Below, in pieces: positions 1-64,000 of a stretch of 64,000 nt of DNA. The notes below the pieces were generated by a model. It was not told the origin of the DNA. It saw only the letters and a program-made list of their open reading frames with translations, and searched no databases. Position 1 is the stretch's first letter. Each line of letters opens with the position of its first letter. Source of the stretch: Actinotalea sp. JY-7876. Lineage in GTDB: Bacteria; Actinomycetota; Actinomycetes; Actinomycetales; Cellulomonadaceae. The translations under genes and the position numbers were made by a program. The stretch spans positions 1,736,001 to 1,800,000 of the forward strand of contig NZ_CP059493.1 in assembly GCF_014042015.1 (NCBI RefSeq), given 5' to 3'.

Positions 1-1
1 C

Positions 2-94
2 AGCGCGGACGACTTCGTCAGCGGCGAGGGTGCGCCGGAGGAGGAGGAGGGCGGTGACGCCGGTCACGGGGAGGGCGGGCCCCGGGGCGCCTGA
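2..94 (+). CDS. C-terminal tail of probable bifunctional nuclease-domain protein (partial)
   Basis: Only the last 30 codons lie in the window. They read SADDF followed by a Glu/Gly-rich acidic tail and a TGA stop at 92-94. In actinobacteria a bifunctional nuclease domain protein (Rv1829 type) commonly precedes a MerR regulator of the kind encoded at 325, and such proteins tend to end in a short acidic tail after a D/E-D-F element. The identification therefore rests on neighbourhood plus a very short tail, and no catalytic residue is visible. It could be another protein; the reading frame itself is the only one of the three plus frames that looks coding here. Confidence 0.45.
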   Translation, partial: SADDFVSGEGAPEEEEGGDAGHGEGGPRGA

Positions 95-128
95 CGGACG
101 GGTGCGGAGCACCAGGTCGCAGGCCCTG

Positions 129-153
129 TCTCAACCTGAGGTCGAAGGTGAGA
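129..153. promoter_or_regulatory. Nested inverted repeats, candidate operator upstream of the MerR gene
   Basis: The outer arms are TCTCAACCT at 129-137 and AGGTGAGA at 146-153, which match except for one extra A. Inside lies a perfect odd palindrome, ACCT-G-AGGT (134-142 region). The element sits about 45 bases upstream of the -35 of the merR promoter at 196-224. MerR-family proteins bind dyads of this size, so autoregulation by the downstream gene is the simplest inference, but nothing in the sequence proves who binds. Confidence 0.35.
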
Positions 154-195
154 CACGCCGCAGCAACACGCCGCGGCGCGTCGCCCGCCGGTTCG

Positions 196-224
196 TTGAC
201 TGCCCCACCCCCCGGCCCTAGCGT
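196..224 (+). promoter_or_regulatory. Sigma70-type promoter of the MerR gene
   Basis: TTGACT at 196-201 and TAGCGT at 219-224 are separated by exactly 17 bases. Both hexamers fit the housekeeping actinobacterial consensus (TTGAC / TAnnnT). Transcription would start near 231, leaving a leader of about 94 bases before the GTG at 325, which has its own GAGGGGAG ribosome site. Confidence 0.6.
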
Positions 225-324
225 GACGTGTGGACATCCTGTGAAGCGCCGCCGACCCGGCGGCGTGAGGGTGGCACGACGTCCCGCAGAGCACCTGGCG
301 GGACGACAGCGAGGGGAGTGGCCC

Positions 325-909
325 GTGAGCGGCACCGGAGACACGGCCGAGGAGGCCGTCGGCGTCCCGCAGCGCGCCCAGGGACTCCTCTTCGGCGACG
401 AGCTGCCCGACCTGGACACCACGACCGGCTACCGCGGCCCGACCGCGTGCCGCGCCGCCGGCATCACCTACCGCCAGCTCGACTACTGGGCCCGCACGGG
501 CTTGGTCGAGCCCACGGTGCGGCCGGCCAGCGGCTCGGGCACCCAGCGGCTCTACAGCTTCCGCGACATCCTCGTCCTCAAGGTCGTCAAGCGGCTCCTC
601 GACACCGGGGTCTCGCTCCAGCAGATCCGCACCGCTGTCGCGCACCTGCGCGAGCGGGGCGTCGACGACCTGGCGCAGATCACGCTCATGAGCGACGGCG
701 CCAGCGTCTACGAGTGCACCTCCGCGGACGAGGTCATCGACCTGGTCCAGGGCGGCCAGGGCGTCTTCGGGATCGCCGTCGGGCGCGTGTGGCGCGAGGT
801 CGAGGGGACGCTCGCCGCCCTGCCGACCGAGCGCGTGAGCGAGGACGCACCCGCGGCGGTCGCCGACGACGAGCTGGCGCAGCGCCGCCGGGCGCGCACC
901 GCAGGCTGA
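325..909 (+). CDS. MerR-family transcriptional regulator (Rv1830-like)
   Basis: A 194-residue DNA-binding regulator. After a short acidic N-terminus comes a MerR-type winged helix-turn-helix with the motifs YRGPTACRAAGITYRQLDYW and RLYSFRDILVLK (about residues 35-90), then a helical dimerisation segment and a C-terminal region containing VIDLVQGGQGVFGIA. These motifs match the Rv1830 (ResR) group that lies next to the bifunctional nuclease in mycobacteria, a group linked to growth and cell-division control. I chose the GTG at 325 because GAGGGGAG lies 6-13 bases upstream and translation further upstream looks non-coding. No metal-binding cysteines of classic MerR sensors are present. A promoter (196-224) and a dyad (129-153) lie upstream. 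Family assignment is firm; target genes are unknown. Confidence 0.85.
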   Translation: MSGTGDTAEEAVGVPQRAQGLLFGDELPDLDTTTGYRGPTACRAAGITYRQLDYWARTGLVEPTVRPASGSGTQRLYSFRDILVLKVVKRLLDTGVSLQQIRTAVAHLRERGVDDLAQITLMSDGASVYECTSADEVIDLVQGGQGVFGIAVGRVWREVEGTLAALPTERVSEDAPAAVADDELAQRRRARTAG

Positions 910-922
910 CGCGGCGATCGCG

Positions 923-939
923 CGTCCGCCTCGCGGACG
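923..939 (+). terminator. Stem-loop after the MerR gene
   Basis: CGTCCGC and GCGGACG form a perfect 7-bp stem around a CTC loop, 14 bases after the merR stop. No U-tract follows, as is usual in this high-GC group. It could end merR transcription before pyc. Confidence 0.4.
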
Positions 940-1005
940 ACGGGTACGAGCGCGCTCCGGGGGGCTACGGTTCTCGTGCCCCCGCCGCTACATCTGAGGT
1001 GAGCC

Positions 1006-4000
1006 GTGTTCTCGAAGGTCCTCGTCGCCAACCGTGCTGAGATCGCCGTCCGCGGCTTCCGCGCGGCCTACGAGCTCGGTGCCCGCACCGTCGCCGTCTT
1101 CCCCTACGAGGACCGGAGCTCGGAGCACCGCCTCAAGGCGGACGAGGCCTACTCGATCGGCTCGCCCGGTCACCCGGTGCGCGCGTACCTGGACGTCGCC
1201 GAGATCATCCGCGTGGCGCAGGAGTCCGGCGCCGACGCCGTCTACCCGGGCTACGGCTTCCTCTCCGAGAACCCCGAGCTGGCCCGGGCGTGCGAGGCCG
1301 CCGGGATCGCGTTCGTCGGGCCGCCCGCCCACGTGCTCGAGATGGCGGGGAACAAGGTCACGGCCCTGCGTGCGGCGAAGGCGGCGGGCATCCCGACGCT
1401 CGCGTCCTCGGACCCGTCGTCCGACGTCGACACGCTCCTCGCGGCCGCCGAGGAGATCGGCTTCCCGGTCTTCGTCAAGGCCGTCGCCGGTGGCGGCGGG
1501 CGCGGCATGCGCCGGGTCGACGCGCGCGAGGAGCTGCCCGGCGCCCTGGCGGCGGCGATGCGCGAGGCGGACAGCGCCTTCGGTGACCCGACCGTGTTCC
1601 TCGAGCAGGCCGTCCTGCGCCCGCGCCACATCGAGGTGCAGATCCTCGCGGACGCCACCGGCGAGGTCGTGCACCTGTTCGAGCGCGACTGCTCGGTCCA
1701 GCGGCGCCACCAGAAGGTCATCGAGATCGCCCCGGCGCCCAACCTCGACCCGGAGCTGCGCGACGCGCTGTGCCGCGACGCGGTCGCCTTCGCGCGCAGC
1801 ATCGGCTACGTCAACGCCGGCACCGTCGAGTTCCTCGTGGACACCGTGGGGGAGCGGGCCGGCAAGCACGTGTTCATCGAGATGAACCCGCGCATCCAGG
1901 TCGAGCACACGGTGACCGAGGAGGTCACCGACATCGACCTCGTGCAGTCCCAGCTCCGGATCGCGTCGGGGGAGACGCTGGCGGACCTCGGCATCTCGCA
2001 GGACACGGTCCGCGTCAACGGCGCCGCCCTGCAGACCCGCATCACGACCGAGGACCCGGCGAACGGCTTCCGCCCGGACACCGGCCGGATCATCGCCTAC
2101 CGGTCGCCGGGCGGCGCCGGTGTGCGGCTCGACGGCGCGACGGCGTCGGCGGGCGCCGAGATCAGCGGGCACTTCGACTCGATGCTCGTGAAGCTCACCT
2201 GCCGGGGCCGCGACTACCCGACGGCCGTGCGCCGCGCCCGTCGCGCCCTCGCCGAGTTCCGCATCCGCGGCATCCGCACGAACATCCCGTTCCTCCAGGC
2301 GGTGCTGGACGACCCGGCGTTCGTCGCGGGCGACCTGTCGACGTCGTTCATCGACGAGCGCCCCGAGCTGCTCGCCGCCAAGGAGAGCGCCGACCGCGGC
2401 ACGCGGATCCTGGCGTACCTGGGCGACGTCACCGTCAACCGCCCGCACGGGAGCCCGGCGCACGTGCTCGAGCCCCAGCGCAAGCTGCCGAGCATGGACC
2501 TCTCCGAGCCGCCGCCCGCCGGGAGCCGCCAGCGCCTGCTCGAGCTGGGCCCGGCCGGCTTCGCGAGCGCGCTGCGGGAGCAGACGGCCGTGGCCGTCAC
2601 GGACACCACCTTCCGTGATGCCCACCAGTCGCTCCTCGCGACGCGCGTGCGCACGTTCGACCTGGTCACCGCCGCTCCCTACGTCGCCCGCGCGACGCCC
2701 GGCCTGCTGAGCGTCGAGGCCTGGGGCGGGGCGACCTACGACGTCGCCCTGCGCTTCCTCGGCGAGGACCCCTGGGACCGCCTGGCGTACCTGCGCGAGG
2801 CGCTGCCCAACGTCGCCCTCCAGATGCTGCTGCGCGGCCGCAACACGGTCGGCTACACGCCGTACCCGACCGAGGTCACCCAGGCCTTCGTCCGCGAGGC
2901 GACGGCGACCGGCATCGACATCTTCCGCATCTTCGACGCCCTGAACGACGTCGAGCAGATGCGGCCCGCGATCGACGCGGTGCGCGAGGTCGGCACCTCC
3001 GTGGCCGAGGTCGCGCTGTGCTACACCGGCAACCTGCTCGACCCGCGCGAGGACCTCTACACCCTCGACTACTACCTCCGGCTGGCCGAGCGCATCGTCG
3101 AGGCGGGCGCGCACGTGCTCGCGATCAAGGACATGGCGGGCCTGCTGCGACCCGCCGCGGCGCACCGCCTGGTCACGGCCCTGCGCGAGCGGTTCGACCT
3201 GCCCATCCACCTGCACACCCACGACACCGCGGGCGGCCAGATGGCGACGCTCATGGCGGCCGTGGACGCGGGTGTCGACGCCGTCGACGCGGCGAGCGCC
3301 GCCATGGCCGGCACCACGAGCCAGCCGCCGCTGTCCGCGCTGGTCGCGGCGCTGGAGCACACCGAGCGCGACACGGGCCTGAGCCTGCGCGCCGTGTGCG
3401 ACATGGAGCCGTACTGGGAGGCCGTGCGGCGCATCTACGCGCCGTTCGAGTCCGGCCTGGCCGGTCCCACGGGACGCGTCTACGAGCACGAGATCCCCGG
3501 CGGCCAGCTCTCCAACCTGCGCCAGCAGGCCATCGCGCTCGGCCTGGGCGACCGGTTCGAGCAGATCGAGGCCATGTACGCGGCCGCCGACCGGCTGCTC
3601 GGGCGCCTGGTCAAGGTCACGCCGTCGAGCAAGGTGGTCGGCGACCTCGCCCTGCACCTCGTCGCCCGCGGCGCGGACCCGGCCCGTTTCGCGGAGGCGC
3701 CCGAGGAGTTCGACATCCCGGACTCGGTCGTCGGTTTCCTCGGCGGAGAGCTGGGCGACCCGCCCGGGGGCTGGCCCGAGCCCTTCCGCACCAAGGCCCT
3801 CCAGGGCCGCAACCCGCGCCGCGCGGTCACCCCGCTGACGGAGGAGGACCTCCGCGACCTGGCCGGGGACTCGGCCACGCGGCGCAACCGGCTCAACCAC
3901 CTGCTCTTCCCCGGGCCCACCAAGGAGTTCGAGCAGTTCCGCAGCACGTTCGGCGACGTCAGCGTGCTCGACACGGCGCGCTACCTCTACGGCATGAAGC

Positions 4001-4404
4001 CCGCGACCGAGGTCGAGGTGCAGCTCGACCGCGGCGTCCGCCTGCTGGTGGGCATGGAGGCCGTGGGCGAGCCCGACGAGCGCGGCATGCGCACGGTGAT
4101 GTTCACGCTCAACGGCCAGCTCCGCCCGCTCCAGGTGCGCGACCGCGGCGTCGAGGTGGACCACGCGGCGGCCGAGAAGGCCGACCCGGGCACCCCCGGC
4201 CAGATCGCCGCGCCGTTCGCCGGCGCCGTCACGCCGCTCGTGCAGGAGGGGCAGCGGGTCGAGGCCGGCCAGTCCGTGGCGACCATCGAGGCGATGAAGA
4301 TGGAGGCGTCGATCACGACGCCCGTCGCCGGCAAGGTCCAGCGGGTCGCCATCGGCGGGGTGCAGCAGCTCGAGGGCGGCGACCTGGTGCTCGTCATCTC
4401 CTGA
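1006..4404 (+). CDS. pyc: Pyruvate carboxylase
   Basis: A single-chain, 1132-residue biotin enzyme that carboxylates pyruvate to oxaloacetate with ATP and bicarbonate, replenishing the TCA cycle in the cytoplasm. The domain order is that of the one-polypeptide enzyme. It has an N-terminal biotin carboxylase (FSKVLVANRAEIAVRGFRAA, an ATP-grasp Gly-rich loop GGGGRGM, and EMNPRIQVEHTVTE), a central carboxyltransferase barrel starting at DTTFRDAHQS (D533) with a metal-site HTHDTAGGQ, a tetramerisation/linker region, and a C-terminal biotinyl domain with EAMKMEAS whose lysine is about K1098. Length matches the family. The GTG start at 1006 follows GAGGTGAG by two bases; no ATG is better placed. 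A -10-like TACGGT lies at 966-971. The gene stands alone, downstream of merR and its putative terminator. Confidence 0.97.
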   Translation: MFSKVLVANRAEIAVRGFRAAYELGARTVAVFPYEDRSSEHRLKADEAYSIGSPGHPVRAYLDVAEIIRVAQESGADAVYPGYGFLSENPELARACEAAGIAFVGPPAHVLEMAGNKVTALRAAKAAGIPTLASSDPSSDVDTLLAAAEEIGFPVFVKAVAGGGGRGMRRVDAREELPGALAAAMREADSAFGDPTVFLEQAVLRPRHIEVQILADATGEVVHLFERDCSVQRRHQKVIEIAPAPNLDPELRDALCRDAVAFARSIGYVNAGTVEFLVDTVGERAGKHVFIEMNPRIQVEHTVTEEVTDIDLVQSQLRIASGETLADLGISQDTVRVNGAALQTRITTEDPANGFRPDTGRIIAYRSPGGAGVRLDGATASAGAEISGHFDSMLVKLTCRGRDYPTAVRRARRALAEFRIRGIRTNIPFLQAVLDDPAFVAGDLSTSFIDERPELLAAKESADRGTRILAYLGDVTVNRPHGSPAHVLEPQRKLPSMDLSEPPPAGSRQRLLELGPAGFASALREQTAVAVTDTTFRDAHQSLLATRVRTFDLVTAAPYVARATPGLLSVEAWGGATYDVALRFLGEDPWDRLAYLREALPNVALQMLLRGRNTVGYTPYPTEVTQAFVREATATGIDIFRIFDALNDVEQMRPAIDAVREVGTSVAEVALCYTGNLLDPREDLYTLDYYLRLAERIVEAGAHVLAIKDMAGLLRPAAAHRLVTALRERFDLPIHLHTHDTAGGQMATLMAAVDAGVDAVDAASAAMAGTTSQPPLSALVAALEHTERDTGLSLRAVCDMEPYWEAVRRIYAPFESGLAGPTGRVYEHEIPGGQLSNLRQQAIALGLGDRFEQIEAMYAAADRLLGRLVKVTPSSKVVGDLALHLVARGADPARFAEAPEEFDIPDSVVGFLGGELGDPPGGWPEPFRTKALQGRNPRRAVTPLTEEDLRDLAGDSATRRNRLNHLLFPGPTKEFEQFRSTFGDVSVLDTARYLYGMKPATEVEVQLDRGVRLLVGMEAVGEPDERGMRTVMFTLNGQLRPLQVRDRGVEVDHAAAEKADPGTPGQIAAPFAGAVTPLVQEGQRVEAGQSVATIEAMKMEASITTPVAGKVQRVAIGGVQQLEGGDLVLVIS

Positions 4405-4423
4405 GCACCGGGTCCGGGCGGGT

Positions 4424-4442
4424 GGCCGGGCGCGTGCCGGCC
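4424..4442 (+). terminator. Stem-loop after pyc
   Basis: GGCCGG (4424-4429) and CCGGCC (4437-4442) form a perfect 6-bp GC stem with a 7-base loop, 20 bases past the pyc stop and before the start region of the small ORF at 4488. Confidence 0.4.
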
Positions 4443-4487
4443 CCAGCCCGTACGGTGGTCGCTCCACGCACCCACCGGGAGGTCCCG

Positions 4488-4655
4488 TTGTCCGAGCCCG
4501 TCGCCCCCGACCCGCACGGCCACGTCGGCGCCGAGATCGAGGTCCCGCACCTCGAGGTGGACGAGACGGTCCCGCCTCGTCCAGAGGAGGAGGTGGCCGA
4601 CGTCGCGCGCCAGGTGCCGCGCGGCCCCGACGGCGAGCCGCTGCTGACGTCCTAG
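4488..4655 (+). CDS. Small acidic hypothetical protein
   Basis: A 55-codon reading frame starting TTG with GGGAGG five bases upstream (4477-4482) and a possible -10 TACGGT at 4451-4456. The product is hydrophilic, proline-rich and acidic, with clusters such as EIEVPHLEVDE and RPEEEVADV, and has no membrane segment or recognised domain. It lies between pyc (plus) and a convergent membrane gene. A usable ribosome site, a promoter-like element and an absence of rare residue patterns argue that it is real, but at this size and GC content chance cannot be excluded. Function unknown. Confidence 0.5.
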   Translation: MSEPVAPDPHGHVGAEIEVPHLEVDETVPPRPEEEVADVARQVPRGPDGEPLLTS

Positions 4656-4668
4656 GGCCGACCGGCGC

Positions 4669-4938
4669 TCAGTCCTGGGCGGGCGGCGGCGACGCGACGG
4701 TGGCGCGCTGCTCACGGTGCGCGCGACGCAGCGAGACGAACCCGGCGACCATCACGGCCGCACCGATCACGATCATGACGCCGTTGAGGAAGATCCCGCC
4801 CTCGCCGACGTACGCCGAGACCTGGTAGCCGATCACGACGGCGCCGACGACGATCATCAGCGCGGGCGACCACCACCACCGCGTCGTCAGGGGCCGGTTG
4901 CCGGCCCAGGTGCGCTGCTCGTCGTCGGGGGTCGTCAT
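4669..4938 (-). CDS. Small two-helix membrane protein
   Basis: An 89-residue protein with a short polar N-terminus (TTPDDEQRTW), two hydrophobic segments at about residues 26-43 and 50-67 separated by a Gly-rich turn, and a basic then acidic C-terminal tail (RRAHREQR). It is probably an inner-membrane protein with both ends in the cytoplasm. No catalytic motif is seen. A weak -10-like GATCCT lies exactly six bases before the ATG, so the mRNA may be leaderless. It is convergent with the small ORF at 4488 and divergent from the GNAT gene at 5021. Function unknown. Confidence 0.75.
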   Translation of the reverse strand: MTTPDDEQRTWAGNRPLTTRWWWSPALMIVVGAVVIGYQVSAYVGEGGIFLNGVMIVIGAAVMVAGFVSLRRAHREQRATVASPPPAQD

Positions 4939-5020
4939 GGCCCCAGGATCCCACGCGCGGCGGGGCCCTCGGGCGCGGGCCCTGGGCCGACGGGGCGCTC
5001 CAGGGCATCATGTGGACGTG

Positions 5021-5512
5021 ATGATCGAACGGCTCGACGAGGAGCAGTGGGAGCGCCTGGCGCGCATCCGGCTGGACGCCCTGCGCACCGACCCGGACGC
5101 CTTCGGCTCGAGCATCGCGCGCGAGGAGGGGTTCGGGGAGCGCCAGTGGCGCATGCGCCTGCGCTCGAGCGCGTGGTTCGTCGCCCGGGACGACGCGGGC
5201 GACGACGTCGGCCTGGTGTGCGCCATCCAGGAGCCCGGGGCGGACGACGCGGAGCGGCACGTCGTCTCCCTCTGGGTGCGTCCGCAGGCGCGGCGCGGGG
5301 GAGTGGCGCAGCGGCTCCTGGACGCGGCCGCGGGGCTCGCGCTCCAGGAGGGCGCCGAGCGCCTGACCCTCTGGCAGATCGCGGGCAACGACGCGGCGGC
5401 CCGCGCGTGCCTCGGGGCCGGGTTTGCTCCGACGGGCGCGACGATGCCGCTGCCGAGGGACCCGGCGCGCACCGAGCAGCGGTGGTCCCGTCCGCTGGGC
5501 GCGGCGCGGTAG
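5021..5512 (+). CDS. GNAT-family N-acetyltransferase
   Basis: A 163-residue acetyltransferase-like protein. It has an N-terminal strand-helix (IERLDEEQWERL), a DPDAFGSSIAREE loop typical of GNATs that acetylate small amines or protein N-termini, and the acetyl-CoA pyrophosphate-binding segment VRPQARRGGVAQRLLDAA (about residues 87-104), followed by NDAAARACLGAGF. The substrate cannot be told from sequence. A GTG codon directly abuts the ATG at 5021 and could also serve as start; no ribosome site is seen and a CATCAT element lies 6 bases before that GTG, so leaderless initiation is possible. Neighbours are unrelated single genes. Confidence 0.85.
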   Translation: MIERLDEEQWERLARIRLDALRTDPDAFGSSIAREEGFGERQWRMRLRSSAWFVARDDAGDDVGLVCAIQEPGADDAERHVVSLWVRPQARRGGVAQRLLDAAAGLALQEGAERLTLWQIAGNDAAARACLGAGFAPTGATMPLPRDPARTEQRWSRPLGAAR

Positions 5513-5550
5513 CGCCGCGACTCTCGGAGCCAGAGGGGGAGGCGGCGGGG

Positions 5551-5913
5551 GTGACCGGTACGCAGACGTTGGCGGAGCGGATCCGCGGCGCGCTGGCGGC
5601 TCACGCGCCGGTCCGCGAGGTGAGGATGTTCGGCGGGCTGGCGTTCATGGTGGACGAGAGGATGCTCGTCTGCGCGCGCGGCGACAGCGACCTGCTGGTG
5701 CGCTCGGACCCCGCGCGAGCCGCCGAGCTGCTCGCGCTGCCGGGTGCGCGTCCGGCCGAGATGGGCGCGGGCCGATCGATGGGCCACGGCTGGATCTCGG
5801 TCGCGCAGGACGCGCTGGAGGACGACGAGGACCTGGCGCGCTGGCTCGGCGTGGCGCTCGAGCACCACCGCGCCGGGCGGAATCGAGGCGACCCTGCTCC
5901 GGGCGGCGGCTAG
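5551..5913 (+). CDS. TfoX/Sxy N-terminal domain protein
   Basis: A 120-residue protein matching the TfoX N-terminal fold. It starts with a helix (TLAERIRGALA), continues with the family hallmark VREVRMFGGLAFMVDERM and then a strand-rich region with LLVRSDP, and ends in a segment with MGHGWISV. Stand-alone copies of this domain are common in actinobacteria and usually have no assigned function; the name comes from the Proteobacterial competence regulator, a role that should not be carried over. The GTG start at 5551 has a strong AGGGGGAGG site at 5534-5542. The stop codon TAG (5911-5913) forms the first bases of the -10 element of the next gene. Confidence 0.8.
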   Translation: MTGTQTLAERIRGALAAHAPVREVRMFGGLAFMVDERMLVCARGDSDLLVRSDPARAAELLALPGARPAEMGAGRSMGHGWISVAQDALEDDEDLARWLGVALEHHRAGRNRGDPAPGGG

Positions 5914-5916
5914 CAT
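5911..5916 (+). promoter_or_regulatory. -10 element of leaderless serine-hydrolase gene
   Basis: TAGCAT ends exactly six bases before the ATG at 5923, and no ribosome-binding site is present, so transcription should begin at or next to the start codon. The hexamer overlaps the stop codon of the upstream gene. Confidence 0.55.
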
Positions 5917-5922
5917 CCCCGG

Positions 5923-6930
5923 ATGCCTCCCGCCGACGCGAGCACCCTCGGCCCCACCCTCCACGCCCGTGCCCTGACGAGCGGGTTCTCCGGCGTGGTC
6001 CGCGTCGACCTCGGCGACGAGCTGGTGTTCACCGAGGCGTACGGCCTCGCGGACCGCGCGCACGGCATCGCGGCGACCCCGGAGCACCGGTTCGGCGTCG
6101 CGAGCATCGCCAAGGGCTTCACGGCCCTGACGCTCGGCGCGCTGCTGGACGAGGGTCGGCTGACGCTGGAGACCCCCGTGCGCCCCGTCCTCGGGACGGA
6201 CCTGCCCCTGGTCGACGACCGGGTCACGGTCGGGCACCTGCTCGCGCACACGTCGGGGATCGGCGACTACCTCGACGAGTCCGGCGACGGCGAGATCACC
6301 GACTACGTGCTGCCCGTGCCCACGCACCGCCTCGACGACGCCGAGGGGTACCTCGCCGTGCTCGACGGCAGGCCGCAGGTCAGCGAGCCGGGGGCGCAGT
6401 TCGCCTACAACAACTCCGGCTACGTCCTGCTCGCGCTGCTCGCCCAGCGCATCACCGGCACGCCGTTCGCCACGCTCGTCCACGAGCGCGTGCTGGCGCC
6501 CGCGGGGCTGCTGCGCACCGGTTTCCCGCGATCCGACGAGCCGGCGGCCGACGTCGCCGTCGGCTACCTCGACGAGGACGGACCGCGCACCAACGTGCTG
6601 CACCTGCCGGTGCGGGGCAGCGGCGACGGCGGCCTGGTGACGACCGCCGGGGACCTCGCGGCGTTCTGGCGCGCGGTCTTCGCCGGGCGGGTGGTCTCGC
6701 CGGGCACGCTCGCGGCGCTCGTGGAGCCGGTGAGCGACGTCCCGGACGAGGGGATGCGCTACGGCCGCGGCTTCTGGCTCGAGCCCGACTCGCGCGACGT
6801 CGTCCTCGAGGGGTACGACGCCGGCGTCTCCGCGCGGACCCGGCACGACCCGACCACGGGTCTCACCGTCACCGTGCTGGCCAACACGTCCGACGGCGCC
6901 TGGCCGGTGCTCCGCGAGGACGCCGACTGA
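5923..6930 (+). CDS. Serine hydrolase of the class C beta-lactamase/penicillin-binding fold
   Basis: A 335-residue serine hydrolase. It shows the nucleophile motif S61-I-A-K64, the second motif Y162-N-N164 and conserved flanks (HRFGVASIAKGFT, LLAHTSGIGDY), all characteristic of the beta-lactamase class C/DD-peptidase/esterase EstB superfamily. The third KTG-like motif is not obvious, and there is no signal peptide, so a cytoplasmic esterase or peptidase role is as likely as cell-wall work. The start is supported by the leaderless -10 at 5911-5916. It faces arsR convergently, with a hairpin at 6974-7010 between them. Family firm, substrate unknown. Confidence 0.85.
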   Translation: MPPADASTLGPTLHARALTSGFSGVVRVDLGDELVFTEAYGLADRAHGIAATPEHRFGVASIAKGFTALTLGALLDEGRLTLETPVRPVLGTDLPLVDDRVTVGHLLAHTSGIGDYLDESGDGEITDYVLPVPTHRLDDAEGYLAVLDGRPQVSEPGAQFAYNNSGYVLLALLAQRITGTPFATLVHERVLAPAGLLRTGFPRSDEPAADVAVGYLDEDGPRTNVLHLPVRGSGDGGLVTTAGDLAAFWRAVFAGRVVSPGTLAALVEPVSDVPDEGMRYGRGFWLEPDSRDVVLEGYDAGVSARTRHDPTTGLTVTVLANTSDGAWPVLREDAD

Positions 6931-6973
6931 CCCTGCCGGCCGAGGACCCGGGTGGCCCGATGTGCCGGCTGCA

Positions 6974-7010
6974 CGGAGAGTTGTGACCGGTGGGCGGGTA
7001 CAACCCTCCG
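6974..7010. terminator. Inverted repeat between convergent genes
   Basis: Arms CGGAGAGTTGT (6974-6984) and ACAACCCTCCG (7000-7010) pair with one mismatch around a 15-base loop. The site lies between the plus-strand serine hydrolase and the minus-strand arsR and may terminate both; a regulatory role is also possible because there is no U-tract. Confidence 0.4.
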
Positions 7011-7069
7011 CGTCGTGCTGGCGACGCGTCGGCCGGCGGCGGGGCGGACGACGGCGATCGCGCGGGCCG

Positions 7070-7444
7070 TCAGTCGTCGTCGCGGTGCCGCAGGTGAGCC
7101 GCGAGGCTCGACGTCAGTTCCTCGACCGCGCCGGGGACCAGCGCGTAGTAGGCCCACACCCCGCGCTTGTCGCGCGTGACGAAGCCGGCGTCGGCCAGCA
7201 CCTTGAGGTGGTGGGAGACGGTCGGCTGCGTCAGGCCGACGGGGCCGGTGAGGTCGCAGACGCACGCCTCGCCGCCCTCGTGTGCGGCGATGATCGACAG
7301 GAGGCGGAGGCGGGCCGGGTCGGCGAGCGCCTTGAGGGCGCGGGACGTCCGCTCGGCGTCCTTCGCCGTCATGGTCGCCGCGGTGGCCGGGCTGCAGCAG
7401 TCGGCCGACGGCGTGCCGCTCTCAGGGATCACGTCCAGAGCCAT
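7070..7444 (-). CDS. arsR: ArsR-family arsenic-responsive repressor
   Basis: A 124-residue winged-helix repressor with the ArsR/SmtB core (ALKALADPARLRLLSII, then LTQPTVSHHLKVL as recognition helix). Candidate As(III) ligands are the vicinal pair C16-C17 and C61/C63 in the motif EACVCDL. This resembles the Corynebacterium glutamicum ArsR arrangement, where an N-terminal CC pair plus a third cysteine bind arsenite. It should dissociate from DNA when arsenite binds. It is transcribed divergently from arsM with 101 bases between starts, and two identical-spacing dyads (7465-7480, 7517-7532) lie there. The ATG at 7444 is preferred over an upstream ATG because it ends the likely leaderless promoter (TCGACA 7474-7479, 17 bases, GACGAT 7451-7456, six bases, ATG). 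Confidence 0.9.
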   Translation of the reverse strand: MALDVIPESGTPSADCCSPATAATMTAKDAERTSRALKALADPARLRLLSIIAAHEGGEACVCDLTGPVGLTQPTVSHHLKVLADAGFVTRDKRGVWAYYALVPGAVEELTSSLAAHLRHRDDD

Positions 7445-7464
7445 GCGGCCATCGTCGCACCCCG

Positions 7465-7480
7465 ATCGATGAGTGTCGAT
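7465..7480. promoter_or_regulatory. ArsR operator 1
   Basis: ATCGA-N6-TCGAT, a perfect 5-bp dyad in the ArsR/SmtB format. It covers the -35 (TCGACA, 7474-7479) and part of the spacer of the arsR promoter, so occupancy should block arsR. Confidence 0.65.
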
Positions 7481-7481
7481 A

Positions 7482-7510
7482 TTGACACGGGTCGATATGA
7501 CGACGAGGCT
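7482..7510 (+). promoter_or_regulatory. arsM promoter
   Basis: TTGACA (7482-7487) is followed after 17 bases by GAGGCT (7505-7510), a -10 with one departure from TAnnnT. The predicted start is near 7517, the first base of operator 2. The leader carries GGAGGAG before the ATG at 7546. Confidence 0.5.
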
Positions 7511-7516
7511 CCGGGT

Positions 7517-7532
7517 ATCGAGATTCATCGAT
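7517..7532. promoter_or_regulatory. ArsR operator 2
   Basis: A second ATCGA-N6-TCGAT dyad, 52 bases from the first and placed just downstream of the predicted arsM start site, where a bound repressor would act as a roadblock. Confidence 0.65.
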
Positions 7533-7545
7533 CCTTGGAGGAGTC

Positions 7546-8307
7546 ATGGTGCAGGACATCCGCGAGCAGGTCCGGACCCGCTACGCGCTGGCGGCGGTGC
7601 AGGGGAGCGGCGACGCGGGGTGCTGCGGCGGCGGGGACTGCGGGCCGGAGGACCTGGTGATCGACGAGCGCTTCGGGGCGGCGTTGTACGGCGCCGAGGA
7701 CGCGGCGGCCGTGCCGGCCGAGGCGATGGCGGCGTCGCTCGGCTGCGGCAACCCGCTGCTCGTCGCGGAGCTGCGCGAGGGCGAGCGCGTCCTCGACCTC
7801 GGCTCGGGTGGCGGGATCGACGTGCTGCTCTCGGCCCGCCGGGTGGGGGAGACCGGGTTCGCCTACGGCGTCGACATGACCGACGAGATGCTCGAGCTGG
7901 CCCGCGCCAACGCGGCCAAGGCGGGCGCGACGAACGTCGAGTTCCGCAAGGGCACGATCGAGGACCTGCCGCTGGACGACGCCGCGGTCGACGTCGTCAT
8001 CTCGAACTGCGTCGTCAACCTGTCCACGGACAAGCCCGCGGTGCTGGCCGAGGCATTCCGCGTGCTCGTGCCGGGCGGGCGCGTGGGCATCTCGGACGTG
8101 GTCGCCGAGGACCACCTGAGCCCCGAGGAGCGGGCTGAGCGCGGCTCGTACGTCGGGTGCATCGCCGGGGCGCTGTCACGCGGGGAGTACCTGGCCGGGC
8201 TGGCGGCCGCAGGCTTCGTCGACGCCGAGGTCCGCTTCACGCACGACGTGGCCGACGGGATGCACGGCGCGATCGTGCGCGCCCGCAAGCCGGCGGCGGG
8301 GGAGTGA
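7546..8307 (+). CDS. arsM: Arsenite S-adenosylmethionine methyltransferase
   Basis: A 253-residue class I SAM methyltransferase that methylates As(III) to volatile or less reactive forms in the cytoplasm. The SAM loop is [12 protein letters not shown] (about residues 82-93). The three cysteines needed for arsenite chemistry in characterised ArsM proteins have counterparts at C67 (LGCGNP), C155 (ISNCVVN) and C205 (YVGCIAG). An extra Cys-rich stretch near the N-terminus (C26, C27, C32) could help capture metal. The ATG at 7546 follows GGAGGAG closely. The gene is divergent from arsR with shared operators, so arsenite should induce it. Protein and context agree well. Confidence 0.95.
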
Positions 8308-8338
8308 CCTGAGCCCGCGCGCCCTGGAGACTGTCGGG

Positions 8339-8878
8339 GTGCTGACCATGCCGACCCCCGCACCGTCGTCGGGGGGCGTCTACCTGCGCGCCTTCGAGCC
8401 GCGGGACGTCGGCATGGTCCGGGATCTCGCGACCGACCCGTACACCGCGCTGACCGGCTCGCTGGCCGCCGGGGCGACGATCGAGCAGGCCCGCGAATGG
8501 ATGGCGCGTCAGGAGGAGCGACGGGCCACGGGTGCCGGGTACTCGTTCTGCATCGCCGACGCCGGCGACGGCCGGGCGCTCGGCCAGGTCGGGCTGTGGC
8601 TCGCGGACCGCGAGCAGGGCCGCGGTACGGCCGGCTACGGCGTCGCGCCCGCCGAGCGTGGCCGCGGTGTCGCTGGGAGCGCCCTGGCGGCGCTGACCGC
8701 GTTCGCCTGGACCCTCCCGGAGCTGCACCGGGTCGAGCTCTACATCGAGCCGTGGAACGTCGCGTCCGTCCGCACCGCCGAGCGCGCCGGCTACGAGCGG
8801 GAGGGGCTCCTGCGCAGCCGCCAGGTGATCGGTGGCCGGCGGGTGGACATGCTGCTCTACGCCGCCCTGCGGCCGTAG
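8339..8878 (+). CDS. GNAT-family N-acetyltransferase, RimJ/RimL-like
   Basis: A 179-residue acetyltransferase. Features of the RimJ/RimL subgroup are visible: [14 protein letters not shown] at the N-terminus, the acetyl-CoA loop [18 protein letters not shown] (about residues 101-118), then [30 protein letters not shown], of which the [14 protein letters not shown] part is diagnostic. Such enzymes acetylate ribosomal proteins, amino sugars or antibiotics; nothing here picks one. The GTG at 8339 and the ATG at 8348 are both usable starts. The gene is close to arsM but has a 31-base gap and need not belong to the same unit. It is convergent with the SDR gene. Confidence 0.85.
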
Positions 8879-8913
8879 GGCGGCGGGGACCACTGGCCTC
8901 ACCCGGCGCCTGC

Positions 8914-9627
8914 TCACCGCGTCGTGTGGGCGCCCCCGTTGACGTGGATCGTCTGCCCGGTGATGTGCCGCGCGTCGGCGGATGCGAGGAAGACCACGAC
9001 GCCGGCGATGTCGCTCGGTCGGCCGGGCCGCCCCGTGTGCGTCCGTGCGATCTGGGCCGCGCGTCGCTCCGTGCCCAGGGGGCCGCCGAAGAGGTCGGTG
9101 TCCTCCACGTACCCCGGCGCCACGGTGTTGACGGTGACGTCGCGTGGCCCGAGGCGCTCGGACAGGCCCGCGCCCCACGCCTGCAGCGCGGCCTTGGCGG
9201 CCGAGTACGGGTTGCCGGCGTACTCCGCGCCGATCGAGCCGATGGTGATGACCGATCCGCCCGGGGCGATGCGGTCCTCGAGCGCGGCGACGACGAGGGC
9301 CGCGCCCACCACGTTGACTGCCAGGCTGCGGCGCCAGTGCGCGGCGACCGCCTCGAGAGGCGAGGCCGGGCCCGGGGGAGCGCCCGCGAAGCCTCCGGCG
9401 TTGTTGACCACCACGTCCACCGCACCGACGGCTGCGGGGAGGGCTGCGACGGAGCCGACGTCCTCGAGGTCCATGCGCACGCCGCGCGCGCCGATCAGGC
9501 CTGCCTGGTCGTGGACGTCGTCCGCCCGGCTCGTGATCACGACGTCGTCGCCGAGGGCGACGAACCGCTCCGCGATGGCCTTGCCGATCCCTCGGCCGCC
9601 ACCGGTCACGACGACTGTCCTGCTCAT
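8914..9627 (-). CDS. Short-chain dehydrogenase/reductase
   Basis: A 237-residue classical SDR. It has the dinucleotide loop TGGGRGIG (T8-G15), the NNAG motif, the active-site Ser region ([10 protein letters not shown]) and the catalytic YSAAK. The acidic residue and the Arg in the first strands would suit NADP(H), but this is not decisive. The product end ([11 protein letters not shown]) is typical of FabG-like oxidoreductases; the substrate is unknown. The ATG at 9627 is preferred because GGAGGTGCG lies just upstream, while the longer frame would run through the operator. It is divergent from the MarR gene with a perfect palindrome between them, so it is probably that regulator's target. Confidence 0.88.
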
Positions 9628-9644
9628 GCGCGCACCTCCGCTAC

Positions 9645-9658
9645 GTTTAGTGCTAAAC
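9645..9658. promoter_or_regulatory. Palindromic operator between SDR and MarR genes
   Basis: GTTTAG-TG-CTAAAC is a perfect 6-bp dyad in an otherwise GC-rich region, 17 bases upstream of the SDR ATG and 31 bases upstream of the MarR GTG. Its form fits MarR-family binding sites. Repression of both divergent genes by the MarR protein is inferred. Confidence 0.65.
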
Positions 9659-9689
9659 ATGTCAGATCACGCGACCGGAGGTCCAGCTC

Positions 9690-10244
9690 GTGCCGACAGA
9701 TTCCCGTGAGGGGCCCGAGGCCGTCGCGCGCGCGTGGGAGCGGGAGCTGCCCGGCGCGCCGACGCGGTCCGTCGCCACGACCTGGCTCACCAAGGCGGTC
9801 GCGGCCGAGCTGCGGAAGGGCCGCGAGGCGGTGCTGCGCGACCTCGGCATCGACGCGGCGACGCTCGACCTGCTCAGCACCCTGAGGCGGGCGGGAGAGC
9901 CGTACGTGCTCACGACCCGGCAGCTGGCGGATCGCTGCCTCGTCAGCGCCGGTGCCATCTCTCAGCGGGTGGCGCGCGCCGAGCTGGACGGACACGTCAC
10001 GCGACGCGCCGCACCCGGCCGGCGCGTCGAGGTCGCGCTCACGGACGCCGGGCACCGCCTGGTCGAGCGCAGCGCCTCGCAGGTGCTCGCCGTCGACGAC
10101 CTGCTGAGCGCCGGCCTCAGCGACGCCGAGCTGAACCAGCTCGAGAGCCTCCTCGGGCGCTGGCTCGGCACGATGCGGGGAGTGGCACAGGACGGGCGGC
10201 ACGGCCCTGGCCGCCGAACAGAGACGGGGAGCCCGCCAGCGTAA
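9690..10244 (+). CDS. MarR-family transcriptional regulator
   Basis: A 184-residue winged-helix regulator. An N-terminal helical stretch leads to the MarR core: LLSTLRRAGEPYVLTTRQLADRC, the recognition region VSAGAISQRVARAEL, the wing VTRRAAPGRRVEVALTDAG, and a C-terminal dimerisation helix (LSDAELNQLESLLGRW). The N-terminus is longer than in minimal MarR proteins. The GTG start at 9690 is set by a GGAGG site about ten bases upstream. It is divergent from an SDR gene across a palindrome at 9645-9658, the usual arrangement in which a ligand of the enzyme relieves repression. The ligand is unknown. Confidence 0.88.
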   Translation: MPTDSREGPEAVARAWERELPGAPTRSVATTWLTKAVAAELRKGREAVLRDLGIDAATLDLLSTLRRAGEPYVLTTRQLADRCLVSAGAISQRVARAELDGHVTRRAAPGRRVEVALTDAGHRLVERSASQVLAVDDLLSAGLSDAELNQLESLLGRWLGTMRGVAQDGRHGPGRRTETGSPPA

Positions 10245-10262
10245 TGACATAATGTCCCTTAT
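10241..10262. other. AT-rich palindromic site with Xer/dif-like layout
   Basis: Directly after the MarR stop lies a stretch of unusually low GC. It contains the perfect palindrome GACAT-A-ATGTC (10246-10256) and can also be read as CATAA, six central bases TGTCCC, then TTATC. That spacing (two short AT-rich arms around 6 bases) is the format of XerCD dif sites. It may instead be a regulator's operator. The next gene downstream is a decayed remnant. Confidence 0.35.
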
Positions 10263-10313
10263 CGGCTACACGGGTGCGCGGCGACCCCGGCGGCCGCGAA
10301 GGTCACCGAGGGC

Positions 10314-10700
10314 TCACGTCGACCCGCCGCCCGTCCGGTACTGCGCGTAGATCAGTCCGCTGCCGAAGCGCCGTTCCTCGACGAGCTCCAGGTCGAGTCG
10401 CACGCCGTCCGGGAAGATCCGCGTGCCGCCGCCCACGACGCTCGTCGTGATGAACAGGTGGTACTCGTCCACCAGGCCCGCTCTGATCGCCTGGGCGGCG
10501 AGCGTCGGACCGTCGATCGTCAGGTCGTGCTCCGCCTCGAGCTTCAGCCGGCGCACCGCCGCAGGATCGAACGTGCGTTCGACCCTGGTCCGCGCGCTGG
10601 ACCTGCTCGAGCGTCGTCGAGTAGACGACCTTCTCCGCGGCCTGCCAGTGCTCAGGGGGCTCATGATCACATCTGGCACCTCGGTGCCGAGCCTCTGGGC
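10314..10700 (-). pseudogene. Remnant of a DHFR-like (RibD C-terminal domain) reductase gene
   Basis: The C-terminal half of a dihydrofolate reductase-like protein is recognisable but split across frames. One frame gives HWQAAEKVVYSTTLEQV; a second, reached by a one-base shift near 10595-10605, gives ARTRVERTFDPAAVRRLK followed by DLTIDGPTLAAQAIRAG and the family ending RLDLELVEERRFGSG to a TGA at 10314-10316. A compensating shift in the opposite direction may occur near 10663, before HWQ. The N-terminal half with the cofactor-binding start is absent, and the P-type ATPase gene begins at 10740 on the other strand. Loss of the 5' half plus frameshifts marks it as a pseudogene rather than a sequencing artefact, although one indel alone could be an error. 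Confidence 0.75.
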
Positions 10701-10739
10701 GGGCTCGCCCCATGGGTCCCCGTGGTGGATCGTGGCTGC

Positions 10740-13478
10740 ATGGCCACCGCCACACCCGACCACCCGCGCCTCGCGGCGCCACCGGCGCCGTGGTCGCTTC
10801 CCGCGCCGGAGGTGCTGGACGCCGTCGAGAGCTCGTCGAGCGGGCTGCCGGCAGCCGAGGCCGGCAGGCGCCTGGAGCGCGACGGCCGCAACGAGCTGCC
10901 CGAGCCGCCGAAGCCCTCGGTGCTGCGGCGCCTGCTGCGCCAGTACGACGACGTCCTGATCTACATCCTCGTCGCCGCGGCCGTGCTCAAGGGGCTCACG
11001 CAGGACTGGGTCGACTTCGTGGTCATCGTCGTGGTCATCGTGGCGACCGGGCTGATCGGCTTCGTCCAGGAAGGCCGGGCCGCGTCGGCGTTGGCGGGGC
11101 TCCGCACCATGCAGTCCCTCCACGCGCAGGTGCGCCGCGGGGGCGACTGGGGCGTGGTCGACGCCGCGACCCTCGTCGTCGGCGACGTGGTCCGCGTGCG
11201 CGGCGGCGACCGGGTCCCCGCCGACGTGCGCCTGCTGGCCTCGGTCCGGCTCCAGGTCGACGAGTCGGCCCTGACCGGCGAGTCCGTGCCGGTGACCAAG
11301 TCCCCCGACGCGGTGCCCTCCGGCGCCGACCTCGGCGACCGGACCTCGATGCTGTACTCCGGGACCCTGGCCACCACCGGCAACGGCGAGGGCGTGGTCG
11401 TGGCCACCGGCGCGGACACCGAGATCGGCCACATCTCCACGCTGGTGAGCGAGCAGGAGACGCTCGACACCCCGCTGTCGCGCCAGCTCGCCCGCCTGGG
11501 CGCCCAGCTCTCCGTCCTCATCGGCGTGCTCGCCGTCGTCATGCTGCTGGTGGGCAGGTTCGTGCACGGGCTCGGCGCCGAGGACCTGATCTCCGCGGCG
11601 ATCGGCTTCGCGGTCGCCGCCGTGCCGGAGGGCCTTCCCGCGCTGGTGACGATCACGCTGGCCCTGGGGGTCCAGCAGATGGCCCGGCGCCGCGCGATCG
11701 CCCGCCGGATGGCGGCGGTCGAGACGCTCGGGTCGACGACGACGATCTGCTCGGACAAGACGGGCACGCTCACCCAGAACGAGATGACCGCCCGCACCGT
11801 CGTCACGACCGGGGGCACCTACGCCGTCGAGGGCACCGGGTACGACCCCCATGGCCGGCTGGTGACGTCCGACGGCGAGGCGGCCGACGTGGCGGACCAC
11901 CCCGACCTGGCGGCCCTGGTGCTGGCCGCCGGACTCGGCGGCGACGCCCGCGTCGAGCGCACCGAGGCGGGCTGGCGCCTCGTCGGAGAGCCGACGGAGG
12001 GCGCCCTGGAGGTCCTCGCCGTCAAGGCGGGCGCGCGCACCGGCGGCTCGACGCGACTGGACTCCGTGCCGTTCGACTCGGCCCACAAGTTCTCGGCGAC
12101 CCTCGACCAGCTGCCGGTCGCGTCGCCGCCTGGTCTCACGACGCGGGTGGTGCACCTCGTCGGTGCCCCGGGCCCGCTGCTCGCCCGGTCGGACACCGAG
12201 TCGGTGCAGGGCGGCACCGCACCGCTCGACAGGGCGGCGTGGGAGGAGCGGGTCGACGCCCTGTCGAGCCGTGGTCTGCGCGTCCTCGCGGCGGCCGTGC
12301 GACCGGCCGACGGGGTCGACGCGATCGCGCTGGACGACCTCGACGGCGGCTTCACCTTCCTGGGCGTCGTCGGCATCGTCGACCCCCCGCGGCCCGAGGC
12401 GACCGCCGCGATCGCCGAGGCGCACGCCGCGGGGATCCGCGTGAAGATGATCACCGGCGACCACAGGGGCACGGCGACGGCGATCGCCCGCGAGCTCGGC
12501 ATCGTCGGGGGCGAGGGCGACGTGCGCGCCCTGACGGGCGCGGAGCTCCAGGCGATGGACGACGATGCGCTGCGCGACGTCGTGCGCGACGTCGACGTGT
12601 ACGCCCGCACGTCGCCCGAGCACAAGCTGCGGATCGTGCGGGCGCTGCAGTCGCACGGGGAGGTCGTCGCGATGACGGGCGACGGCGTCAACGACGCCCC
12701 CTCGATCACACGGGCCGACGTCGGCATCGCCATGGGGATCAAGGGCACCGAGGCCACCAAGGAGGCCGCGGACATCGTCCTGGCGGACGACAACTTCGCG
12801 ACCATCGAGCGCGCGGTCGAGGAGGGCCGGCGGATCTACGACAACATCCGCAAGGCGGTCGTGTTCCTGCTGCCCACCAACGGCGCCCAGTCGCTGGTGA
12901 TCCTCGTCGCCGTGCTCACCGGGCTCACGCTGCCCCTCTCCCCCGTACAGATCCTGTGGATCAACCTCGCCACCGCGCTCACCCTCTCGCTCACGCTGGC
13001 CGGCGAGCCCGCGGAGCCGGGCATCATGCGGCGCCCGCCACGGTCGAGGACCGAGCAGGTGCTCTCACCGACGGCGCTCGCCGTCGTGCTGGTCGCGTCC
13101 GTCGTGATCGGGACCGCGACGCTGGTGGTCTTCCTCCTCGAGCGCGACCGCACCGGGGACTACGCCGTGGCCCAGACGGCGGCGGTGATGATGCTCGGGC
13201 TCGGGCAGCTGGGCTTCCTCCTCAACTGCCGGCTGCTCAACGGGTCGGCGCTCACGACCAGGGTGCTCACCGGCAACCGCGGCCTGTGGGTGTCCGCCGG
13301 GGCGCTGCTGGTGCTCCAGCTGGTGTTCACCTACGCGCCGTTCATGAACACCTGGTTCGGTTCCGCGCCGATCGGCGCGCACAGCTGGGCACTGACGGCC
13401 GGTCTGGCCGTGCTGGTCTTCCTGGTGATGGAGCTCGCCAAGGCTGCGATCCGGCGCGCAGGCACCCGGAGCCGCTGA
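10740..13478 (+). CDS. P2-type cation-transporting ATPase
   Basis: A 912-residue P-type ATPase of the Ca2+/cation-pumping class. Hallmarks are the actuator motif TGES (179-182), the M4 sequence VPEGLP (P296-P300), the phosphorylation site with D339 in CSDKTGTLTQNE, the nucleotide-binding segment, and the hinge MTGDGVNDAP. M5/M6 sequences are FLLPTNGAQS and ILWINLATA. There are about ten hydrophobic segments, and no N-terminal heavy-metal domain or CPC motif, which argues against copper/zinc pumps. Ion specificity (Ca2+, Mn2+ or another) is not fixed by sequence alone. The ATG at 10740 is chosen by alignment to the usual short cytoplasmic N-terminus; the ribosome site is weak and upstream in-frame GTG codons exist. 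It faces a MOSC gene convergently. Confidence 0.92.
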   Translation: MATATPDHPRLAAPPAPWSLPAPEVLDAVESSSSGLPAAEAGRRLERDGRNELPEPPKPSVLRRLLRQYDDVLIYILVAAAVLKGLTQDWVDFVVIVVVIVATGLIGFVQEGRAASALAGLRTMQSLHAQVRRGGDWGVVDAATLVVGDVVRVRGGDRVPADVRLLASVRLQVDESALTGESVPVTKSPDAVPSGADLGDRTSMLYSGTLATTGNGEGVVVATGADTEIGHISTLVSEQETLDTPLSRQLARLGAQLSVLIGVLAVVMLLVGRFVHGLGAEDLISAAIGFAVAAVPEGLPALVTITLALGVQQMARRRAIARRMAAVETLGSTTTICSDKTGTLTQNEMTARTVVTTGGTYAVEGTGYDPHGRLVTSDGEAADVADHPDLAALVLAAGLGGDARVERTEAGWRLVGEPTEGALEVLAVKAGARTGGSTRLDSVPFDSAHKFSATLDQLPVASPPGLTTRVVHLVGAPGPLLARSDTESVQGGTAPLDRAAWEERVDALSSRGLRVLAAAVRPADGVDAIALDDLDGGFTFLGVVGIVDPPRPEATAAIAEAHAAGIRVKMITGDHRGTATAIARELGIVGGEGDVRALTGAELQAMDDDALRDVVRDVDVYARTSPEHKLRIVRALQSHGEVVAMTGDGVNDAPSITRADVGIAMGIKGTEATKEAADIVLADDNFATIERAVEEGRRIYDNIRKAVVFLLPTNGAQSLVILVAVLTGLTLPLSPVQILWINLATALTLSLTLAGEPAEPGIMRRPPRSRTEQVLSPTALAVVLVASVVIGTATLVVFLLERDRTGDYAVAQTAAVMMLGLGQLGFLLNCRLLNGSALTTRVLTGNRGLWVSAGALLVLQLVFTYAPFMNTWFGSAPIGAHSWALTAGLAVLVFLVMELAKAAIRRAGTRSR

Positions 13479-13493
13479 ACGCCGACGCGGGCC

Positions 13494-14066
13494 CTACGGC
13501 AGGCGCGAGGCGCGACGCACGGCCGCCTCGCCGGCGCGCGCCGGGTCGAGCTCCACGGGACTGAGCAGCACGGCCGGTCCCCGGTGGAGCGCGCCGCCCG
13601 TCAGCACCTGGCACCGCACTCCCCCGCGCCCCCGCATCGCCGCGTGCGCGCCGGGAGCCAGCACGCGGTCCATCCAGGCGCACGGGTTCGCCGGACGGCC
13701 GGCCCGCAGCCGGACCGACGTGCCCCGGGACTCCAGCACGAGCTCCTCCCCCAGCAGCGGCGCCAGGTGGGCACCCCGCAGGACGACGTTGCGCCGGGTC
13801 AGCAGCGGGTCGAACGGCGCCGTCCCCAGCTCGGCCGCCATCGCCTCGAGCCCTTCGACGGCGAGCAGCGTCACCGCGGCGTCCATGTGCGCGGCCTTGC
13901 CGAAGAACCGGTCGCCCACGATGCCCTTGCCCGCGACCAGGTCGACGCGGTCCGCGTCCGTCGTCGGCACGTCCGCCGCCCCGTCCCGCGCCCGCCCGAA
14001 GTAGGCGTGCGCCGGGGAGACCAGGAGGTGCAGGATCTCGACGTCGTAGCGGTGGGGCGCGGGCAC
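13494..14066 (-). CDS. MOSC-domain protein
   Basis: A 190-residue protein made of a single MOSC (molybdenum cofactor sulfurase C-terminal-like) domain. Visible elements are the N-terminal strand VEILHLLVSP, the conserved GKGIVGDRFFG segment, LLAVEGLEAMA, TRRNVVLRGAHL with a Leu-rich start, and the cysteine-bearing NPCAWMDRVLAPG (the Cys is the usual sulfur-carrier residue) followed by MRGRGGVRCQVLTGG. Such proteins handle sulfur in metal-sulfur cofactor chemistry or detoxification. I start it at the GTG at 14066, where a GAGAGGAT stretch precedes it and homology begins; upstream translation looks non-coding and would overlap the divergent MFS gene. Confidence 0.85.
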   Translation of the reverse strand: MPAPHRYDVEILHLLVSPAHAYFGRARDGAADVPTTDADRVDLVAGKGIVGDRFFGKAAHMDAAVTLLAVEGLEAMAAELGTAPFDPLLTRRNVVLRGAHLAPLLGEELVLESRGTSVRLRAGRPANPCAWMDRVLAPGAHAAMRGRGGVRCQVLTGGALHRGPAVLLSPVELDPARAGEAAVRRASRLP

Positions 14067-14160
14067 CCGCCCATCCTCTCCCCCGCCCGGCCCGGCCGTC
14101 GCGCGCGGCACCGTCTCAGCCACCGCACGCGACAGCGGCCGTCCCCCGGCATCCGGGAGA

Positions 14161-15444
14161 ATGGGGCCAGTGGCCCGCCTGCTCGTCGACCTCACGCCGC
14201 TGCGCGTCAGCCGCGCGTACCGCTGGATGTGGGCCGGCACGTCGCTCTCGGCCGTCGGCACCCACCTGACGACCGTCGCGGTCGGCCTGCAGGTGTACGA
14301 CCTGACCGGCTCCACCTTCAGCGTCGGGCTCGTGGGCCTGTCCGCCCTCGTGCCCCTCTTGCTGCTGGGGCTCTACGGCGGCGCGCTGGTGGACGCCCAC
14401 GACCGCCGCCGGGTCGTGCTGCTGACCGCCGTCGGCCTGGCCGTCGTCTCGCTCGGCTTCGTCGGCCAGGCCGCCGCCGGGCTCGAGGACGTGCGGGTGC
14501 TCTACGCGCTGGTCGCGCTGCAGAACGCCTGCTTCGCCGTCAGCTCGCCGGCCCGGACCGCCGCCATCCCGCGCCTGGTCCCGGCGCACCTCCTGCCCGC
14601 GGCGAACGCGCTGGGCGGCCTCGCGCACGGGCTCAGCGCGACCGTCGGGCCCTTGGCGGCCGGTGCCCTGGTGGCGGGCGTCGGCTACACGTGGACCTAC
14701 GGGATCGAGGCGGTGCTCCTGGTGGTCGCGCTGCTCACGCTCTCGGCGCTGCCGCCCCTGCCGCCCGAGGGCGACGTGCGCCGCGCGGGCCTCGGGTCGG
14801 TCCTCGAGGGCCTGCGCTTCCTGCGCACGCGACCCAACGTGCGGATGACGTTCCTCGTCGACCTCACGGCGATGGTCCTCGCGATGCCGCGGGTGCTCTT
14901 CCCGGCGATCGCGGCGACCATGCTCGGCGGCGGCGCGGCGACCGTCGGCGTCCTGACCGCGGGCATCGCCGCGGGCGCCGTCCTGGCCGGACTCTTCTCC
15001 GGGCCGCTCGGGGGCGTCCACCGGCAGGGTCGGGCGGTCGTCGTGGCGATCGTGGGGTGGGGCCTGGCCGTCGTCGCGTTCGGGGCGGTGGTGGCGGGCT
15101 CCCCCGCTCCGCCGGCCGACGGCGGCGCCGGGCCGCTCGTGTGGGCGGCCGCCGGGTGCATGGTCGTGGCGGGGGCCGCCGACACGATCAGCTCCGTGTT
15201 CCGCCAGACCATACTGCAGTCGGCGACGCCGGACGCGATGCGCGGGCGCCTCCAGGGCATCTTCATCGTGGTCGTCGCCGGCGGACCCCGGCTGGGCGAC
15301 CTCCTGCTGGGCTGGGTCGGCGAGGCGACCACCGAGTGGCTCGCCGCCGTCGCGGGCGGGCTCGCCTGCGCCGTGCTGGTCCTCGTGCTGGCCCTCACGC
15401 AGCGGCGCTTCTGGCAGTACGACGCGCGCTCCCCGGAGCCGTGA
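14161..15444 (+). CDS. MFS transporter, EntS-like exporter group
   Basis: A 427-residue major facilitator with about 12 hydrophobic segments. The N-terminal half has RAYRWMWAGTSLSAVGTHLTT and the MFS loop 2-3 signature in the form YGGALVDAHDRRRVV, both typical of the enterobactin-exporter/multidrug (EntS, Bcr-like) branch. The second half repeats with PDAMRGRLQGIF. The likely role is drug or metabolite export across the cytoplasmic membrane; the substrate is unknown. The ATG at 14161 and a GTG nine bases on are alternative starts, since GGGAGA lies too near the ATG. It is divergent from the MOSC gene. Confidence 0.85.
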   Translation: MGPVARLLVDLTPLRVSRAYRWMWAGTSLSAVGTHLTTVAVGLQVYDLTGSTFSVGLVGLSALVPLLLLGLYGGALVDAHDRRRVVLLTAVGLAVVSLGFVGQAAAGLEDVRVLYALVALQNACFAVSSPARTAAIPRLVPAHLLPAANALGGLAHGLSATVGPLAAGALVAGVGYTWTYGIEAVLLVVALLTLSALPPLPPEGDVRRAGLGSVLEGLRFLRTRPNVRMTFLVDLTAMVLAMPRVLFPAIAATMLGGGAATVGVLTAGIAAGAVLAGLFSGPLGGVHRQGRAVVVAIVGWGLAVVAFGAVVAGSPAPPADGGAGPLVWAAAGCMVVAGAADTISSVFRQTILQSATPDAMRGRLQGIFIVVVAGGPRLGDLLLGWVGEATTEWLAAVAGGLACAVLVLVLALTQRRFWQYDARSPEP

Positions 15445-15500
15445 GTCGGCGCCTGTCGGTGCCGTGCGGCAGGCTGGACACCCGATCACCAGGAGGACCG

Positions 15501-16061
15501 ATGGCCGCACCCGGCACGCACGACCCGCAGGCCAGCGCGACGCCCGACCCGGCGGCGGAGGTGGACCTGCTCATCGCCGAGGTGCTCGAGCAGCAGCGGA
15601 CGCTGGTCCTGACCCGGTTCGACAACGACGACGCCTGGGCCCTCGGCTTGCGGCTCGTGACGCTGGGCCGGGAGCGCGGCCTGCCGATCACCGTCGACAT
15701 CCGCCGGCACGGCCACCAGCTGTTCCACGCCTCGCTGCCCGGCACGACGCCCGACAACGACACGTGGGTCGAGCGCAAGAGCCGCGTGGTGAACCGCTTC
15801 GGCGCGCCGTCCTTCCTCCTCGGGCTGCGCGCGCGCCGCAACGGCCGCACGTTCGCGGAGGAGTCCGGCCTGCCGGTGCAGGAGTACGCCGCCCACGGCG
15901 GCTCCTTCCCCCTGACGGTGCGCGACGTCGGCATCGTCGGCACGGTCACGGTCTCCGGCCTCCCCCAGGCCCAGGACCACGCGCTCGTCGTCGAGGCCCT
16001 CGACGAGATGTGCCGCGCGCAGCACGCGGCCACGAGCGACGGGGCCGGGACCGGGCGCTGA
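15501..16061 (+). CDS. UPF0303 / heme-degrading-domain protein
   Basis: A 186-residue protein of the UPF0303 (YBR137W-like) family, often annotated as heme-degrading domain protein. The fold signature is seen as TLVLTRFDNDDAWALGLRLV near residue 33, then PITVDIRRHGHQLFHASLPGTTPDNDTWVERKSRVV, and AAHGGSFPLTVRDVGIVGTVTVSGLPQAQDHALVV at the C-terminal end. The biochemical function is not established for bacterial members. A near-perfect AGGAGG lies 4 bases before the ATG. Its stop overlaps the start of the ABC transporter gene (TGATG), so the two are probably translationally coupled. Confidence 0.85.
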   Translation: MAAPGTHDPQASATPDPAAEVDLLIAEVLEQQRTLVLTRFDNDDAWALGLRLVTLGRERGLPITVDIRRHGHQLFHASLPGTTPDNDTWVERKSRVVNRFGAPSFLLGLRARRNGRTFAEESGLPVQEYAAHGGSFPLTVRDVGIVGTVTVSGLPQAQDHALVVEALDEMCRAQHAATSDGAGTGR

Positions 16062-18217
16062 TGGCAGCGGCACCCTCGGACACCGGCCCGCTGCTGCGGC
16101 GGGTCGGCGGCCTCCTGAGCCCGTACCGCGCGCAGCTCGTGCTGGTCGCGGTGACCATCGTCGTCGGCGCCGGGCTCGGCATCGTCACGCCGTTCCTCAC
16201 CCAGGCCGTGTTCGACCGCGCGCTGTACCCCGTGGACGGCGGCGGCGTCGACCTGCGCCTGCTCGGCATCCTCGTCGCCGCGATGATCGCCGTCCCGCTG
16301 GTGAGCGCCGCGATCGGCGTCGGCCAGACCTACCTGACGACGTCCGTGGGCAACAAGGCGATGGCTGACCTGCGGGGCCGGCTGTTCGAGCACCTCGAGC
16401 GCATGGAGCTGGCGTTCTTCACCGCCACCAAGACCGGCTCGATCCAGTCGCGCCTCGCCAACGACGTCGGCGGGGTCCGGTCGGTCCTCACCACGACGGC
16501 CGCGAGCATCCTGTCCAACTCCGTCACCGTCATCGCGTCCCTCGTCGCGATGGTGCTGCTCTCGTGGCAGCTCACCCTGATCGCGATCGTGCTCATGCCC
16601 GTCTTCCTGGTGCTTCAGCGGCGGGTGGGCGCGCGGCGTCAGGTCCTGGCGCGACAGACGCAGGAGTCGCTGTCGGACATGACGGCGATCACCGAGGAGG
16701 CGCTGAGCGTCTCGGGCGTCCTGCTGAGCAAGGTCTTCAACCGGTCCGACGCCGAGGTCGCGCGGTACCGGGAGGAGAACGACCGGCAGGTGCGGCTCCA
16801 GGTGCGCCAGGCGATGGCCGGACAGGGCTTCTTCGGCGTCGTCACGGCGTTCATGGCGATCACCCCCGCGCTCGTCTACCTCGCCTCGGGCTACATGCTG
16901 GAGGGCGGCACCGAGATCTCCGCGGGCACGCTCGTGGCGTTCTCGACGCTCCAGGCGCGCCTGCTCATGCCCATGGTCTCGCTCATGCGGGTGGCGCTCG
17001 ACGTGACCACCTCGCTCGCGCTCTTCCGCCGCATCTTCGAGTACCTCGACCTGGTGCCCGCGATTCGCGACCGCGAGGGCGCGACCGCCCTGCCCACCCA
17101 CGACATCCGGGGCGAGGTCGAGCTGCGGGACGTCTGGTTCTCCTACCCGCCTCCGCCGACGCTCGTCGCGCCCGCGCCCGGTCCCCTGCCACGCGGGGGC
17201 GGCATGGGGATGGGCGGCGGCCGCGGCGCGATGCTCGGGTACGCGGCCATGGGCGGCGGCGTGGTGCTGGCTGGCGGGGGCCACCCGCCCGCCGCGGCCG
17301 TCGAGCGCCCGCGGTCCGCCGGCACGCCGGCGGGCGGCCACGGGAGCCTCCGCCCGGTCGGCGACGGCGCGCCCGAGGGCTCCGGGCCGGACGGCTCCCC
17401 GACGGACGGTTCTGCGTCGGACCACTCCCCGGCCGACGGGCCGGGACCCGGCCGCACGTGGACGGTGCGCGGCGTGTCCTTGCGCATCGAGCCCGGCCAG
17501 CTGGCGGCGTTCGTCGGCCCCTCCGGCGCAGGCAAGACGACGTTGAGCTACCTCGTCCCCCGGCTCTACGAGGTCGACTCCGGTGCTGTCCTCATCGACG
17601 GCCACGACGTCCGCGACCTCACGCTGGCCTCCGTCGCGGACGCCGTCGGGATGGTCACGCAGGACCCGTACCTCTTCCACGCGAGCATCGGGGACAACCT
17701 CCGCTACGCGCGCCCGGACGCGAGCGACGACGAGCTGGCCGCCGCGGCCCGGGCGGCGAACATCCACGACCGGATCATGGCGTTCCCGGAGGGCTACGCC
17801 ACGACCGTGGGCGAGCGCGGGTACCGGCTCTCCGGCGGTGAGAAGCAGCGGCTGGCGATCGCGCGCGTGCTGCTCAAGGACCCGAGGATCCTCATCCTCG
17901 ACGAGGCGACCTCGGCGCTGGACACCGCGTCGGAGCGGCTGGTGCAGCAGGCGCTGAACCAGGTCATGGCGGGGCGGACGACGATCGCCATCGCGCACCG
18001 CCTCTCCACGATCCGGCACGCGGACGTCATCGTGGTGGTCGACGCGGGACGCATCGCGGAGCGCGGGACGCACGACGAGCTGCTCGCGACGGGCGGTCTG
18101 TACGCGCGGCTGTACGCCGAGCAGTTCGGTGGCGGCAGCGTCGAGGCGCGCTTCGCGGACGGGGTGATGTTCACCGACGGCGTCGTCCTCGCGCAGCCCG
18201 GGCACCCCGAGCGCTGA
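16061..18217 (+). CDS. ABC exporter (fused membrane and ATPase domains) with a low-complexity insertion
   Basis: A 718-residue half-transporter of the MsbA/multidrug type. Residues 1-340 form the six-helix membrane domain (with FFTATKTGSIQSRLANDV). The ATPase domain starts at about residue 352 (GEVELRDVWFSYPP), has Walker A GPSGAGKTT from G486, Q-loop VTQDPYLF, signature LSGGEKQR, Walker B ILILDEATSALD and H-loop IAHRLSTI. Between Y362 and T466 there is about 100 residues of Gly/Pro/Ser/Asp-rich sequence not found in normal ATPase domains, interrupting the first beta-strands. All catalytic motifs are intact, so the pump should be active. Start overlaps the upstream UPF0303 stop. Substrate unknown; it probably works as a homodimer. 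Confidence 0.92.
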   Translation: MAAAPSDTGPLLRRVGGLLSPYRAQLVLVAVTIVVGAGLGIVTPFLTQAVFDRALYPVDGGGVDLRLLGILVAAMIAVPLVSAAIGVGQTYLTTSVGNKAMADLRGRLFEHLERMELAFFTATKTGSIQSRLANDVGGVRSVLTTTAASILSNSVTVIASLVAMVLLSWQLTLIAIVLMPVFLVLQRRVGARRQVLARQTQESLSDMTAITEEALSVSGVLLSKVFNRSDAEVARYREENDRQVRLQVRQAMAGQGFFGVVTAFMAITPALVYLASGYMLEGGTEISAGTLVAFSTLQARLLMPMVSLMRVALDVTTSLALFRRIFEYLDLVPAIRDREGATALPTHDIRGEVELRDVWFSYPPPPTLVAPAPGPLPRGGGMGMGGGRGAMLGYAAMGGGVVLAGGGHPPAAAVERPRSAGTPAGGHGSLRPVGDGAPEGSGPDGSPTDGSASDHSPADGPGPGRTWTVRGVSLRIEPGQLAAFVGPSGAGKTTLSYLVPRLYEVDSGAVLIDGHDVRDLTLASVADAVGMVTQDPYLFHASIGDNLRYARPDASDDELAAAARAANIHDRIMAFPEGYATTVGERGYRLSGGEKQRLAIARVLLKDPRILILDEATSALDTASERLVQQALNQVMAGRTTIAIAHRLSTIRHADVIVVVDAGRIAERGTHDELLATGGLYARLYAEQFGGGSVEARFADGVMFTDGVVLAQPGHPER

Positions 18218-18352
18218 GGTCGAACGGCCCGCGACGACGTCCCCGGGCTCCCGAGTTGCAGGGCGACGGCGCCCGCGGGACGGTGGACCGCAGCCGCGGC
18301 GCCGGTTCACCGCGGCGGTGGTGGCACGTTCACCGGACCTTCACGACCCGCC

Positions 18353-18378
18353 GGAACACCGGTGGCGGCGGGCGCGTT
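18353..18378 (+). promoter_or_regulatory. SigR/SigH-type (oxidative stress ECF sigma) promoter of rbpA
   Basis: GGAAC (18353-18357) and GTT (18376-18378) are separated by exactly 18 bases, matching the thiol-oxidative-stress sigma consensus GGAAT-N18-GTT with one change. In Streptomyces rbpA belongs to the SigR regulon, which supports the reading. Predicted leader about 70 bases. Confidence 0.6.
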
Positions 18379-18456
18379 GAGAGTGCAGGACGACAGACAG
18401 ACCCACCGGGCGGGAGTGATCCTCTCTGCCCGCCCAGCGGCCAAGGAGGTCACGCG

Positions 18457-18801
18457 ATGGCTGACCGATCACTGCGCGGTATGCGCATCGGTGCCCACAG
18501 CATGGAGTCGGACGTGGGCGTGGAGTTCGCCCCGCGGTTCCAGGCGTACTACGACTGCCCCAACGGGCACACGATCATCCTGCCCTTCTCGGCCGAGGCG
18601 GACGTGCCGGTCGTGTGGGAGTGCCGCTGCGGCGAGGAGGCCCTCCTCCGGGACGCCAGCAAGCCCGAGCCCAAGGCCGGCAAGGCGCCCCGCACCCACT
18701 GGGACATGCTGCTCGAGCGCCGCACGGTCGGAGAGCTCGAGGAGCTCCTGACCGAGCGCCTCGAGCTGCTGCGCGCCGGGAAGCTGCGCCGCTCCGCCTG
18801 A
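18457..18801 (+). CDS. rbpA: RNA polymerase-binding protein RbpA
   Basis: A 114-residue actinobacterial transcription factor that binds the principal sigma factor and RNA polymerase beta' and stabilises open complexes. It has the N-terminal tail with SLRGMRIGAHSMESD, the core with YDCPNGH and WECRCG (three cysteines of the RbpA core, plus a fourth position), the basic linker, and the C-terminal sigma-interaction domain HWDMLLERRTVGELEELLTE. Length matches the family. AAGGAGG (18443-18449) sets the ATG. A SigR-type promoter lies upstream and a very strong bidirectional terminator downstream. Presence of this protein is itself evidence for an actinobacterium. Confidence 0.97.
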   Translation: MADRSLRGMRIGAHSMESDVGVEFAPRFQAYYDCPNGHTIILPFSAEADVPVVWECRCGEEALLRDASKPEPKAGKAPRTHWDMLLERRTVGELEELLTERLELLRAGKLRRSA

Positions 18802-18821
18802 CGGCGGTCACCAGCGCGACC

Positions 18822-18853
18822 GAAGGCCGCCACCCCACGGGGTGGCGGCCTTC
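18822..18853. terminator. Strong bidirectional terminator between rbpA and lnt
   Basis: A perfect 15-bp inverted repeat, GAAGGCCGCCACCCC (18822-18836) and its complement (18839-18853), separated by two bases (a four-base loop in practice). It lies between convergent rbpA and lnt, 20 bases after the rbpA stop, and starts/ends with AA/TT. It is the best terminator in the window. Confidence 0.85.
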
Positions 18854-18916
18854 GTCATGTCGTGCCGACCCGCGGCCCTCGCCGCGGCACGCGCTGTCCT
18901 GGCGCGGGACGGGGTG

Positions 18917-20509
18917 TCAGCGCACGCGCTGGGCCGTGCGCGGGGCGTCCGCGGCGGCGAGCCGGTCCGCGCGCGGGATGCGGCGGGCCCCGGCGATGCC
19001 CGCGACGACCGTGATCGGCCCGAGCACCCGCAGCACCCACGCGATCGCGTCGCCGTAGCGCGTCGCCGGCGTGAGCTCGGTGCGCAGCGGGAGCGAGGCG
19101 ACCATCTGCTCGGCCGTGAAGAGCCCCGTCGTCTGCGTCAGCACGCCGTTGGGCGTGATGACCCCGCTGACACCCACGGTGGAGATCTGGATGGTGGCCC
19201 GCCCGTGCTCCATGGCCCGCAGGCGGCTCATCGCGAGCTGCTGGGTGGACTCGTCGGAGCGGCCGAACGTCGCGTTGTTCGTCTGGACGAGGAGCACCTC
19301 TCCCCCGGCCTGGACGGCGTCGCGCACGATGCCGTCGTACGCGACCTCGAAGCAGATGACGTCCGCGAGGCCGACGGTGCGGCCCAGGCGCGGGGACTCC
19401 AGCTCGATGAGCCCGACGCCCTGCCCGGGGACCATGTCCGTGCTCACGCGGTCGACCGCGTCCGAGAAGCGGCGGGCGACGTCGCGCATGGGCACGTACT
19501 CGGCGAACGGCGCGGGGTGCTGCTTCGCGTAACGGTCCACCACGCCGAGCTCGGGGTCCCAGAGCTGGGACATGTTGAGCCGACCGCCGTCGGCCGGGAA
19601 CTCCTGCGTCCCGACGAGCAGCGGCGCGTCGAGCGCCCGGGCCGCTCCCTGCACGGCGGCGCCGGCCGCCTCGTCGACGGTCGGGTCGATGTCGGAGCCG
19701 TTCTCGGGCCAGACGACCAGGTCCAGGTCTCCCGGCGCGACGACGTCCAGCAGGGCGTACGTCCCCGCGACGTGGTTGTCGAGCACCTCGCGCGCCTGCT
19801 GGAACGAGTCCAGGCCTCGGTCGGGCACGTTCCCCTGCACGGCGCCCACCTCGAGCCGGCCGGCGTCGGGCGCCGAGCCCAGCGGCAGCAGCCAGCCGCT
19901 GCCCACGAGCGCTGCCGCCACGATGAGGTAGCCGCTGGCGGCCCCGACGTCGATGCGGCGCAGCGCCAGGAGGGCGAAGGCCACGATCACGCCACCGACC
20001 ACGACGAGCAGCGAGACCAGCGGCGCACCGCCCGCCCACGCCCAACGGCCGAGCGGCGAGTCCGCGTGGGCGAAGGCGAGCCGTCCCCAGGGGAAGCCGC
20101 CGAACGGCAGCACCTGCCGCGCCTCCTCGGCGGCCACCCAGATCAGCGCGAACGCCGGGACCTGGAGCCTCCGGGCCGACCAGATGACGGCACCGCGCCG
20201 GGCCCACGCCCACGCGGCACCCACGAGGCCGACGAACGCTGCCTCGACGAGGGACAGGGCGGCCCACGGGATCTCGCCCACCGAGCCCTGGATCCAGGTG
20301 AGGTGGGGCAGGAAGAACGCCAGGCCGAAGGTCAGCCCGACGAGGAAGTTCCAGCGCGCGCTGTCGCGCCCGAAGGCGATGAACAGCAGGGCGACGGCGA
20401 CGAGGCTCAGGGGCCAGAGCCCGAGGCCGGGGAAGCTCGCGTCGCACACCAGGCCCGCCACGACGGCCAGGATCAGGCTGGTGATCCGGCGGGGAGGGGC
20501 GAAGGGCAC
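18917..20509 (-). CDS. lnt: Apolipoprotein N-acyltransferase
   Basis: A 530-residue membrane enzyme that adds the third acyl chain to the N-terminal cysteine of lipoproteins on the outer face of the cytoplasmic membrane. The first 220 residues hold about six to seven hydrophobic helices; the rest is a nitrilase fold with the Glu-Lys-Cys triad visible as VWPENGSD, YAKQHPAPFAEYVP and DVICFEVAYD. Actinobacterial Lnt proteins share this layout. I choose the GTG at 20509 because TACCCT ends exactly six bases upstream (leaderless pattern) and the helix begins about 13 residues in; the ATG at 20575 would add 22 residues of poor quality. It converges on rbpA. Confidence 0.92.
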   Translation of the reverse strand: MPFAPPRRITSLILAVVAGLVCDASFPGLGLWPLSLVAVALLFIAFGRDSARWNFLVGLTFGLAFFLPHLTWIQGSVGEIPWAALSLVEAAFVGLVGAAWAWARRGAVIWSARRLQVPAFALIWVAAEEARQVLPFGGFPWGRLAFAHADSPLGRWAWAGGAPLVSLLVVVGGVIVAFALLALRRIDVGAASGYLIVAAALVGSGWLLPLGSAPDAGRLEVGAVQGNVPDRGLDSFQQAREVLDNHVAGTYALLDVVAPGDLDLVVWPENGSDIDPTVDEAAGAAVQGAARALDAPLLVGTQEFPADGGRLNMSQLWDPELGVVDRYAKQHPAPFAEYVPMRDVARRFSDAVDRVSTDMVPGQGVGLIELESPRLGRTVGLADVICFEVAYDGIVRDAVQAGGEVLLVQTNNATFGRSDESTQQLAMSRLRAMEHGRATIQISTVGVSGVITPNGVLTQTTGLFTAEQMVASLPLRTELTPATRYGDAIAWVLRVLGPITVVAGIAGARRIPRADRLAAADAPRTAQRVR

Positions 20510-20515
20510 GCCTCC

Positions 20516-20521
20516 AGGGTA
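20516..20521 (-). promoter_or_regulatory. -10 element of leaderless lnt
   Basis: Minus-strand TACCCT, exactly six bases before the GTG at 20509. Confidence 0.5.
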
Positions 20522-20720
20522 ACCGCGCGGCAGAGCGGTCGTGCTCCCCCGCGGCACCGACCGACCGGCCCGCATGTCCTTCGGACCGGACGTCGCCCCC
20601 CGAGGGACACGACGCCCGTTGTCTACTGAACATGCGGGCCAAGCCGGTGCCCTCGACCGGGGCGGACCGATCAGCCTCGAGGGCGACCGGGTCCGCGAAC
20701 CGCGGGGAGGAACACCCGAA

Positions 20721-20748
20721 AACCTACCGGCTCACCACGCTCCGTCAA
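20721..20748 (-). promoter_or_regulatory. Minus-strand promoter candidate upstream of lnt
   Basis: TTGACG (20748-20743) and TAGGTT (20726-20721) are 16 bases apart on the minus strand. Transcription from about 20714 would give a 200-base leader to lnt, in addition to the leaderless promoter. Confidence 0.45.
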
Positions 20749-20816
20749 GCCGACGAAAGCGCAGGTCACGACCATCGCCGCAGGTCATCCGGACGTCCGC
20801 GCGAGGGGGTGAGATT

Positions 20817-20840
20817 CGCCGGACGGCGTGTCCGTCGGCG
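20817..20840 (-). terminator. Hairpin after the amidohydrolase gene
   Basis: CGCCG-G-ACGG and CCGT-CGGCG pair with one bulged G, just beyond the stop of the amidohydrolase at 20856 on the minus strand. Confidence 0.4.
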
Positions 20841-20855
20841 TGTCGCGACGATTCC

Positions 20856-22508
20856 TCAGCCGAGCTCGTCGTGCAGCACGACGCCGTCGCGCAGCGTCCG
20901 CAGGCACCGCGGCGGCGCCACGTCGGGGCCCAGCTCCGGCAGCAAGGGCGTACCCGCGCGGGGGTCCGTGCTCCACGCCGCGACGCGTCCGTCCGGTGCC
21001 TGGACCGCGAGGCTGTCGGCCCGCCACACGGCGAGCGTCGCGGGCGCACCGAGGCGGATCTCGCCGGCGCCCGTGTGGTCCAGGCCCGCCGCGCGCCACC
21101 CCCCGCGCGTGTGCGCCCGGAACGCCGCGCGCGCCGAGACGCGCTGCCCCGGGTCGTGGTGCTCGATCGCCGCGCGCACGGCACCCCACGGGTCGAACGG
21201 GGTCACCGGGCTGTCGGAGCCGAGGGCGAGCGGCACGCCGGCGGCCGCGAGGTCGGCGAGGGGGTTGAGCCCGGCGGCGCGCGTCGCCCCGAGCCGGCGC
21301 GCGTACATGCCGCCCGGGTGGCCCCAGCGGGCGTCGAACGCCGGCTGCACGCTGGCGACGACGCCGAAGAGCACCATGGCGGCGAGCGCGCGGGCGTCGA
21401 CCATCTCCGCGTGCTCGATCCGGTGCCGCCCGCCCCGGACGGCGATGGAGCCCTCCGCGTCGGCGGCGAGCTCGAAGCCCTGCAGCACCTCCTCCATGGC
21501 GCGGTCGCCGATGACGTGGAAGGCGGCGTGCTTCCCGGCCCGGCCGACGGCCGCGAGGTGGGCCGCGACCTCCTCGGCGCTCAGGTAGAGCTCCCCGCTC
21601 GCCCCCGCGGCGCCCGGCGCCAGGTCCGCGTACGGGGCGCGGAGAGCCGCCGTGCGGGAGCCGAAGGACCCGTCGACGCACAGGTCGCCGCCGATGCCGG
21701 TCAGTCCGGGCACCTGTGCCAGGAGCGAGCGGGCGTCGTCCTCGGTCGCGCAGAGCTCGGCCCGGTAGCCGACGACGAGCGGCAGGCCGCCGGCGGGGTC
21801 GCGCGAGATCTCGAGCAGCCGCACGAGGTCGTCGAGCTCGTCGCTGCTCGGCATGCTGTGCTCGTGCACCGAGGCGATCCCCGCTGCGGCCGCGGCCTCC
21901 AGCGCGGCCCGGTGCAGGGCATCGCGGTCCGCGCGCATGCCGGCGTTGACCACCGTCATGGCGCGGTCGAGGGCCTCCCCCGTCACGAGGCCGTCGTGGC
22001 GCCACCCCGGCAGCGTGTCGCACCCGGCCACGCGCGCGAACGACGAGGAGACCACGGCCGAGTGGACGTCCGTGCGCAGGAGCACGACGGGCGCGCCCTC
22101 GCCCACCCGGTCGAGCTCCTCACGCGTCGGCGGGCGGTTCTCCGGCCACGACGTCTCGTCCCAGCCGCGCCCCACCAGGGGTGAGGAGGGACCGAGGTCG
22201 CGCGCGCGCCGGGCCGCGTCCGCGACCGTGCCGAGCGCCGCCGCGAGGGTCGCGACGCCCGATCCGGCGCCGAGATCCACGGACCGCAGCGCGCCGCCGG
22301 TCTGGAGGACGTGCACGTGCGCGTCGACGAAGGCGGGCGTCACGAGCGCACCGTCGAGGTCGACCACCTCGTCGACCCCGTCGAGGACCGTGTGGACGGT
22401 CGCCTCGCTGCCGAGCCACGCGACCTGCCCGTCGGCGACGAGGACGGCCTCGGCGAACGGGTCGGCCGCGGAGTGGATGACGCCGTTGCGGTAGAGGGTG
22501 CTGGCCAC
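20856..22508 (-). CDS. Amidohydrolase family protein (YtcJ-like)
   Basis: A 550-residue metal-dependent hydrolase. The N-terminal beta-sandwich leads to the metal motif VTPAFVDAHVHVLQTGG (HxH), further ligands in ASVHEHSMP, AFHVIGDRAM and HRIEHAEMVD, and the catalytic Asp in LALGSDSPVTPFDPW. A C-terminal return to the sandwich ends CLRTLRDGVVLHD. This is the amidohydrolase_3/YtcJ pattern; these act on N-substituted amides or formamides, and the true substrate is unknown. Start GTG at 22508 is supported by TACGTT exactly six bases upstream, with no ribosome site. It lies head-to-tail after helY with a 21-base gap. Confidence 0.88.
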   Translation of the reverse strand: MASTLYRNGVIHSAADPFAEAVLVADGQVAWLGSEATVHTVLDGVDEVVDLDGALVTPAFVDAHVHVLQTGGALRSVDLGAGSGVATLAAALGTVADAARRARDLGPSSPLVGRGWDETSWPENRPPTREELDRVGEGAPVVLLRTDVHSAVVSSSFARVAGCDTLPGWRHDGLVTGEALDRAMTVVNAGMRADRDALHRAALEAAAAAGIASVHEHSMPSSDELDDLVRLLEISRDPAGGLPLVVGYRAELCATEDDARSLLAQVPGLTGIGGDLCVDGSFGSRTAALRAPYADLAPGAAGASGELYLSAEEVAAHLAAVGRAGKHAAFHVIGDRAMEEVLQGFELAADAEGSIAVRGGRHRIEHAEMVDARALAAMVLFGVVASVQPAFDARWGHPGGMYARRLGATRAAGLNPLADLAAAGVPLALGSDSPVTPFDPWGAVRAAIEHHDPGQRVSARAAFRAHTRGGWRAAGLDHTGAGEIRLGAPATLAVWRADSLAVQAPDGRVAAWSTDPRAGTPLLPELGPDVAPPRCLRTLRDGVVLHDELG

Positions 22509-22514
22509 GGGCCG

Positions 22515-22520
22515 AACGTA
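22515..22520 (-). promoter_or_regulatory. -10 element of leaderless amidohydrolase gene
   Basis: Minus-strand TACGTT, exactly six bases before the GTG at 22508, between the helY stop and the start codon. Confidence 0.5.
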
Positions 22521-22529
22521 TCGCAGGCC

Positions 22530-25394
22530 TCAGACGGAGCTGTACGCGACGACCCCCCGGCGTACCTGGTCGACGGCGCGCCGGGCGGCGGCGCGGGTCG
22601 TCGGCGTCGGCGCCGCCTGGGCGATCTGGTCGAGCAGGTCGACCACCTGCTTGCACCACCGCACGAAGTCGCCGGCGGCCAGGTCCGTGCCCTGGAGCAC
22701 CGTCGCCAGCCCTCGGCCGCTCGCCCAGCGATGGATCGGCTCGACGAGCCCGAAGTCCAGCGGACGGGTGGCGCCGAGCCCGTGCGCGAGCTCGATGTCC
22801 TCGAGCCGCGACCAGGCGCGCACCGTGGCGTCGAGCGCCTGGGCGAGCCTGCCCTGCGGTCCACCGGGCACGGGAGGTGCCGCGTCCCGCTCCTCGCGCC
22901 GCGCCTCGAAGACGACGCCCGAGACGGCCGCGGCGAGCGCCGGCGCGTCGAGCCCGTCCCAGATGCCGGTGCGCAGGCACTCCGCGACCAGGAGGTCGCT
23001 CTCCGCGTACAGCCGCCGCAGCCACTGCCCGGCGTCGGTCACGCGCGTGCGGGCCGGTCCCCGCGCGGGGCCGGCCACCGCCTCGGCGTCCGTCCGGTGC
23101 TCGTCGGTCACCAGCTCCAGGTAGCCGGTCTCGGTGAGCACGTCGCAGATCCGGTCGAAGATGCGCGCGATCGAGCTCGTGCGGCCGTCGATCCGGCGCA
23201 CGAGCGCGTCGTGCTCGCGCTTGAGCCGGTGGTACCGCTCGGACCACCGGGCGTGCTCCTCGCGCTCGGAGCAGCCGTGGCAGGGGTGGTTGCGCAGCCG
23301 CCGTCGGAGGTCGGCGAGGGTCGCGTCGTCCGCGGCGGCCGAGCCGTTCCTCCCCCGGCCCCGCGGGCGCTCCGCGGCGGCGCCGCCCTTCGGCGGTTCG
23401 GCGAGGGCGGTGTTCATCGCCGAGACCAGGTCTCGCCGGGACCCGGGGTTGCGCGGCGCGAAGCCCTTGGGGATGCGCACGCGTGTCACGGTGCGCACCC
23501 CGCCCGCGAGCTCCCCGACGCTCAGCACGCGCACCTTCCGCTCCCCCGTCAGGACGGTGGGCCGCGGGCCGTCGAGGCCCGCGTCCCGCCCGGGGTCGAG
23601 CACGACCGCGAAGCCTGCCCGGCGTCCGACCGGGATCTCCACGACGTCGCCCGCGCGCAGCTGCTGCAGGCTGGTCAGCACCTCGGACCTCCGGGCCCGG
23701 ACGGCCTCGCGGGACAGCGACTGCTCCCGGTCCGCGACCTTGCGGCGCAGGTCCGCGTACTCCGCGAAGTCGCCGAGGTGGCACGTCATCGCTGCGGCGT
23801 AGCCCTCGAGCGCCTCGGCGTGGGCCTTCGCCTGGCGTGCCAGGCCGACGACGGCGCGGTCGGCCTGGAACTGCGCGAAGCTCGTCTCGAGCACCTCGCG
23901 CGCGCGGTCGCGTCCGACCTGGGCGACGAGGTTGACGGCCATGTTGTAGGTGGGCCGGAAGCTCGAGCGCAGCGGGTAGGTCCGGCGCGACGCCAGCCCT
24001 GCCAGCGCCACGGGGTCGAGCCCGCCGTGGTCCACGACGACGGCATGCCCCTCGACGTCGATGCCCCGGCGCCCGGCGCGTCCGGTGAGCTGGGTGTACT
24101 CCCCCGGCGTGATGTCGACGTGCGCGGAGCCGTCCCACTTGGTCAGCTTCTCCAGCACGACCGACCGGGCCGGCATGTTGATGCCCAGCGCCAGGGTCTC
24201 GGTGGCGAAGACGACCTTGACCAGGCCGCGCGAGAACAGCTCCTCGACCGTCTCCTTGAACAGCGGCAGGAGCCCGGCGTGGTGGGAGGCGATCCCCCGC
24301 TCGAGCGCCTGGCTCCACTCCCAGAACCCGAGCACCGCCAGGTCCTGGCGCGGGATCGCCGCGCACCGCTCCTCGACCACGGCGCGGATCTGCGCCTCCT
24401 GCTCGGCCGTGGTGAGCCGCAGGCCGGCGCGCAGGCACTGCTGCACCGCGGCGGCGCACCCCGCGCGGGAGAAGATGAAGTAGATCGCGGGCAGCAGGGC
24501 GGCGTCGTCGAGCTGCTCGACGACGGCGAACCGCGGCGGCGGTCGCCGGGCTCCCAGGCGGGCGGCGCCGCGGGTCTGCGGCCGTCCGCGGCCCCCGCCC
24601 CGGTACCCGCGGTCCCCCGGGCCGCGGGAGCCGTCGGCGCGGTCGACGCGCCGCAGCGCGACGGCGAGGTCCGGGTTGATGGGCGGGTCCACCCCCGGCG
24701 CCGTGGGGTCGACGTGGCCGGCGTAGAGGTCGTACAGCGCGTCGGCCGCCAGGACGTGCTGCCACAGCGGCACGGGGCGCGTCTCGCTGACCACGACGGC
24801 CGTGTCGCCGCGGACCATCGTGAGCCAGTCGCCGAACTCCTCCGCGTTGGAGACCGTGGCGGACAGCGAGACGAGCTGCACGTCGTCGGGCAGGTGGATG
24901 ATCACCTCTTCCCAGACCGGGCCACGGAAGCGGTCGGCCAGGTAGTGCACCTCGTCCATCGCGACGTAGCCCAGGCCGTCCAGGGCGCGGGAGCCCGCGT
25001 AGAGCATGTTGCGCAGCACCTCGGTCGTCATGACGACGACCGGGGCGTCGCCGTTGACCGTGGTGTCGCCCGTGAGGAGGCCGACGTTCTGCGCCCCGTG
25101 GCGCCGGGCCAGGTCGGCGTACTTCTGGTTGCTCAGCGCCTTGATCGGCGTCGTGTAGAACGCCTTGCGGCCCTGCTGGAGCGCGAGGTGGACGGCGAAC
25201 TCGCCCACGACCGTCTTGCCGGCGCCCGTCGGTGCCGCGACGAGCACACCGCGCCCGCCCTCGAGCGCCCCGCAGGCCTCGAGCTGGAAGGGGTCCAGAC
25301 CGAAGGGGTAGCCCTCGGCGAAGGCGGCGAGCTCGCTGCGCTGGAAGGCGGCCCGGCGGCGCGACGCCGCGTACCGCTCGGCCGGGGAGGACAT
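22530..25394 (-). CDS. helY: DEAD/DEAH-box RNA helicase HelY (Ski2/Mtr4-like)
   Basis: A 954-residue Ski2-like superfamily 2 helicase, conserved next to tatAC in actinobacteria. It shows Walker A APTGAGKT (54-61), YTTPIKALSNQK, MDEVHYLAD (DEVH box) and SLSATVSNAEEF. There follows a Gly/Arg-rich insertion near residue 260 and then helicase domain 2 with ASHHAGLLP, FATETLALGINMPA and QLTGRAGRRGID. The C-terminal half has the rRNA-processing arch-like region and a Cys-containing HPCHGCSERE segment (CxxC). It should unwind structured RNA in processing or decay; the exact client is not known. The ATG at 25394 is preceded by TAGGCT exactly six bases away. Confidence 0.93.
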   Translation of the reverse strand: MSSPAERYAASRRRAAFQRSELAAFAEGYPFGLDPFQLEACGALEGGRGVLVAAPTGAGKTVVGEFAVHLALQQGRKAFYTTPIKALSNQKYADLARRHGAQNVGLLTGDTTVNGDAPVVVMTTEVLRNMLYAGSRALDGLGYVAMDEVHYLADRFRGPVWEEVIIHLPDDVQLVSLSATVSNAEEFGDWLTMVRGDTAVVVSETRPVPLWQHVLAADALYDLYAGHVDPTAPGVDPPINPDLAVALRRVDRADGSRGPGDRGYRGGGRGRPQTRGAARLGARRPPPRFAVVEQLDDAALLPAIYFIFSRAGCAAAVQQCLRAGLRLTTAEQEAQIRAVVEERCAAIPRQDLAVLGFWEWSQALERGIASHHAGLLPLFKETVEELFSRGLVKVVFATETLALGINMPARSVVLEKLTKWDGSAHVDITPGEYTQLTGRAGRRGIDVEGHAVVVDHGGLDPVALAGLASRRTYPLRSSFRPTYNMAVNLVAQVGRDRAREVLETSFAQFQADRAVVGLARQAKAHAEALEGYAAAMTCHLGDFAEYADLRRKVADREQSLSREAVRARRSEVLTSLQQLRAGDVVEIPVGRRAGFAVVLDPGRDAGLDGPRPTVLTGERKVRVLSVGELAGGVRTVTRVRIPKGFAPRNPGSRRDLVSAMNTALAEPPKGGAAAERPRGRGRNGSAAADDATLADLRRRLRNHPCHGCSEREEHARWSERYHRLKREHDALVRRIDGRTSSIARIFDRICDVLTETGYLELVTDEHRTDAEAVAGPARGPARTRVTDAGQWLRRLYAESDLLVAECLRTGIWDGLDAPALAAAVSGVVFEARREERDAAPPVPGGPQGRLAQALDATVRAWSRLEDIELAHGLGATRPLDFGLVEPIHRWASGRGLATVLQGTDLAAGDFVRWCKQVVDLLDQIAQAAPTPTTRAAARRAVDQVRRGVVAYSSV

Positions 25395-25400
25395 GGCTCC

Positions 25401-25406
25401 AGCCTA
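25401..25406 (-). promoter_or_regulatory. -10 element of leaderless helY
   Basis: Minus-strand TAGGCT, exactly six bases before the ATG at 25394. Its TAG is also the tatC stop codon, so helY may be transcribed both from tatAC and from this site. Confidence 0.5.
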
Positions 25407-26213
25407 GGCAGCGGTGAGCGCCTCGGCCCGTCGGTCCGCCCTGCGGTCGTGCAGCACGCAGAGGCCCAGGGCGAGGACGTAGAGCGCGCACATGGGGATG
25501 GCGAGCGCGAACATCGAGATCGCATCGGCGGTCGGCGTCGCGACCGCCGCGAAGACGAAGGACAGCAGCACCGCCCACCGCCAGCCCGCGCGCCAGGTGT
25601 CGGCGCGCACGAGGTTGGCCGCGTTGAGCCCGACCATGACGACGGGGAGCAGGAAGGCGATGCCGAAGGCGAGCACCATCTTCATGATGAACTCGAGGTA
25701 GCCCTGGGCGTCGATGAGGTTCGCGGCCCCCGGGGGCGTGAAGCCGCTGAGGATGGCCACGGCCTTGGGCAGGAGGAACCACGCGAGGGCGCCGCCGACG
25801 AGGAACAGCGGGACCCCGGCGCAGACGAAGCCGACAGTCGTCCAGCGCTCCCGGCGCGTGAGGCCCGGCGCGACGAACGCCCAGAGCTGGTAGATCCACC
25901 ACGGGCTGGTCACGATCGCGCCCGCGAAGAGCGAGACCTTGATCTGCAGGTCGAGCGGTGTGGCGACGCCGCCGAAGTTCAGCGTGATGAGGTCGCCGCG
26001 CGCGGCCGCGAGCTCGACCACCGGCTCCTGGAGCAGCTCGAACAGGGGCACGTACCAGAGCCACGCGACGGCCGCGCCGACGACGACGCCGGCCGCCGCG
26101 AGCAGGACGCGGTTGCGGAGCTCGCGGATGTGCTGGCGCAGCGGCATGCGGCCGTCCGCGGTGCGCCGCGGGCCGCGCCGCCGGCGCGCAGCCTCAGGCG
26201 CGGCGCGACTCAC
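25404..26213 (-). CDS. tatC: Sec-independent translocase subunit TatC
   Basis: A 269-residue integral membrane protein, the signal-peptide receptor of the twin-arginine translocase. After a basic N-terminus it shows MPLRQHIRELRNRVLLA (the conserved cytoplasmic E-L-R-R element), six hydrophobic helices, and the first periplasmic loop with FELLQEPV. Also conserved are SLFAGAIVTSPWWIYQLWAFVAPGLTRRERW, where the F-AP-L---E motif is diagnostic, and the terminal TPTADAISMFALAIPM. Start GTG at 26213 overlaps the tatA end by 20 bases, so the two are coupled. Confidence 0.97.
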   Translation of the reverse strand: MSRAAPEAARRRRGPRRTADGRMPLRQHIRELRNRVLLAAAGVVVGAAVAWLWYVPLFELLQEPVVELAAARGDLITLNFGGVATPLDLQIKVSLFAGAIVTSPWWIYQLWAFVAPGLTRRERWTTVGFVCAGVPLFLVGGALAWFLLPKAVAILSGFTPPGAANLIDAQGYLEFIMKMVLAFGIAFLLPVVMVGLNAANLVRADTWRAGWRWAVLLSFVFAAVATPTADAISMFALAIPMCALYVLALGLCVLHDRRADRRAEALTAA

Positions 26214-26490
26214 CGTCGTCGTCGCTCACGCGCGGCGGCGTGGTGGCGGGGGGTGGCGTGGTCACGGGCGGCGCGTCGACGGGGTACGTGGTGCTCGGCG
26301 TGGGCGGCGTGGTGACCGGGGGGACGCCGCTGCCCGCCGCCGGGTGGTCCTGCTGCATGTCCTTGACCTCGGACCGGAAGATCTTCATCGACTTCCCGAC
26401 GCTCCGCGCGAGGTCCGGCAGGCGCCGGGCCCCGAACAGGAGCAGGACGATCGCGAGGAGGATCAGCCACTCCCAGCCGCGCAGGTTCAC
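26194..26490 (-). CDS. tatA: Sec-independent translocase subunit TatA
   Basis: A 98-residue pore-forming Tat subunit. It starts MNLRGWEWLILLAIVLLLFGARRLPDLARS, here abbreviated: one N-terminal membrane helix, the FGARRLPDLARSVGKS hinge and amphipathic helix, then a Pro/Thr-rich, unstructured tail (TTPPTPSTTYP). This matches actinobacterial TatA, with a longer proline-rich tail than Escherichia coli. The stop lies inside the start region of tatC. The GTG/ATG region is preceded by GGAAGGGA. A small membrane gene sits just upstream in the same direction. Confidence 0.95.
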   Translation of the reverse strand: MNLRGWEWLILLAIVLLLFGARRLPDLARSVGKSMKIFRSEVKDMQQDHPAAGSGVPPVTTPPTPSTTYPVDAPPVTTPPPATTPPRVSDDDGESRRA

Positions 26491-26552
26491 GTCAGTCCCT
26501 TCCGATCGTTGGCCTCCATGCTAGCCGTCGCGGCCCGGGCCACGTCCGGGCC

Positions 26553-26870
26553 TCAGCGCGACAGCGCCTGCCAGCGCCGGTAGGCGGCCTCGTGACGCTG
26601 CGCGCGCGCCTCGCGGCGGCGCGCGGTCGCGACGCGGGTCGCGTCGCGCCGGGCGCGGGCGGCGTCGAGGTCGGCGAGGTCGACCGGGGCGGGCTCGGTG
26701 GCCGCCGGGGCGAGCTGCTCCGCCCGCTCGGCCACCTGTGCGAGCACCTCGGTCGCGCGGCTGAGCTCCAGCACCAGGGCCTTGCCCGAGCGGTAGAGGC
26801 GCCGTCCCAGGAAGAACGCGCCGACGAGCGTGCCGATGACGAGGAGCGTCCACACGCTGAACCAGAGCAC
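26553..26870 (-). CDS. Small single-helix membrane protein of the pafC-tatA interval
   Basis: A 105-residue protein with one N-terminal hydrophobic helix (WFSVWTLLVIGTLVGAFFLG, residues 3-22) and a long Arg/Ala/Glu-rich helical tail, likely coiled coil, projecting into the cytoplasm. No enzymatic motif is seen. It sits between pafC and tatA. The GTG at 26870 is preceded by TAGCCT exactly six bases upstream, giving a leaderless start; the hexamer includes the pafC stop. The product is unknown, but its place among conserved genes suggests a real, lineage-specific protein. Confidence 0.75.
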   Translation of the reverse strand: MLWFSVWTLLVIGTLVGAFFLGRRLYRSGKALVLELSRATEVLAQVAERAEQLAPAATEPAPVDLADLDAARARRDATRVATARRREARAQRHEAAYRRWQALSR

Positions 26871-26876
26871 CGGGAC

Positions 26877-26882
26877 AGGCTA
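26877..26882 (-). promoter_or_regulatory. -10 element of the leaderless small membrane gene
   Basis: Minus-strand TAGCCT, exactly six bases before the GTG at 26870, overlapping the pafC stop codon. Confidence 0.5.
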
Positions 26883-27860
26883 GCGGGCCCCTGGTCCGCC
26901 CTCGGCCGGTTCGTACGCGGCGAGCGCGCGCCGGGCGGCGTCGGCGGCGTCCGTCGCGGCGTCGACCGGGTCGACGTCGCGGACCCGCGGTGCCACCCGC
27001 AGCAGGAGCTGGCGCAGCCACGCGGGCGACCCGACGCGCAGCGTGACCCGGAAGCCGCCGTCGGCGAGCTCCTCGGTGTCCTCCACCGGCAGCTGCTCGG
27101 CGACCCAGCGTGCGCTGCCCTCCAGCTCGATCACGACGCGCTGGTGGTCCTCCCGCGGGCGGAACGTCGCCTCCGGCAGGCGCTCCGGGCGCCGCTCGGC
27201 CGGCTCGTCGAGCACCTCCGCCGCGAGCACGCGGTCCAGCCGGAAGAGCCGCTCCCCGCCCACGCCGCGGTCCCAGCCCTGCAGGTAGGAGTGCTCGTCG
27301 CTCGTGAGGAGCTGCCACGGGTCGACGTCGCGCTCGCTGGGCCGGTCCGCCGCGTCGACGTAGCGCACGCGCAGACGACGTCCGCCGGCGAGGGCCTGCC
27401 GCACGGTGGCGACGACCTCCGGCGCGGCCTCGACCGAGAGCTGCACGTCGACGGTCGCCGCGGCCTCGCCGGTGGCCGCCGTCAGGGTCGCCAGCGTGCT
27501 CGCGAGCACCTCGCGCTGCCCCGGCTCCAGGGCCGGGCCGACGGCCTCCTGCAGGGCACGCAGCGCGGCGACGAGGGCGACCGCCTCGCGCGTGCCGAGC
27601 CGCAGCGCGTGCGACATGCCGCGCGCCTGCGTCAGGTGCAGCACGCCGGACTCGAGCGAGCCGGCGTCGAAGTCGATGAGGTCGTCCGGCCAGTAGCCCG
27701 GCGTGCCGGACATCCACAGCGTGTCGACGTCGGCGAGCACCTGCTGCGGCGTCACGCCGAAGTGCGCCGCGACCTCGTCCACGCTCACGCCGGGGGTCCG
27801 GTCCAGGTAGGCCACCATGCCGAGCAGGCGGACGAGCCGCTCCGGGGTGCGCTCAGCCAC
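26880..27860 (-). CDS. pafC: WYL-domain DNA-damage regulator PafC
   Basis: A 326-residue regulator. It has an N-terminal winged helix (ERLVRLLGMVAYLDRTPGVSVDEVAAHFGV), a central linker and the WYL-type ligand-binding domain, visible as LRVRYVDAADRPSERDVDPWQLLTSDEHSYLQGWDRGVGGERLFRLDRV, read here in pieces. Beyond it is a C-terminal extension domain. With PafB it forms the heterodimer that activates LexA/RecA-independent DNA-damage genes in actinobacteria. Its start (GTG at 27860) overlaps the pafB stop by eight bases, indicating coupled translation. Despite the gene name, no proteasome or Pup genes are adjacent in this window. Confidence 0.92.
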   Translation of the reverse strand: MAERTPERLVRLLGMVAYLDRTPGVSVDEVAAHFGVTPQQVLADVDTLWMSGTPGYWPDDLIDFDAGSLESGVLHLTQARGMSHALRLGTREAVALVAALRALQEAVGPALEPGQREVLASTLATLTAATGEAAATVDVQLSVEAAPEVVATVRQALAGGRRLRVRYVDAADRPSERDVDPWQLLTSDEHSYLQGWDRGVGGERLFRLDRVLAAEVLDEPAERRPERLPEATFRPREDHQRVVIELEGSARWVAEQLPVEDTEELADGGFRVTLRVGSPAWLRQLLLRVAPRVRDVDPVDAATDAADAARRALAAYEPAEGGPGAR

Positions 27861-28887
27861 GGGTCACCTCCGGCGCGAGCCGCTCCCCCATCTCGACCGC
27901 CGCGCGCAGGCGCCGCACGACGGCGTCCCGCAGCGAGGACGGCGCGAGCACGACGACGCCGTCGGTGTAGCCGGTGACCTCCTCGGCGAGCTCGGCCGTG
28001 CGGGTGTACGGCAGCGCGACGACGTCGGTGCCCGGCGGCGCGGGCGGCAGGTCCGGCGGCGGCTCGGCGTGGGCGACCTCGGCGGCGTGCCGAGCCGCCC
28101 GGGCCCGCAGGGCGCCGGCCCGGTCGGCCGCCACGGCGAGCCAGGCGACGCGCTCCTCACCGCGCTGCGCGACCGCGACCAGCTCGCGCGCGTCGGTGCC
28201 GGTGGGCACCGTGAACGCGCCGGGCGGTCCCACGGTGCGCACGGGCCCCTCGATGCGGCTGAGCCGGAACACGCGCGCGCCCGCGCGGTCGCGGTCGTGG
28301 CCGACGAGGTACCAGCCCCCGCGGCTGGCGACGAGACGCCAGGGCTCGACGACGCGGCGGCGCACCTCGCCCGTGCTCGCCGTCCGGTAGGTGAAGGTGA
28401 CGACCTGGCGGTCGTGCGCGGCGTCGAGCAGGGGTGCGAGCGCCGGGCCCGCCGGGTTGAGGCGCGGCGAGAGCCCGGCGACCGTGTCGGCCTCGGACGG
28501 CGTCGCGCCGACGACGCGCAGCTTGGTCAGGCCGCGGGCCGCGTCCGAGCGCAGCACCTGCCCCTGCCAGAAGTCCGCCGCCAGCGCCAGCACACCGAGC
28601 TGGGCCGCGGACAGCTCCATGGGCGGCAGGGCGTACGCGTCGGGGTCCACGCGGTACCCGAGGTCGTCGCCGTGCGCGGCGCTCGTCACCGTCACGACGG
28701 GGATGCCGAGCTCGCGCAGCGTCTCCTTGTCGCGCTCGAACATGCGCTCGAACGCGTCGGTCGACGCCGCGTGGTCGTAGCCCGCGACGGAGGTGCGGAT
28801 CTGCTCCTTGGTCATGCGGTGCTGGGTGTTCACCAACGCGATGACGAGGTTGAGCAGCCGCTCGGCGGGAGGCAGGGCGTCGGGCAT
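27853..28887 (-). CDS. pafB: WYL-domain DNA-damage regulator PafB
   Basis: A 344-residue partner of PafC. It has an N-terminal helix-turn-helix (ERLLNLVIALVNTQHRMTKEQI), the RMFERDKETLRELGIPV segment typical of WYL regulators, and the WYL domain with VVEPWRLVASRGGWYLVGHDRDR and RVFRLSRIEG. It acts with PafC in mitomycin/UV response, and a nucleic-acid ligand is proposed for the WYL domain. I place the start at the ATG at 28887: a minus-strand TAGCGT at 28901-28896 ends eight bases upstream, so the transcript is leaderless or nearly so; a GTG at 28893 is the alternative. It is divergent from the DUF3866 gene. Confidence 0.92.
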   Translation of the reverse strand: MPDALPPAERLLNLVIALVNTQHRMTKEQIRTSVAGYDHAASTDAFERMFERDKETLRELGIPVVTVTSAAHGDDLGYRVDPDAYALPPMELSAAQLGVLALAADFWQGQVLRSDAARGLTKLRVVGATPSEADTVAGLSPRLNPAGPALAPLLDAAHDRQVVTFTYRTASTGEVRRRVVEPWRLVASRGGWYLVGHDRDRAGARVFRLSRIEGPVRTVGPPGAFTVPTGTDARELVAVAQRGEERVAWLAVAADRAGALRARAARHAAEVAHAEPPPDLPPAPPGTDVVALPYTRTAELAEEVTGYTDGVVVLAPSSLRDAVVRRLRAAVEMGERLAPEVTRG

Positions 28888-28895
28888 CGGCACCA

Positions 28896-28914
28896 CGCTA
28901 GCGGCCGGTAGCGT
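28896..28914. promoter_or_regulatory. Mirror-image divergent -10 elements of pafB and the DUF3866 gene
   Basis: ACGCTA (28896-28901) and TAGCGT (28909-28914) form a perfect inverted repeat with 7 bases between. Each is a TAnnnT -10 element for one direction. The plus copy ends exactly six bases before the GTG at 28921; the minus copy ends eight bases before the ATG at 28887. Both mRNAs should be leaderless, and the two promoters must compete for polymerase. Confidence 0.6.
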
Positions 28915-28920
28915 GCATGC

Positions 28921-30057
28921 GTGATCTCCTGGCGCTCGGCAACGGTGGTGTCGCGCGGCGCGTCGTGGACGGGAGCCGTCGAGCTCGCGGTCCGCACCGA
29001 CGACGGCGCGCAGCTCAAGGCGCTGGCGCACCCTGCCCTGGTGGGCGAGCCGCAGGCCGGCGACCGGGTGCTGCTCAACGTCTCCGCGCAGGTCCGCGGC
29101 CTGGGGACAGGCGGCTACGCGCTGGTCGTGGCGCTGCCGGACGCCCTGCCGCCGGACCCGCCCGCCGGCCCGGGGCACCTCGTCAAGGCGCGGTACACCC
29201 CCCTGCAGGCCATGGTGCTGGGCGTCGACGAGCAGGAGTCGGGGCACCACGCGCTCCTGGCCGACGCGGACGACCTGGCCGGCCTGCCGGTCGTGGTCGC
29301 GGACCTGCACTCCGCGCTGCCCGCGGTCGTCGCGGGGGCGCGCGCGGCCGCCGCCGACGCCGGTCGGGCCGCGCCGCGGGTCGTGTACGTCATGACCGAC
29401 GGCGGCGCGCTGCCGGCGTGGTTCTCGCGGACGGTCGCGGGCCTGCGCGACGCGGGCTGGATCGACGCGTGCGTCACGGTGGGCCAGGCCTTCGGGGGCG
29501 ACCTCGAGGCCGTCACCGTCCACACCGGGCTCCTCGCGGCCCGGCACGTGCTCGACGCCGACGTCGTGGTCGTGGCGCAGGGGCCCGGCAACCTCGGCAC
29601 CGGCACGCGCTGGGGCTTCTCCGGCGTCGCGGCGGGCGAGGCCGTGAACGCCGCGGCGACCCTCGGGGGGCGCGCCGTCGCGTCGCTGCGCGTCTCCGGG
29701 GCCGACGCACGGGAGCGGCACCGCGGCGTCTCCCACCACTCCCTGACCGCCTACGGGCGCGTCGCGCTCGCCCCCGCCGACGTCGTCGTGCCGGTGCCGG
29801 AGGGCCCGGGGGCCGGTGACGGCGACCGCGGAGCCTTCCTCGCGCACGTCCGCGCGCAGGCGCAGGCGCTGTGCGCGCCGGCCGGACGCCACCGGCTCGT
29901 GGAGATCCCCACGGGCGCGCGGCTGCTCGCCGCGCTCGCCGAGAGCCCCGTCAGGCTGTCGACGATGGGCCGGGGCCTGGACGCGGACCCGGAGGGTTTC
30001 CTCGCCGCCGCCGCCGCGGGCGTGCACGCCGCGGGGCTCGCGGCAGCCTCCGCCTGA
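28921..30057 (+). CDS. DUF3866 family protein
   Basis: A 378-residue protein of the DUF3866 family found near pafBC/Pup-proteasome loci in actinobacteria. It starts with a beta-rich segment (ISWRSATVVSR), has YALVVALPD and GHLVKARYTPLQAMVLGVDEQES, a middle region with PRVVYVMTDGGALPAWFS resembling a DUF-specific nucleotide-like fold, VVVAQGPGNLGTGTRWGFSG, and RHRGVSHHSLTAYGRV with adjacent histidines that could bind metal. No function is assigned to the family. GTG at 28921 is the predicted transcription start (leaderless). It is convergent with the PH-domain gene. Confidence 0.85.
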   Translation: MISWRSATVVSRGASWTGAVELAVRTDDGAQLKALAHPALVGEPQAGDRVLLNVSAQVRGLGTGGYALVVALPDALPPDPPAGPGHLVKARYTPLQAMVLGVDEQESGHHALLADADDLAGLPVVVADLHSALPAVVAGARAAAADAGRAAPRVVYVMTDGGALPAWFSRTVAGLRDAGWIDACVTVGQAFGGDLEAVTVHTGLLAARHVLDADVVVVAQGPGNLGTGTRWGFSGVAAGEAVNAAATLGGRAVASLRVSGADARERHRGVSHHSLTAYGRVALAPADVVVPVPEGPGAGDGDRGAFLAHVRAQAQALCAPAGRHRLVEIPTGARLLAALAESPVRLSTMGRGLDADPEGFLAAAAAGVHAAGLAAASA

Positions 30058-30067
30058 GCGGCGCCCG

Positions 30068-30529
30068 TCAGTCGTCGCGCGAGGTCGGGCTGTGCCGCGC
30101 CACGAGGGTGGCGAGCCGCCGCGCCTCGGCCGCGGCGCGGGCGCCGTCGGCCTGCTGGACGCCCATGACGGCGAGCGTGTCGCCGTCGGCGAGGTCGAGC
30201 TGGACCCACGCCCGGCCGTGACCGAAGCGCACCGAGACGATCTCGGCCCAGGTCACGCGCCGCGTCAGCAGCAGGTTCCGGACCGTGAGCCCGTCCTGGT
30301 CGGGGACCGCGGCGACGCTCGCCTGACGCCAGCAGAACCAGGCCACGAGCACGCCGAAGCCGACGATCCCGACGAGGTCCAGCGGCGCCTGGCGGTCCGG
30401 CGCGACGCGCGGCAGGAGCACCGCGATGGCGACCATGAGCGCCAGCACGGCGCCGGCCATGCCGAGCGAGACCACCCGCGCCGCGCGGGGCCGGAAGGGC
30501 CGGTGCAGCTCGTCGTCGGGTGCGCGCAC
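30068..30529 (-). CDS. PH-domain membrane protein
   Basis: A 153-residue protein. Two hydrophobic helices (about residues 20-40 and 50-67, ending FCWRQAS) are followed by a small bacterial PH-like domain with DQDGLTVRNLLLTRRVTWAEIVSVRFG and WVQLDLADGD. A similar gene follows hisG in mycobacteria (Rv2120c). The stop of hisG and this start are one base apart, so it is the last gene of the pnuX-hisE-hisG unit. The role is unknown; membrane anchorage of a PH fold suggests lipid or protein contact. Confidence 0.85.
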   Translation of the reverse strand: MRAPDDELHRPFRPRAARVVSLGMAGAVLALMVAIAVLLPRVAPDRQAPLDLVGIVGFGVLVAWFCWRQASVAAVPDQDGLTVRNLLLTRRVTWAEIVSVRFGHGRAWVQLDLADGDTLAVMGVQQADGARAAAEARRLATLVARHSPTSRDD

Positions 30530-30530
30530 G

Positions 30531-31382
30531 TCAGAGCCGGCAGGCGTGGATCGAGGTGACGAGGATCGCCCGGGCGCCGACGTCGTACAGCGCGTCCATC
30601 ACACGGTTGGTCTCGTCGCGGCGCACCATGGCGCGGACCGCGGCCCACTCCCGGTTGTGCAGCGGCGAGACGGTCGGCGACTCGAGACCGGGCGTGATCG
30701 CGACGGCCTGCTCGACGAGGTCCAGGGGCACGTCGTAGTCCATGAGGACGTACTGGCGGGCGGTGAGCACGCCCTGCAGCCGGCGGGTCAGGACGTCCAG
30801 GCCGGCGGGCTCGTCGACGTCGGTCCGCCGGACCAGGACCGCCTCGGACCGCAGGATCGGGTCGCCGAAGACCTCGAGGCCGGCGGCGCGCAGCGTCGTC
30901 CCGGTCTCCACGACGTCGGCGATGACGTCCGCCACGCCCAGCTGGATCGCGGTCTCCACCGCGCCGTCGAGCCGGACGATCTCCTGGGCGCTCACGCCGT
31001 GGGCGCGCAGGTGGGACGCCACGAGCACGGGGTACGACGAGGCGACGCGCCGTCCGGCCACGTCGCGCACGCCCGACAGCGCCTGGGTCGCCGGCGCCGC
31101 GAAGCGGAAGGTCGACCGCGCGAAGCCGAGCCGCAGGTGCTCGGTCGCGGACGACGCCGAGTCGAGCAGCAGGTCGCGCCCGGTGATGCCGACGTCGACG
31201 GTGCCGGCACCGACGTACACCGCGATGTCGCGGGGGCGCAGGAAGAAGAACTCGACGTCGTTGTCCGGGTCCGGCAGCACGAGCTCGCGCGAGTCGCGCC
31301 GCTGGCGGTAGCCGGCCTCCCGCAGCATCTCGGCAGCGGGCTCGGAGAGGGATCCCTTGTTGGGGACGGCGATGCGGAGCAC
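30531..31382 (-). CDS. hisG: ATP phosphoribosyltransferase (long form)
   Basis: A 283-residue enzyme that joins ATP and PRPP in the first step of histidine synthesis. It begins with [19 protein letters not shown] and carries the GITGRDLL loop and the PRPP-binding stretch [22 protein letters not shown]-terminal ACT-like regulatory domain (from about residue 210, [19 protein letters not shown]) makes it the histidine-inhibited homohexameric long form that needs no HisZ. The start is the GTG at 31382, with GAGG upstream. It lies 56 bases after hisE. Confidence 0.96.
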
Positions 31383-31438
31383 GGGGTCCTCGGTGTGGTG
31401 GGTGCTGGATGGTGCTGACGGGCCGGCCGCAGGACCGG

Positions 31439-31702
31439 TCAGAGGTGCGTGTACACGTCCTCGAGCGTGAGGCCGCGGGCGATCATGAGCACCTGCAGGT
31501 GGTAGAGCAGCTGCGAGATCTCCTCGGCCGTCCGCTCGTCCCCCTCGTGCTCGGCGGCCATCCACACCTCGGCGGCCTCCTCGACGATCTTCTTGCCGAT
31601 CGCATGGACGCCGGCGTCCAGCTCGGCGACCGTGCCCGAGCCTGCGGGGCGGGTGGCGGCCTTGTCGGCCAGCTCGGCGAACAGCGAGTCGAACGTCTTC
31701 AC
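31439..31702 (-). CDS. hisE: Phosphoribosyl-ATP pyrophosphatase
   Basis: An 87-residue all-helical enzyme that removes pyrophosphate from phosphoribosyl-ATP, the second step of histidine synthesis. The MazG-like signature is clear: [39 protein letters not shown] (the EEAAE metal site), [19 protein letters not shown]. Start GTG at 31702, with a minus-strand TAGGCT at 31716-31711 eight bases upstream, so besides readthrough from pnuX it may have its own near-leaderless promoter. HisI is not in this window. Confidence 0.95.
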
Positions 31703-31713
31703 GACGTCAGAGC

Positions 31714-32439
31714 CTAGACGCCCTGGTCGCGGGCGGCGGCCCCGTCCACGGCGAGGGTCCCCGCGCCGGACGACGCGGTGATCTGCTGCGCCCGGCCGGT
31801 GCGTTGCGCCCGCACCCACACGGTGAAGCCGTAGAGCACGACGGCGCCGTAGACCGCGTAGAGGAACGCCGACGGGTAGTAGCCCGCCTGCAGGAGCAGC
31901 GGCACACCGACGATGTCCACGGCGATCCAGATGAGCCAGAACTCCGTCCAGCCCCGGGCCATGCCGTAGGTGGCCAGGAAGCTCCCGGTGAAGATCCACG
32001 CGTCGGCCCACGGGCCCCAGGAGCCGAGGGCCTGGAAGACGAGCGCGGAGACCACGGTGCCGACGGCGGCCGCCACCACGAGCTGGATGCGGCCCCGGCG
32101 CCCGGCCCAGGTCGGCACGATCGCCGTGCCGTCGCCGTCCGCTCCGCCCTCGGCCTGGGCCTGCCGCCACCGGACCCAGCCGTAGACCGCGACGGCGACG
32201 AAGAAGACCTGTCGCCCGGCCTGCCCGTAGAGGTCCTTGGCCTGCGGCGTGTCGAACACGCCGCCGAGGAAGACGGTGAAGAGCAGCACGTTCCCCACGA
32301 TGCCGACGGGCCAGGCCCACACCCGGCGGCGCAGGCCGCCGACGGCCGAGGCGAGCCCGAAGAGGTTGCCGATCACCTCGCGCCACAGGATGGGGTACCC
32401 GGCGATCGTGAGCTGGGCGTCGAAGAGCCAGTCGATCAT
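31714..32439 (-). CDS. pnuX: PnuC-family transporter, likely riboflavin uptake (PnuX)
   Basis: A 241-residue membrane protein with about seven to eight helices and the PnuC pattern. It has an N-terminal segment with [18 protein letters not shown], then [22 protein letters not shown] with a vitamin-site Asn, YGWVRW, and [30 protein letters not shown] with the conserved WxxxD. PnuC proteins take up nicotinamide riboside, but those under FMN riboswitches are riboflavin importers (PnuX). An FMN riboswitch at 32601-32750 controls this gene, so riboflavin is the better guess. Translation seems coupled to a 24-codon leader ORF through an ATGA overlap. It is followed by hisE. Confidence 0.9.
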
Positions 32440-32510
32440 CGCCGGCCCCCTCGGGGGGTGGTGATCGTGGGCGGCGTGCTGCGGAGCGCGCGCGCTGCGG
32501 CGGTCGTCAT
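32436..32510 (-). CDS. 24-codon leader ORF coupled to the PnuX gene
   Basis: It starts ATG at 32510 with AGGGAGA 5 bases upstream and encodes a basic, Thr/Ala/Pro/Arg-rich peptide ([15 protein letters not shown]...). Its TGA overlaps the transporter ATG as ATGA. The transporter's own GAGGGGG site can pair with the CCCCC just before it, which would be melted by ribosomes finishing the leader. It lies between the riboswitch and the transporter. Absence of homologues cannot be checked here; the ribosome site and overlap are the evidence. Confidence 0.55.
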
Positions 32511-32600
32511 GGCATCTCCCTCGGGCGGTCAGCTCCGGGGGTGCGCGACGGGTCGCGTCGACGTCGCGCCGGCACCAGAAAGTGCCGTCGCTGACGCCAC

Positions 32601-32750
32601 GTGCTTCCTCCCATCCGGACTTTCACCGTCGGTCCTGGAGTTCCACCAGGTCAACCGCCCTCGATCGCGGCCCGCACCGAGTGGTGCGGATCACGGTCGT
32701 GGGCGGGTCGCGGACTGTCACCGCCGGCTCGGACTTTCACCGACCCCGGA
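32601..32750 (-). promoter_or_regulatory. FMN riboswitch (RFN element)
   Basis: On the minus strand, the aptamer reads GGGGTCGGTGAAAGTCCGA, then GGCGGTGACAGTCCGCGACCC, GTTGACCTGGTGGAACTCC, and GACCGACGGTGAAAGTCCGG with GATGGGAGGAAGCA at the 3' end. These are the conserved junction strands of the FMN aptamer, in order. The variable arm between holds CCGCACCACTCGGTGCGG. FMN binding should lower expression of the downstream leader ORF and transporter. The switch mechanism (terminator or ribosome-site occlusion) is not evident; a stable GC hairpin (GCGCGACG arms) follows at about 32535-32565. Confidence 0.95.
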
Positions 32751-32808
32751 GCACGTAGTAGTTCGCCGACAGTGTGCCACAGCGTCGCTGGGGCCCGGTG
32801 GGACGTCC

Positions 32809-32849
32809 GGCTCAGTGCGTGGGCTCAGCGCGTGGGCTCAGTGCGCGTG
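32809..32849. repeat. Three 13-15-bp tandem repeats spanning the rpe stop
   Basis: GGCTCAGTGCGTG (32809-32821), GGCTCAGCGCGTG (32822-32834) and GGCTCAGTGCGCGTG (32835-32849) lie in tandem, the third with a 2-base insertion. The rpe stop codon (32838-32840) is inside the third copy. Confidence 0.8.
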
Positions 32850-33503
32850 GGCTTCGCGGGCGAGCGTCCGGAGCTCGTCGATCGCACCAGCGGCGTCGTC
32901 GGCCGTGTAGATCGCCGAGCCGGCGACGAAGACGTTCGCGCCGGCCTCTGCCGCACGCTCGACGGTGCTCGCGGACACGCCCCCGTCCACCTGGACCCAG
33001 ACGTCCAGGCCCGCCTGCTCCACGGCCCGCCGGGCGCGCCGGATCTTGGGGAGCATGACGTCGAGGAACGGCTGGCCGCCGAAGCCGGGCTCGACCGTCA
33101 TGACCAGGAGCATGTCCAGCTCCGGCAGGAGGTCCAGGAAGGGCTCGACCGGCGTCGCGGGGCGCAGCGCTAGGCCGGCCCTCGCACCGAGGCGTCGCAG
33201 CTCGCGCGCCAGCCGCACCGGCGCCCGCGCGGCCTCGGCGTGGAAGGTGACGGACGCGGCGCCGGCCTCCGCGAAGCCGGGCGCCCAGCGGTCCGGGTCC
33301 TCGATCATGAGGTGGGTGTCGACCGGCACCGGCGAGACCGCCACGATGCGCTCGACCACCGGCAGGCCGAGCGTGAGGTTGGGCACGAAGTGGTTGTCCA
33401 TGACGTCGACGTGCACCATGTCGGCGCTGCCGATGCGCCCCAGCTCGCGCTCGAGGTTGGTGAAGTCGGCGGAGAGGATGCTGGGCGAGATCACGACGTC
33501 CAT
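32838..33503 (-). CDS. rpe: Ribulose-phosphate 3-epimerase
   Basis: A 221-residue TIM-barrel enzyme interconverting ribulose 5-phosphate and xylulose 5-phosphate. Motifs are [37 protein letters not shown] (metal His and Asp), [27 protein letters not shown], and [10 protein letters not shown] with a second catalytic Asp, then FVAGSAIY. The length matches the family. The ATG at 33503 has CACACT exactly six bases upstream, consistent with leaderless mRNA. It precedes the FMN riboswitch region; in related actinobacteria riboflavin synthesis genes often follow rpe. Confidence 0.97.
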
Positions 33504-33509
33504 GGCGCC

Positions 33510-33515
33510 AGTGTG
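33510..33515 (-). promoter_or_regulatory. -10 element of leaderless rpe
   Basis: Minus-strand CACACT (TAnnnT-like, C at the first position), exactly six bases before the ATG at 33503; no ribosome site is visible. Confidence 0.4.
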
Positions 33516-33583
33516 TCGCAGACCGAGAGCCGGTGGCGCCGGCGCGCGCCCGCCGTCGGTGCGGACGCGCGGGTCAGGGTGGG

Positions 33584-35152
33584 TCAGCGGCGGCGCAGCA
33601 GCGCGAGGTGCATGGCGTCGGTCCCGTGCACGTGCGGCCACAGCTGCGCCCAGGGGCCCGGCCCGAGCTCGAGCGCCGCACCGGCGCCGTCGCGCACCAC
33701 GGACCTCAGCACGTCCCGTGCGTCGAGCTGCTCGACGTCGTCGCGCCGGCGCAGGACGTCCTTGACGACCAGCTGCGTCTCGGCGACGTGGGGCGAGCAG
33801 GTCACGTAGGCGACGACGCCACCCGGGCGCACCGCGTCGAGCGCGGAGCCGAGGAGCGCCCGCTGCAGCTCGGTCAGCGGTCCGACGTCGGCGGGCGTCC
33901 GACGCCAGCGCGACTCGGGCCGGCGGCGCAGCGCGCCCAGGCCCGTGCAGGGCGCGTCCACCAGGACCCGGTCGTAGACGGCCGGCTCCTCGTCCCCGAC
34001 CACGCGGCCGTCGGCGCACCGCACCTCCGCGACGCCGTCGGGCAGGGCCGTGAGGGCGCCGCGGACCAGGCGGGCCCGGTGGGGCTGGACCTCGTTGGCG
34101 ACGAGGGTGGCTCCCTGCTGGGCGGCGAGCGAGCCGAGGAGCGCGGCCTTGCCGCCGGGACCGGCGCACAGGTCCAGCCACCGCTCCCCCGCGAGGTCGG
34201 CGCCGGTCGGCGCCACCGGCGCGGCGGCGAGCGCGAGCGCGACGAGCTGGCTGCCCTCGTCCTGGACGCCCACCCGCCCGTCCCGCACGCCCGGCACGTC
34301 GGCGGGGTCCCCCGCGCTCATCACCACGGCGGTCGGCGCCCAGCGGCCCGGCCGGGCGTCGGCGGCGTCGGCGAGCACGTCCTGCGGGTCCGCGAGACCC
34401 GGGCGGGCCACGAGCGTGACCGCCGGGGCCGCGTTGTCGGCCTCGAGCAGGGGCGCGAGCTCGTCGGGCGAGCGCCCGTCGGCCAGGAGGGCCTGCCGCA
34501 GCGCGCGCGCGACCCAGGCCGGGTGGCTGTGCACGACGGCGTCCCGCTCGACCGGGTCCGTGCCGGCGGCGTCGGCGACGCGCTCGAGCCACACGTCCAG
34601 CGGCTCCGCGGAGACCTGGCGCAGGACGGCGTTGGCGAACTGCGCGGGGCCGGCACCGATGCGCCCGCGCACCAGGCCCACCGTCACCGAGACGGCCGCG
34701 TGCGCCGGGACGCGCATCCCCAGCAGCTGGTGGACCCCGAGGCGCAGCGCGTCGAGCACCGGCGGGTCGATCTGCGCCGTCGGGCGTCGTGCCGCGATCG
34801 CGATCACGGCGTCGTAGCGGCCCTGGAGCCGCAGCGTGCCGTAGGCGAGCTCGGTGGCGAACGCCGCGTCGCGGCCGCGGATGCCCCGCTGACGCAGGAG
34901 CGGCGGCAGGACCAGGTTGGCGTAGGAGTCGGACTCCGCGACCTCCCGCAGCACCTCGAACGCGGCGAGCCGCGCGGGGTCCGCCGTGCGGGCGCGCTCG
35001 CCGGGTGCCTGGCTCGTCCGTGCGCCGCCGCCGCCCAGGCGGGCCGGCCCGCGCTGGCGCCCGGTGGCGTCGCGGCCGCCTCCGGGGCGTCCGCCGTCCG
35101 GCCGCCCGCCCTCGGGGCGTGCGCCGTCGCGTCGTCCGTGGCGGTCGCTCAT
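33584..35152 (-). CDS. rsmB: 16S rRNA (cytosine-967-C5) methyltransferase, RsmB/NOL1 family
   Basis: A 522-residue RNA methyltransferase. A Gly/Arg-rich low-complexity N-terminus (about 50 residues) precedes an NusB-like RNA-binding domain ([43 protein letters not shown]). The catalytic domain has [16 protein letters not shown] for SAM binding, [16 protein letters not shown] with the PC motif, and [12 protein letters not shown] with the second catalytic Cys (TCS). Both Cys are thus present. The ATG at 35152 overlaps the fmt stop (ATGA). Confidence 0.95.
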
Positions 35153-36126
35153 CGGGCGGCCCCTCCCCCGGTCTCCAGCACGGAGGTCTCCAGCACGGTG
35201 CCGAGCACCGCGCCGTCGAGGTCGCGCACGCCGCGCGCCCAGTCCGCCGCGGCCATCGGGCGCCGCCCGGCGGGCGAGACCTCCCCGAGCTCGACGGCGT
35301 GCGTGCCGGTCCCCACGTGGACGTGCTTCTTGCCCACCGCGACCTGGCCCGGCGCCAGGCCGGTCACCTCGGGACGCGGCACGACGGGCCCCAGGCGCAG
35401 CCGCTCGCCGTCCGGGAGCGTGGTCCACGCTCCCGGCGCCGGGGTGACGGCGCGCACCCGGCGGTCGGTCGCCTGGGCCGGGTGCTCCCAGCGGACCCGC
35501 CCGTCGTCGGTGGTCAGCCGGGGCGCGTGGCTGACGCCCTCCGCGGACTGCGGGACCGCCACCAGGGCGCCGTCCTCGAGCCCGTCGAGCGTCGCGACGA
35601 GCAGGCCGGCGCCCGCGTGCGCGAGGCGCTCCAGCAGGTCGCCCGACGTGTCCCGCGGCCGGACGGTCTCGGTGAGCGTGCCGAGCACCGGGCCGGTGTC
35701 CAGGCCCTCGTCGATGCGGAAGGTCGAGGCGCCCGTGACCTCGTCGCCGTGCAGGACGGCGTGCTGCACGGGTGCGGCGCCGCGCCAGGCGGGCAGGAGC
35801 GAGAAGTGCAGGTTGATCCACCCGAGCGGCGGGACCTCGAGCACGGCCGGCGGCAGGAGCGCCCCGTAGGCCACCACCGGTGCGCAGTCGGGTCGCACGG
35901 CGCGCACCGCCTCCCGGGTCGCCTCGTCGCGCAGCGTCGACGCCTCGATCACGGGGATGCCGGCCTCGAGTGCGCGCTCCTTGACCGGGCTCGGGCGCAG
36001 GCGCCGCCCGCGCCCGGAGGGGGCGTCGGGCCGGGTGAGGACCGCGGCGACCTCGTGGCGGGACGCGAGGAGCGCATCGAGGGCCGGCAGGGCGACCGAC
36101 GGGGTGCCGGCGAAGAGCAGACGCAT
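35149..36126 (-). CDS. fmt: Methionyl-tRNA formyltransferase
   Basis: A 325-residue enzyme that formylates initiator Met-tRNA from 10-formyl-THF. It has [14 protein letters not shown] and [23 protein letters not shown]. The active-site triad is in [20 protein letters not shown] (Asn, His), with Asp in GLDTGPVLG. The C-terminal domain (from about residue 210) is the tRNA-binding OB fold. ATGA overlap with rsmB. The ATG at 36126 has TAGGAT exactly six bases upstream, so the fmt-rsmB pair likely has a leaderless start. Confidence 0.96.
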
Positions 36127-36132
36127 CCGACG

Positions 36133-36138
36133 ATCCTA
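36133..36138 (-). promoter_or_regulatory. -10 element of leaderless fmt
   Basis: Minus-strand TAGGAT, exactly six bases before the ATG at 36126, overlapping the end of the HAD gene (36136). Confidence 0.5.
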
Positions 36139-36774
36139 GGCTCGCGCCGTCGTCGCCCCGGCCCCCAGGTCGACGCCGAGCTCGCCGAGGTGCCGGCGCA
36201 GGGCCGCGTGCGACGTGAAGTGGTGGGCCCGCAGCCCCGCCCGCCCGGCCGCCGCGACGTTCGCGGGCGAGTCGTCGACGAAGAGCGTGCGTCCGGCGTC
36301 GAGGCCGAACCGCGTCACCGCGAGGGCGAAGATGCGCGGGTCGGGCTTGGCCAGGCCCTCCCGGCCCGAGACCAGGACGTCCTCGAGCTCGGCGACGACG
36401 GGCGCCGCCTGCGCGGCGTGGTGGAACGTCTCGGCCGACCAGTTCGTCAGGCCCAGCAGCCGCATCCCCGCGGCCCGCAGGTCCGCCACGACCTGGGGCG
36501 CCCCGTCGACCGGCCCCGGGAGCGCGTCGCGGAAGTGCGCGACGTACGTGTCGAGCATCGGCAGGTGGTGGGGGTGCGACGCCGCGAGGGCGTCGCGCGC
36601 CTGCGCCCAGGTGCGGCCCGCGTCCTGCGCGTGGTTGAAGGCGGCGAAGTCGACCTCCTCGAAGAACGCCGTGACGCTGGCGTCGTCGTGCCGGCCGACG
36701 TAGGGCAGGCGCGGCTCCCACCGCACGAGGACCTGGCCCAGGTCGAACAGCACGGCGTCGATCTGCCGGCTCAC
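36136..36774 (-). CDS. HAD-superfamily hydrolase, subfamily IA-like
   Basis: A 212-residue HAD phosphatase-like protein. Motif I is FDLGQVLVRW; the second Asp of the usual DxD is Gly, as in the YihX-type/epoxide-hydrolase N-terminal group. Motif II is LLGLTNWS, motif III a Lys in GLAKPDPRIF, and motif IV FVDDSPANV. The cap helices carry AAFNHAQDAGRTWAQA. It probably acts on sugar phosphates, but a reduced or altered activity is possible given the Gly. Its GTG start overlaps the priA stop (GTGA), so it is coupled to priA. Confidence 0.85.
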   Translation of the reverse strand: MSRQIDAVLFDLGQVLVRWEPRLPYVGRHDDASVTAFFEEVDFAAFNHAQDAGRTWAQARDALAASHPHHLPMLDTYVAHFRDALPGPVDGAPQVVADLRAAGMRLLGLTNWSAETFHHAAQAAPVVAELEDVLVSGREGLAKPDPRIFALAVTRFGLDAGRTLFVDDSPANVAAAGRAGLRAHHFTSHAALRRHLGELGVDLGAGATTARA

Positions 36775-38876
36775 AGCACCTCCAGGGGTTCGACGACGAC
36801 GCGGACGCTACCGGGCTCGCGGCGGGCGCTGCGGGCGGCGACGGCGGCGGCGACCGCGGTCGTCGCCTCGGCGGCGACCGACCACGGGGACCGGACCAGC
36901 GCCCGCACCGGGCGCAGGAGCTCGGGGTCCAGCACGTCCTGCGCGGGGGCCGGTGCGCCGTCGACCGCGAGCGGCCCCAGCACCTGGGACCCGGCGGGCA
37001 GCGCGAGGCGCCCGAGCAGGCGCTCCACGGCCTCGCGCGGCCCGTCGAGCGCGATCATGTGGACGGCCGGGGGCAGCGCGAGCTCCGAGCGCTCCGCGAG
37101 CTCGCGCTCCGCCAGGTGCCCGGGGTCCCACCGGACCAGCGCCTGGGTCGGGCGCGGCGCGCCGTCGCCCACGAGCAGCACGCGGCCGCCCGCGGCCGCC
37201 GGCCGGACCAGCGCCGCTGCCGCGGTCCAGGTCCGCAGCGCGTCCACGGCCGCGTCCAGGCCGGGCCGTGCGGTGACGACGGCGGCGTCCAGCAGCAGCG
37301 CGGCCGCGTAGCCCCCGGCGGCCCGCGGCTCGGCGCCCGGCGTGGCGACCACGAGGGCGGGCCGTTCGCCGACCTCGGCGACGACGCCGGTCGCGGCGCT
37401 CGAGACGCGGACGGTGACACCCGGGAAGGCCCGGCCGAGCTCCTCCGCGGTCCGGCCGGAGCCGACGCGCACCGAGCGGAGCGCCGTCCCCGAGCACTCG
37501 GGGCACCGCCAGCCGGTCGCGAGGCGCCCGCACCAGCGGCAGCGTGGCGGCGCGTGCGGTCCGGCGAGCTCGAGCGGCCCGCTGCAGTGCCCGCACCGGG
37601 GCGTCGCGCGGCAGGTGCCGCACGCGACGGCCGGCACGTACCCGGCGCGCGGGACCTGCACGAGCACCGGCCCGGCCGCCAGGCCGTCCTTGACCGCGCG
37701 CCAGGCGGCGCCCGGCAGGCGCGCCGCCGCCGCGGGTCCCTCGCGGGCCAGCTCGACGGACGTCAGCGCCGTCACGCGGGGGGCCGCGGCCCGCACGGCG
37801 TCCCGCGGCGGTCCCAGGGCGCGGGCGCTGCCCTCGGCGAGCCGGCGCTGGCTCGTGACCGACCGGACGTAGCCGCCCACGAGCATCGCCGCGCCCTCCA
37901 GGTCGGCGCGCACGGCGAGGACCTCGCGCGCGTGGGGGTAGGGCGCGCGCGGCTCGGCGTGCAGTCCGTCGGCGTCGTCCCAGCACACGACGAGCCCGAG
38001 GTCCGAGACGGGGGCGAGCGCCGCCGCGCGGGTGCCCACGACGACGTCGGCCAGGCCCCGGCTCACCGCGAGGAACGCGCGGTAGCGCGCCGCGGGACCG
38101 TCGTCGGCGAGCAGCCGGACGCGGCCGGACCCCGCTCCCGGCGCCCACGCCGCGACGCCCGCGGCCTCCAGGGCGCGCTCGAGGACCTCGACGTCGGCGC
38201 CCGACGGGACGACGACGAGCGCCCCGCGTCCCCCCGCCCGCGCCGCCACGACGGCAGCGGCGATGTCGCGCGCCCACCCCGTCCCGTGCCCCGAGGGGAG
38301 GGCCTGCCAGACCGCGCGCGGCGACTCCCCCGTCGCGACGCGCCGCAGGAACGCCGTGCCGCCGGGCAGCTGCGGCCACGAGCCCGTCGCCGTGTCGTCC
38401 GCGGCCCGTGCCGACGGCTCCGGCGCCGGCCACTCCTCCTGCTCGACGCGGGCGTGACGCGGCGGCACGGCCAGGCGCAGGACTTCGGCCAGCGTCCCCG
38501 CGTACCGGCGTGCGACAGCGGTCGCGGCGGCGAGGACCGCCGGGGTCAGCACGACCTCGGGCGACACGACGCGGCGCAGCGGCACCAGCTCGCCGTCGTG
38601 CTGGGCCTCGGGCCGGCGCTCGAGCACGAAGCCGTCGACGTCCTGCCCGGAGAAGCGCACCCGCACCCGGACGCCGGGCCGCGCCGCCGCGGACATCGCC
38701 TCGGGCACCGCGTACTCGAACGGCCGGTCCAGGTGCGGCTGGGAGCGGTCGACGGCGACGAGAGCCACGGGGTCCACCGCGGCGAGCTCGCCCGGGGTCC
38801 GGCGGCGCGGGCGCCGCGGCGCGGGCAGGCCCCCGAGCGTCAGCTGGACCCCTGCCTCCTCCGCCACGCCGCTCAT
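36771..38876 (-). CDS. priA: Primosomal protein N' PriA, helicase-degenerate actinobacterial form
   Basis: A 701-residue PriA homologue that would direct replication restart. The N-terminal 3'-DNA-binding part (DRPFEYAVPEAM, GVRVRVRFSGQDVDGFVLER) and the eight-cysteine zinc region (CGTCRATPRCGHCSG and CRWCGRLATGWRCPECSG) are present. The Walker A lysine motif is absent and the DEAH box is degenerate (CWDDADG), as known for actinobacterial PriA proteins, so it is unlikely to be an active helicase and may only bind DNA and recruit the replisome. The ATG at 38876 is chosen; a GTG seven codons upstream is possible. Stop overlaps the HAD start. Confidence 0.92.
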   Translation of the reverse strand: MSGVAEEAGVQLTLGGLPAPRRPRRRTPGELAAVDPVALVAVDRSQPHLDRPFEYAVPEAMSAAARPGVRVRVRFSGQDVDGFVLERRPEAQHDGELVPLRRVVSPEVVLTPAVLAAATAVARRYAGTLAEVLRLAVPPRHARVEQEEWPAPEPSARAADDTATGSWPQLPGGTAFLRRVATGESPRAVWQALPSGHGTGWARDIAAAVVAARAGGRGALVVVPSGADVEVLERALEAAGVAAWAPGAGSGRVRLLADDGPAARYRAFLAVSRGLADVVVGTRAAALAPVSDLGLVVCWDDADGLHAEPRAPYPHAREVLAVRADLEGAAMLVGGYVRSVTSQRRLAEGSARALGPPRDAVRAAAPRVTALTSVELAREGPAAAARLPGAAWRAVKDGLAAGPVLVQVPRAGYVPAVACGTCRATPRCGHCSGPLELAGPHAPPRCRWCGRLATGWRCPECSGTALRSVRVGSGRTAEELGRAFPGVTVRVSSAATGVVAEVGERPALVVATPGAEPRAAGGYAAALLLDAAVVTARPGLDAAVDALRTWTAAAALVRPAAAGGRVLLVGDGAPRPTQALVRWDPGHLAERELAERSELALPPAVHMIALDGPREAVERLLGRLALPAGSQVLGPLAVDGAPAPAQDVLDPELLRPVRALVRSPWSVAAEATTAVAAAVAARSARREPGSVRVVVEPLEVL

Positions 38877-38939
38877 CCCATCACGAGCGACCGACACCCC
38901 GGTGCCGTCCCCAGGGGTGGTGTGCGGAGGCCGTCGCGG

Positions 38940-40148
38940 TCAGGACAGCGCGGAGTGCAGGTCGAGGACGCGGTCCGTGCGCTCCCAGGTGAAGTCCGCC
39001 ACCTCGCGGCCGAAGTGCCCGTAGGCGGCGGTCCGCGAGTAGATGGGCCGGAGCAGGTCGAGGTCGCGCACGATCGCGCCCGGGCGCAGGTCGAAGACCT
39101 CGCGGATCGCCGCCGTCAGGCGCCCGACCGGGACGGTCTCGGTGCCGAAGGTCTCGACGTACAGGCCCACGGGGTGCGACGCGCCGATGGCGTAGGCGAC
39201 CTGCACCTCGCACCGCCGCGCCAGCCCGGCGGCCACGACGTTCTTGGCGACCCAGCGCATGGCGTACGCCGCCGAGCGGTCGACCTTCGACGGGTCCTTG
39301 CCCGAGAAGGCACCGCCCCCGTGACGCGCCATGCCGCCGTAGGTGTCCACGATGATCTTGCGCCCGGTGAGGCCCGCGTCGCCCTGCGGCCCGCCGATGA
39401 CGAACTGGCCGGTCGGGTTGACGAGCAGGCGGTGGCCGACCGTGTCGAGCTCGAGCTCCTCGAGGACGGGCGCGACGACGTACTCCGCGATGTCGGGCGC
39501 CAGCGTGGCGTCGAGCGAGACGCCCGGGTCGTGCTGGGTGGACAGCACCACCGTGTCCAGCCGCACCGGGCGGTCGCCGTCGTAGCCGATGGTCACCTGG
39601 GTCTTGCCGTCGGGACGCAGGTAGTCCAGCGAGCCCTCCTTGCGGACCATCGCCAGTCGCTCCGCGAGGCGGTGCGCGAGCCAGATCGGCAGCGGCATGA
39701 GGGACGGGGTGTCGTCGCTGGCGTAGCCGAACATCAGGCCCTGGTCGCCGGCGCCCTGCGCCTCGACCGGGTCGTCGAAGCCGGAGCTGGTCGCGTCCTG
39801 CCGCAGCTCCCAGGCCTTGTCGACGCCGGCGGCGATGTCCGGCGACTGCTGGCCGATGGACACCGAGATGCCGCAGGACGCGGCGTCGAACCCGATCGTC
39901 GAGGACGTGTAGCCGATCCGGCTGAGCACCTCGCGCACGACCTGCGGGATCTCCACGTACGCCTCGGTGGTCACCTCGCCGGCGACGTGGACCAGGCCGG
40001 TGGTGACCATGGTCTCGACCGCCACGCGGGCCGCGGAGTCCTGCGCGAGCATCGCGTCGAGGATGCCGTCGGAGATCTGGTCGCAGACCTTGTCGGGATG
40101 CCCCTCGGTCACGGACTCGGACGTGAACAGGCGCAGCTCGTCGGTCAT
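38940..40148 (-). CDS. metK: S-adenosylmethionine synthetase
   Basis: A 402-residue enzyme making SAM from methionine and ATP. Clear motifs are [32 protein letters not shown] (ATP binding), the flexible loop with DGKTQVT, and [19 protein letters not shown] (phosphate binding) near residue 265. The length matches. It follows coaBC by four bases, but a TAGGCT hexamer exactly six bases before the ATG, inside the coaBC end, suggests its own leaderless promoter. No SAM riboswitch was found. Confidence 0.98.
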
Positions 40149-40152
40149 GCCG

Positions 40153-41391
40153 TCAGCCTAGCCGCGCGACGACGGCGTCCAGGAGCGCGTGCGCGACCTC
40201 GGCCTTGGTCCCCTGGGCACGGGCGACCTCCTCGCCGCGGGCGTCCAGCACGACGACGTCGTTGTCCGGCGTGCCGAAGCCCCGTCCGGGGCCGACGGCG
40301 TTGACCGCCAGCAGGTCGGCGCCCTTGCGCAGGGCCTTGGCGCGTCCGTGCTCGAGCACGTCGCCCGTCGCGTCGCCCGTCTCCGCGGCGAAGCCGACCA
40401 CGACCTGGCCGGGTCGCAGCCGGTCGGTGACGAGCTCCGCCAGGACGTCGGGGTTCTGCACGAGCTGCAGGGTGGCGCCGTCCGAGCCGCTCTTCTTGAG
40501 CTTGTGGTCCGCGACGGTGGCCGGCCGGTAGTCCGCGACCGCGGCCGCCATGACGACCACGTCGGCGGTGCGGGCGGCGCGGCGCACCGCGTCGCGCAGC
40601 TCGGCGGTGGTCTCGACGTGCTCGACGCCCACGCCCTCGGGCGCGGGGAGCTCGACGTTGGCCGCCACGAGCGTGACGTCGGCGCCGCGCTCAGCGGCGG
40701 CCTTGGCGATCGCCCAGCCCTGCCGGCCGGTCGACCTGTTGCCGAGGAACCGCACCGGGTCCAGCGGCTCGCGCGTGCCCCCGGCGGAGACGACGACGCG
40801 CCTACCCGCGAGGTCGAGCGGCGCGCGGCGGTCGTCCGGCCGTGAGGCTGCCCCGTGACGGTCGGCACCCTCGACGAGCGCCAGCGCCGCCGCCGCGATC
40901 GCAGCCGGCTCCGGCAGCCGCCCCGGGCCGGTGTCGGCGCCCGTGAGTCGGCCGGAGTCGGGGTCGAGCACGTGCACGCCCCGGCTGCGCAGGGTGGCGA
41001 CGTTGGCACGGGTCGCCGGGTGCTCCCACATCTCGGTGTGCATCGCGGGCGCGAGCAGGACGGGGCAGCGCGCCGTGAGCAGCACGGCGGTGAGCAGGTC
41101 GTCGCTGCGACCGGCGGCCGCTCGCGCGAGCAGGTCGGCGGTGGCCGGGGCGACCACCACGAGCTCCGCCTCGCGGCCGATGGCGACGTGCTCGACGGCC
41201 TCGACCCGCTCGAAGACCCCCGCCGTGACGGGGTGGCCCGAGAGCGCCTCCCAGGTCGCCCGCCCGACGAACTCGAGCGACGAGGGCGTGGGCACGACGC
41301 GCACGTCGTGCCCCGCCTCCGTGAGCAGGCGCAGGAGCAGGGCGGCCTTGTACGCCGCGATGCCGGCGCTGACGCCGAGGACGATCCGCAC
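40153..41391 (-). CDS. coaBC: Bifunctional phosphopantothenoylcysteine decarboxylase/synthetase
   Basis: A 412-residue flavoprotein for two steps of coenzyme A synthesis. The N-terminal CoaC half has [18 protein letters not shown], an active-site His region ([21 protein letters not shown]) and APAMHTEMW, where the usual Asn is His (seen also in related actinobacteria, to my knowledge). The C-terminal CoaB half has [27 protein letters not shown] and [17 protein letters not shown]. The GTG at 41391 has a GGGAG site just upstream. It lies between rpoZ and metK, the order seen in mycobacteria (Rv1390-1392). Confidence 0.95.
40155..40160 (-). promoter_or_regulatory. -10 element of leaderless metK
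   Basis: Minus-strand TAGGCT, exactly six bases before the metK ATG at 40148, located in the last codons of coaBC. Confidence 0.5.
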
Positions 41392-41435
41392 GCCCCGCTC
41401 CCGATGTCTCGTGCCGCCCGCGGACGACGAAGCGC

Positions 41436-41699
41436 TCAGCCCTCGGTGGGCGTGACGGTCAGGAGGCCGGCGTTGATCTCGCGCATCGCGATCGAGAGCG
41501 CCTTCTCCTGGTGGCGCGCCTCGACGAGCGGGCCCACGTACTCCAGCAGGCCCTCGTTGAGCTGCGAGTAGTACGCGTTGATCTGGCGCGCGCGCTTCGC
41601 GGAGTAGATGACGAGGGCGTACTTCGAGTCGGCGGCCGCGAGCAGCTCGTCGATCGGCGGGTCGGTGATGCCCTCGGGTGCGGCGACGGTTCCGGCCAT
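41436..41699 (-). CDS. rpoZ: RNA polymerase omega subunit
   Basis: An 87-residue subunit that helps assemble RNA polymerase. It has [28 protein letters not shown] (the RPxxxL-like conserved core with SKY-LV--AAKRARQI) and [13 protein letters not shown], matching actinobacterial omega. The ATG at 41699 has GGAG upstream. It lies between gmk and coaBC. The 157-base gap before it holds a hairpin at 41805-41824. Confidence 0.95.
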
Positions 41700-41804
41700 G
41701 TCTAGCTCCGTGTTCTCTCGGCTGTGCGTCCCGGCGCAGCGTGGCGCGTGCGGGTCCTGGCTGACGATCGTGGGGTCCGCGGGCGGCTGACGTCGCAGCT
41801 CCCC

Positions 41805-41824
41805 CGGCGGGACGAGGCCCGCCG
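41805..41824 (-). terminator. Stem-loop between gmk and rpoZ
   Basis: CGGCGGG (41805-41811) and CCCGCCG (41818-41824) form a perfect 7-bp stem with a 6-base loop. It could attenuate readthrough from mihF-gmk into rpoZ. Confidence 0.45.
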
Positions 41825-41856
41825 GTGCGACGGCACACGGTGGGCGACGGCCCATC

Positions 41857-42429
41857 CTACCTCGGCGTCAGTCCCATGACCTCGACCAGCTCGTCCGTCG
41901 CGCGCCGGACGTCGTCGTTCACGATGACGTGGTCGAACTCGCTCTCCGCGGCGAGCTCCACCTTGGCCGTCGTGAGGCGGCGCTCGCGCTCCTCCGCGTC
42001 CTCGGTGCCGCGGCCGACCAGGCGGCGCACGAGCTCCTCCCACGAGGGCGGCGCGAGGAAGACGAAGCGCGCCTCCGGCATCGCGAGCCGCACCTGGCGG
42101 GCACCGGCGAGGTCGATCTCGAGGAGCGCGGGCCGACCCGCGGCGAGCTGCTCGAGGACCGGACCGCGCGGCGTGCCGTAGCTGTTGCGCCCGTGGACGA
42201 CGGCCCACTCGAGCAGCTCGCCCTTGGCGACCATCTCGGCGAAGGCCTCGGGACCGACGAAGTGGTAGTGGACGCCGTCGATCTCCCCGGGTCGCGGGGC
42301 GCGCGTCGTCGCGGACACCGAGAGCCACACCTCGGGGTAGCGGGCACGGATGTCGGCGGAGACGGTGCCCTTGCCGACGGCGGTGGGGCCGGCGAGGACG
42401 GTCAGGCGTGCGGGTGACGTGTCGGTCAA
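41857..42429 (-). CDS. gmk: Guanylate kinase
   Basis: A 190-residue kinase converting GMP to GDP. It has the P-loop [12 protein letters not shown] (residues 12-23), the GMP-binding region [22 protein letters not shown] and the lid [11 protein letters not shown]. It reads TTG as its start at 42429, directly after mihF, with nine bases between; no ribosome site is clear, so translation may depend on coupling to mihF. The P-loop carries Val at a position often Ser/Gly, within family variation. Confidence 0.95.
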
Positions 42430-42437
42430 GGCGTCGA

Positions 42438-42749
42438 TCAGCCGAACCGCTCGATGAGCGCCTGCGCCTGGTGCGGGCCCAGGCCGCGCAGGCGGCGCGT
42501 CTCGGAGATCCCGATGTCGGCCATGATCGCGCGGGCCTTGACCTTGCCGACGCCCGGCAGGGACTCCAGGAGGGCGGAGACCTTGAGCTTGCCGATCACG
42601 TCGTCGGTGCGGCCCTGCTCGATCACCTCGGCGAGGGAGCCCTGGGAGTACTTGAGGCGGTTCTTCACCTCGGCACGCGCCTGGCGCGCGGCGGCGGCCT
42701 TCTCGAGCGCTGCAGCGCGCTGCTCAGGAGTCAGCGGGGGTAGGGCCAC
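42438..42749 (-). CDS. mihF: Integration host factor, actinobacterial type
   Basis: A 103-residue nucleoid protein specific to actinobacteria (mIHF/sIHF). It shows an N-terminal helix ([19 protein letters not shown]), a basic stretch [15 protein letters not shown] and the helix-two-turn-helix DNA-binding region [20 protein letters not shown]. The C-terminal end is [18 protein letters not shown]. It is essential in mycobacteria and bends or compacts DNA. A good promoter lies at 42795-42823, and gmk follows. Confidence 0.96.
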
Positions 42750-42794
42750 GCGTGGTCACCTTCTTCGCGGAGGGAGGAGTCCCGGATCGCGTCG

Positions 42795-42823
42795 AACCTA
42801 GCGATCTCGGAGGGTCAGGGCAA
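42795..42823 (-). promoter_or_regulatory. Sigma70-type promoter of mihF-gmk
   Basis: Minus-strand TTGCCC (42823-42818) and TAGGTT (42800-42795) are exactly 17 bases apart. Start near 42788 gives a 38-base leader with GAAGAAGG before the GTG. Confidence 0.6.
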
Positions 42824-42825
42824 TC

Positions 42826-42841
42826 GGCGCTGGTCAGCGCC
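42826..42841 (-). terminator. Terminator of the pyrimidine operon
   Basis: GGCGCTG (42826-42832) and CAGCGCC (42835-42841) form a perfect 7-bp arm pair directly after the pyrF stop and abutting the -35 of the mihF promoter, so one operon's end is packed against the next one's start. Confidence 0.55.
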
Positions 42842-42845
42842 GGGC

Positions 42846-43759
42846 TCAGCGCAGCGCGGCGGCCACCTCGTCGACGGTCCGCGCGGTCGCGGCGCGCAGC
42901 CCGGCCGCGTCGGGGCCGGCCCGCAGGACGGCGCGCGACGTCGAGACCAGGACCTGGGCCCTGGCGGCGCCGAACGCCGCCAGCTCCGCGGCACCGGCCC
43001 CCTGGGCACCGAACCCCGGCGCGAGGAGGGGGCCGCGGACGCCCGCGAGGTCGATGCCGAGCCGCTCAGCCGCCGGCGCGACCGTGGCTCCCACGACCAG
43101 TCCGACGGAGCCGAGGCCCGCGCCCGTGCCCGCCGTGGCGAGCTCCGCGGCGTTGAGGGCGCCCGCGTGCGCCGCGACGACGCCGGCGACGGACGCGGCG
43201 CTCCCGTCCGGATCGGCCGCGGCGGCGTGCTGGACCTCGGCGCCCTCCGGGTTGGAGGTGAGCGCGAGCACGAACAGGCCCCGGCCGTCGGCGGCGGCGC
43301 GCGTGACGGCGGGTGCGAGCGACCCGAATCCGAGGTAGGGGCTCACGGTGAGCGCGTCCCCGGCGAGCGGCGACCCGTCACGCAGGAAGGCGTCGGCGTA
43401 GCCGGCCATGGTCGAGCCGATGTCGCCGCGCTTGGCGTCGACCACCAGCTGCGTGCCGGAGCCCGCGGCCATCGCGACGACCTCCTCGAGCACGGCCACG
43501 CCCCGCGAGCCGTGCCGCTCGAAGAAGGCCGCCTGGGGCTTGAGCGCGGCGACCCGGCCCAGGAGCGCCTCCGTCACCGTGAGGGCGAACCGGCGCAGGC
43601 CCTCGGCGTCGTCCGTCAGCCCCCACTCGGCCAGCAGCCCGGCGTGGGGGTCGATCCCGACGCAGACGGGCCCGTGCTCGGCCATGGCGGCGGCGAGCCG
43701 CGCGCCGAAGCGCGGCCGGCCCGACGTCGTGCCGCCCTCCGCCCCCGGCACCGCGGCCG

Positions 43760-43763
<4 letters not shown>
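42846..43763 (-). CDS. pyrF: Orotidine 5'-phosphate decarboxylase (type 2)
   Basis: A 305-residue enzyme making UMP, the last step of the pathway. It has [44 protein letters not shown] (catalytic Asp-Lys-Asp signature) and [10 protein letters not shown], which fit the longer type 2 family. The first 20 residues are Gly/Ala-rich. Its GTG start overlaps the carB stop (GTGA). It is the promoter-distal gene of the pyr operon. Confidence 0.95.
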
Positions 43764-47090
<3,327 letters not shown>

Positions 47091-47107
<17 letters not shown>

Positions 47108-48335
47108 CGGGGGCGTGCTCCTCGTGGGTCGGGGCGGCGTGGTCGGCCGTGGCGCGGTCGGTGACCGAGCCGGTGGTCATGAGCTCGACGAACCGGTCGA
47201 ACAGGTAGCCGGCGTCGTGCGGGCCCGCGGCGGCCTCGGGGTGGTACTGCACCGAGAACGCGGGCAGGTCGAGGCACTCGAGCCCCTCGACGACGTCGTC
47301 GTTGAGCGCGACGTGCGAGACCGTCACGCGGCCGTAGCGGCCGCCGTCGTGGGGGGCGGTGGACTCCCCGTCGAGCGGCGCGTCCACCGCGAAGCCGTGG
47401 TTGTGCGCGGTGATCTCGACCTTGCGCGTGCGCCGGTCCATGACCGGCTGGTTCACCCCGCGGTGGCCGTAGGTGAGCTTGTACGTGCCGTAGCCCAGCG
47501 CGCGGCCCAGGAGCTGGTTGCCGTAGCAGATGCCGAAGAACGGGATCCGCCGGTCGAGCACGTCGCGCAGCAGCTCGATCTCGTGCGTCGCCGCGGCCGG
47601 GTCGCCCGGGCCGTTGGAGAAGAAGACGCCGTCGGGCTCCAGCGCGAGGACGTCCTGCGTCGTGGCCGTGGCCGGCAGGACGTGGGTGCGGATGCCGCGC
47701 TCGGCGAGCCGCTGCGGCGTCATCGACTTGATGCCGAGGTCGATCGCCACGACCGTCGCGACCGGCTCGGCGCCGCTCGCGGGTCCTCGCACCGGCTCGA
47801 CGGTGTAGGGCTCGGTCACCGAGACCTCGCTCGCCAGGTCCGCGCCGTGCATCGCGGGTGCGGAGGCGACCTCGTCGAGCAGGTCCTGCTCCGCCCGGCG
47901 GCGGCCCGACGCGTCCACGAGGGCCTCACCGGAGAAGATGCCCGCGCGCATGACGCCGCGCTCGCGCAGGTGGCGGGTGAGGGCGCGGGTGTCGATGTCG
48001 CTGATGCCGACGACCCCCTCGGCGCGCAGCGCGTCGTCCAGCGTGCGTCGCGAGCGCCAGCTCGACGGCCGGATCGCGGGGTCGCGCACGACGTACCCGG
48101 CGACCCAGATGCGCGTGGACTCCGGGTCCTCGTCGTTCATGCCGGTGTTGCCGACGTGCGGCGCGGTCATCACGACGATCTGCCGGTGGTACGACGGGTC
48201 GGTGAGCGTCTCCTGGTACCCGGTCATCCCGGTGTTGAAGACGATCTCGCCCAGGGTGCGGCCCGAGGCGCCGTAGGCCCGGCCGGTGAAGGTCCGGCCG
48301 TCCTCGAGGACCAGGACGGCGGTCTGGTCGGTCAT
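47091..48335 (-). CDS. carA: Carbamoyl-phosphate synthase small subunit
   Basis: A 414-residue glutamine amidotransferase subunit supplying ammonia to CarB. It starts [20 protein letters not shown] and has [18 protein letters not shown]. The class I glutaminase domain carries FFSNGPGDP, the nucleophile Cys in [17 protein letters not shown], and the His-Glu pair in [15 protein letters not shown]. An acidic/His tail extends past the family end. It is coupled to both neighbours by overlaps (ATGA with the membrane gene, 17 bases with carB). Confidence 0.98.
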
Positions 48336-48982
48336 CGGTTCTCCTCGGGCTGTGCGGGCGGTGGTGCGGCGGGCGGGTCCAGCAGCTCGCGCACGGCGGC
48401 CGCGAGTCGGTCACGGTCGGCGCGGCGGCGCGGGTACAGCCCCGTGTCGGCGTACAGCGGCGGCCCGTCGCGGTCGCCCGGCTGGGTCTCCCACCGGATC
48501 ACGACGATGCCCTCGCGGCCGACGACCTTGCCGGCGACGCCCGAGACGAGCTCGACGCCACGGATCGCTGCGCGCGCGATCGCGATGTCCTGCACCGTGG
48601 GCCGTTCGATGAGGACGCCGGCGTCGTGCACGTGGACGGTCGCCTGCGACGGACGCCCCATGCCGTACGCGGTGACACGCTCCAGCCACTCCCCCGCAGT
48701 CGTGGTCGACACGTAGGTGACCTCGACCGGCTCGGTGCGCGCAGGCCCCCTGTCGCCGTCCGTGTCGTCCGGCTCGACCTCGCGCCACGACTCGAGGGAC
48801 GCCCCGGGCACCGCAGGACCGATGACCGGGCCGCGACCCCGGGTGGGCGGCGGAAGCGTGCGCGGCGGCTCGGCGACGGCCGCGGCCGACCTCTCCGTCC
48901 GGCGCCGCCATCCGCGCAGCATCCCGCGGTACGCGAGGACGACGACGGCCAGCAGGAGCAGGACCGCAAGGAACGTCTTCAC
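48332..48982 (-). CDS. Membrane-anchored protein conserved in the pyr operon (Rv1382-like position)
   Basis: A 216-residue protein with one N-terminal hydrophobic helix ([20 protein letters not shown]), a Pro-rich linker and a folded domain with [24 protein letters not shown] and [13 protein letters not shown], which appears beta-rich and ends in a Pro/Gln tail. An export/membrane protein lies at the same place between pyrC and carA in mycobacteria (Rv1382). Its start overlaps the pyrC stop (GTGA) and its stop overlaps carA (ATGA), so it is co-translated with pyrimidine enzymes. Function unknown; there is no evidence for an enzymatic role. Confidence 0.85.
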
Positions 48983-50318
48983 GCGACGCCGCCCTGCGCG
49001 CCCGCCACGGCGCCCTCGACCGGCTGGCCGTCCAGCACGGTCGGGCGACCCCGCAGGAAGGTGGCGACCACGCGTCCCGCGAGCTCCCGCCCCTCGTACG
49101 GTGTGTTGCGGCTCTGGCTCGCGAGGTCGGCCGGGTCGACCGTCCACCGCGCGGCGGGGTCGACCAGCGTGACGTTGGCGGGCTCGCCGACCGCGAGGGG
49201 GCGGCCCTGGGCGCGCGCGCCGGTGTCGATCCGCCCGATGCGGGCCGGGGCGACCGACAGGACGCGGGCGACGTCGGCCCAGTCGAGCAGGCCGGTCTCG
49301 ACCATCGTCGTCTGCACGACCGACAGCGCCGTCTCCAGGCCCGTCATGCCGAACGCGGCCGCGGCCCACTCGCAGTCCTTGTCCTCGCGCGTGTGCGGCG
49401 CGTGGTCCGTCGCGACGACGTCGATCGTGCCGTCGGCGAGGCCGGTGCGCACCGCCAGGACGTCCTCGTCCGTCCGCAGCGGCGGGTTGACCTTGTACAG
49501 CGGGTCGTAGGTGCGGGCGAGCTCGTCGGTCAGCAGCAGGTGGTGCGGCGTGACCTCGGCCGTCACGTGGATGCCCCGGGACTTGGCCCACCGCAGGATC
49601 TCGACCGACCCGGCCGTCGACAGGTGGCACACGTGCAGGCGCGAGCCGACGTGCTCGGCGAGCAGCACGTCCCGCGCGATGATCGCCTCCTCCGCGACCG
49701 CGGGCCAGCCCGCGAGGCCGACCTCGGCCGAGACGCGGCCCTCGTGCATCTGGGCGCCGGCCGTGAGCCGGGGCTCCTGCGCGTGCTGCGCGATGACGCC
49801 GTCGAACGCCTTGACGTACTCCAGGGCACGGCGCATGAGGACGGGGTCGTGGACGCACTTGCCGTCGTCGGAGAACACCCGCACGCGCGCCGCCGAGTGC
49901 GCCATCGCGCCGAGCTCGGCGAGCTGCTCGCCCGCGAGGCCGACGCTGACGGCGCCGACCGGCAGCACGTCCGCCCAGCCTGCGTCGCGTCCCAGGCGCC
50001 AGACCTGCTCGACGACGCCGGCGGTGTCGGCCACGGGTGAGGTGTTCGCCATCGCGTGCACGGCCGTGAACCCGCCGAGGGCCGCGGCGCGGGTGCCGGA
50101 CGCGACCGTCTCGGCGTCCTCGCGGCCGGGCTCGCGCAGGTGGGTGTGCAGGTCGACGAGGCCCGGGAGGGCGACGAGCCCCTCACCGTCGACGACGACG
50201 GCGGACCCCGCCTCGCGCGCCGCGTCGGCGCCCGTGGCCACGATCCGGCCGTCCGCGAGCAGGAGGTCGGTCACGGGTCCGCCGAGCGGCGCGACCCCGC
50301 GCAGCAGGTGGGGGGCGC

Positions 50319-50322
<4 letters not shown>
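48979..50322 (-). CDS. pyrC: Dihydroorotase
   Basis: A 447-residue type I dihydroorotase (amidohydrolase) forming dihydroorotate from carbamoyl-aspartate. The HxH metal motif is [13 protein letters not shown]. Further ligands lie in [21 protein letters not shown] and [16 protein letters not shown], with the catalytic Asp in TDHAPH; the metal-bridging position in FSDDGKCV is Asp/Lys-containing. Located in the pyr operon with ATGA overlap to pyrB and GTGA to the membrane gene. Confidence 0.96.
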
Positions 50323-51994
<1,672 letters not shown>

Positions 51995-52098
51995 CCGGAC
52001 CGCGCACCCCGCCACGCCGTCGCGTCCACCGGCGCGCGGGGCCACGGTGGGCGCGGGGTCCCCGGGCCAGGCCGGGCCGCGGGTGGCAGTCTGGGCGG

Positions 52099-52710
52099 GT
52101 GACGACGTCGACGCCGGCCGGACTCCTGCTCACCCCGGGCTCGGGAGCGAGCCGCGACCACCGGACCCTGCTCGCCGTCGAGGCGGCGCTGGCTCCGTTC
52201 CCCGTGCGCCGGGTCGACTTCCCGGGGCGCGCCGCCGGGCGGCGGGGGCCGGAGCGGGCGCCCGTCGCCGTCGCGCACGTGCGGGCCGAGGCCGACCGCT
52301 TCGCCGCCGATCTGGGCGTGGACCCGGGCGCGATCGTGCTGGGCGGACGCTCGTTCGGCGGCCGGATGTGCTCGATGGCGCTCGCGGAGGGGCAGCCGGC
52401 CGCCGGCCTGGTGCTCCTGTCCTACCCCCTGCACCCGCCCGGCGCGCCGGAGCGGCTGCGGATCGCGCACCTGCCGCACGTCGGCGTGCCGGTGCTGGCG
52501 GTCTCGGGTCTGAAGGACCCGTTCGGCACGCCCGAGGAGCTGGTGCGCCACCTTGCCGCGATCCCCGGGCCGGTGACGACGATCTTCGTCCCCGGGGGGC
52601 ACTCACCCACCGATGACGCCGCCGTCGCGACGGCGGTCGCCGAGTGGCTGCAGGGCCTCGGGGCGGCGGTCTCGCCCGGAGCGGCGGATCCGCGCGCCGG
52701 CGGCGGGTGA
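52099..52710 (+). CDS. Alpha/beta-hydrolase family protein (KANL3/Tex30-like)
   Basis: A 203-residue small alpha/beta hydrolase. It has an N-terminal loop [26 protein letters not shown], the nucleophile elbow [12 protein letters not shown] (GxSxG) at about residue 84, Asp in [12 protein letters not shown] and His in FVPGGHSPT, completing a Ser-Asp-His triad. Homologues are often annotated as dienelactone-hydrolase-like or KANL3/Tex30. The GTG at 52099 has CAGTCT exactly six bases upstream and no ribosome site. Divergent from pyrR. Substrate unknown. Confidence 0.82.
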
Positions 52711-52734
52711 CGCGACGCCGCGCCGTCCCCGGGC

Positions 52735-52740
52735 CACGAT
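52735..52740 (+). promoter_or_regulatory. -10-like element of leaderless putA
   Basis: CACGAT ends exactly six bases before the ATG at 52747; no ribosome-binding site is visible. The first base departs from TAnnnT, so the call is tentative. Confidence 0.35.
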
Positions 52741-52746
52741 GAGCCC

Positions 52747-55700
52747 ATGCCCCCCACCACGGCCCTGGGTTCCCTGACCGACGACGCCGTCCGCCTCGCC
52801 GAGCGGTGGGTCGCCGCGACCGCCGCCGACCAGACCGCGAGCGAGCGGCGCACGACGGGACGCCTCGCGGGCCTCGTCTCGGACCCGGCGGGCCTCGAGC
52901 TGGCGGTCCGCTTCGTCGACCGGGTCGCGCGCCCGCAGGACGTCCGCGTCGCGGCGGCCGAGCTCGCCGGGCTCGCCGACCGGGCCTCGGCGGCCGGCGC
53001 GTTCCTCGGGCCGGCGGACCGGGCGCTGCTGGCGGTCGGCGCGCGCGTCGCGCCGGTCCTGCCGCACGTCGTCGTGCCGGCCGCGCGCGCCCGCCTGCGC
53101 CAGCTCGTCGGGCACCTCGTCGCCGACGCGGGCCCGGGCCTGCGCCGGCACGTCGCCCGCGCCCGCGCCGAGGGCTTCCGGCTCAACCTCAACCTGCTCG
53201 GCGAGGCGGTGCTCGGGGAGGTCGAGGCGCGCTCGCGCCTCGACCGCGTCCGGGCCCTCGTCGAGCGTCCCGACGTGGACTACGTCTCGGTGAAGGTCTC
53301 CGCCGTGGCGAGCCAGCTCGCCACCTGGGACACCGCGGGCAGCCGTGACCGGGTCGTCGACCGCCTGCAGCCGCTGTACCGGTCCGCGCACGCGCACGGC
53401 ACGTTCCTCAACCTCGACATGGAGGAGTACCGGGACCTGCAGCTCACCGTCGCGGTCTTCGAGCGCCTCCTCGCCGACGCGGACCTGAGCTCGATGGCCA
53501 TGGGCATCGTGCTGCAGGCGTACCTGCCCGACTCCCACGCGGCGCTGGACGAGATCACGGCCCTGGCGGCGCGCCGGGTCGCCGGTGGCGGGGCGCGCGT
53601 GAAGGTGCGCCTGGTCAAGGGCGCGAACCTCGCGATGGAGCGGGTCGAGGCCGAGCTGCACGGCTGGCCGCAGGCGCCCTACGGGACCAAGGCCGAGGTC
53701 GACGCCTCCTGGGTGCGCCTCCTGGACCGTGCCCTGGACCCCGCACGCACCGGCGCGGTGCGGGTCGGCGCCGCGAGCCACAACCTCTACGGGGTCGCGC
53801 TCGCCCACCTCCTGGCGCGCGAGCGGGGCGTCGGCGAGGCGCTGGACGTCGAGATGCTCCAGGGCATGGCGCCCGCCCAGGCCCGTGCCGTGCGCGACGC
53901 CGTCGCTCCCGACACCCACGTCCTGCTCTACACGCCGGTGGTGGCCCGGGACGACTTCGACGTGGCGATCTCCTACCTCGTGCGGCGCCTCGAGGAGAAC
54001 GCGGCGCCGCAGAACTTCCTGCACGACCTCTTCGCCGGCGGCCAGGACGGCGACGCCGCGGGCGTCGAAGGCCAGCGGGACGCGTTCGTCGCCGCCGTCG
54101 CCGGCGCCGCGACCGCCGCCACCCTGCCCCGGCGCGTGCCCCGCGGCGAGCCGACGCTCCCGGGTCCGGGCTTCGAGAACGTCCCGGACACGGACCCGGC
54201 CGTCGCCGAGGCGCGCGCCTGGGCGGCGGCCCTCCCGGCGCGCGACGTCGACGTGCCGGCCGCCGTGGTCATCCGCACGGAACGCGACGTCGACGACGCC
54301 GTGGCGGTCGCCCTCGGCCTGCGCGACTCCTGGGCCACCGCGTCGCCCGAGCGCCGCGCGGCGGTGCTGCGGCGGGCCGCGCTCGAGCTGGAGCGTGCGC
54401 GCGGGGACCTCGTCGCCGTGATGACGCAGGAGGCCGGCAAGACCGTCGCCGAGGGTGACCCGGAGGTCAGCGAGGCCGTCGACTTCGCGCGGTACTACGC
54501 GGACCGCGCCGAGGCGCTCGCCGACGGTGCGGTCCCCGGCGCGGTGTTCCGGCCGGACGGGCTCACCGTCGTGACCCCGCCGTGGAACTTCCCCGTGGCG
54601 ATCCCGGTCGGCTCCGCGCTGGCGGCGCTCGCCGCCGGGTCCCCCGTCCTGGCCAAGCCGGCCCCGCAGACGCCGCGCAGCGCGGGCGTGGCCTACGGCG
54701 CCGTGCGGCGGGCGCTCGAGGCGGAGGGCTTCGCCCCCGACCTGCTGCAGGTCCTCGACGCGCCCGAGGGCGACGTCGGCCGGCACCTCGTGACGCACCC
54801 GGACGTGCGCCGCGTGCTCCTGACGGGGTCGATCGAGACGGCGCGGCTCTTCGCGTCGTGGCGTCCGGACCTGGACGTGCTCGCCGAGACGTCGGGCAAG
54901 AACGCGCTCGTCGTGACGCCGTCGGCCGACGTCGACCTGGCGGTCGCGGACGTCGTGCGGTCGGCGTTCGGCCACGCGGGACAGAAGTGCTCGGCGGCCT
55001 CGCTCCTGGTGCTGGTGGGGTCGGCGGGCCGCGACGACCGGCTGCGGCGCCAGCTCGCGGATGCCGTGACGTCGCTCCGGGTGGGGCCCGCGTCCGACCT
55101 CGGGGTCGCCGTCGGCCCGCTGGTCGAGCCCGCGCAGGGCAGGCTGCTCCGGGCCCTGACGACGCTCGACCCGGGCGAGCGCTGGCTCGTGCGTCCGCGC
55201 CGCCTCGACGCCGAGGGCCGGCTCTGGACGCCCGGCGTCAAGCACGGCGTCGCGCGGGGCTCCTTCTTCCACCTCACGGAGGTCTTCGGGCCCGTGCTGG
55301 GCGTCATGCGCGTCGAGACCCTCGACGAGGCGATCGCCGTGCAGAACGAGGTGGCCTTCGGGCTCACCGGCGGACTGCACTCGCTCGACGAGCGCGAGAT
55401 CGAGCACTGGCTCCGGGCCGTGGAGGTCGGCAACGCCTACGTGAACCGGCACATCACCGGGGCGATCGTGCGGCGCCAGCCCTTCGGCGGCTGGAAGGCG
55501 AGCGCCGTCGGGCCCGGCGCCAAGGCCGGCGGTCCGGGCTACGTGCCGCAGCTCGGCGCGTGGGCGGACGCCCCCGACGTCCCCCGCGACGACGACGGCT
55601 GGCTCGCCTGGGCGCGGGCCGACGACGAGCGCTGCTGGCGGGAGCACTTCGGCGTGGAGCACGACCCGTCGGGGCTCGCCGTCGAGGCGAACGTGCTGCG

Positions 55701-56058
55701 CTACCGCCCCGTGCCCCACCTGACGGTCCGGGTCGGCGCCGACGCGAGGGAGCGGGACGTGACGCGCGTGCGCGCCGCGGCAGCGCTGGCCGGGGTTCCG
55801 GTGACGCTCTCGCGGGCGCCCGGCGAGGCGGACGACGCCTTCGCGGTACGCGTGCGCGACGGGGCCGTCACGGGGCGCGTCCGCCTGGTCGGCACCAGCG
55901 CGGGGCTGCGCGAGGCGGTCGCCGCGCGCGTCGGCGAGGTGACCCTCATCGACGCGCCCGTGGTCGCCTCGGGCGAGCGGGAGCTGCGCACCGTCCTGCG
56001 GGAGCAGGCGATCAGCCGGACGCGGCACCGCTTCGGGCACCTGCCCGCGGACGGCTGA
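52747..56058 (+). CDS. putA: Bifunctional proline dehydrogenase / pyrroline-5-carboxylate dehydrogenase
   Basis: A 1103-residue enzyme oxidising proline to glutamate in two steps with FAD and NAD. The N-terminal proline dehydrogenase barrel (about residues 110-430) shows RLNLNLLGEAVLGEVEA, DYVSVKVSAVASQL, FLNLDMEEYRDL and the FAD-contacting RVKVRLVKGANL. The C-terminal aldehyde dehydrogenase domain has PPWNFPVAIPVGSALAALAAGSP. Its general base is E714 in LAETSGKNAL, its nucleophile is C748 in GHAGQKCSAAS, and QPFGGWKASAVGPG also belongs to it. No DNA-binding N-terminus is present, so it is not a PutA repressor. A hairpin follows at 56080-56095. Confidence 0.96.
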   Translation: MPPTTALGSLTDDAVRLAERWVAATAADQTASERRTTGRLAGLVSDPAGLELAVRFVDRVARPQDVRVAAAELAGLADRASAAGAFLGPADRALLAVGARVAPVLPHVVVPAARARLRQLVGHLVADAGPGLRRHVARARAEGFRLNLNLLGEAVLGEVEARSRLDRVRALVERPDVDYVSVKVSAVASQLATWDTAGSRDRVVDRLQPLYRSAHAHGTFLNLDMEEYRDLQLTVAVFERLLADADLSSMAMGIVLQAYLPDSHAALDEITALAARRVAGGGARVKVRLVKGANLAMERVEAELHGWPQAPYGTKAEVDASWVRLLDRALDPARTGAVRVGAASHNLYGVALAHLLARERGVGEALDVEMLQGMAPAQARAVRDAVAPDTHVLLYTPVVARDDFDVAISYLVRRLEENAAPQNFLHDLFAGGQDGDAAGVEGQRDAFVAAVAGAATAATLPRRVPRGEPTLPGPGFENVPDTDPAVAEARAWAAALPARDVDVPAAVVIRTERDVDDAVAVALGLRDSWATASPERRAAVLRRAALELERARGDLVAVMTQEAGKTVAEGDPEVSEAVDFARYYADRAEALADGAVPGAVFRPDGLTVVTPPWNFPVAIPVGSALAALAAGSPVLAKPAPQTPRSAGVAYGAVRRALEAEGFAPDLLQVLDAPEGDVGRHLVTHPDVRRVLLTGSIETARLFASWRPDLDVLAETSGKNALVVTPSADVDLAVADVVRSAFGHAGQKCSAASLLVLVGSAGRDDRLRRQLADAVTSLRVGPASDLGVAVGPLVEPAQGRLLRALTTLDPGERWLVRPRRLDAEGRLWTPGVKHGVARGSFFHLTEVFGPVLGVMRVETLDEAIAVQNEVAFGLTGGLHSLDEREIEHWLRAVEVGNAYVNRHITGAIVRRQPFGGWKASAVGPGAKAGGPGYVPQLGAWADAPDVPRDDDGWLAWARADDERCWREHFGVEHDPSGLAVEANVLRYRPVPHLTVRVGADARERDVTRVRAAAALAGVPVTLSRAPGEADDAFAVRVRDGAVTGRVRLVGTSAGLREAVAARVGEVTLIDAPVVASGERELRTVLREQAISRTRHRFGHLPADG

Positions 56059-56079
56059 GCGCGCACACATCACCTGAAT

Positions 56080-56095
56080 GCCCGGTGCGCCGGGC
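56080..56095 (+). terminator. Stem-loop after putA
   Basis: GCCCGG-TGCG-CCGGGC forms a perfect 6-bp stem with a 4-base loop, 21 bases past the putA stop. Confidence 0.45.
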
Positions 56096-56118
56096 TCAAG
56101 CAGGAGCGGTACGCCACC

Positions 56119-56124
56119 GATACT
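56119..56124 (+). promoter_or_regulatory. -10-like element of the leaderless GGDEF-EAL gene
   Basis: GATACT ends exactly six bases before the GTG at 56131. An AGGAG at 56102-56106 is too distant to serve as ribosome site. Confidence 0.4.
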
Positions 56125-56130
56125 GCCCAT

Positions 56131-58401
56131 GTGTCCGGATCTGCGCTGACGTGGTCCGTCGTCCTCCAGTGCCTCGTGGCGGGAGTGGTCGTCGGGCTCT
56201 GCGCGCTGCACGCGAGCGGCTGGCGCCACGGGCTCCGCCCCGCCGAGGCGCTCTGGACCGTGGTGTGGGCGCTCGCGCTCGCGGCGGTGAGCCTGGTCAA
56301 CGGCCTGCTGCTCCTCACGGCGGAGCCGGCGCACAGCGCCCTCCTGCTCCTCCGCTTCCTCGCGGTCGCTGCGGCGGTGGTGATCAGCGAGCCGGCCGTC
56401 CGCGTCTGCAGCGGCGGTCGTCCGGACGTGCGCCCGGTCGCGGCCATGGCCGCGTGGTACGCGTGCGGTGCCGTGCTCTGGGTCACGACCGACCTCGTCT
56501 TCGCCCACCGCTACGTCGACGGCATCCCGGTCTACGGCCCGCTCCGCACCGCGGTGCTGCTCGTGCCCCTGCTGGTGGTGGCGACCACCGTGCTGCGCCG
56601 GCTGCGGGGCCGGACCATGACCGCGGTCGGGGCCGTCGTCACCGTCGCCGGGACCGTCTCGACGACCCTGCTCATCGTCTCCGCCGTCCCGCCGCCGAAC
56701 GAGTCGACGGAGTGGCTCGCCGGGCTGTGGGTCGTCCCGCTCATCGCCGGCCTGATGTTCATGGCCGCCTTCCGCATCGCCGAGGTGCGCCGTGACTGGC
56801 TGCGCCGCGCGAGCATGCGCGACGCGCTGAGCGCCGTGACCAACGACGCGTGGCTGCTGCGCACGCCCGAGCAGGCGCTCGAGCGCGCCGTCGCCGCCGC
56901 GCGCCGCCTCCTCGACGACGACCGGATCGTGGGGACCATCCGGCCGCTGTCGCGCGACCGGTTCGTCACCGAGCTGTTCGCCGAGGACGGCCGACCCGAC
57001 GACCCCGTCGACGCCGCCTTCCTGCGTGACCTGGCGCGCGTCGTCTCGAGCGCCGCCGAGCGCCAGGCGATGACCTCGCGCCTCAAGCGCGCCGCCTTCA
57101 CCGACTCCCTGACCGGGCTCGCGAACCGGCATGCCCTCGACCAGCACCTCGCGATGACGCTCGACCGGGCGAACGTGGAGCGCACGCCCGTCGCCGTCCT
57201 GTTCTGCGACCTCGACGGGTTCAAGCTCGCCAACGACCGCCACGGCCACGCCTGGGGCGACGCGCTGCTGGTCCACGCGGCCGAGCACCTCACGGCCGTG
57301 CTCAGCGCGGGCACCTTCCTGGCCCGCCACGGCGGCGACGAGTTCGTCGCCGTCCTCGACCGCGCGCCGGACGACGGTGAGCTCCGGGCCCTCGCCCGGC
57401 GCGTCCGGGACACGTTCGAGGCGCCCGGTGAGGACGTCGTGCGCACCACGATCACCGTCGGCGTGGCCACCTGGGCACCGGGCGACGTCGTCGACCCCGA
57501 CGGGCTGCTGCGCGAGGCCGACCTGGCGATGCTCGAGGGCAAGCGCTCGCACGCGGGCGTGGCGCTCTACGACGAGCGCCTGCGGGCCCGCGTCGACGCC
57601 CGCGCGACGGCGCGCGACGAGCTCGAGGTCGGCATCAGGGACGGCGAGATCGTCGCGTACTTCCAGCCGCTGAGCGACGCCCTCACCCTCGAGGTCATCG
57701 GGCTGGAGGTCCTCGCCCGCTGGCGTCACGACGGCGCCCTGCGCCGTCCCGGCGAGTGGCTGCCCCTCGCCGAGGAGACCGGCCTGATCGTCGAGGTCGG
57801 CCGCCAGATGTTCGTCGCCGCGCGGCACGGGATGGAGCAGTTCGACCTGCCCGTCGCGGTCAACGTCGCGGCGCGCCAGCTCGACGAGCCCGACTTCGTC
57901 GCTCTCGTCGAGCGGTCCTGGGGCACCGACCGCTGGGACATGCTCACCATCGAGGTCACCGAGAGCGCGCTGCTCTACGACGCCGAGCACGTGCGCGACG
58001 CGCTCGCGGTACTCGTCGAGCGCGGCGTCAAGATCGCCCTCGACGACTTCGGCACGGGCTACAACTCGCTGTCACGCCTGGGCGAGCTCCCGATCCACGT
58101 GCTCAAGATCGACCAGACGTTCGTGCACGACATCGCCACGAGCGAGGGCGTGGCAGTCCTCAAGGCGATCCTCGGGCTCGCGGAGGCCCACGGCCTCGAG
58201 GTCGTCGCCGAGGGGGTCGAGAACGTCGCCGAGCTGACGGCCCTGGTGGACATGGGCGTGCCCGTGGTCCAGGGCAACATGCTCGGCCGGCCGTCCCCCC
58301 GGGTCCCCGTACGCGGGCGCCGCCCGTTGTCGGTCGCCCGCCACCCCGCGACGCGGGCCGTGCTCTACGACTTCGTGCCGGTCGGCGGCACCCCGGTCTG
58401 A
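56131..58401 (+). CDS. Membrane GGDEF-EAL protein (cyclic di-GMP cyclase/phosphodiesterase)
   Basis: A 756-residue protein. About seven hydrophobic helices in residues 1-220 form an integral membrane sensor region; a GAF-less linker follows. The GGDEF domain (about 320-480) has an intact catalytic GGDEF at 401-405 in ARHGGDEFVAVL but no RxxD inhibitory site five residues upstream. The EAL domain (about 490-740) has E526 in GLEVLARW, Asn in VNVAARQL, TIEVTES, the DDFGTGY loop, LKID and AEGVEN with Q in VVQG; all usual catalytic residues are present. Both synthesis and breakdown of c-di-GMP are thus possible. Leaderless GTG start. Convergent with nusB, sharing a terminator hairpin. Confidence 0.92.
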   Translation: MSGSALTWSVVLQCLVAGVVVGLCALHASGWRHGLRPAEALWTVVWALALAAVSLVNGLLLLTAEPAHSALLLLRFLAVAAAVVISEPAVRVCSGGRPDVRPVAAMAAWYACGAVLWVTTDLVFAHRYVDGIPVYGPLRTAVLLVPLLVVATTVLRRLRGRTMTAVGAVVTVAGTVSTTLLIVSAVPPPNESTEWLAGLWVVPLIAGLMFMAAFRIAEVRRDWLRRASMRDALSAVTNDAWLLRTPEQALERAVAAARRLLDDDRIVGTIRPLSRDRFVTELFAEDGRPDDPVDAAFLRDLARVVSSAAERQAMTSRLKRAAFTDSLTGLANRHALDQHLAMTLDRANVERTPVAVLFCDLDGFKLANDRHGHAWGDALLVHAAEHLTAVLSAGTFLARHGGDEFVAVLDRAPDDGELRALARRVRDTFEAPGEDVVRTTITVGVATWAPGDVVDPDGLLREADLAMLEGKRSHAGVALYDERLRARVDARATARDELEVGIRDGEIVAYFQPLSDALTLEVIGLEVLARWRHDGALRRPGEWLPLAEETGLIVEVGRQMFVAARHGMEQFDLPVAVNVAARQLDEPDFVALVERSWGTDRWDMLTIEVTESALLYDAEHVRDALAVLVERGVKIALDDFGTGYNSLSRLGELPIHVLKIDQTFVHDIATSEGVAVLKAILGLAEAHGLEVVAEGVENVAELTALVDMGVPVVQGNMLGRPSPRVPVRGRRPLSVARHPATRAVLYDFVPVGGTPV

Positions 58402-58416
58402 GACGTCGTCAGACCG
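58394..58416. terminator. Mirror-image hairpin containing both stop codons of convergent genes
   Basis: CGGTCTGA (58394-58401) and TCAGACCG (58409-58416) form a perfect 8-bp stem around 7 bases. The inner ends are the TGA stops of the GGDEF-EAL gene and of nusB, so both reading frames end inside the same symmetrical hairpin. Confidence 0.55.
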
Positions 58417-58825
58417 ACAGCGTCGGCTTCAGGTCCACGATCCGGCCCAGGAGCCCGTTGACGAACGACGGCGACTCGTCCGTCGAGAGCCCCCGCGCGA
58501 GCTCGACGGCCTCGTCCACCGCGACCGCGTCCGGGACGTCGTCGTTGAAGAGGATCTCCCACGCGCCGAGGCGCAGGATCGCCCGGTCGACGGCCGGCAT
58601 CCGCTCGATCGTCCAGCCGTGCGAGTACGTCGCGATGAGCTCGTCGATGCGGTCGAGCTGTGACAGGACGCCCTCGACGAGCTCGACGGCGTACTGCGGC
58701 AGCGCGCTCTCGTGGCCCGGCTCCGCGATGCGCGTCGCCAGCAGCTCGAGCGGCGGGACGCCCCGCTGGTCCGCCTCGAAGAGGACGTCCAGCGCGCGCT
58801 TGCGGGCCTTGCTGCGTGCGGCCAA
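58409..58825 (-). CDS. nusB: Transcription antitermination factor NusB
   Basis: A 138-residue all-helical RNA-binding protein acting with NusE in rRNA antitermination. It has ARSKARKRALDVLFEADQRG, YAVELVEGV, RMPAVDRAILRLGAWEILF and the terminal SFVNGLLGRIVD, all conserved in the family. The start is TTG at 58825, one base after the efp stop, so translation is probably coupled to efp. It is the last gene of the efp-nusB unit. Confidence 0.96.
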   Translation of the reverse strand: MAARSKARKRALDVLFEADQRGVPPLELLATRIAEPGHESALPQYAVELVEGVLSQLDRIDELIATYSHGWTIERMPAVDRAILRLGAWEILFNDDVPDAVAVDEAVELARGLSTDESPSFVNGLLGRIVDLKPTLSV

Positions 58826-58826
58826 G

Positions 58827-59390
58827 TCAGTCGTTCACACGGCCGAGGTAGGACCCGTCGCGGGTGTCCACCTTGACGCGCGTGCCCTGCTCGAGGAACA
58901 GCGGGACCTGGATCTCGGCGCCGGTCTCGAGCGTCGCGGGCTTGGTGCCGCCCGTGGACCGGTCGCCCTGCAGGCCGGGCTCCGTGTAGGTGATCTCGAG
59001 GACGACCGACGGCGGGAGCTCGACGTACAGCGGGCTGCCGTCGTGCGTCGCGACCATGGCCTGCTGGCTCTCGAGGAGGTAGTTGGCGACGTCGCCGACC
59101 GTGGCCTCGGGCACGTTGAGCTGGTCGTAGGTGGACGTGTCCATGAAGACGTAGTCCGTGCCGTCCTTGTACAGGTACTGCATGTCGCGCTTGTCGACGT
59201 TGGCCGTCTCGACCTTGGTCCCGGCGTTGAAGGTGCGGTCGACCGTCTTGCCCGAGAGCACGTTCTTGAGCTTGGTGCGCACGAAGGCGCCACCCTTGCC
59301 CGGCTTGACGTGCTGGAACTCGATGACGGTCCACAGCTGGCCGTCCAGGTTGAGGACGGTGCCGTTCTTCAGGTCGTTCGTCGTGGCCAC
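58827..59390 (-). CDS. efp: Elongation factor P
   Basis: A 187-residue translation factor that rescues ribosomes stalled on polyproline stretches. It has the N-terminal KOW-like domain with [23 protein letters not shown], in which the Lys of PGKGG is the loop-tip residue (modified in some bacteria). Two OB domains follow, ending in [22 protein letters not shown]. No EpmA/EpmB-type modifying genes are nearby. GTG start at 59390 with AGGAAGA six bases upstream; -10-like TAGACT at 59456-59451. Confidence 0.97.
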
Positions 59391-59450
59391 AGCAGATCTT
59401 CCTGTCAGGTCGGTCGGGGCTCGTGCGACGCCCGGCGACGCGCGCGGAGC

Positions 59451-59456
59451 AGTCTA
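59451..59456 (-). promoter_or_regulatory. -10 element of efp-nusB
   Basis: Minus-strand TAGACT; transcription would start near 59444, leaving a 54-base leader with AGGAAGA before the efp GTG. Confidence 0.45.
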
Positions 59457-59459
59457 CCG

Positions 59460-59915
59460 TCAGCCCGCGAGGACTCGGCGCACCACGGCCCCGACCACGG
59501 CGGCCCACAGCATGGACGCGAGGGTCCCGATGACGAAGCGCTCCGAGGTGCCCGGGTGCTCGCGGAGCTCGGGGTACCGGCCCAGGCCCTTGACGGCGAT
59601 GACGAGCGCGATGCCCGACGGGTAGCCGGCGAGGATCGAGCCCGTGATGGCGAGCCGCTCGAGGATCCCGATCCACGTGCCGCCCCGCAGGGCCGCCTGC
59701 GCGTCCGGGCCCACGGGCCCGTCGCCGCCGGGAGTCGAACCGGCCGCGTCCGGGACGTGCTGCGGGAGGGCGCCGGGCGACGCGGGGACGTCCGGGGCCC
59801 CGGCGTCGGAGGAGCGCGCCGCCAGAGCGAGGATGCCGGAGGTCAGCGGCCAGCCGCCGGCCGCGCTGACGATCAGCGCGGCGAGGCCGAGCACCAGGGT
59901 GAGCCAGTCGTCCAC
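59460..59915 (-). CDS. Membrane protein paired with the SatD-like gene
   Basis: A 151-residue protein with an N-terminal hydrophobic helix (WLTLVLGLAALIVSAAGGWP), a Pro/Gly/Asp-rich linker of about 45 residues, then two more helices in a segment reading WIGILERLAITGSILAGYPSGIALVIAVKGLGRY and FVIGTLASMLWAAVVG. The WIGILER-AIAVKG-IGTL-S pattern recurs in proteins found next to SatD-like genes. GTG start at 59915 with AAGGAGA upstream. It lies directly after the SatD-like gene (75-base gap), so the two likely form one unit. Function unknown. Confidence 0.75.
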   Translation of the reverse strand: MDDWLTLVLGLAALIVSAAGGWPLTSGILALAARSSDAGAPDVPASPGALPQHVPDAAGSTPGGDGPVGPDAQAALRGGTWIGILERLAITGSILAGYPSGIALVIAVKGLGRYPELREHPGTSERFVIGTLASMLWAAVVGAVVRRVLAG

Positions 59916-59990
59916 GCGTCTCCTTCGTCGTCAGGGCCATGACGGCCGCGCCGGGTCCCGGGGGTTCCCGCCGCACGGCTCGCCGCGAGG

Positions 59991-60629
59991 CTACCGGTCG
60001 CCCCCGACACGTCCCTCGGCCCGCGCCAGGAGCCGGGCAGCCGCCGCGCGCGCGGCGAGCTCCTCGCCCCACAGGGCCGTCCGCAGCCGCTGACTGACGG
60101 CCTGCTGGCTCACGCCCAGCGCGGCGGCGACCTCCTCCTGCGTCGCCCACGGGCGCGCGGCGAGCGCGTCGACGGCCTGCCAGCCCGCGTCCGACCGCCT
60201 GTCCCGCACGGCCCCGACGAGCGCCAGGACGGCCTCCGCATCGGCGGCGGCCTCGTCGTCGCGGCCCCGCACGGCGAGCGGCACGGCGCGGGCCCGGCTC
60301 TTGGCCGCCTCGACGGCCTCGCGCGCGGCGACGAACGCCGGGCCCTGCGCCGCGCGGACCGAGGCGGGCAGGGGTGTCGCGACCTCACCGGCACCGATGC
60401 CGATGCTCCACCGCCCGGTCCGCAGGACGGTCAGCGCGAGGTCGACCACCGCCACGGGGTCGTCGAGCGCACCCTGGACCTCGTCGCCCACGGTCCGGTC
60501 GAAGGCGCGCACGATCGAGCGGCGGACCTGGGTCGACCCCTCGGCGAGCGTGTCGAGCATGACGAGGAGCCCGTCGACGCGGTCCCCGACGACGCGGCTG
60601 CCGATCTGGTCGATCGTGACGACGAACAC
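59991..60629 (-). CDS. SatD-like regulatory protein with C-terminal helix-turn-helix
   Basis: A 212-residue protein. The N-terminus (FVVTIDQIGSRVVGDRVDGLLVMLD) and the segment TVLRTGRWSIGIGAGEV resemble SatD-family proteins, whose biochemistry is not established. The C-terminus has a clear helix-turn-helix TQEEVAAALGVSQQAVSQRLRTAL (residues about 165-188). GTG start at 60629 is exactly six bases after TAGCCT, so the mRNA is leaderless. Two 18-bp repeats cover its -10 and -35. Followed by a membrane protein gene. I infer a self-repressing regulator; effector and regulon are unknown. Confidence 0.72.
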   Translation of the reverse strand: MFVVTIDQIGSRVVGDRVDGLLVMLDTLAEGSTQVRRSIVRAFDRTVGDEVQGALDDPVAVVDLALTVLRTGRWSIGIGAGEVATPLPASVRAAQGPAFVAAREAVEAAKSRARAVPLAVRGRDDEAAADAEAVLALVGAVRDRRSDAGWQAVDALAARPWATQEEVAAALGVSQQAVSQRLRTALWGEELAARAAAARLLARAEGRVGGDR

Positions 60630-60632
60630 GCG

Positions 60633-60650
60633 ACAAGGCTAGGCGCTTGT
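60633..60650. promoter_or_regulatory. Operator-like repeat 1 of the SatD-like gene
   Basis: ACAAGGCTAGGCGCTTGT: ACAAG arms inverted as CTTGT. It covers the whole -10 (TAGCCT on the minus strand, 60641-60636). Confidence 0.6.
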
Positions 60651-60664
60651 CCCGTGCGCTACAA
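60636..60664 (-). promoter_or_regulatory. Leaderless promoter of the SatD-like gene
   Basis: Minus-strand TTGTAG (60664-60659) and TAGCCT (60641-60636) are exactly 17 bases apart, and the GTG start at 60629 lies six bases beyond the -10. Confidence 0.6.
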
Positions 60665-60678
60665 GGCGCGGCCTTTGT
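60661..60678. promoter_or_regulatory. Operator-like repeat 2 of the SatD-like gene
   Basis: ACAAGGCGCGGCCTTTGT, the same size and outer arms as repeat 1 (one mismatch in the right arm), 28 bases from it and overlapping the -35. It ends at the aroQ stop codon. Confidence 0.6.
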
Positions 60679-61118
60679 CAGACGCGCGCGGCGACGGCGA
60701 GCAGCGCCAGCCGGTAGGAGTCGAAGCCGAACCCCGCCACCGTGCCGGTCGCGACGCCGCCGACCACGCTCGTGTGCCGGAACTCCTCGCGCGCGTACGG
60801 GTTCGACAGGTGCACCTCCACCAGGACCAGCCCGGCGGACGTCACCTGCGCGGCCGCGTCGCGCAGCGCGTAGGAGTAGTGCGTGAAGGCCGCCGGGTTG
60901 AGCACCACGTGCGCACGGGTGTCGACGGCCTCGTGCAGCCAGCCGACGATCTCGGCCTCGTCGTCGGTCTGCCGGACGTCCACCTCGAGGCCGGCTCCCG
61001 CCGCCCAGCCGGCCGCGTGCTCGGCGAGGTCGGCGAGGGTCGCGGACCCGTACACCTCCGGCTCGCGCACCCCGAGGCGGCCGAGGTTGGGACCGTTGAG
61101 GACCAGGACGCGCGTCAT
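60678..61118 (-). CDS. aroQ: 3-dehydroquinate dehydratase, type II
   Basis: A 146-residue dodecameric type II dehydroquinase, forming 3-dehydroshikimate. Diagnostic sequences are [21 protein letters not shown] (with the catalytic Tyr in EVYG), [16 protein letters not shown] and [21 protein letters not shown] minus-strand TAGCCT at 61131-61126 lies seven bases before the ATG at 61118. It follows aroB and precedes the SatD-like gene. Confidence 0.97.
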
Positions 61119-61128
61119 GCGCGCAAGG

Positions 61129-62271
61129 CTAGAGCAGCACCGGCGAGGAGGTCGGCGCCTCGCGGCTGATCTCGGCGTACGCGGCGGCGAGCAGCGCCGG
61201 GTCGGGCCCCTCGAGGCGGGTCGGCCGGCCCACGTCCTCGAGCACGACGAAGCGCAGCAGGGCGCCGCGCGACTTCTTGTCCCGGCGCATCGCCGCCAGG
61301 AGCCGGTCCCAGCGGTCGCCGCGGTAGGTGGTCGGGAGCCCGAGCGAGGAGAGCACGGCGCGGTGGCGGTCCACGACGTCGTCGTCGAGGCGCCCCGCGA
61401 GCCGCGCGAGCTCCGCCGCGAAGACCATGCCGACCGAGACCGCGGCGCCGTGGCGCCAGGCGAAGCGCTCGACCTGCTCGATGGCGTGGCCCAGCGTGTG
61501 CCCGTAGTTGAGGATCTCGCGCAGGTCGGCCTCGCGCAGGTCCTCGCCCACGACGCGCGCCTTGACCGCGATGGCGCGCTCGACCAGCTCGCGCAGCCGG
61601 CCGGCGGCGGCGTCGTCCAGGGTGGGCGCGACGAGCGCGGCCGGGTCCTGCTCGACGAGCTCGAGGATGCGCTCGTCGGCGATGAAGCCGGCCTTGACGA
61701 TCTCGGCCAGGCCCGCCGTGCGGTCGTGCACCGGCAGGGACCCGAGCGCGACGAGGTCGCACAGGACGCCGGCGGGCGGGTGGAAGGCGCCGACGAGGTT
61801 CTTGCCCTCGGGCGTGTTGATGCCGGTCTTGCCGCCGACGGCGGCGTCGACCATGGCCAGCACCGTGGTGGGGATGTGGACGACCCGGATGCCGCGCAGC
61901 CACGTCGCCGCGACGAAACCCGCGAGGTCGGTGGTCGCTCCCCCGCCGAGCCCCACGATCGCGTCGCTGCGCGTGAAGTCGGCCTGGCCGAGCACTCCCC
62001 ACAGGAAGGCCGCGACCTGCGCGGACTTGGCCTCCTCGGCCTCGGGGACCTCGGCCAGGAACACCTCGAAGCCCTGCGCGCGCAGGTCCTCCTGCACGAC
62101 CTCGGCCGAGGCCGTGAGCGCGCCCGGGTGGATCACCAGCACGCGGCGCACGCGATCGCCGAGCATCCCGGCGAGCTCGCCGAGCAGGTGGTGGCCGACG
62201 ACGACGTCGTACGGGTGCTCGCCCGCGACGGTGATCCGCGTGGGGGCGGCGGACGCGGTGGGCTCAGTCAC
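61129..62271 (-). CDS. aroB: 3-dehydroquinate synthase
   Basis: A 380-residue NAD- and metal-dependent enzyme of the shikimate pathway, cyclising DAHP to 3-dehydroquinate. It has [52 protein letters not shown] and the metal His residues in [11 protein letters not shown] with a later His. GTG start at 62271 overlaps aroK by eight bases. It is followed closely by aroQ. Confidence 0.97.
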
Positions 62272-62809
62272 GGGTGGGTCCCTCCAGGGCTGCCGCGATC
62301 GTCGCGGCGACGTCCTGCGGCGCGACGTCGTCGGTGAGCACGTGCATCGTCGCGACGCTGCTGTAGACCGGGCGGCGCGCGTCCATGAGTGCCTGCCACT
62401 GCGCGCGGGGGTTGCCCAGCAGCAGCGGCCGGGCGCGCTGGAAGCCGACCCGGGGGGCCGCGTGGGCGAGCGAGACGTCGAGGAACACGACGGTGCCGCC
62501 CGCGTCGCGGTACGCCCCGAGGGCCTCCTGCGTCGCGGCGTCGAGCACCGCGCCGCCGCCGAGCGCCAGCACGCCGTCGTGCTCGGTGAGCGCGGTGACC
62601 ACCGCCGCCCGCTCGAGGGCACGGAAGTGCGGCTCGCCCTCGTCGAAGAAGATCGCGCTGATCTCCTTGCCCGCGGTGCGCTCGACGTCCTCGTCGGTGT
62701 CCCGCCACGCGACGCCGAGCAGCGCGGCGAGGTGCCGGGCGACCGTGGACTTGCCGGACCCGGGCGGGCCGACGAGCACCGCGCGCGGCCCGGCGGGCAC
62801 CGCGCTCAT
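62264..62809 (-). CDS. aroK: Shikimate kinase
   Basis: A 181-residue kinase that phosphorylates shikimate. Its P-loop is [10 protein letters not shown] (residues 13-22), followed by [13 protein letters not shown] with the shikimate-contacting Asp, [10 protein letters not shown] and the lid region [14 protein letters not shown]. Start ATG at 62809 overlaps the aroC stop (ATGA); its end overlaps aroB. This gives a tight aroC-aroK-aroB unit. Confidence 0.97.
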
Positions 62810-64000
62810 CGGAGCAGCTCCGGCAGGGACGCGACGTACGCGGCGTGGTTGCGCGCGACCTCGGCGACGCTGTCCCCGCCGAACTTCTCGACGACGGCGT
62901 CGGCCAGGACGAGCGCGACCATCGCCTCCGCGACGACCGCGGCGGGCGGCACGGCGCAGACGTCGGAGCGCTGGTGGATGGCGCGCGCGGTCTCCCCCGT
63001 CGCGACGTCGACCGTGTCGAGCGCGCGCGGGACCGTGGAGATCGGCTTCATGGCGGCGCGCACGCGCAGCACCTCGCCGTTGGTCATGCCGCCCTCCAGG
63101 CCGCCCGCGCGGTTGCTGCGGCGGCGGATCCGGCCCGTGGCGGGGTCGCGCTCCATCTCGTCGTGCGCCTGCGAGCCGCGGCGCGCGGCGGTGCGGAACC
63201 CGTCGCCCACCTCGGCGCCCTTGATGGCCTGGATGCCCATGAGGGCGGCGGCGAGCCGCGCGTCCAGCCGGCGGTCCCAGTGCGTGTAGCTGCCGAGGCC
63301 CGTGGGCACGTCGTACGCGAGCACCTCCACGACGCCGCCCAGCGTGTCGCCCGCGCGGTGGCAGTCGTCGATCTCGGCGACCATCGCCGCCGAGGCGGCC
63401 GCGTCGAAGCAGCGCACCGGGTCGGCGTCCAGCGCCGCGACGTCGTCCGGCGTGGGCAGCGCGGCGTCGTCGGGAACCGCGACGGGACCGATCTGCACGA
63501 CGTGCGAGACCAGGCGCACGCCGACGGCCTGCTCGAGGAAGTGCGCGGCGACGACGCCGAGCGCCACGCGCGTCGCGGTCTCCCGCGCCGAGGCCCGCTC
63601 GAGCACGGGACGCGCGTCGGTGAACCCGTACTTGCGCATGCCCACGAGGTCGGCGTGCCCGGGCCGGGGGCGGGTGAGCGGCCGGTTGCGGGCGACCTCC
63701 CGCTCGTCGCCGGTGCCGGCGTCGACCAGTAGGCGCTCCGGCGGTACGGGGTCGGCGGCCATGACGTCGACCCACTTGGGCCACTCGCTGTTGCCGATCT
63801 CGATCGCGAGCGGGCCGCCCTGGGTGACGCCGTGCCGCAGCCCGGCGAGCATCCGGACCTCGTCCTGCTCGAAGGCCATGCGTGCGCCGCGGCCGTAGCC
63901 GAGCCGGCGCCGGGCGAGCGCGTCGCGCACGTCCGCGCTCGTGACCTGCACGCCCGCGGGCAGACCCTCGAGGATCCCGACGAGCGCCTGGCCGTGCGAC
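62806..64000 (-). CDS. aroC: Chorismate synthase (5' end beyond window)
   Basis: Only about a dozen N-terminal residues are missing: the frame runs from [15 protein letters not shown] at the window edge through [18 protein letters not shown]. It continues with the FMN/EPSP-binding [21 protein letters not shown] and the later GGMTNGE element to LPELLR. The reaction makes chorismate from EPSP with reduced FMN. The GTG at 63951 is an internal codon, not the start. The operon continues with aroK (ATGA overlap). Confidence 0.97.

Follow-up and report, generated by a model that had tools for sequence, protein, structure and literature searches.

A short ORF between an FMN riboswitch and a pnuX-type importer gene in Actinotalea sp. 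JY-7876 as the probable scar of a rib operon deletion

Introduction

In Actinobacteria, FMN riboswitches control the PnuC-paralogue riboflavin importer PnuX (RibM), whose gene stands either alone or in a rib operon (PMC4418817). The freshwater actinobacterium acI-A4 is described as having no rib operon, a sole FMN riboswitch located before a putative PnuX, a retained RibF and, by prediction, an auxotrophic way of life (PMC5301498). A riboswitch that acts through a translated short ORF is described for Mycobacterium tuberculosis, where a B12 riboswitch masks the SD of the short ORF uPPE2, uPPE2 overlaps ppe2 by AUGA, and reporters showed that ppe2 is made mainly by termination-reinitiation (PMC11260477). 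A literature search covering titles and the openings of abstracts found no case of an FMN riboswitch with a translated leader.

How does the present locus compare with these systems? The window, a stretch of 64,000 nucleotides from Actinotalea sp. JY-7876 (NZ_CP059493.1, positions 1,736,001 to 1,800,000), carries on its minus strand, in this order, rpe, an FMN riboswitch, a leader ORF, pnuX, hisE and hisG. With the described FMN-pnuX/ribM units it shares a PnuC-paralogue importer presumably under FMN control (PMC4418817). With acI-A4 it shares the loss of the rib genes, the lone FMN riboswitch-PnuX pair and the retained kinase, and the portions of that report drawn on here mention no leader ORF (PMC5301498). 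Like uPPE2, judged by sequence and spacing, the window's short ORF has an SD, adjoins the platform and overlaps the next start; unlike the window, the uPPE2 system involves another riboswitch class and other genes, and ppe2 is described as lacking an obvious SD whereas pnuX has one (PMC11260477). The window ORF also differs from uPPE2 in its visible origin, a probable gene fusion. The deletion of four rib genes is our main finding and was absent from the first-pass annotation of this DNA.

Results

The features of the locus are collected in Table 1. The FMN aptamer, placed by the first-pass annotation at 32601-32750, is matched by Rfam at 32757-32598 over the full model (1-138 of 138), with 84.1 bits, above the curated gathering score for FMN riboswitches of 66.2. 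Re-reading of the sequence bore out the leader as first reported, with its ATG at 32510, AGGGAGA upstream, 24 codons and an overlap with the importer in which the leader TGA and the pnuX ATG share ATGA (32439-32436, minus strand). The suggestion that the transporter's GAGGGGG pairs with the neighbouring CCCCC also holds in RNAfold, which pairs 32458-32454 with 32450-32446.

Table 1. Features of the riboswitch-leader-pnuX locus, in window coordinates
Feature	Position	Strand	Basis and remarks
rpe	32838..33503	(-)	5' neighbour of the riboswitch; same place in relatives whose stretch extends that far
FMN riboswitch aptamer (RF00050)	32598..32757	(-)	Rfam match; the only RF00050 match in the whole genome
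GCTCCGGGG, 5' side of P1 and next bases, putative antisequestor	32744..32752	(-)	9/9 complementary to the platform element
CCCCGGAGC platform element, apparently inherited from the ribD leader	32532..32540	(-)	Exact in 21/24 ribD-type loci
Leader SD AGGGAGA, the likely ancestral ribD SD	32515..32521	(-)	Sequence and alignment with relatives
24-codon leader ORF	32436..32510	(-)	ATG 32510, TGA 32438-32436; start aligns with ribD start; ribH-type stop
CCCCC-CGA-GGGGG hairpin covering the pnuX SD	32446..32458	(-)	Local RNAfold
pnuX SD GAGGGGG	32452-32446	(-)	Sequence
pnuX/ribM-type riboflavin importer gene (predicted), 241 aa	31714..32439	(-)	ATG 32439; family matches and FMN riboswitch context
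hisE	31439..31702	(-)	11 nt 3' of pnuX; order kept in relatives where the stretch reaches

What does the importer carry? PnuX belongs to the PnuC family by its match to Pfam NMN_transporter (PF04973, E 4e-48). Since it also passes the cut-off of the NCBIfam PnuC model TIGR01528 (67.3 versus 42.45 bits), automatic annotation may call it a nicotinamide riboside transporter. Our assignment to riboflavin is drawn from the riboswitch and the operon context, not from a family model: the gene is linked to an FMN riboswitch in the window and to rib operons in the relatives, as PnuX/RibM genes are. A second, distant PnuC-family protein (38% identity) is encoded outside the window, at G000:C1:2150175-2150774 of the same genome, and is probably another vitamin transporter.

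The nearest named relatives are Actinotalea and Cellulomonas. We fetched 31 stretches, of which 29 (all except L121 and L122) contain an FMN riboswitch. In 24 of these 29, the riboswitch is followed on one strand by ribD, ribE, ribBA and ribH, while in five (L120, L123, L124, L175 and L176) it lies directly before pnuX. In 22 of the 24 ribD-type loci pnuX comes next after ribH, and the aptamer lies 3,496-4,002 nt from pnuX, as against 159 nt in the window. The junction of ribH and pnuX is tight in all but one of these 22 loci, with a gap of −4 in nine, −1 in six, 0 to +8 in six and +41 in one. Likewise, ribH is immediately upstream of pnuX in all 20 family-sample matches of at least 72% identity, the window genome apart, and also in G011, which lies outside that sample. 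In G033 and G125, whose PnuX proteins are 86% identical to that of the window, ribH ends in ..GGAR* and ..GGTR*, respectively, on a GTGA overlap. The rib operons of two close relatives (L114 from G008 and L115 from G011) have in common with the window rpe, the riboswitch, the platform, the SD and start of the first gene, the tight junction of the last gene with pnuX, pnuX itself and hisE; unlike these operons, the window lacks the four biosynthetic genes, and the start of the first and the stop of the last appear fused into 24 codons. In two further ribD-type loci, L174 (G010) and L177 (G012), ribH is followed by hisE with no pnuX match, and it is the importer that is missing instead.

Relative to the loci with a rib operon, about 3.5 kb is missing at the window locus. 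When the interval 32640-32380 is used as a query, G011 matches it in two pieces, 1-135 and 192-261, of 89% identity each and 3,480 bp apart; similarly, G002 matches at 1-130 (80%) and 197-261 (89%), with 3,574 bp between them. Among the matches listed by E in the 221 genomes searched, only the window genome itself matches across the junction. The stretch from aptamer to start is closely similar in the window and the relatives, and the leader ATG, at +88 from the aptamer end, occupies the position of the ribD ATG of G008; in G011, a GTG is found at +89. In G008 the match extends to query position 169, about 38 nt beyond the leader ATG, at 84%. At its other end the leader closes with ..GGRR* on ATGA, in the same frame as the ribH ends of G033 and G125. 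The similarity of this tail is short: ungapped comparison with five relatives finds 9-11 shared bases among the 20 that precede the pnuX start. The central part of the leader (about 32505-32449), for which neither G011 nor G002 gives a significant match, is of uncertain origin.

We conclude with high confidence that the leader is a deletion scar. It is best read, on this comparative evidence, as the first codons of ribD fused in frame with the final codons of ribH. Comparison directly supports the match to the riboswitch family, the loss of the genes, and homology both at the leader start and on the pnuX side of the junction; the short similarity of the ending suggests a ribH origin for the last codons. 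A single genome of this kind was found. The reverse event, insertion of rib genes into an ancestral short form, is disfavoured, as near relatives carry rib genes here and none is found elsewhere in the window genome.

Were the rib genes lost or merely displaced? Searches of the one-contig window genome found no ribD, ribE, ribBA or ribH, and the ribH search that came up empty there was positive in 14 of 14 control genomes. With RibD-RibE-RibBA of G008 as tblastn query, the only match in the window genome is one of 57 residues and 49% identity to the RibD C-terminal domain. This stretch (genome position 1746419; window 10419-10583, minus strand) lies inside a longer frame, which probably encodes a dihydrofolate-reductase-like protein and not RibD. 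The same query with RibH added recovers all four proteins in G008 and G005 (the RibD of G005 being cut by the contig start), and three in G006, where the match ends at a contig edge. The riboflavin kinase (flavokinase) domain is kept in the window genome. Because ribD, ribE, ribBA and ribH are gone, the cell probably cannot make vitamin B2 and must import it; from its sequence, we predict the organism to be a riboflavin auxotroph.

Across the family sample, 143 of the 150 genomes carry ribH, as do 135 of the 139 good ones; the good genomes without it are the window genome (G000), G006, G029 and G032. G006 is ruled out as a second loss, since its ribD-ribE-ribBA match runs to the contig end. 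G029 has no clear rib gene, and G032 has one strong match (the RibA part of RibBA) together with weak ones. Each has a single FMN riboswitch just upstream of pnuX in another gene context (L175 and L176, respectively), so that all three good genomes lacking ribH with no contig edge to account for it retain an FMN riboswitch and pnuX, in parallel with what is described for acI-A4 (PMC5301498). G029 and G032 are nevertheless ruled out as copies of the window event: neither rpe nor hisE is matched within 1.5 kb of pnuX in them, and they look instead like a standalone FMN-pnuX unit.

To which start does the expression platform point? The element CCCCGGAGC is found 3' of the aptamer in 21 of the 24 ribD-type loci, as against 0.28 expected from mononucleotide shuffles, and the relaxed form CCCCGGRG in 23 of them. 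In the 20 ribD-type loci where both are assigned, the element lies 28-35 nt before the ribD start. In the window it lies 30 nt from the leader ATG versus 101 nt from the pnuX ATG. This spacing lends support to the earlier proposal that FMN acts on the leader ORF, in that the platform is aimed at the leader start just as it is aimed at ribD; the switching of the SD itself is a prediction. Pairing of CCCCGGAGC with GCTCCGGGG excludes P1, because GCTCCGGGG, complementary at nine of nine positions, includes the P1 5' strand as located by the Rfam model alignment. The platform element can also pair locally with the SD, with an MFE of −15.0 kcal/mol in the window and of −14.8 to −26.7 kcal/mol in the 23 ribD-type loci folded. 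On sequence grounds, the layout is that of a translational OFF switch. RFN elements are said, by Vitreschak and colleagues, often to act through SD masking.

Several observations count against the switch model or are neutral. The window sequestor is weaker (−15.0 kcal/mol) than those of G008 (−20.8) and G011 (−18.5), from which it differs at three positions; equally weak sequestors occur in L116 and L158 (−14.8 kcal/mol each). In whole-RNA folding, the mean unpaired probability of the leader SD is 0.37 with the antisequestor forced, 0.26 with P1 forced and 0.22 when folding is free. The corresponding values for the relatives, antisequestor versus P1 forced, are 0.22 and 0.30 in L114 (reversed), 0.36 and 0.30 in L115, and 0.21 and 0.20 in L117. 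These differences are small or reversed, in the window and relatives alike, and show no clear switch. The alignment of the platform (21 sequences; L158 was omitted as identical there to L116, and L170, L173 and L177 for want of an assigned start) is neutral on the pairing, because the core is invariant and the SD nearly so. Finally, a scan of 32400-32950 found no intrinsic-terminator-like site, a weak point in favour of the model, and a scan for sigma-70 type promoters found no match; shuffles gave none of either.

How might pnuX now be controlled? We propose that a deletion of about 3.5 kb occurred inside an ancestral FMN-riboswitch-ribD-ribE-ribBA-ribH-pnuX-hisE operon. It would have taken out ribE and ribBA entirely, together with nearly the whole of ribD and of ribH. 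The riboswitch would remain, followed by the SD and start codon of ribD and by some codons of ribD fused in frame to the final ribH codons, with the ribH stop overlapping the pnuX start in ATGA. With FMN bound, P1 would form and the freed CCCC element could pair with the leader SD, turning the leader off; without FMN, the P1 5' strand could pair with CCCCGGAGC and free the SD, turning it on. Ribosomes finishing the leader would stop on the pnuX start, open the CCCCC/GGGGG hairpin on its SD and reinitiate, and FMN control of the importer would thereby outlast the biosynthetic genes. Taken whole, a deletion scar through which FMN control passes to pnuX is the likely and best explanation. In our analysis, FMN most likely controls initiation at the leader, and pnuX would be translated at least in part through termination-reinitiation at ATGA. 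The ATGA overlap favours such coupling, while the strong SD that pnuX has of its own counts against it; taken by itself, the claim that the leader carries FMN control to pnuX is one toward which we lean. A stronger version is doubtful, namely that the ORF is obligatory and that selection kept its frame because FMN controls the auxotroph's importer by way of translating the 24 codons.

The same scar could also be functionally silent. The leader would then be a neutral remnant, pnuX would initiate from its own GAGGGGG, and FMN control would be lost or weak. The strength and normal spacing of the pnuX SD fit this reading, as does the lower stability of the window sequestor than of its G008 and G011 counterparts; a deletion would join the frames about one time in three without selection, and a more open importer may be of advantage to a riboflavin auxotroph. 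In addition, four loci (L009 in the relaxed form, L030, L055 and L015) have the platform adjoining pnuX, 36, 45, 32 and 45 nt before its start, respectively, with no leader, unlike the window, where a coding leader intervenes. Against a neutral remnant, both the platform and the leader SD retain close similarity to their counterparts before ribD in the relatives, and the ATGA overlap together with the predicted hairpin on the pnuX SD favours coupling. We consider it improbable.

Is the leader instead a purpose-evolved peptide or attenuator, conserved in the FMN-pnuX class? In favour of this are the SD, the start, the ATGA overlap and the poly-C/poly-G hairpin, as seen in the first-pass annotation. 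We searched for loci by an aptamer 3'-end sequence pattern (L001-L110), which misses variant aptamer ends and yielded 22 deduplicated loci with the aptamer at most 350 nt from pnuX. An upstream ORF that is preceded by an SD and stops −4 to +8 nt from the start of the importer gene occurs in only two of the 22, the window and L017; that of L017 is a 47-codon GTG frame unlike the window leader. An SD-led leader frame is thus uncommon at direct loci but possible by chance. Because the leader is matched by one dissimilar frame among these loci and its start is the ribD start codon of the relatives, a conserved, purpose-evolved leader peptide is rejected as highly improbable. The first interpretation as a whole is partly supported: the platform aimed at the leader and the ATGA overlap favouring coupling stand; the leader as a feature shared across FMN-pnuX units does not. 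Its proposal that only ribosomes finishing the leader reach pnuX is conjectural, given the good SD that pnuX has of its own.

It is scarcely credible that an assembly error dropped the 3.5 kb: the empty site would look identical, but the genome is a single contig rated 100% complete, the junction contains about 56 nt that neither flank of G011 matches, and the rest of the genome yielded no rib gene.

Discussion

If a deletion scar with FMN control passed on through the leader is the correct reading, then loss of a pathway can, in a single step, place a transporter under a riboswitch that used to serve the biosynthesis operon. A regulatory upstream ORF could then arise as a by-product, taking its start from the first deleted gene and its stop from the last, and a leader ORF that looks odd may have been left by a deletion instead of having evolved as an attenuator. 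Riboflavin auxotrophy and FMN control through the leader are testable predictions.

Deletion need not be the only way by which the importer comes to adjoin the riboswitch. The order rpe-FMN-pnuX-hisE can also arise in another way, because it is seen in G051/L009 (74% PnuX identity) and L055 (72%), both outside the family sample, with no ribH at the locus and no leader. In all, rpe, riboswitch and pnuX with no rib genes between them were observed in L030 (G001), L009 (G051), L055 and L015 (G041), followed by hisE in three of the four. G001 and G051 have ribH on another contig, and in G041 it lies about 3.4 kb downstream of pnuX; the L055 genome, for which completeness is not given, yielded no ribH. 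As G001 and G051 keep ribH elsewhere, an importer can reach the riboswitch without loss of the pathway. Judged by these four loci, the rib genes seem to have changed place relative to pnuX on more than one occasion. Among the five direct units of the fetched stretches, the exact platform element is present in L123 and absent from L120 (the same locus as L009), L124, L175 and L176.

Finally, we note that hisE and hisG (window 31702-30531, minus strand) lie directly 3' of pnuX. FMN control might extend to these histidine biosynthesis genes, since hisE begins so soon after pnuX and hisG follows. In the wider set of 110 loci, some of them duplicated, hisE is in reach in 44 of the 48 that have ribH near pnuX.
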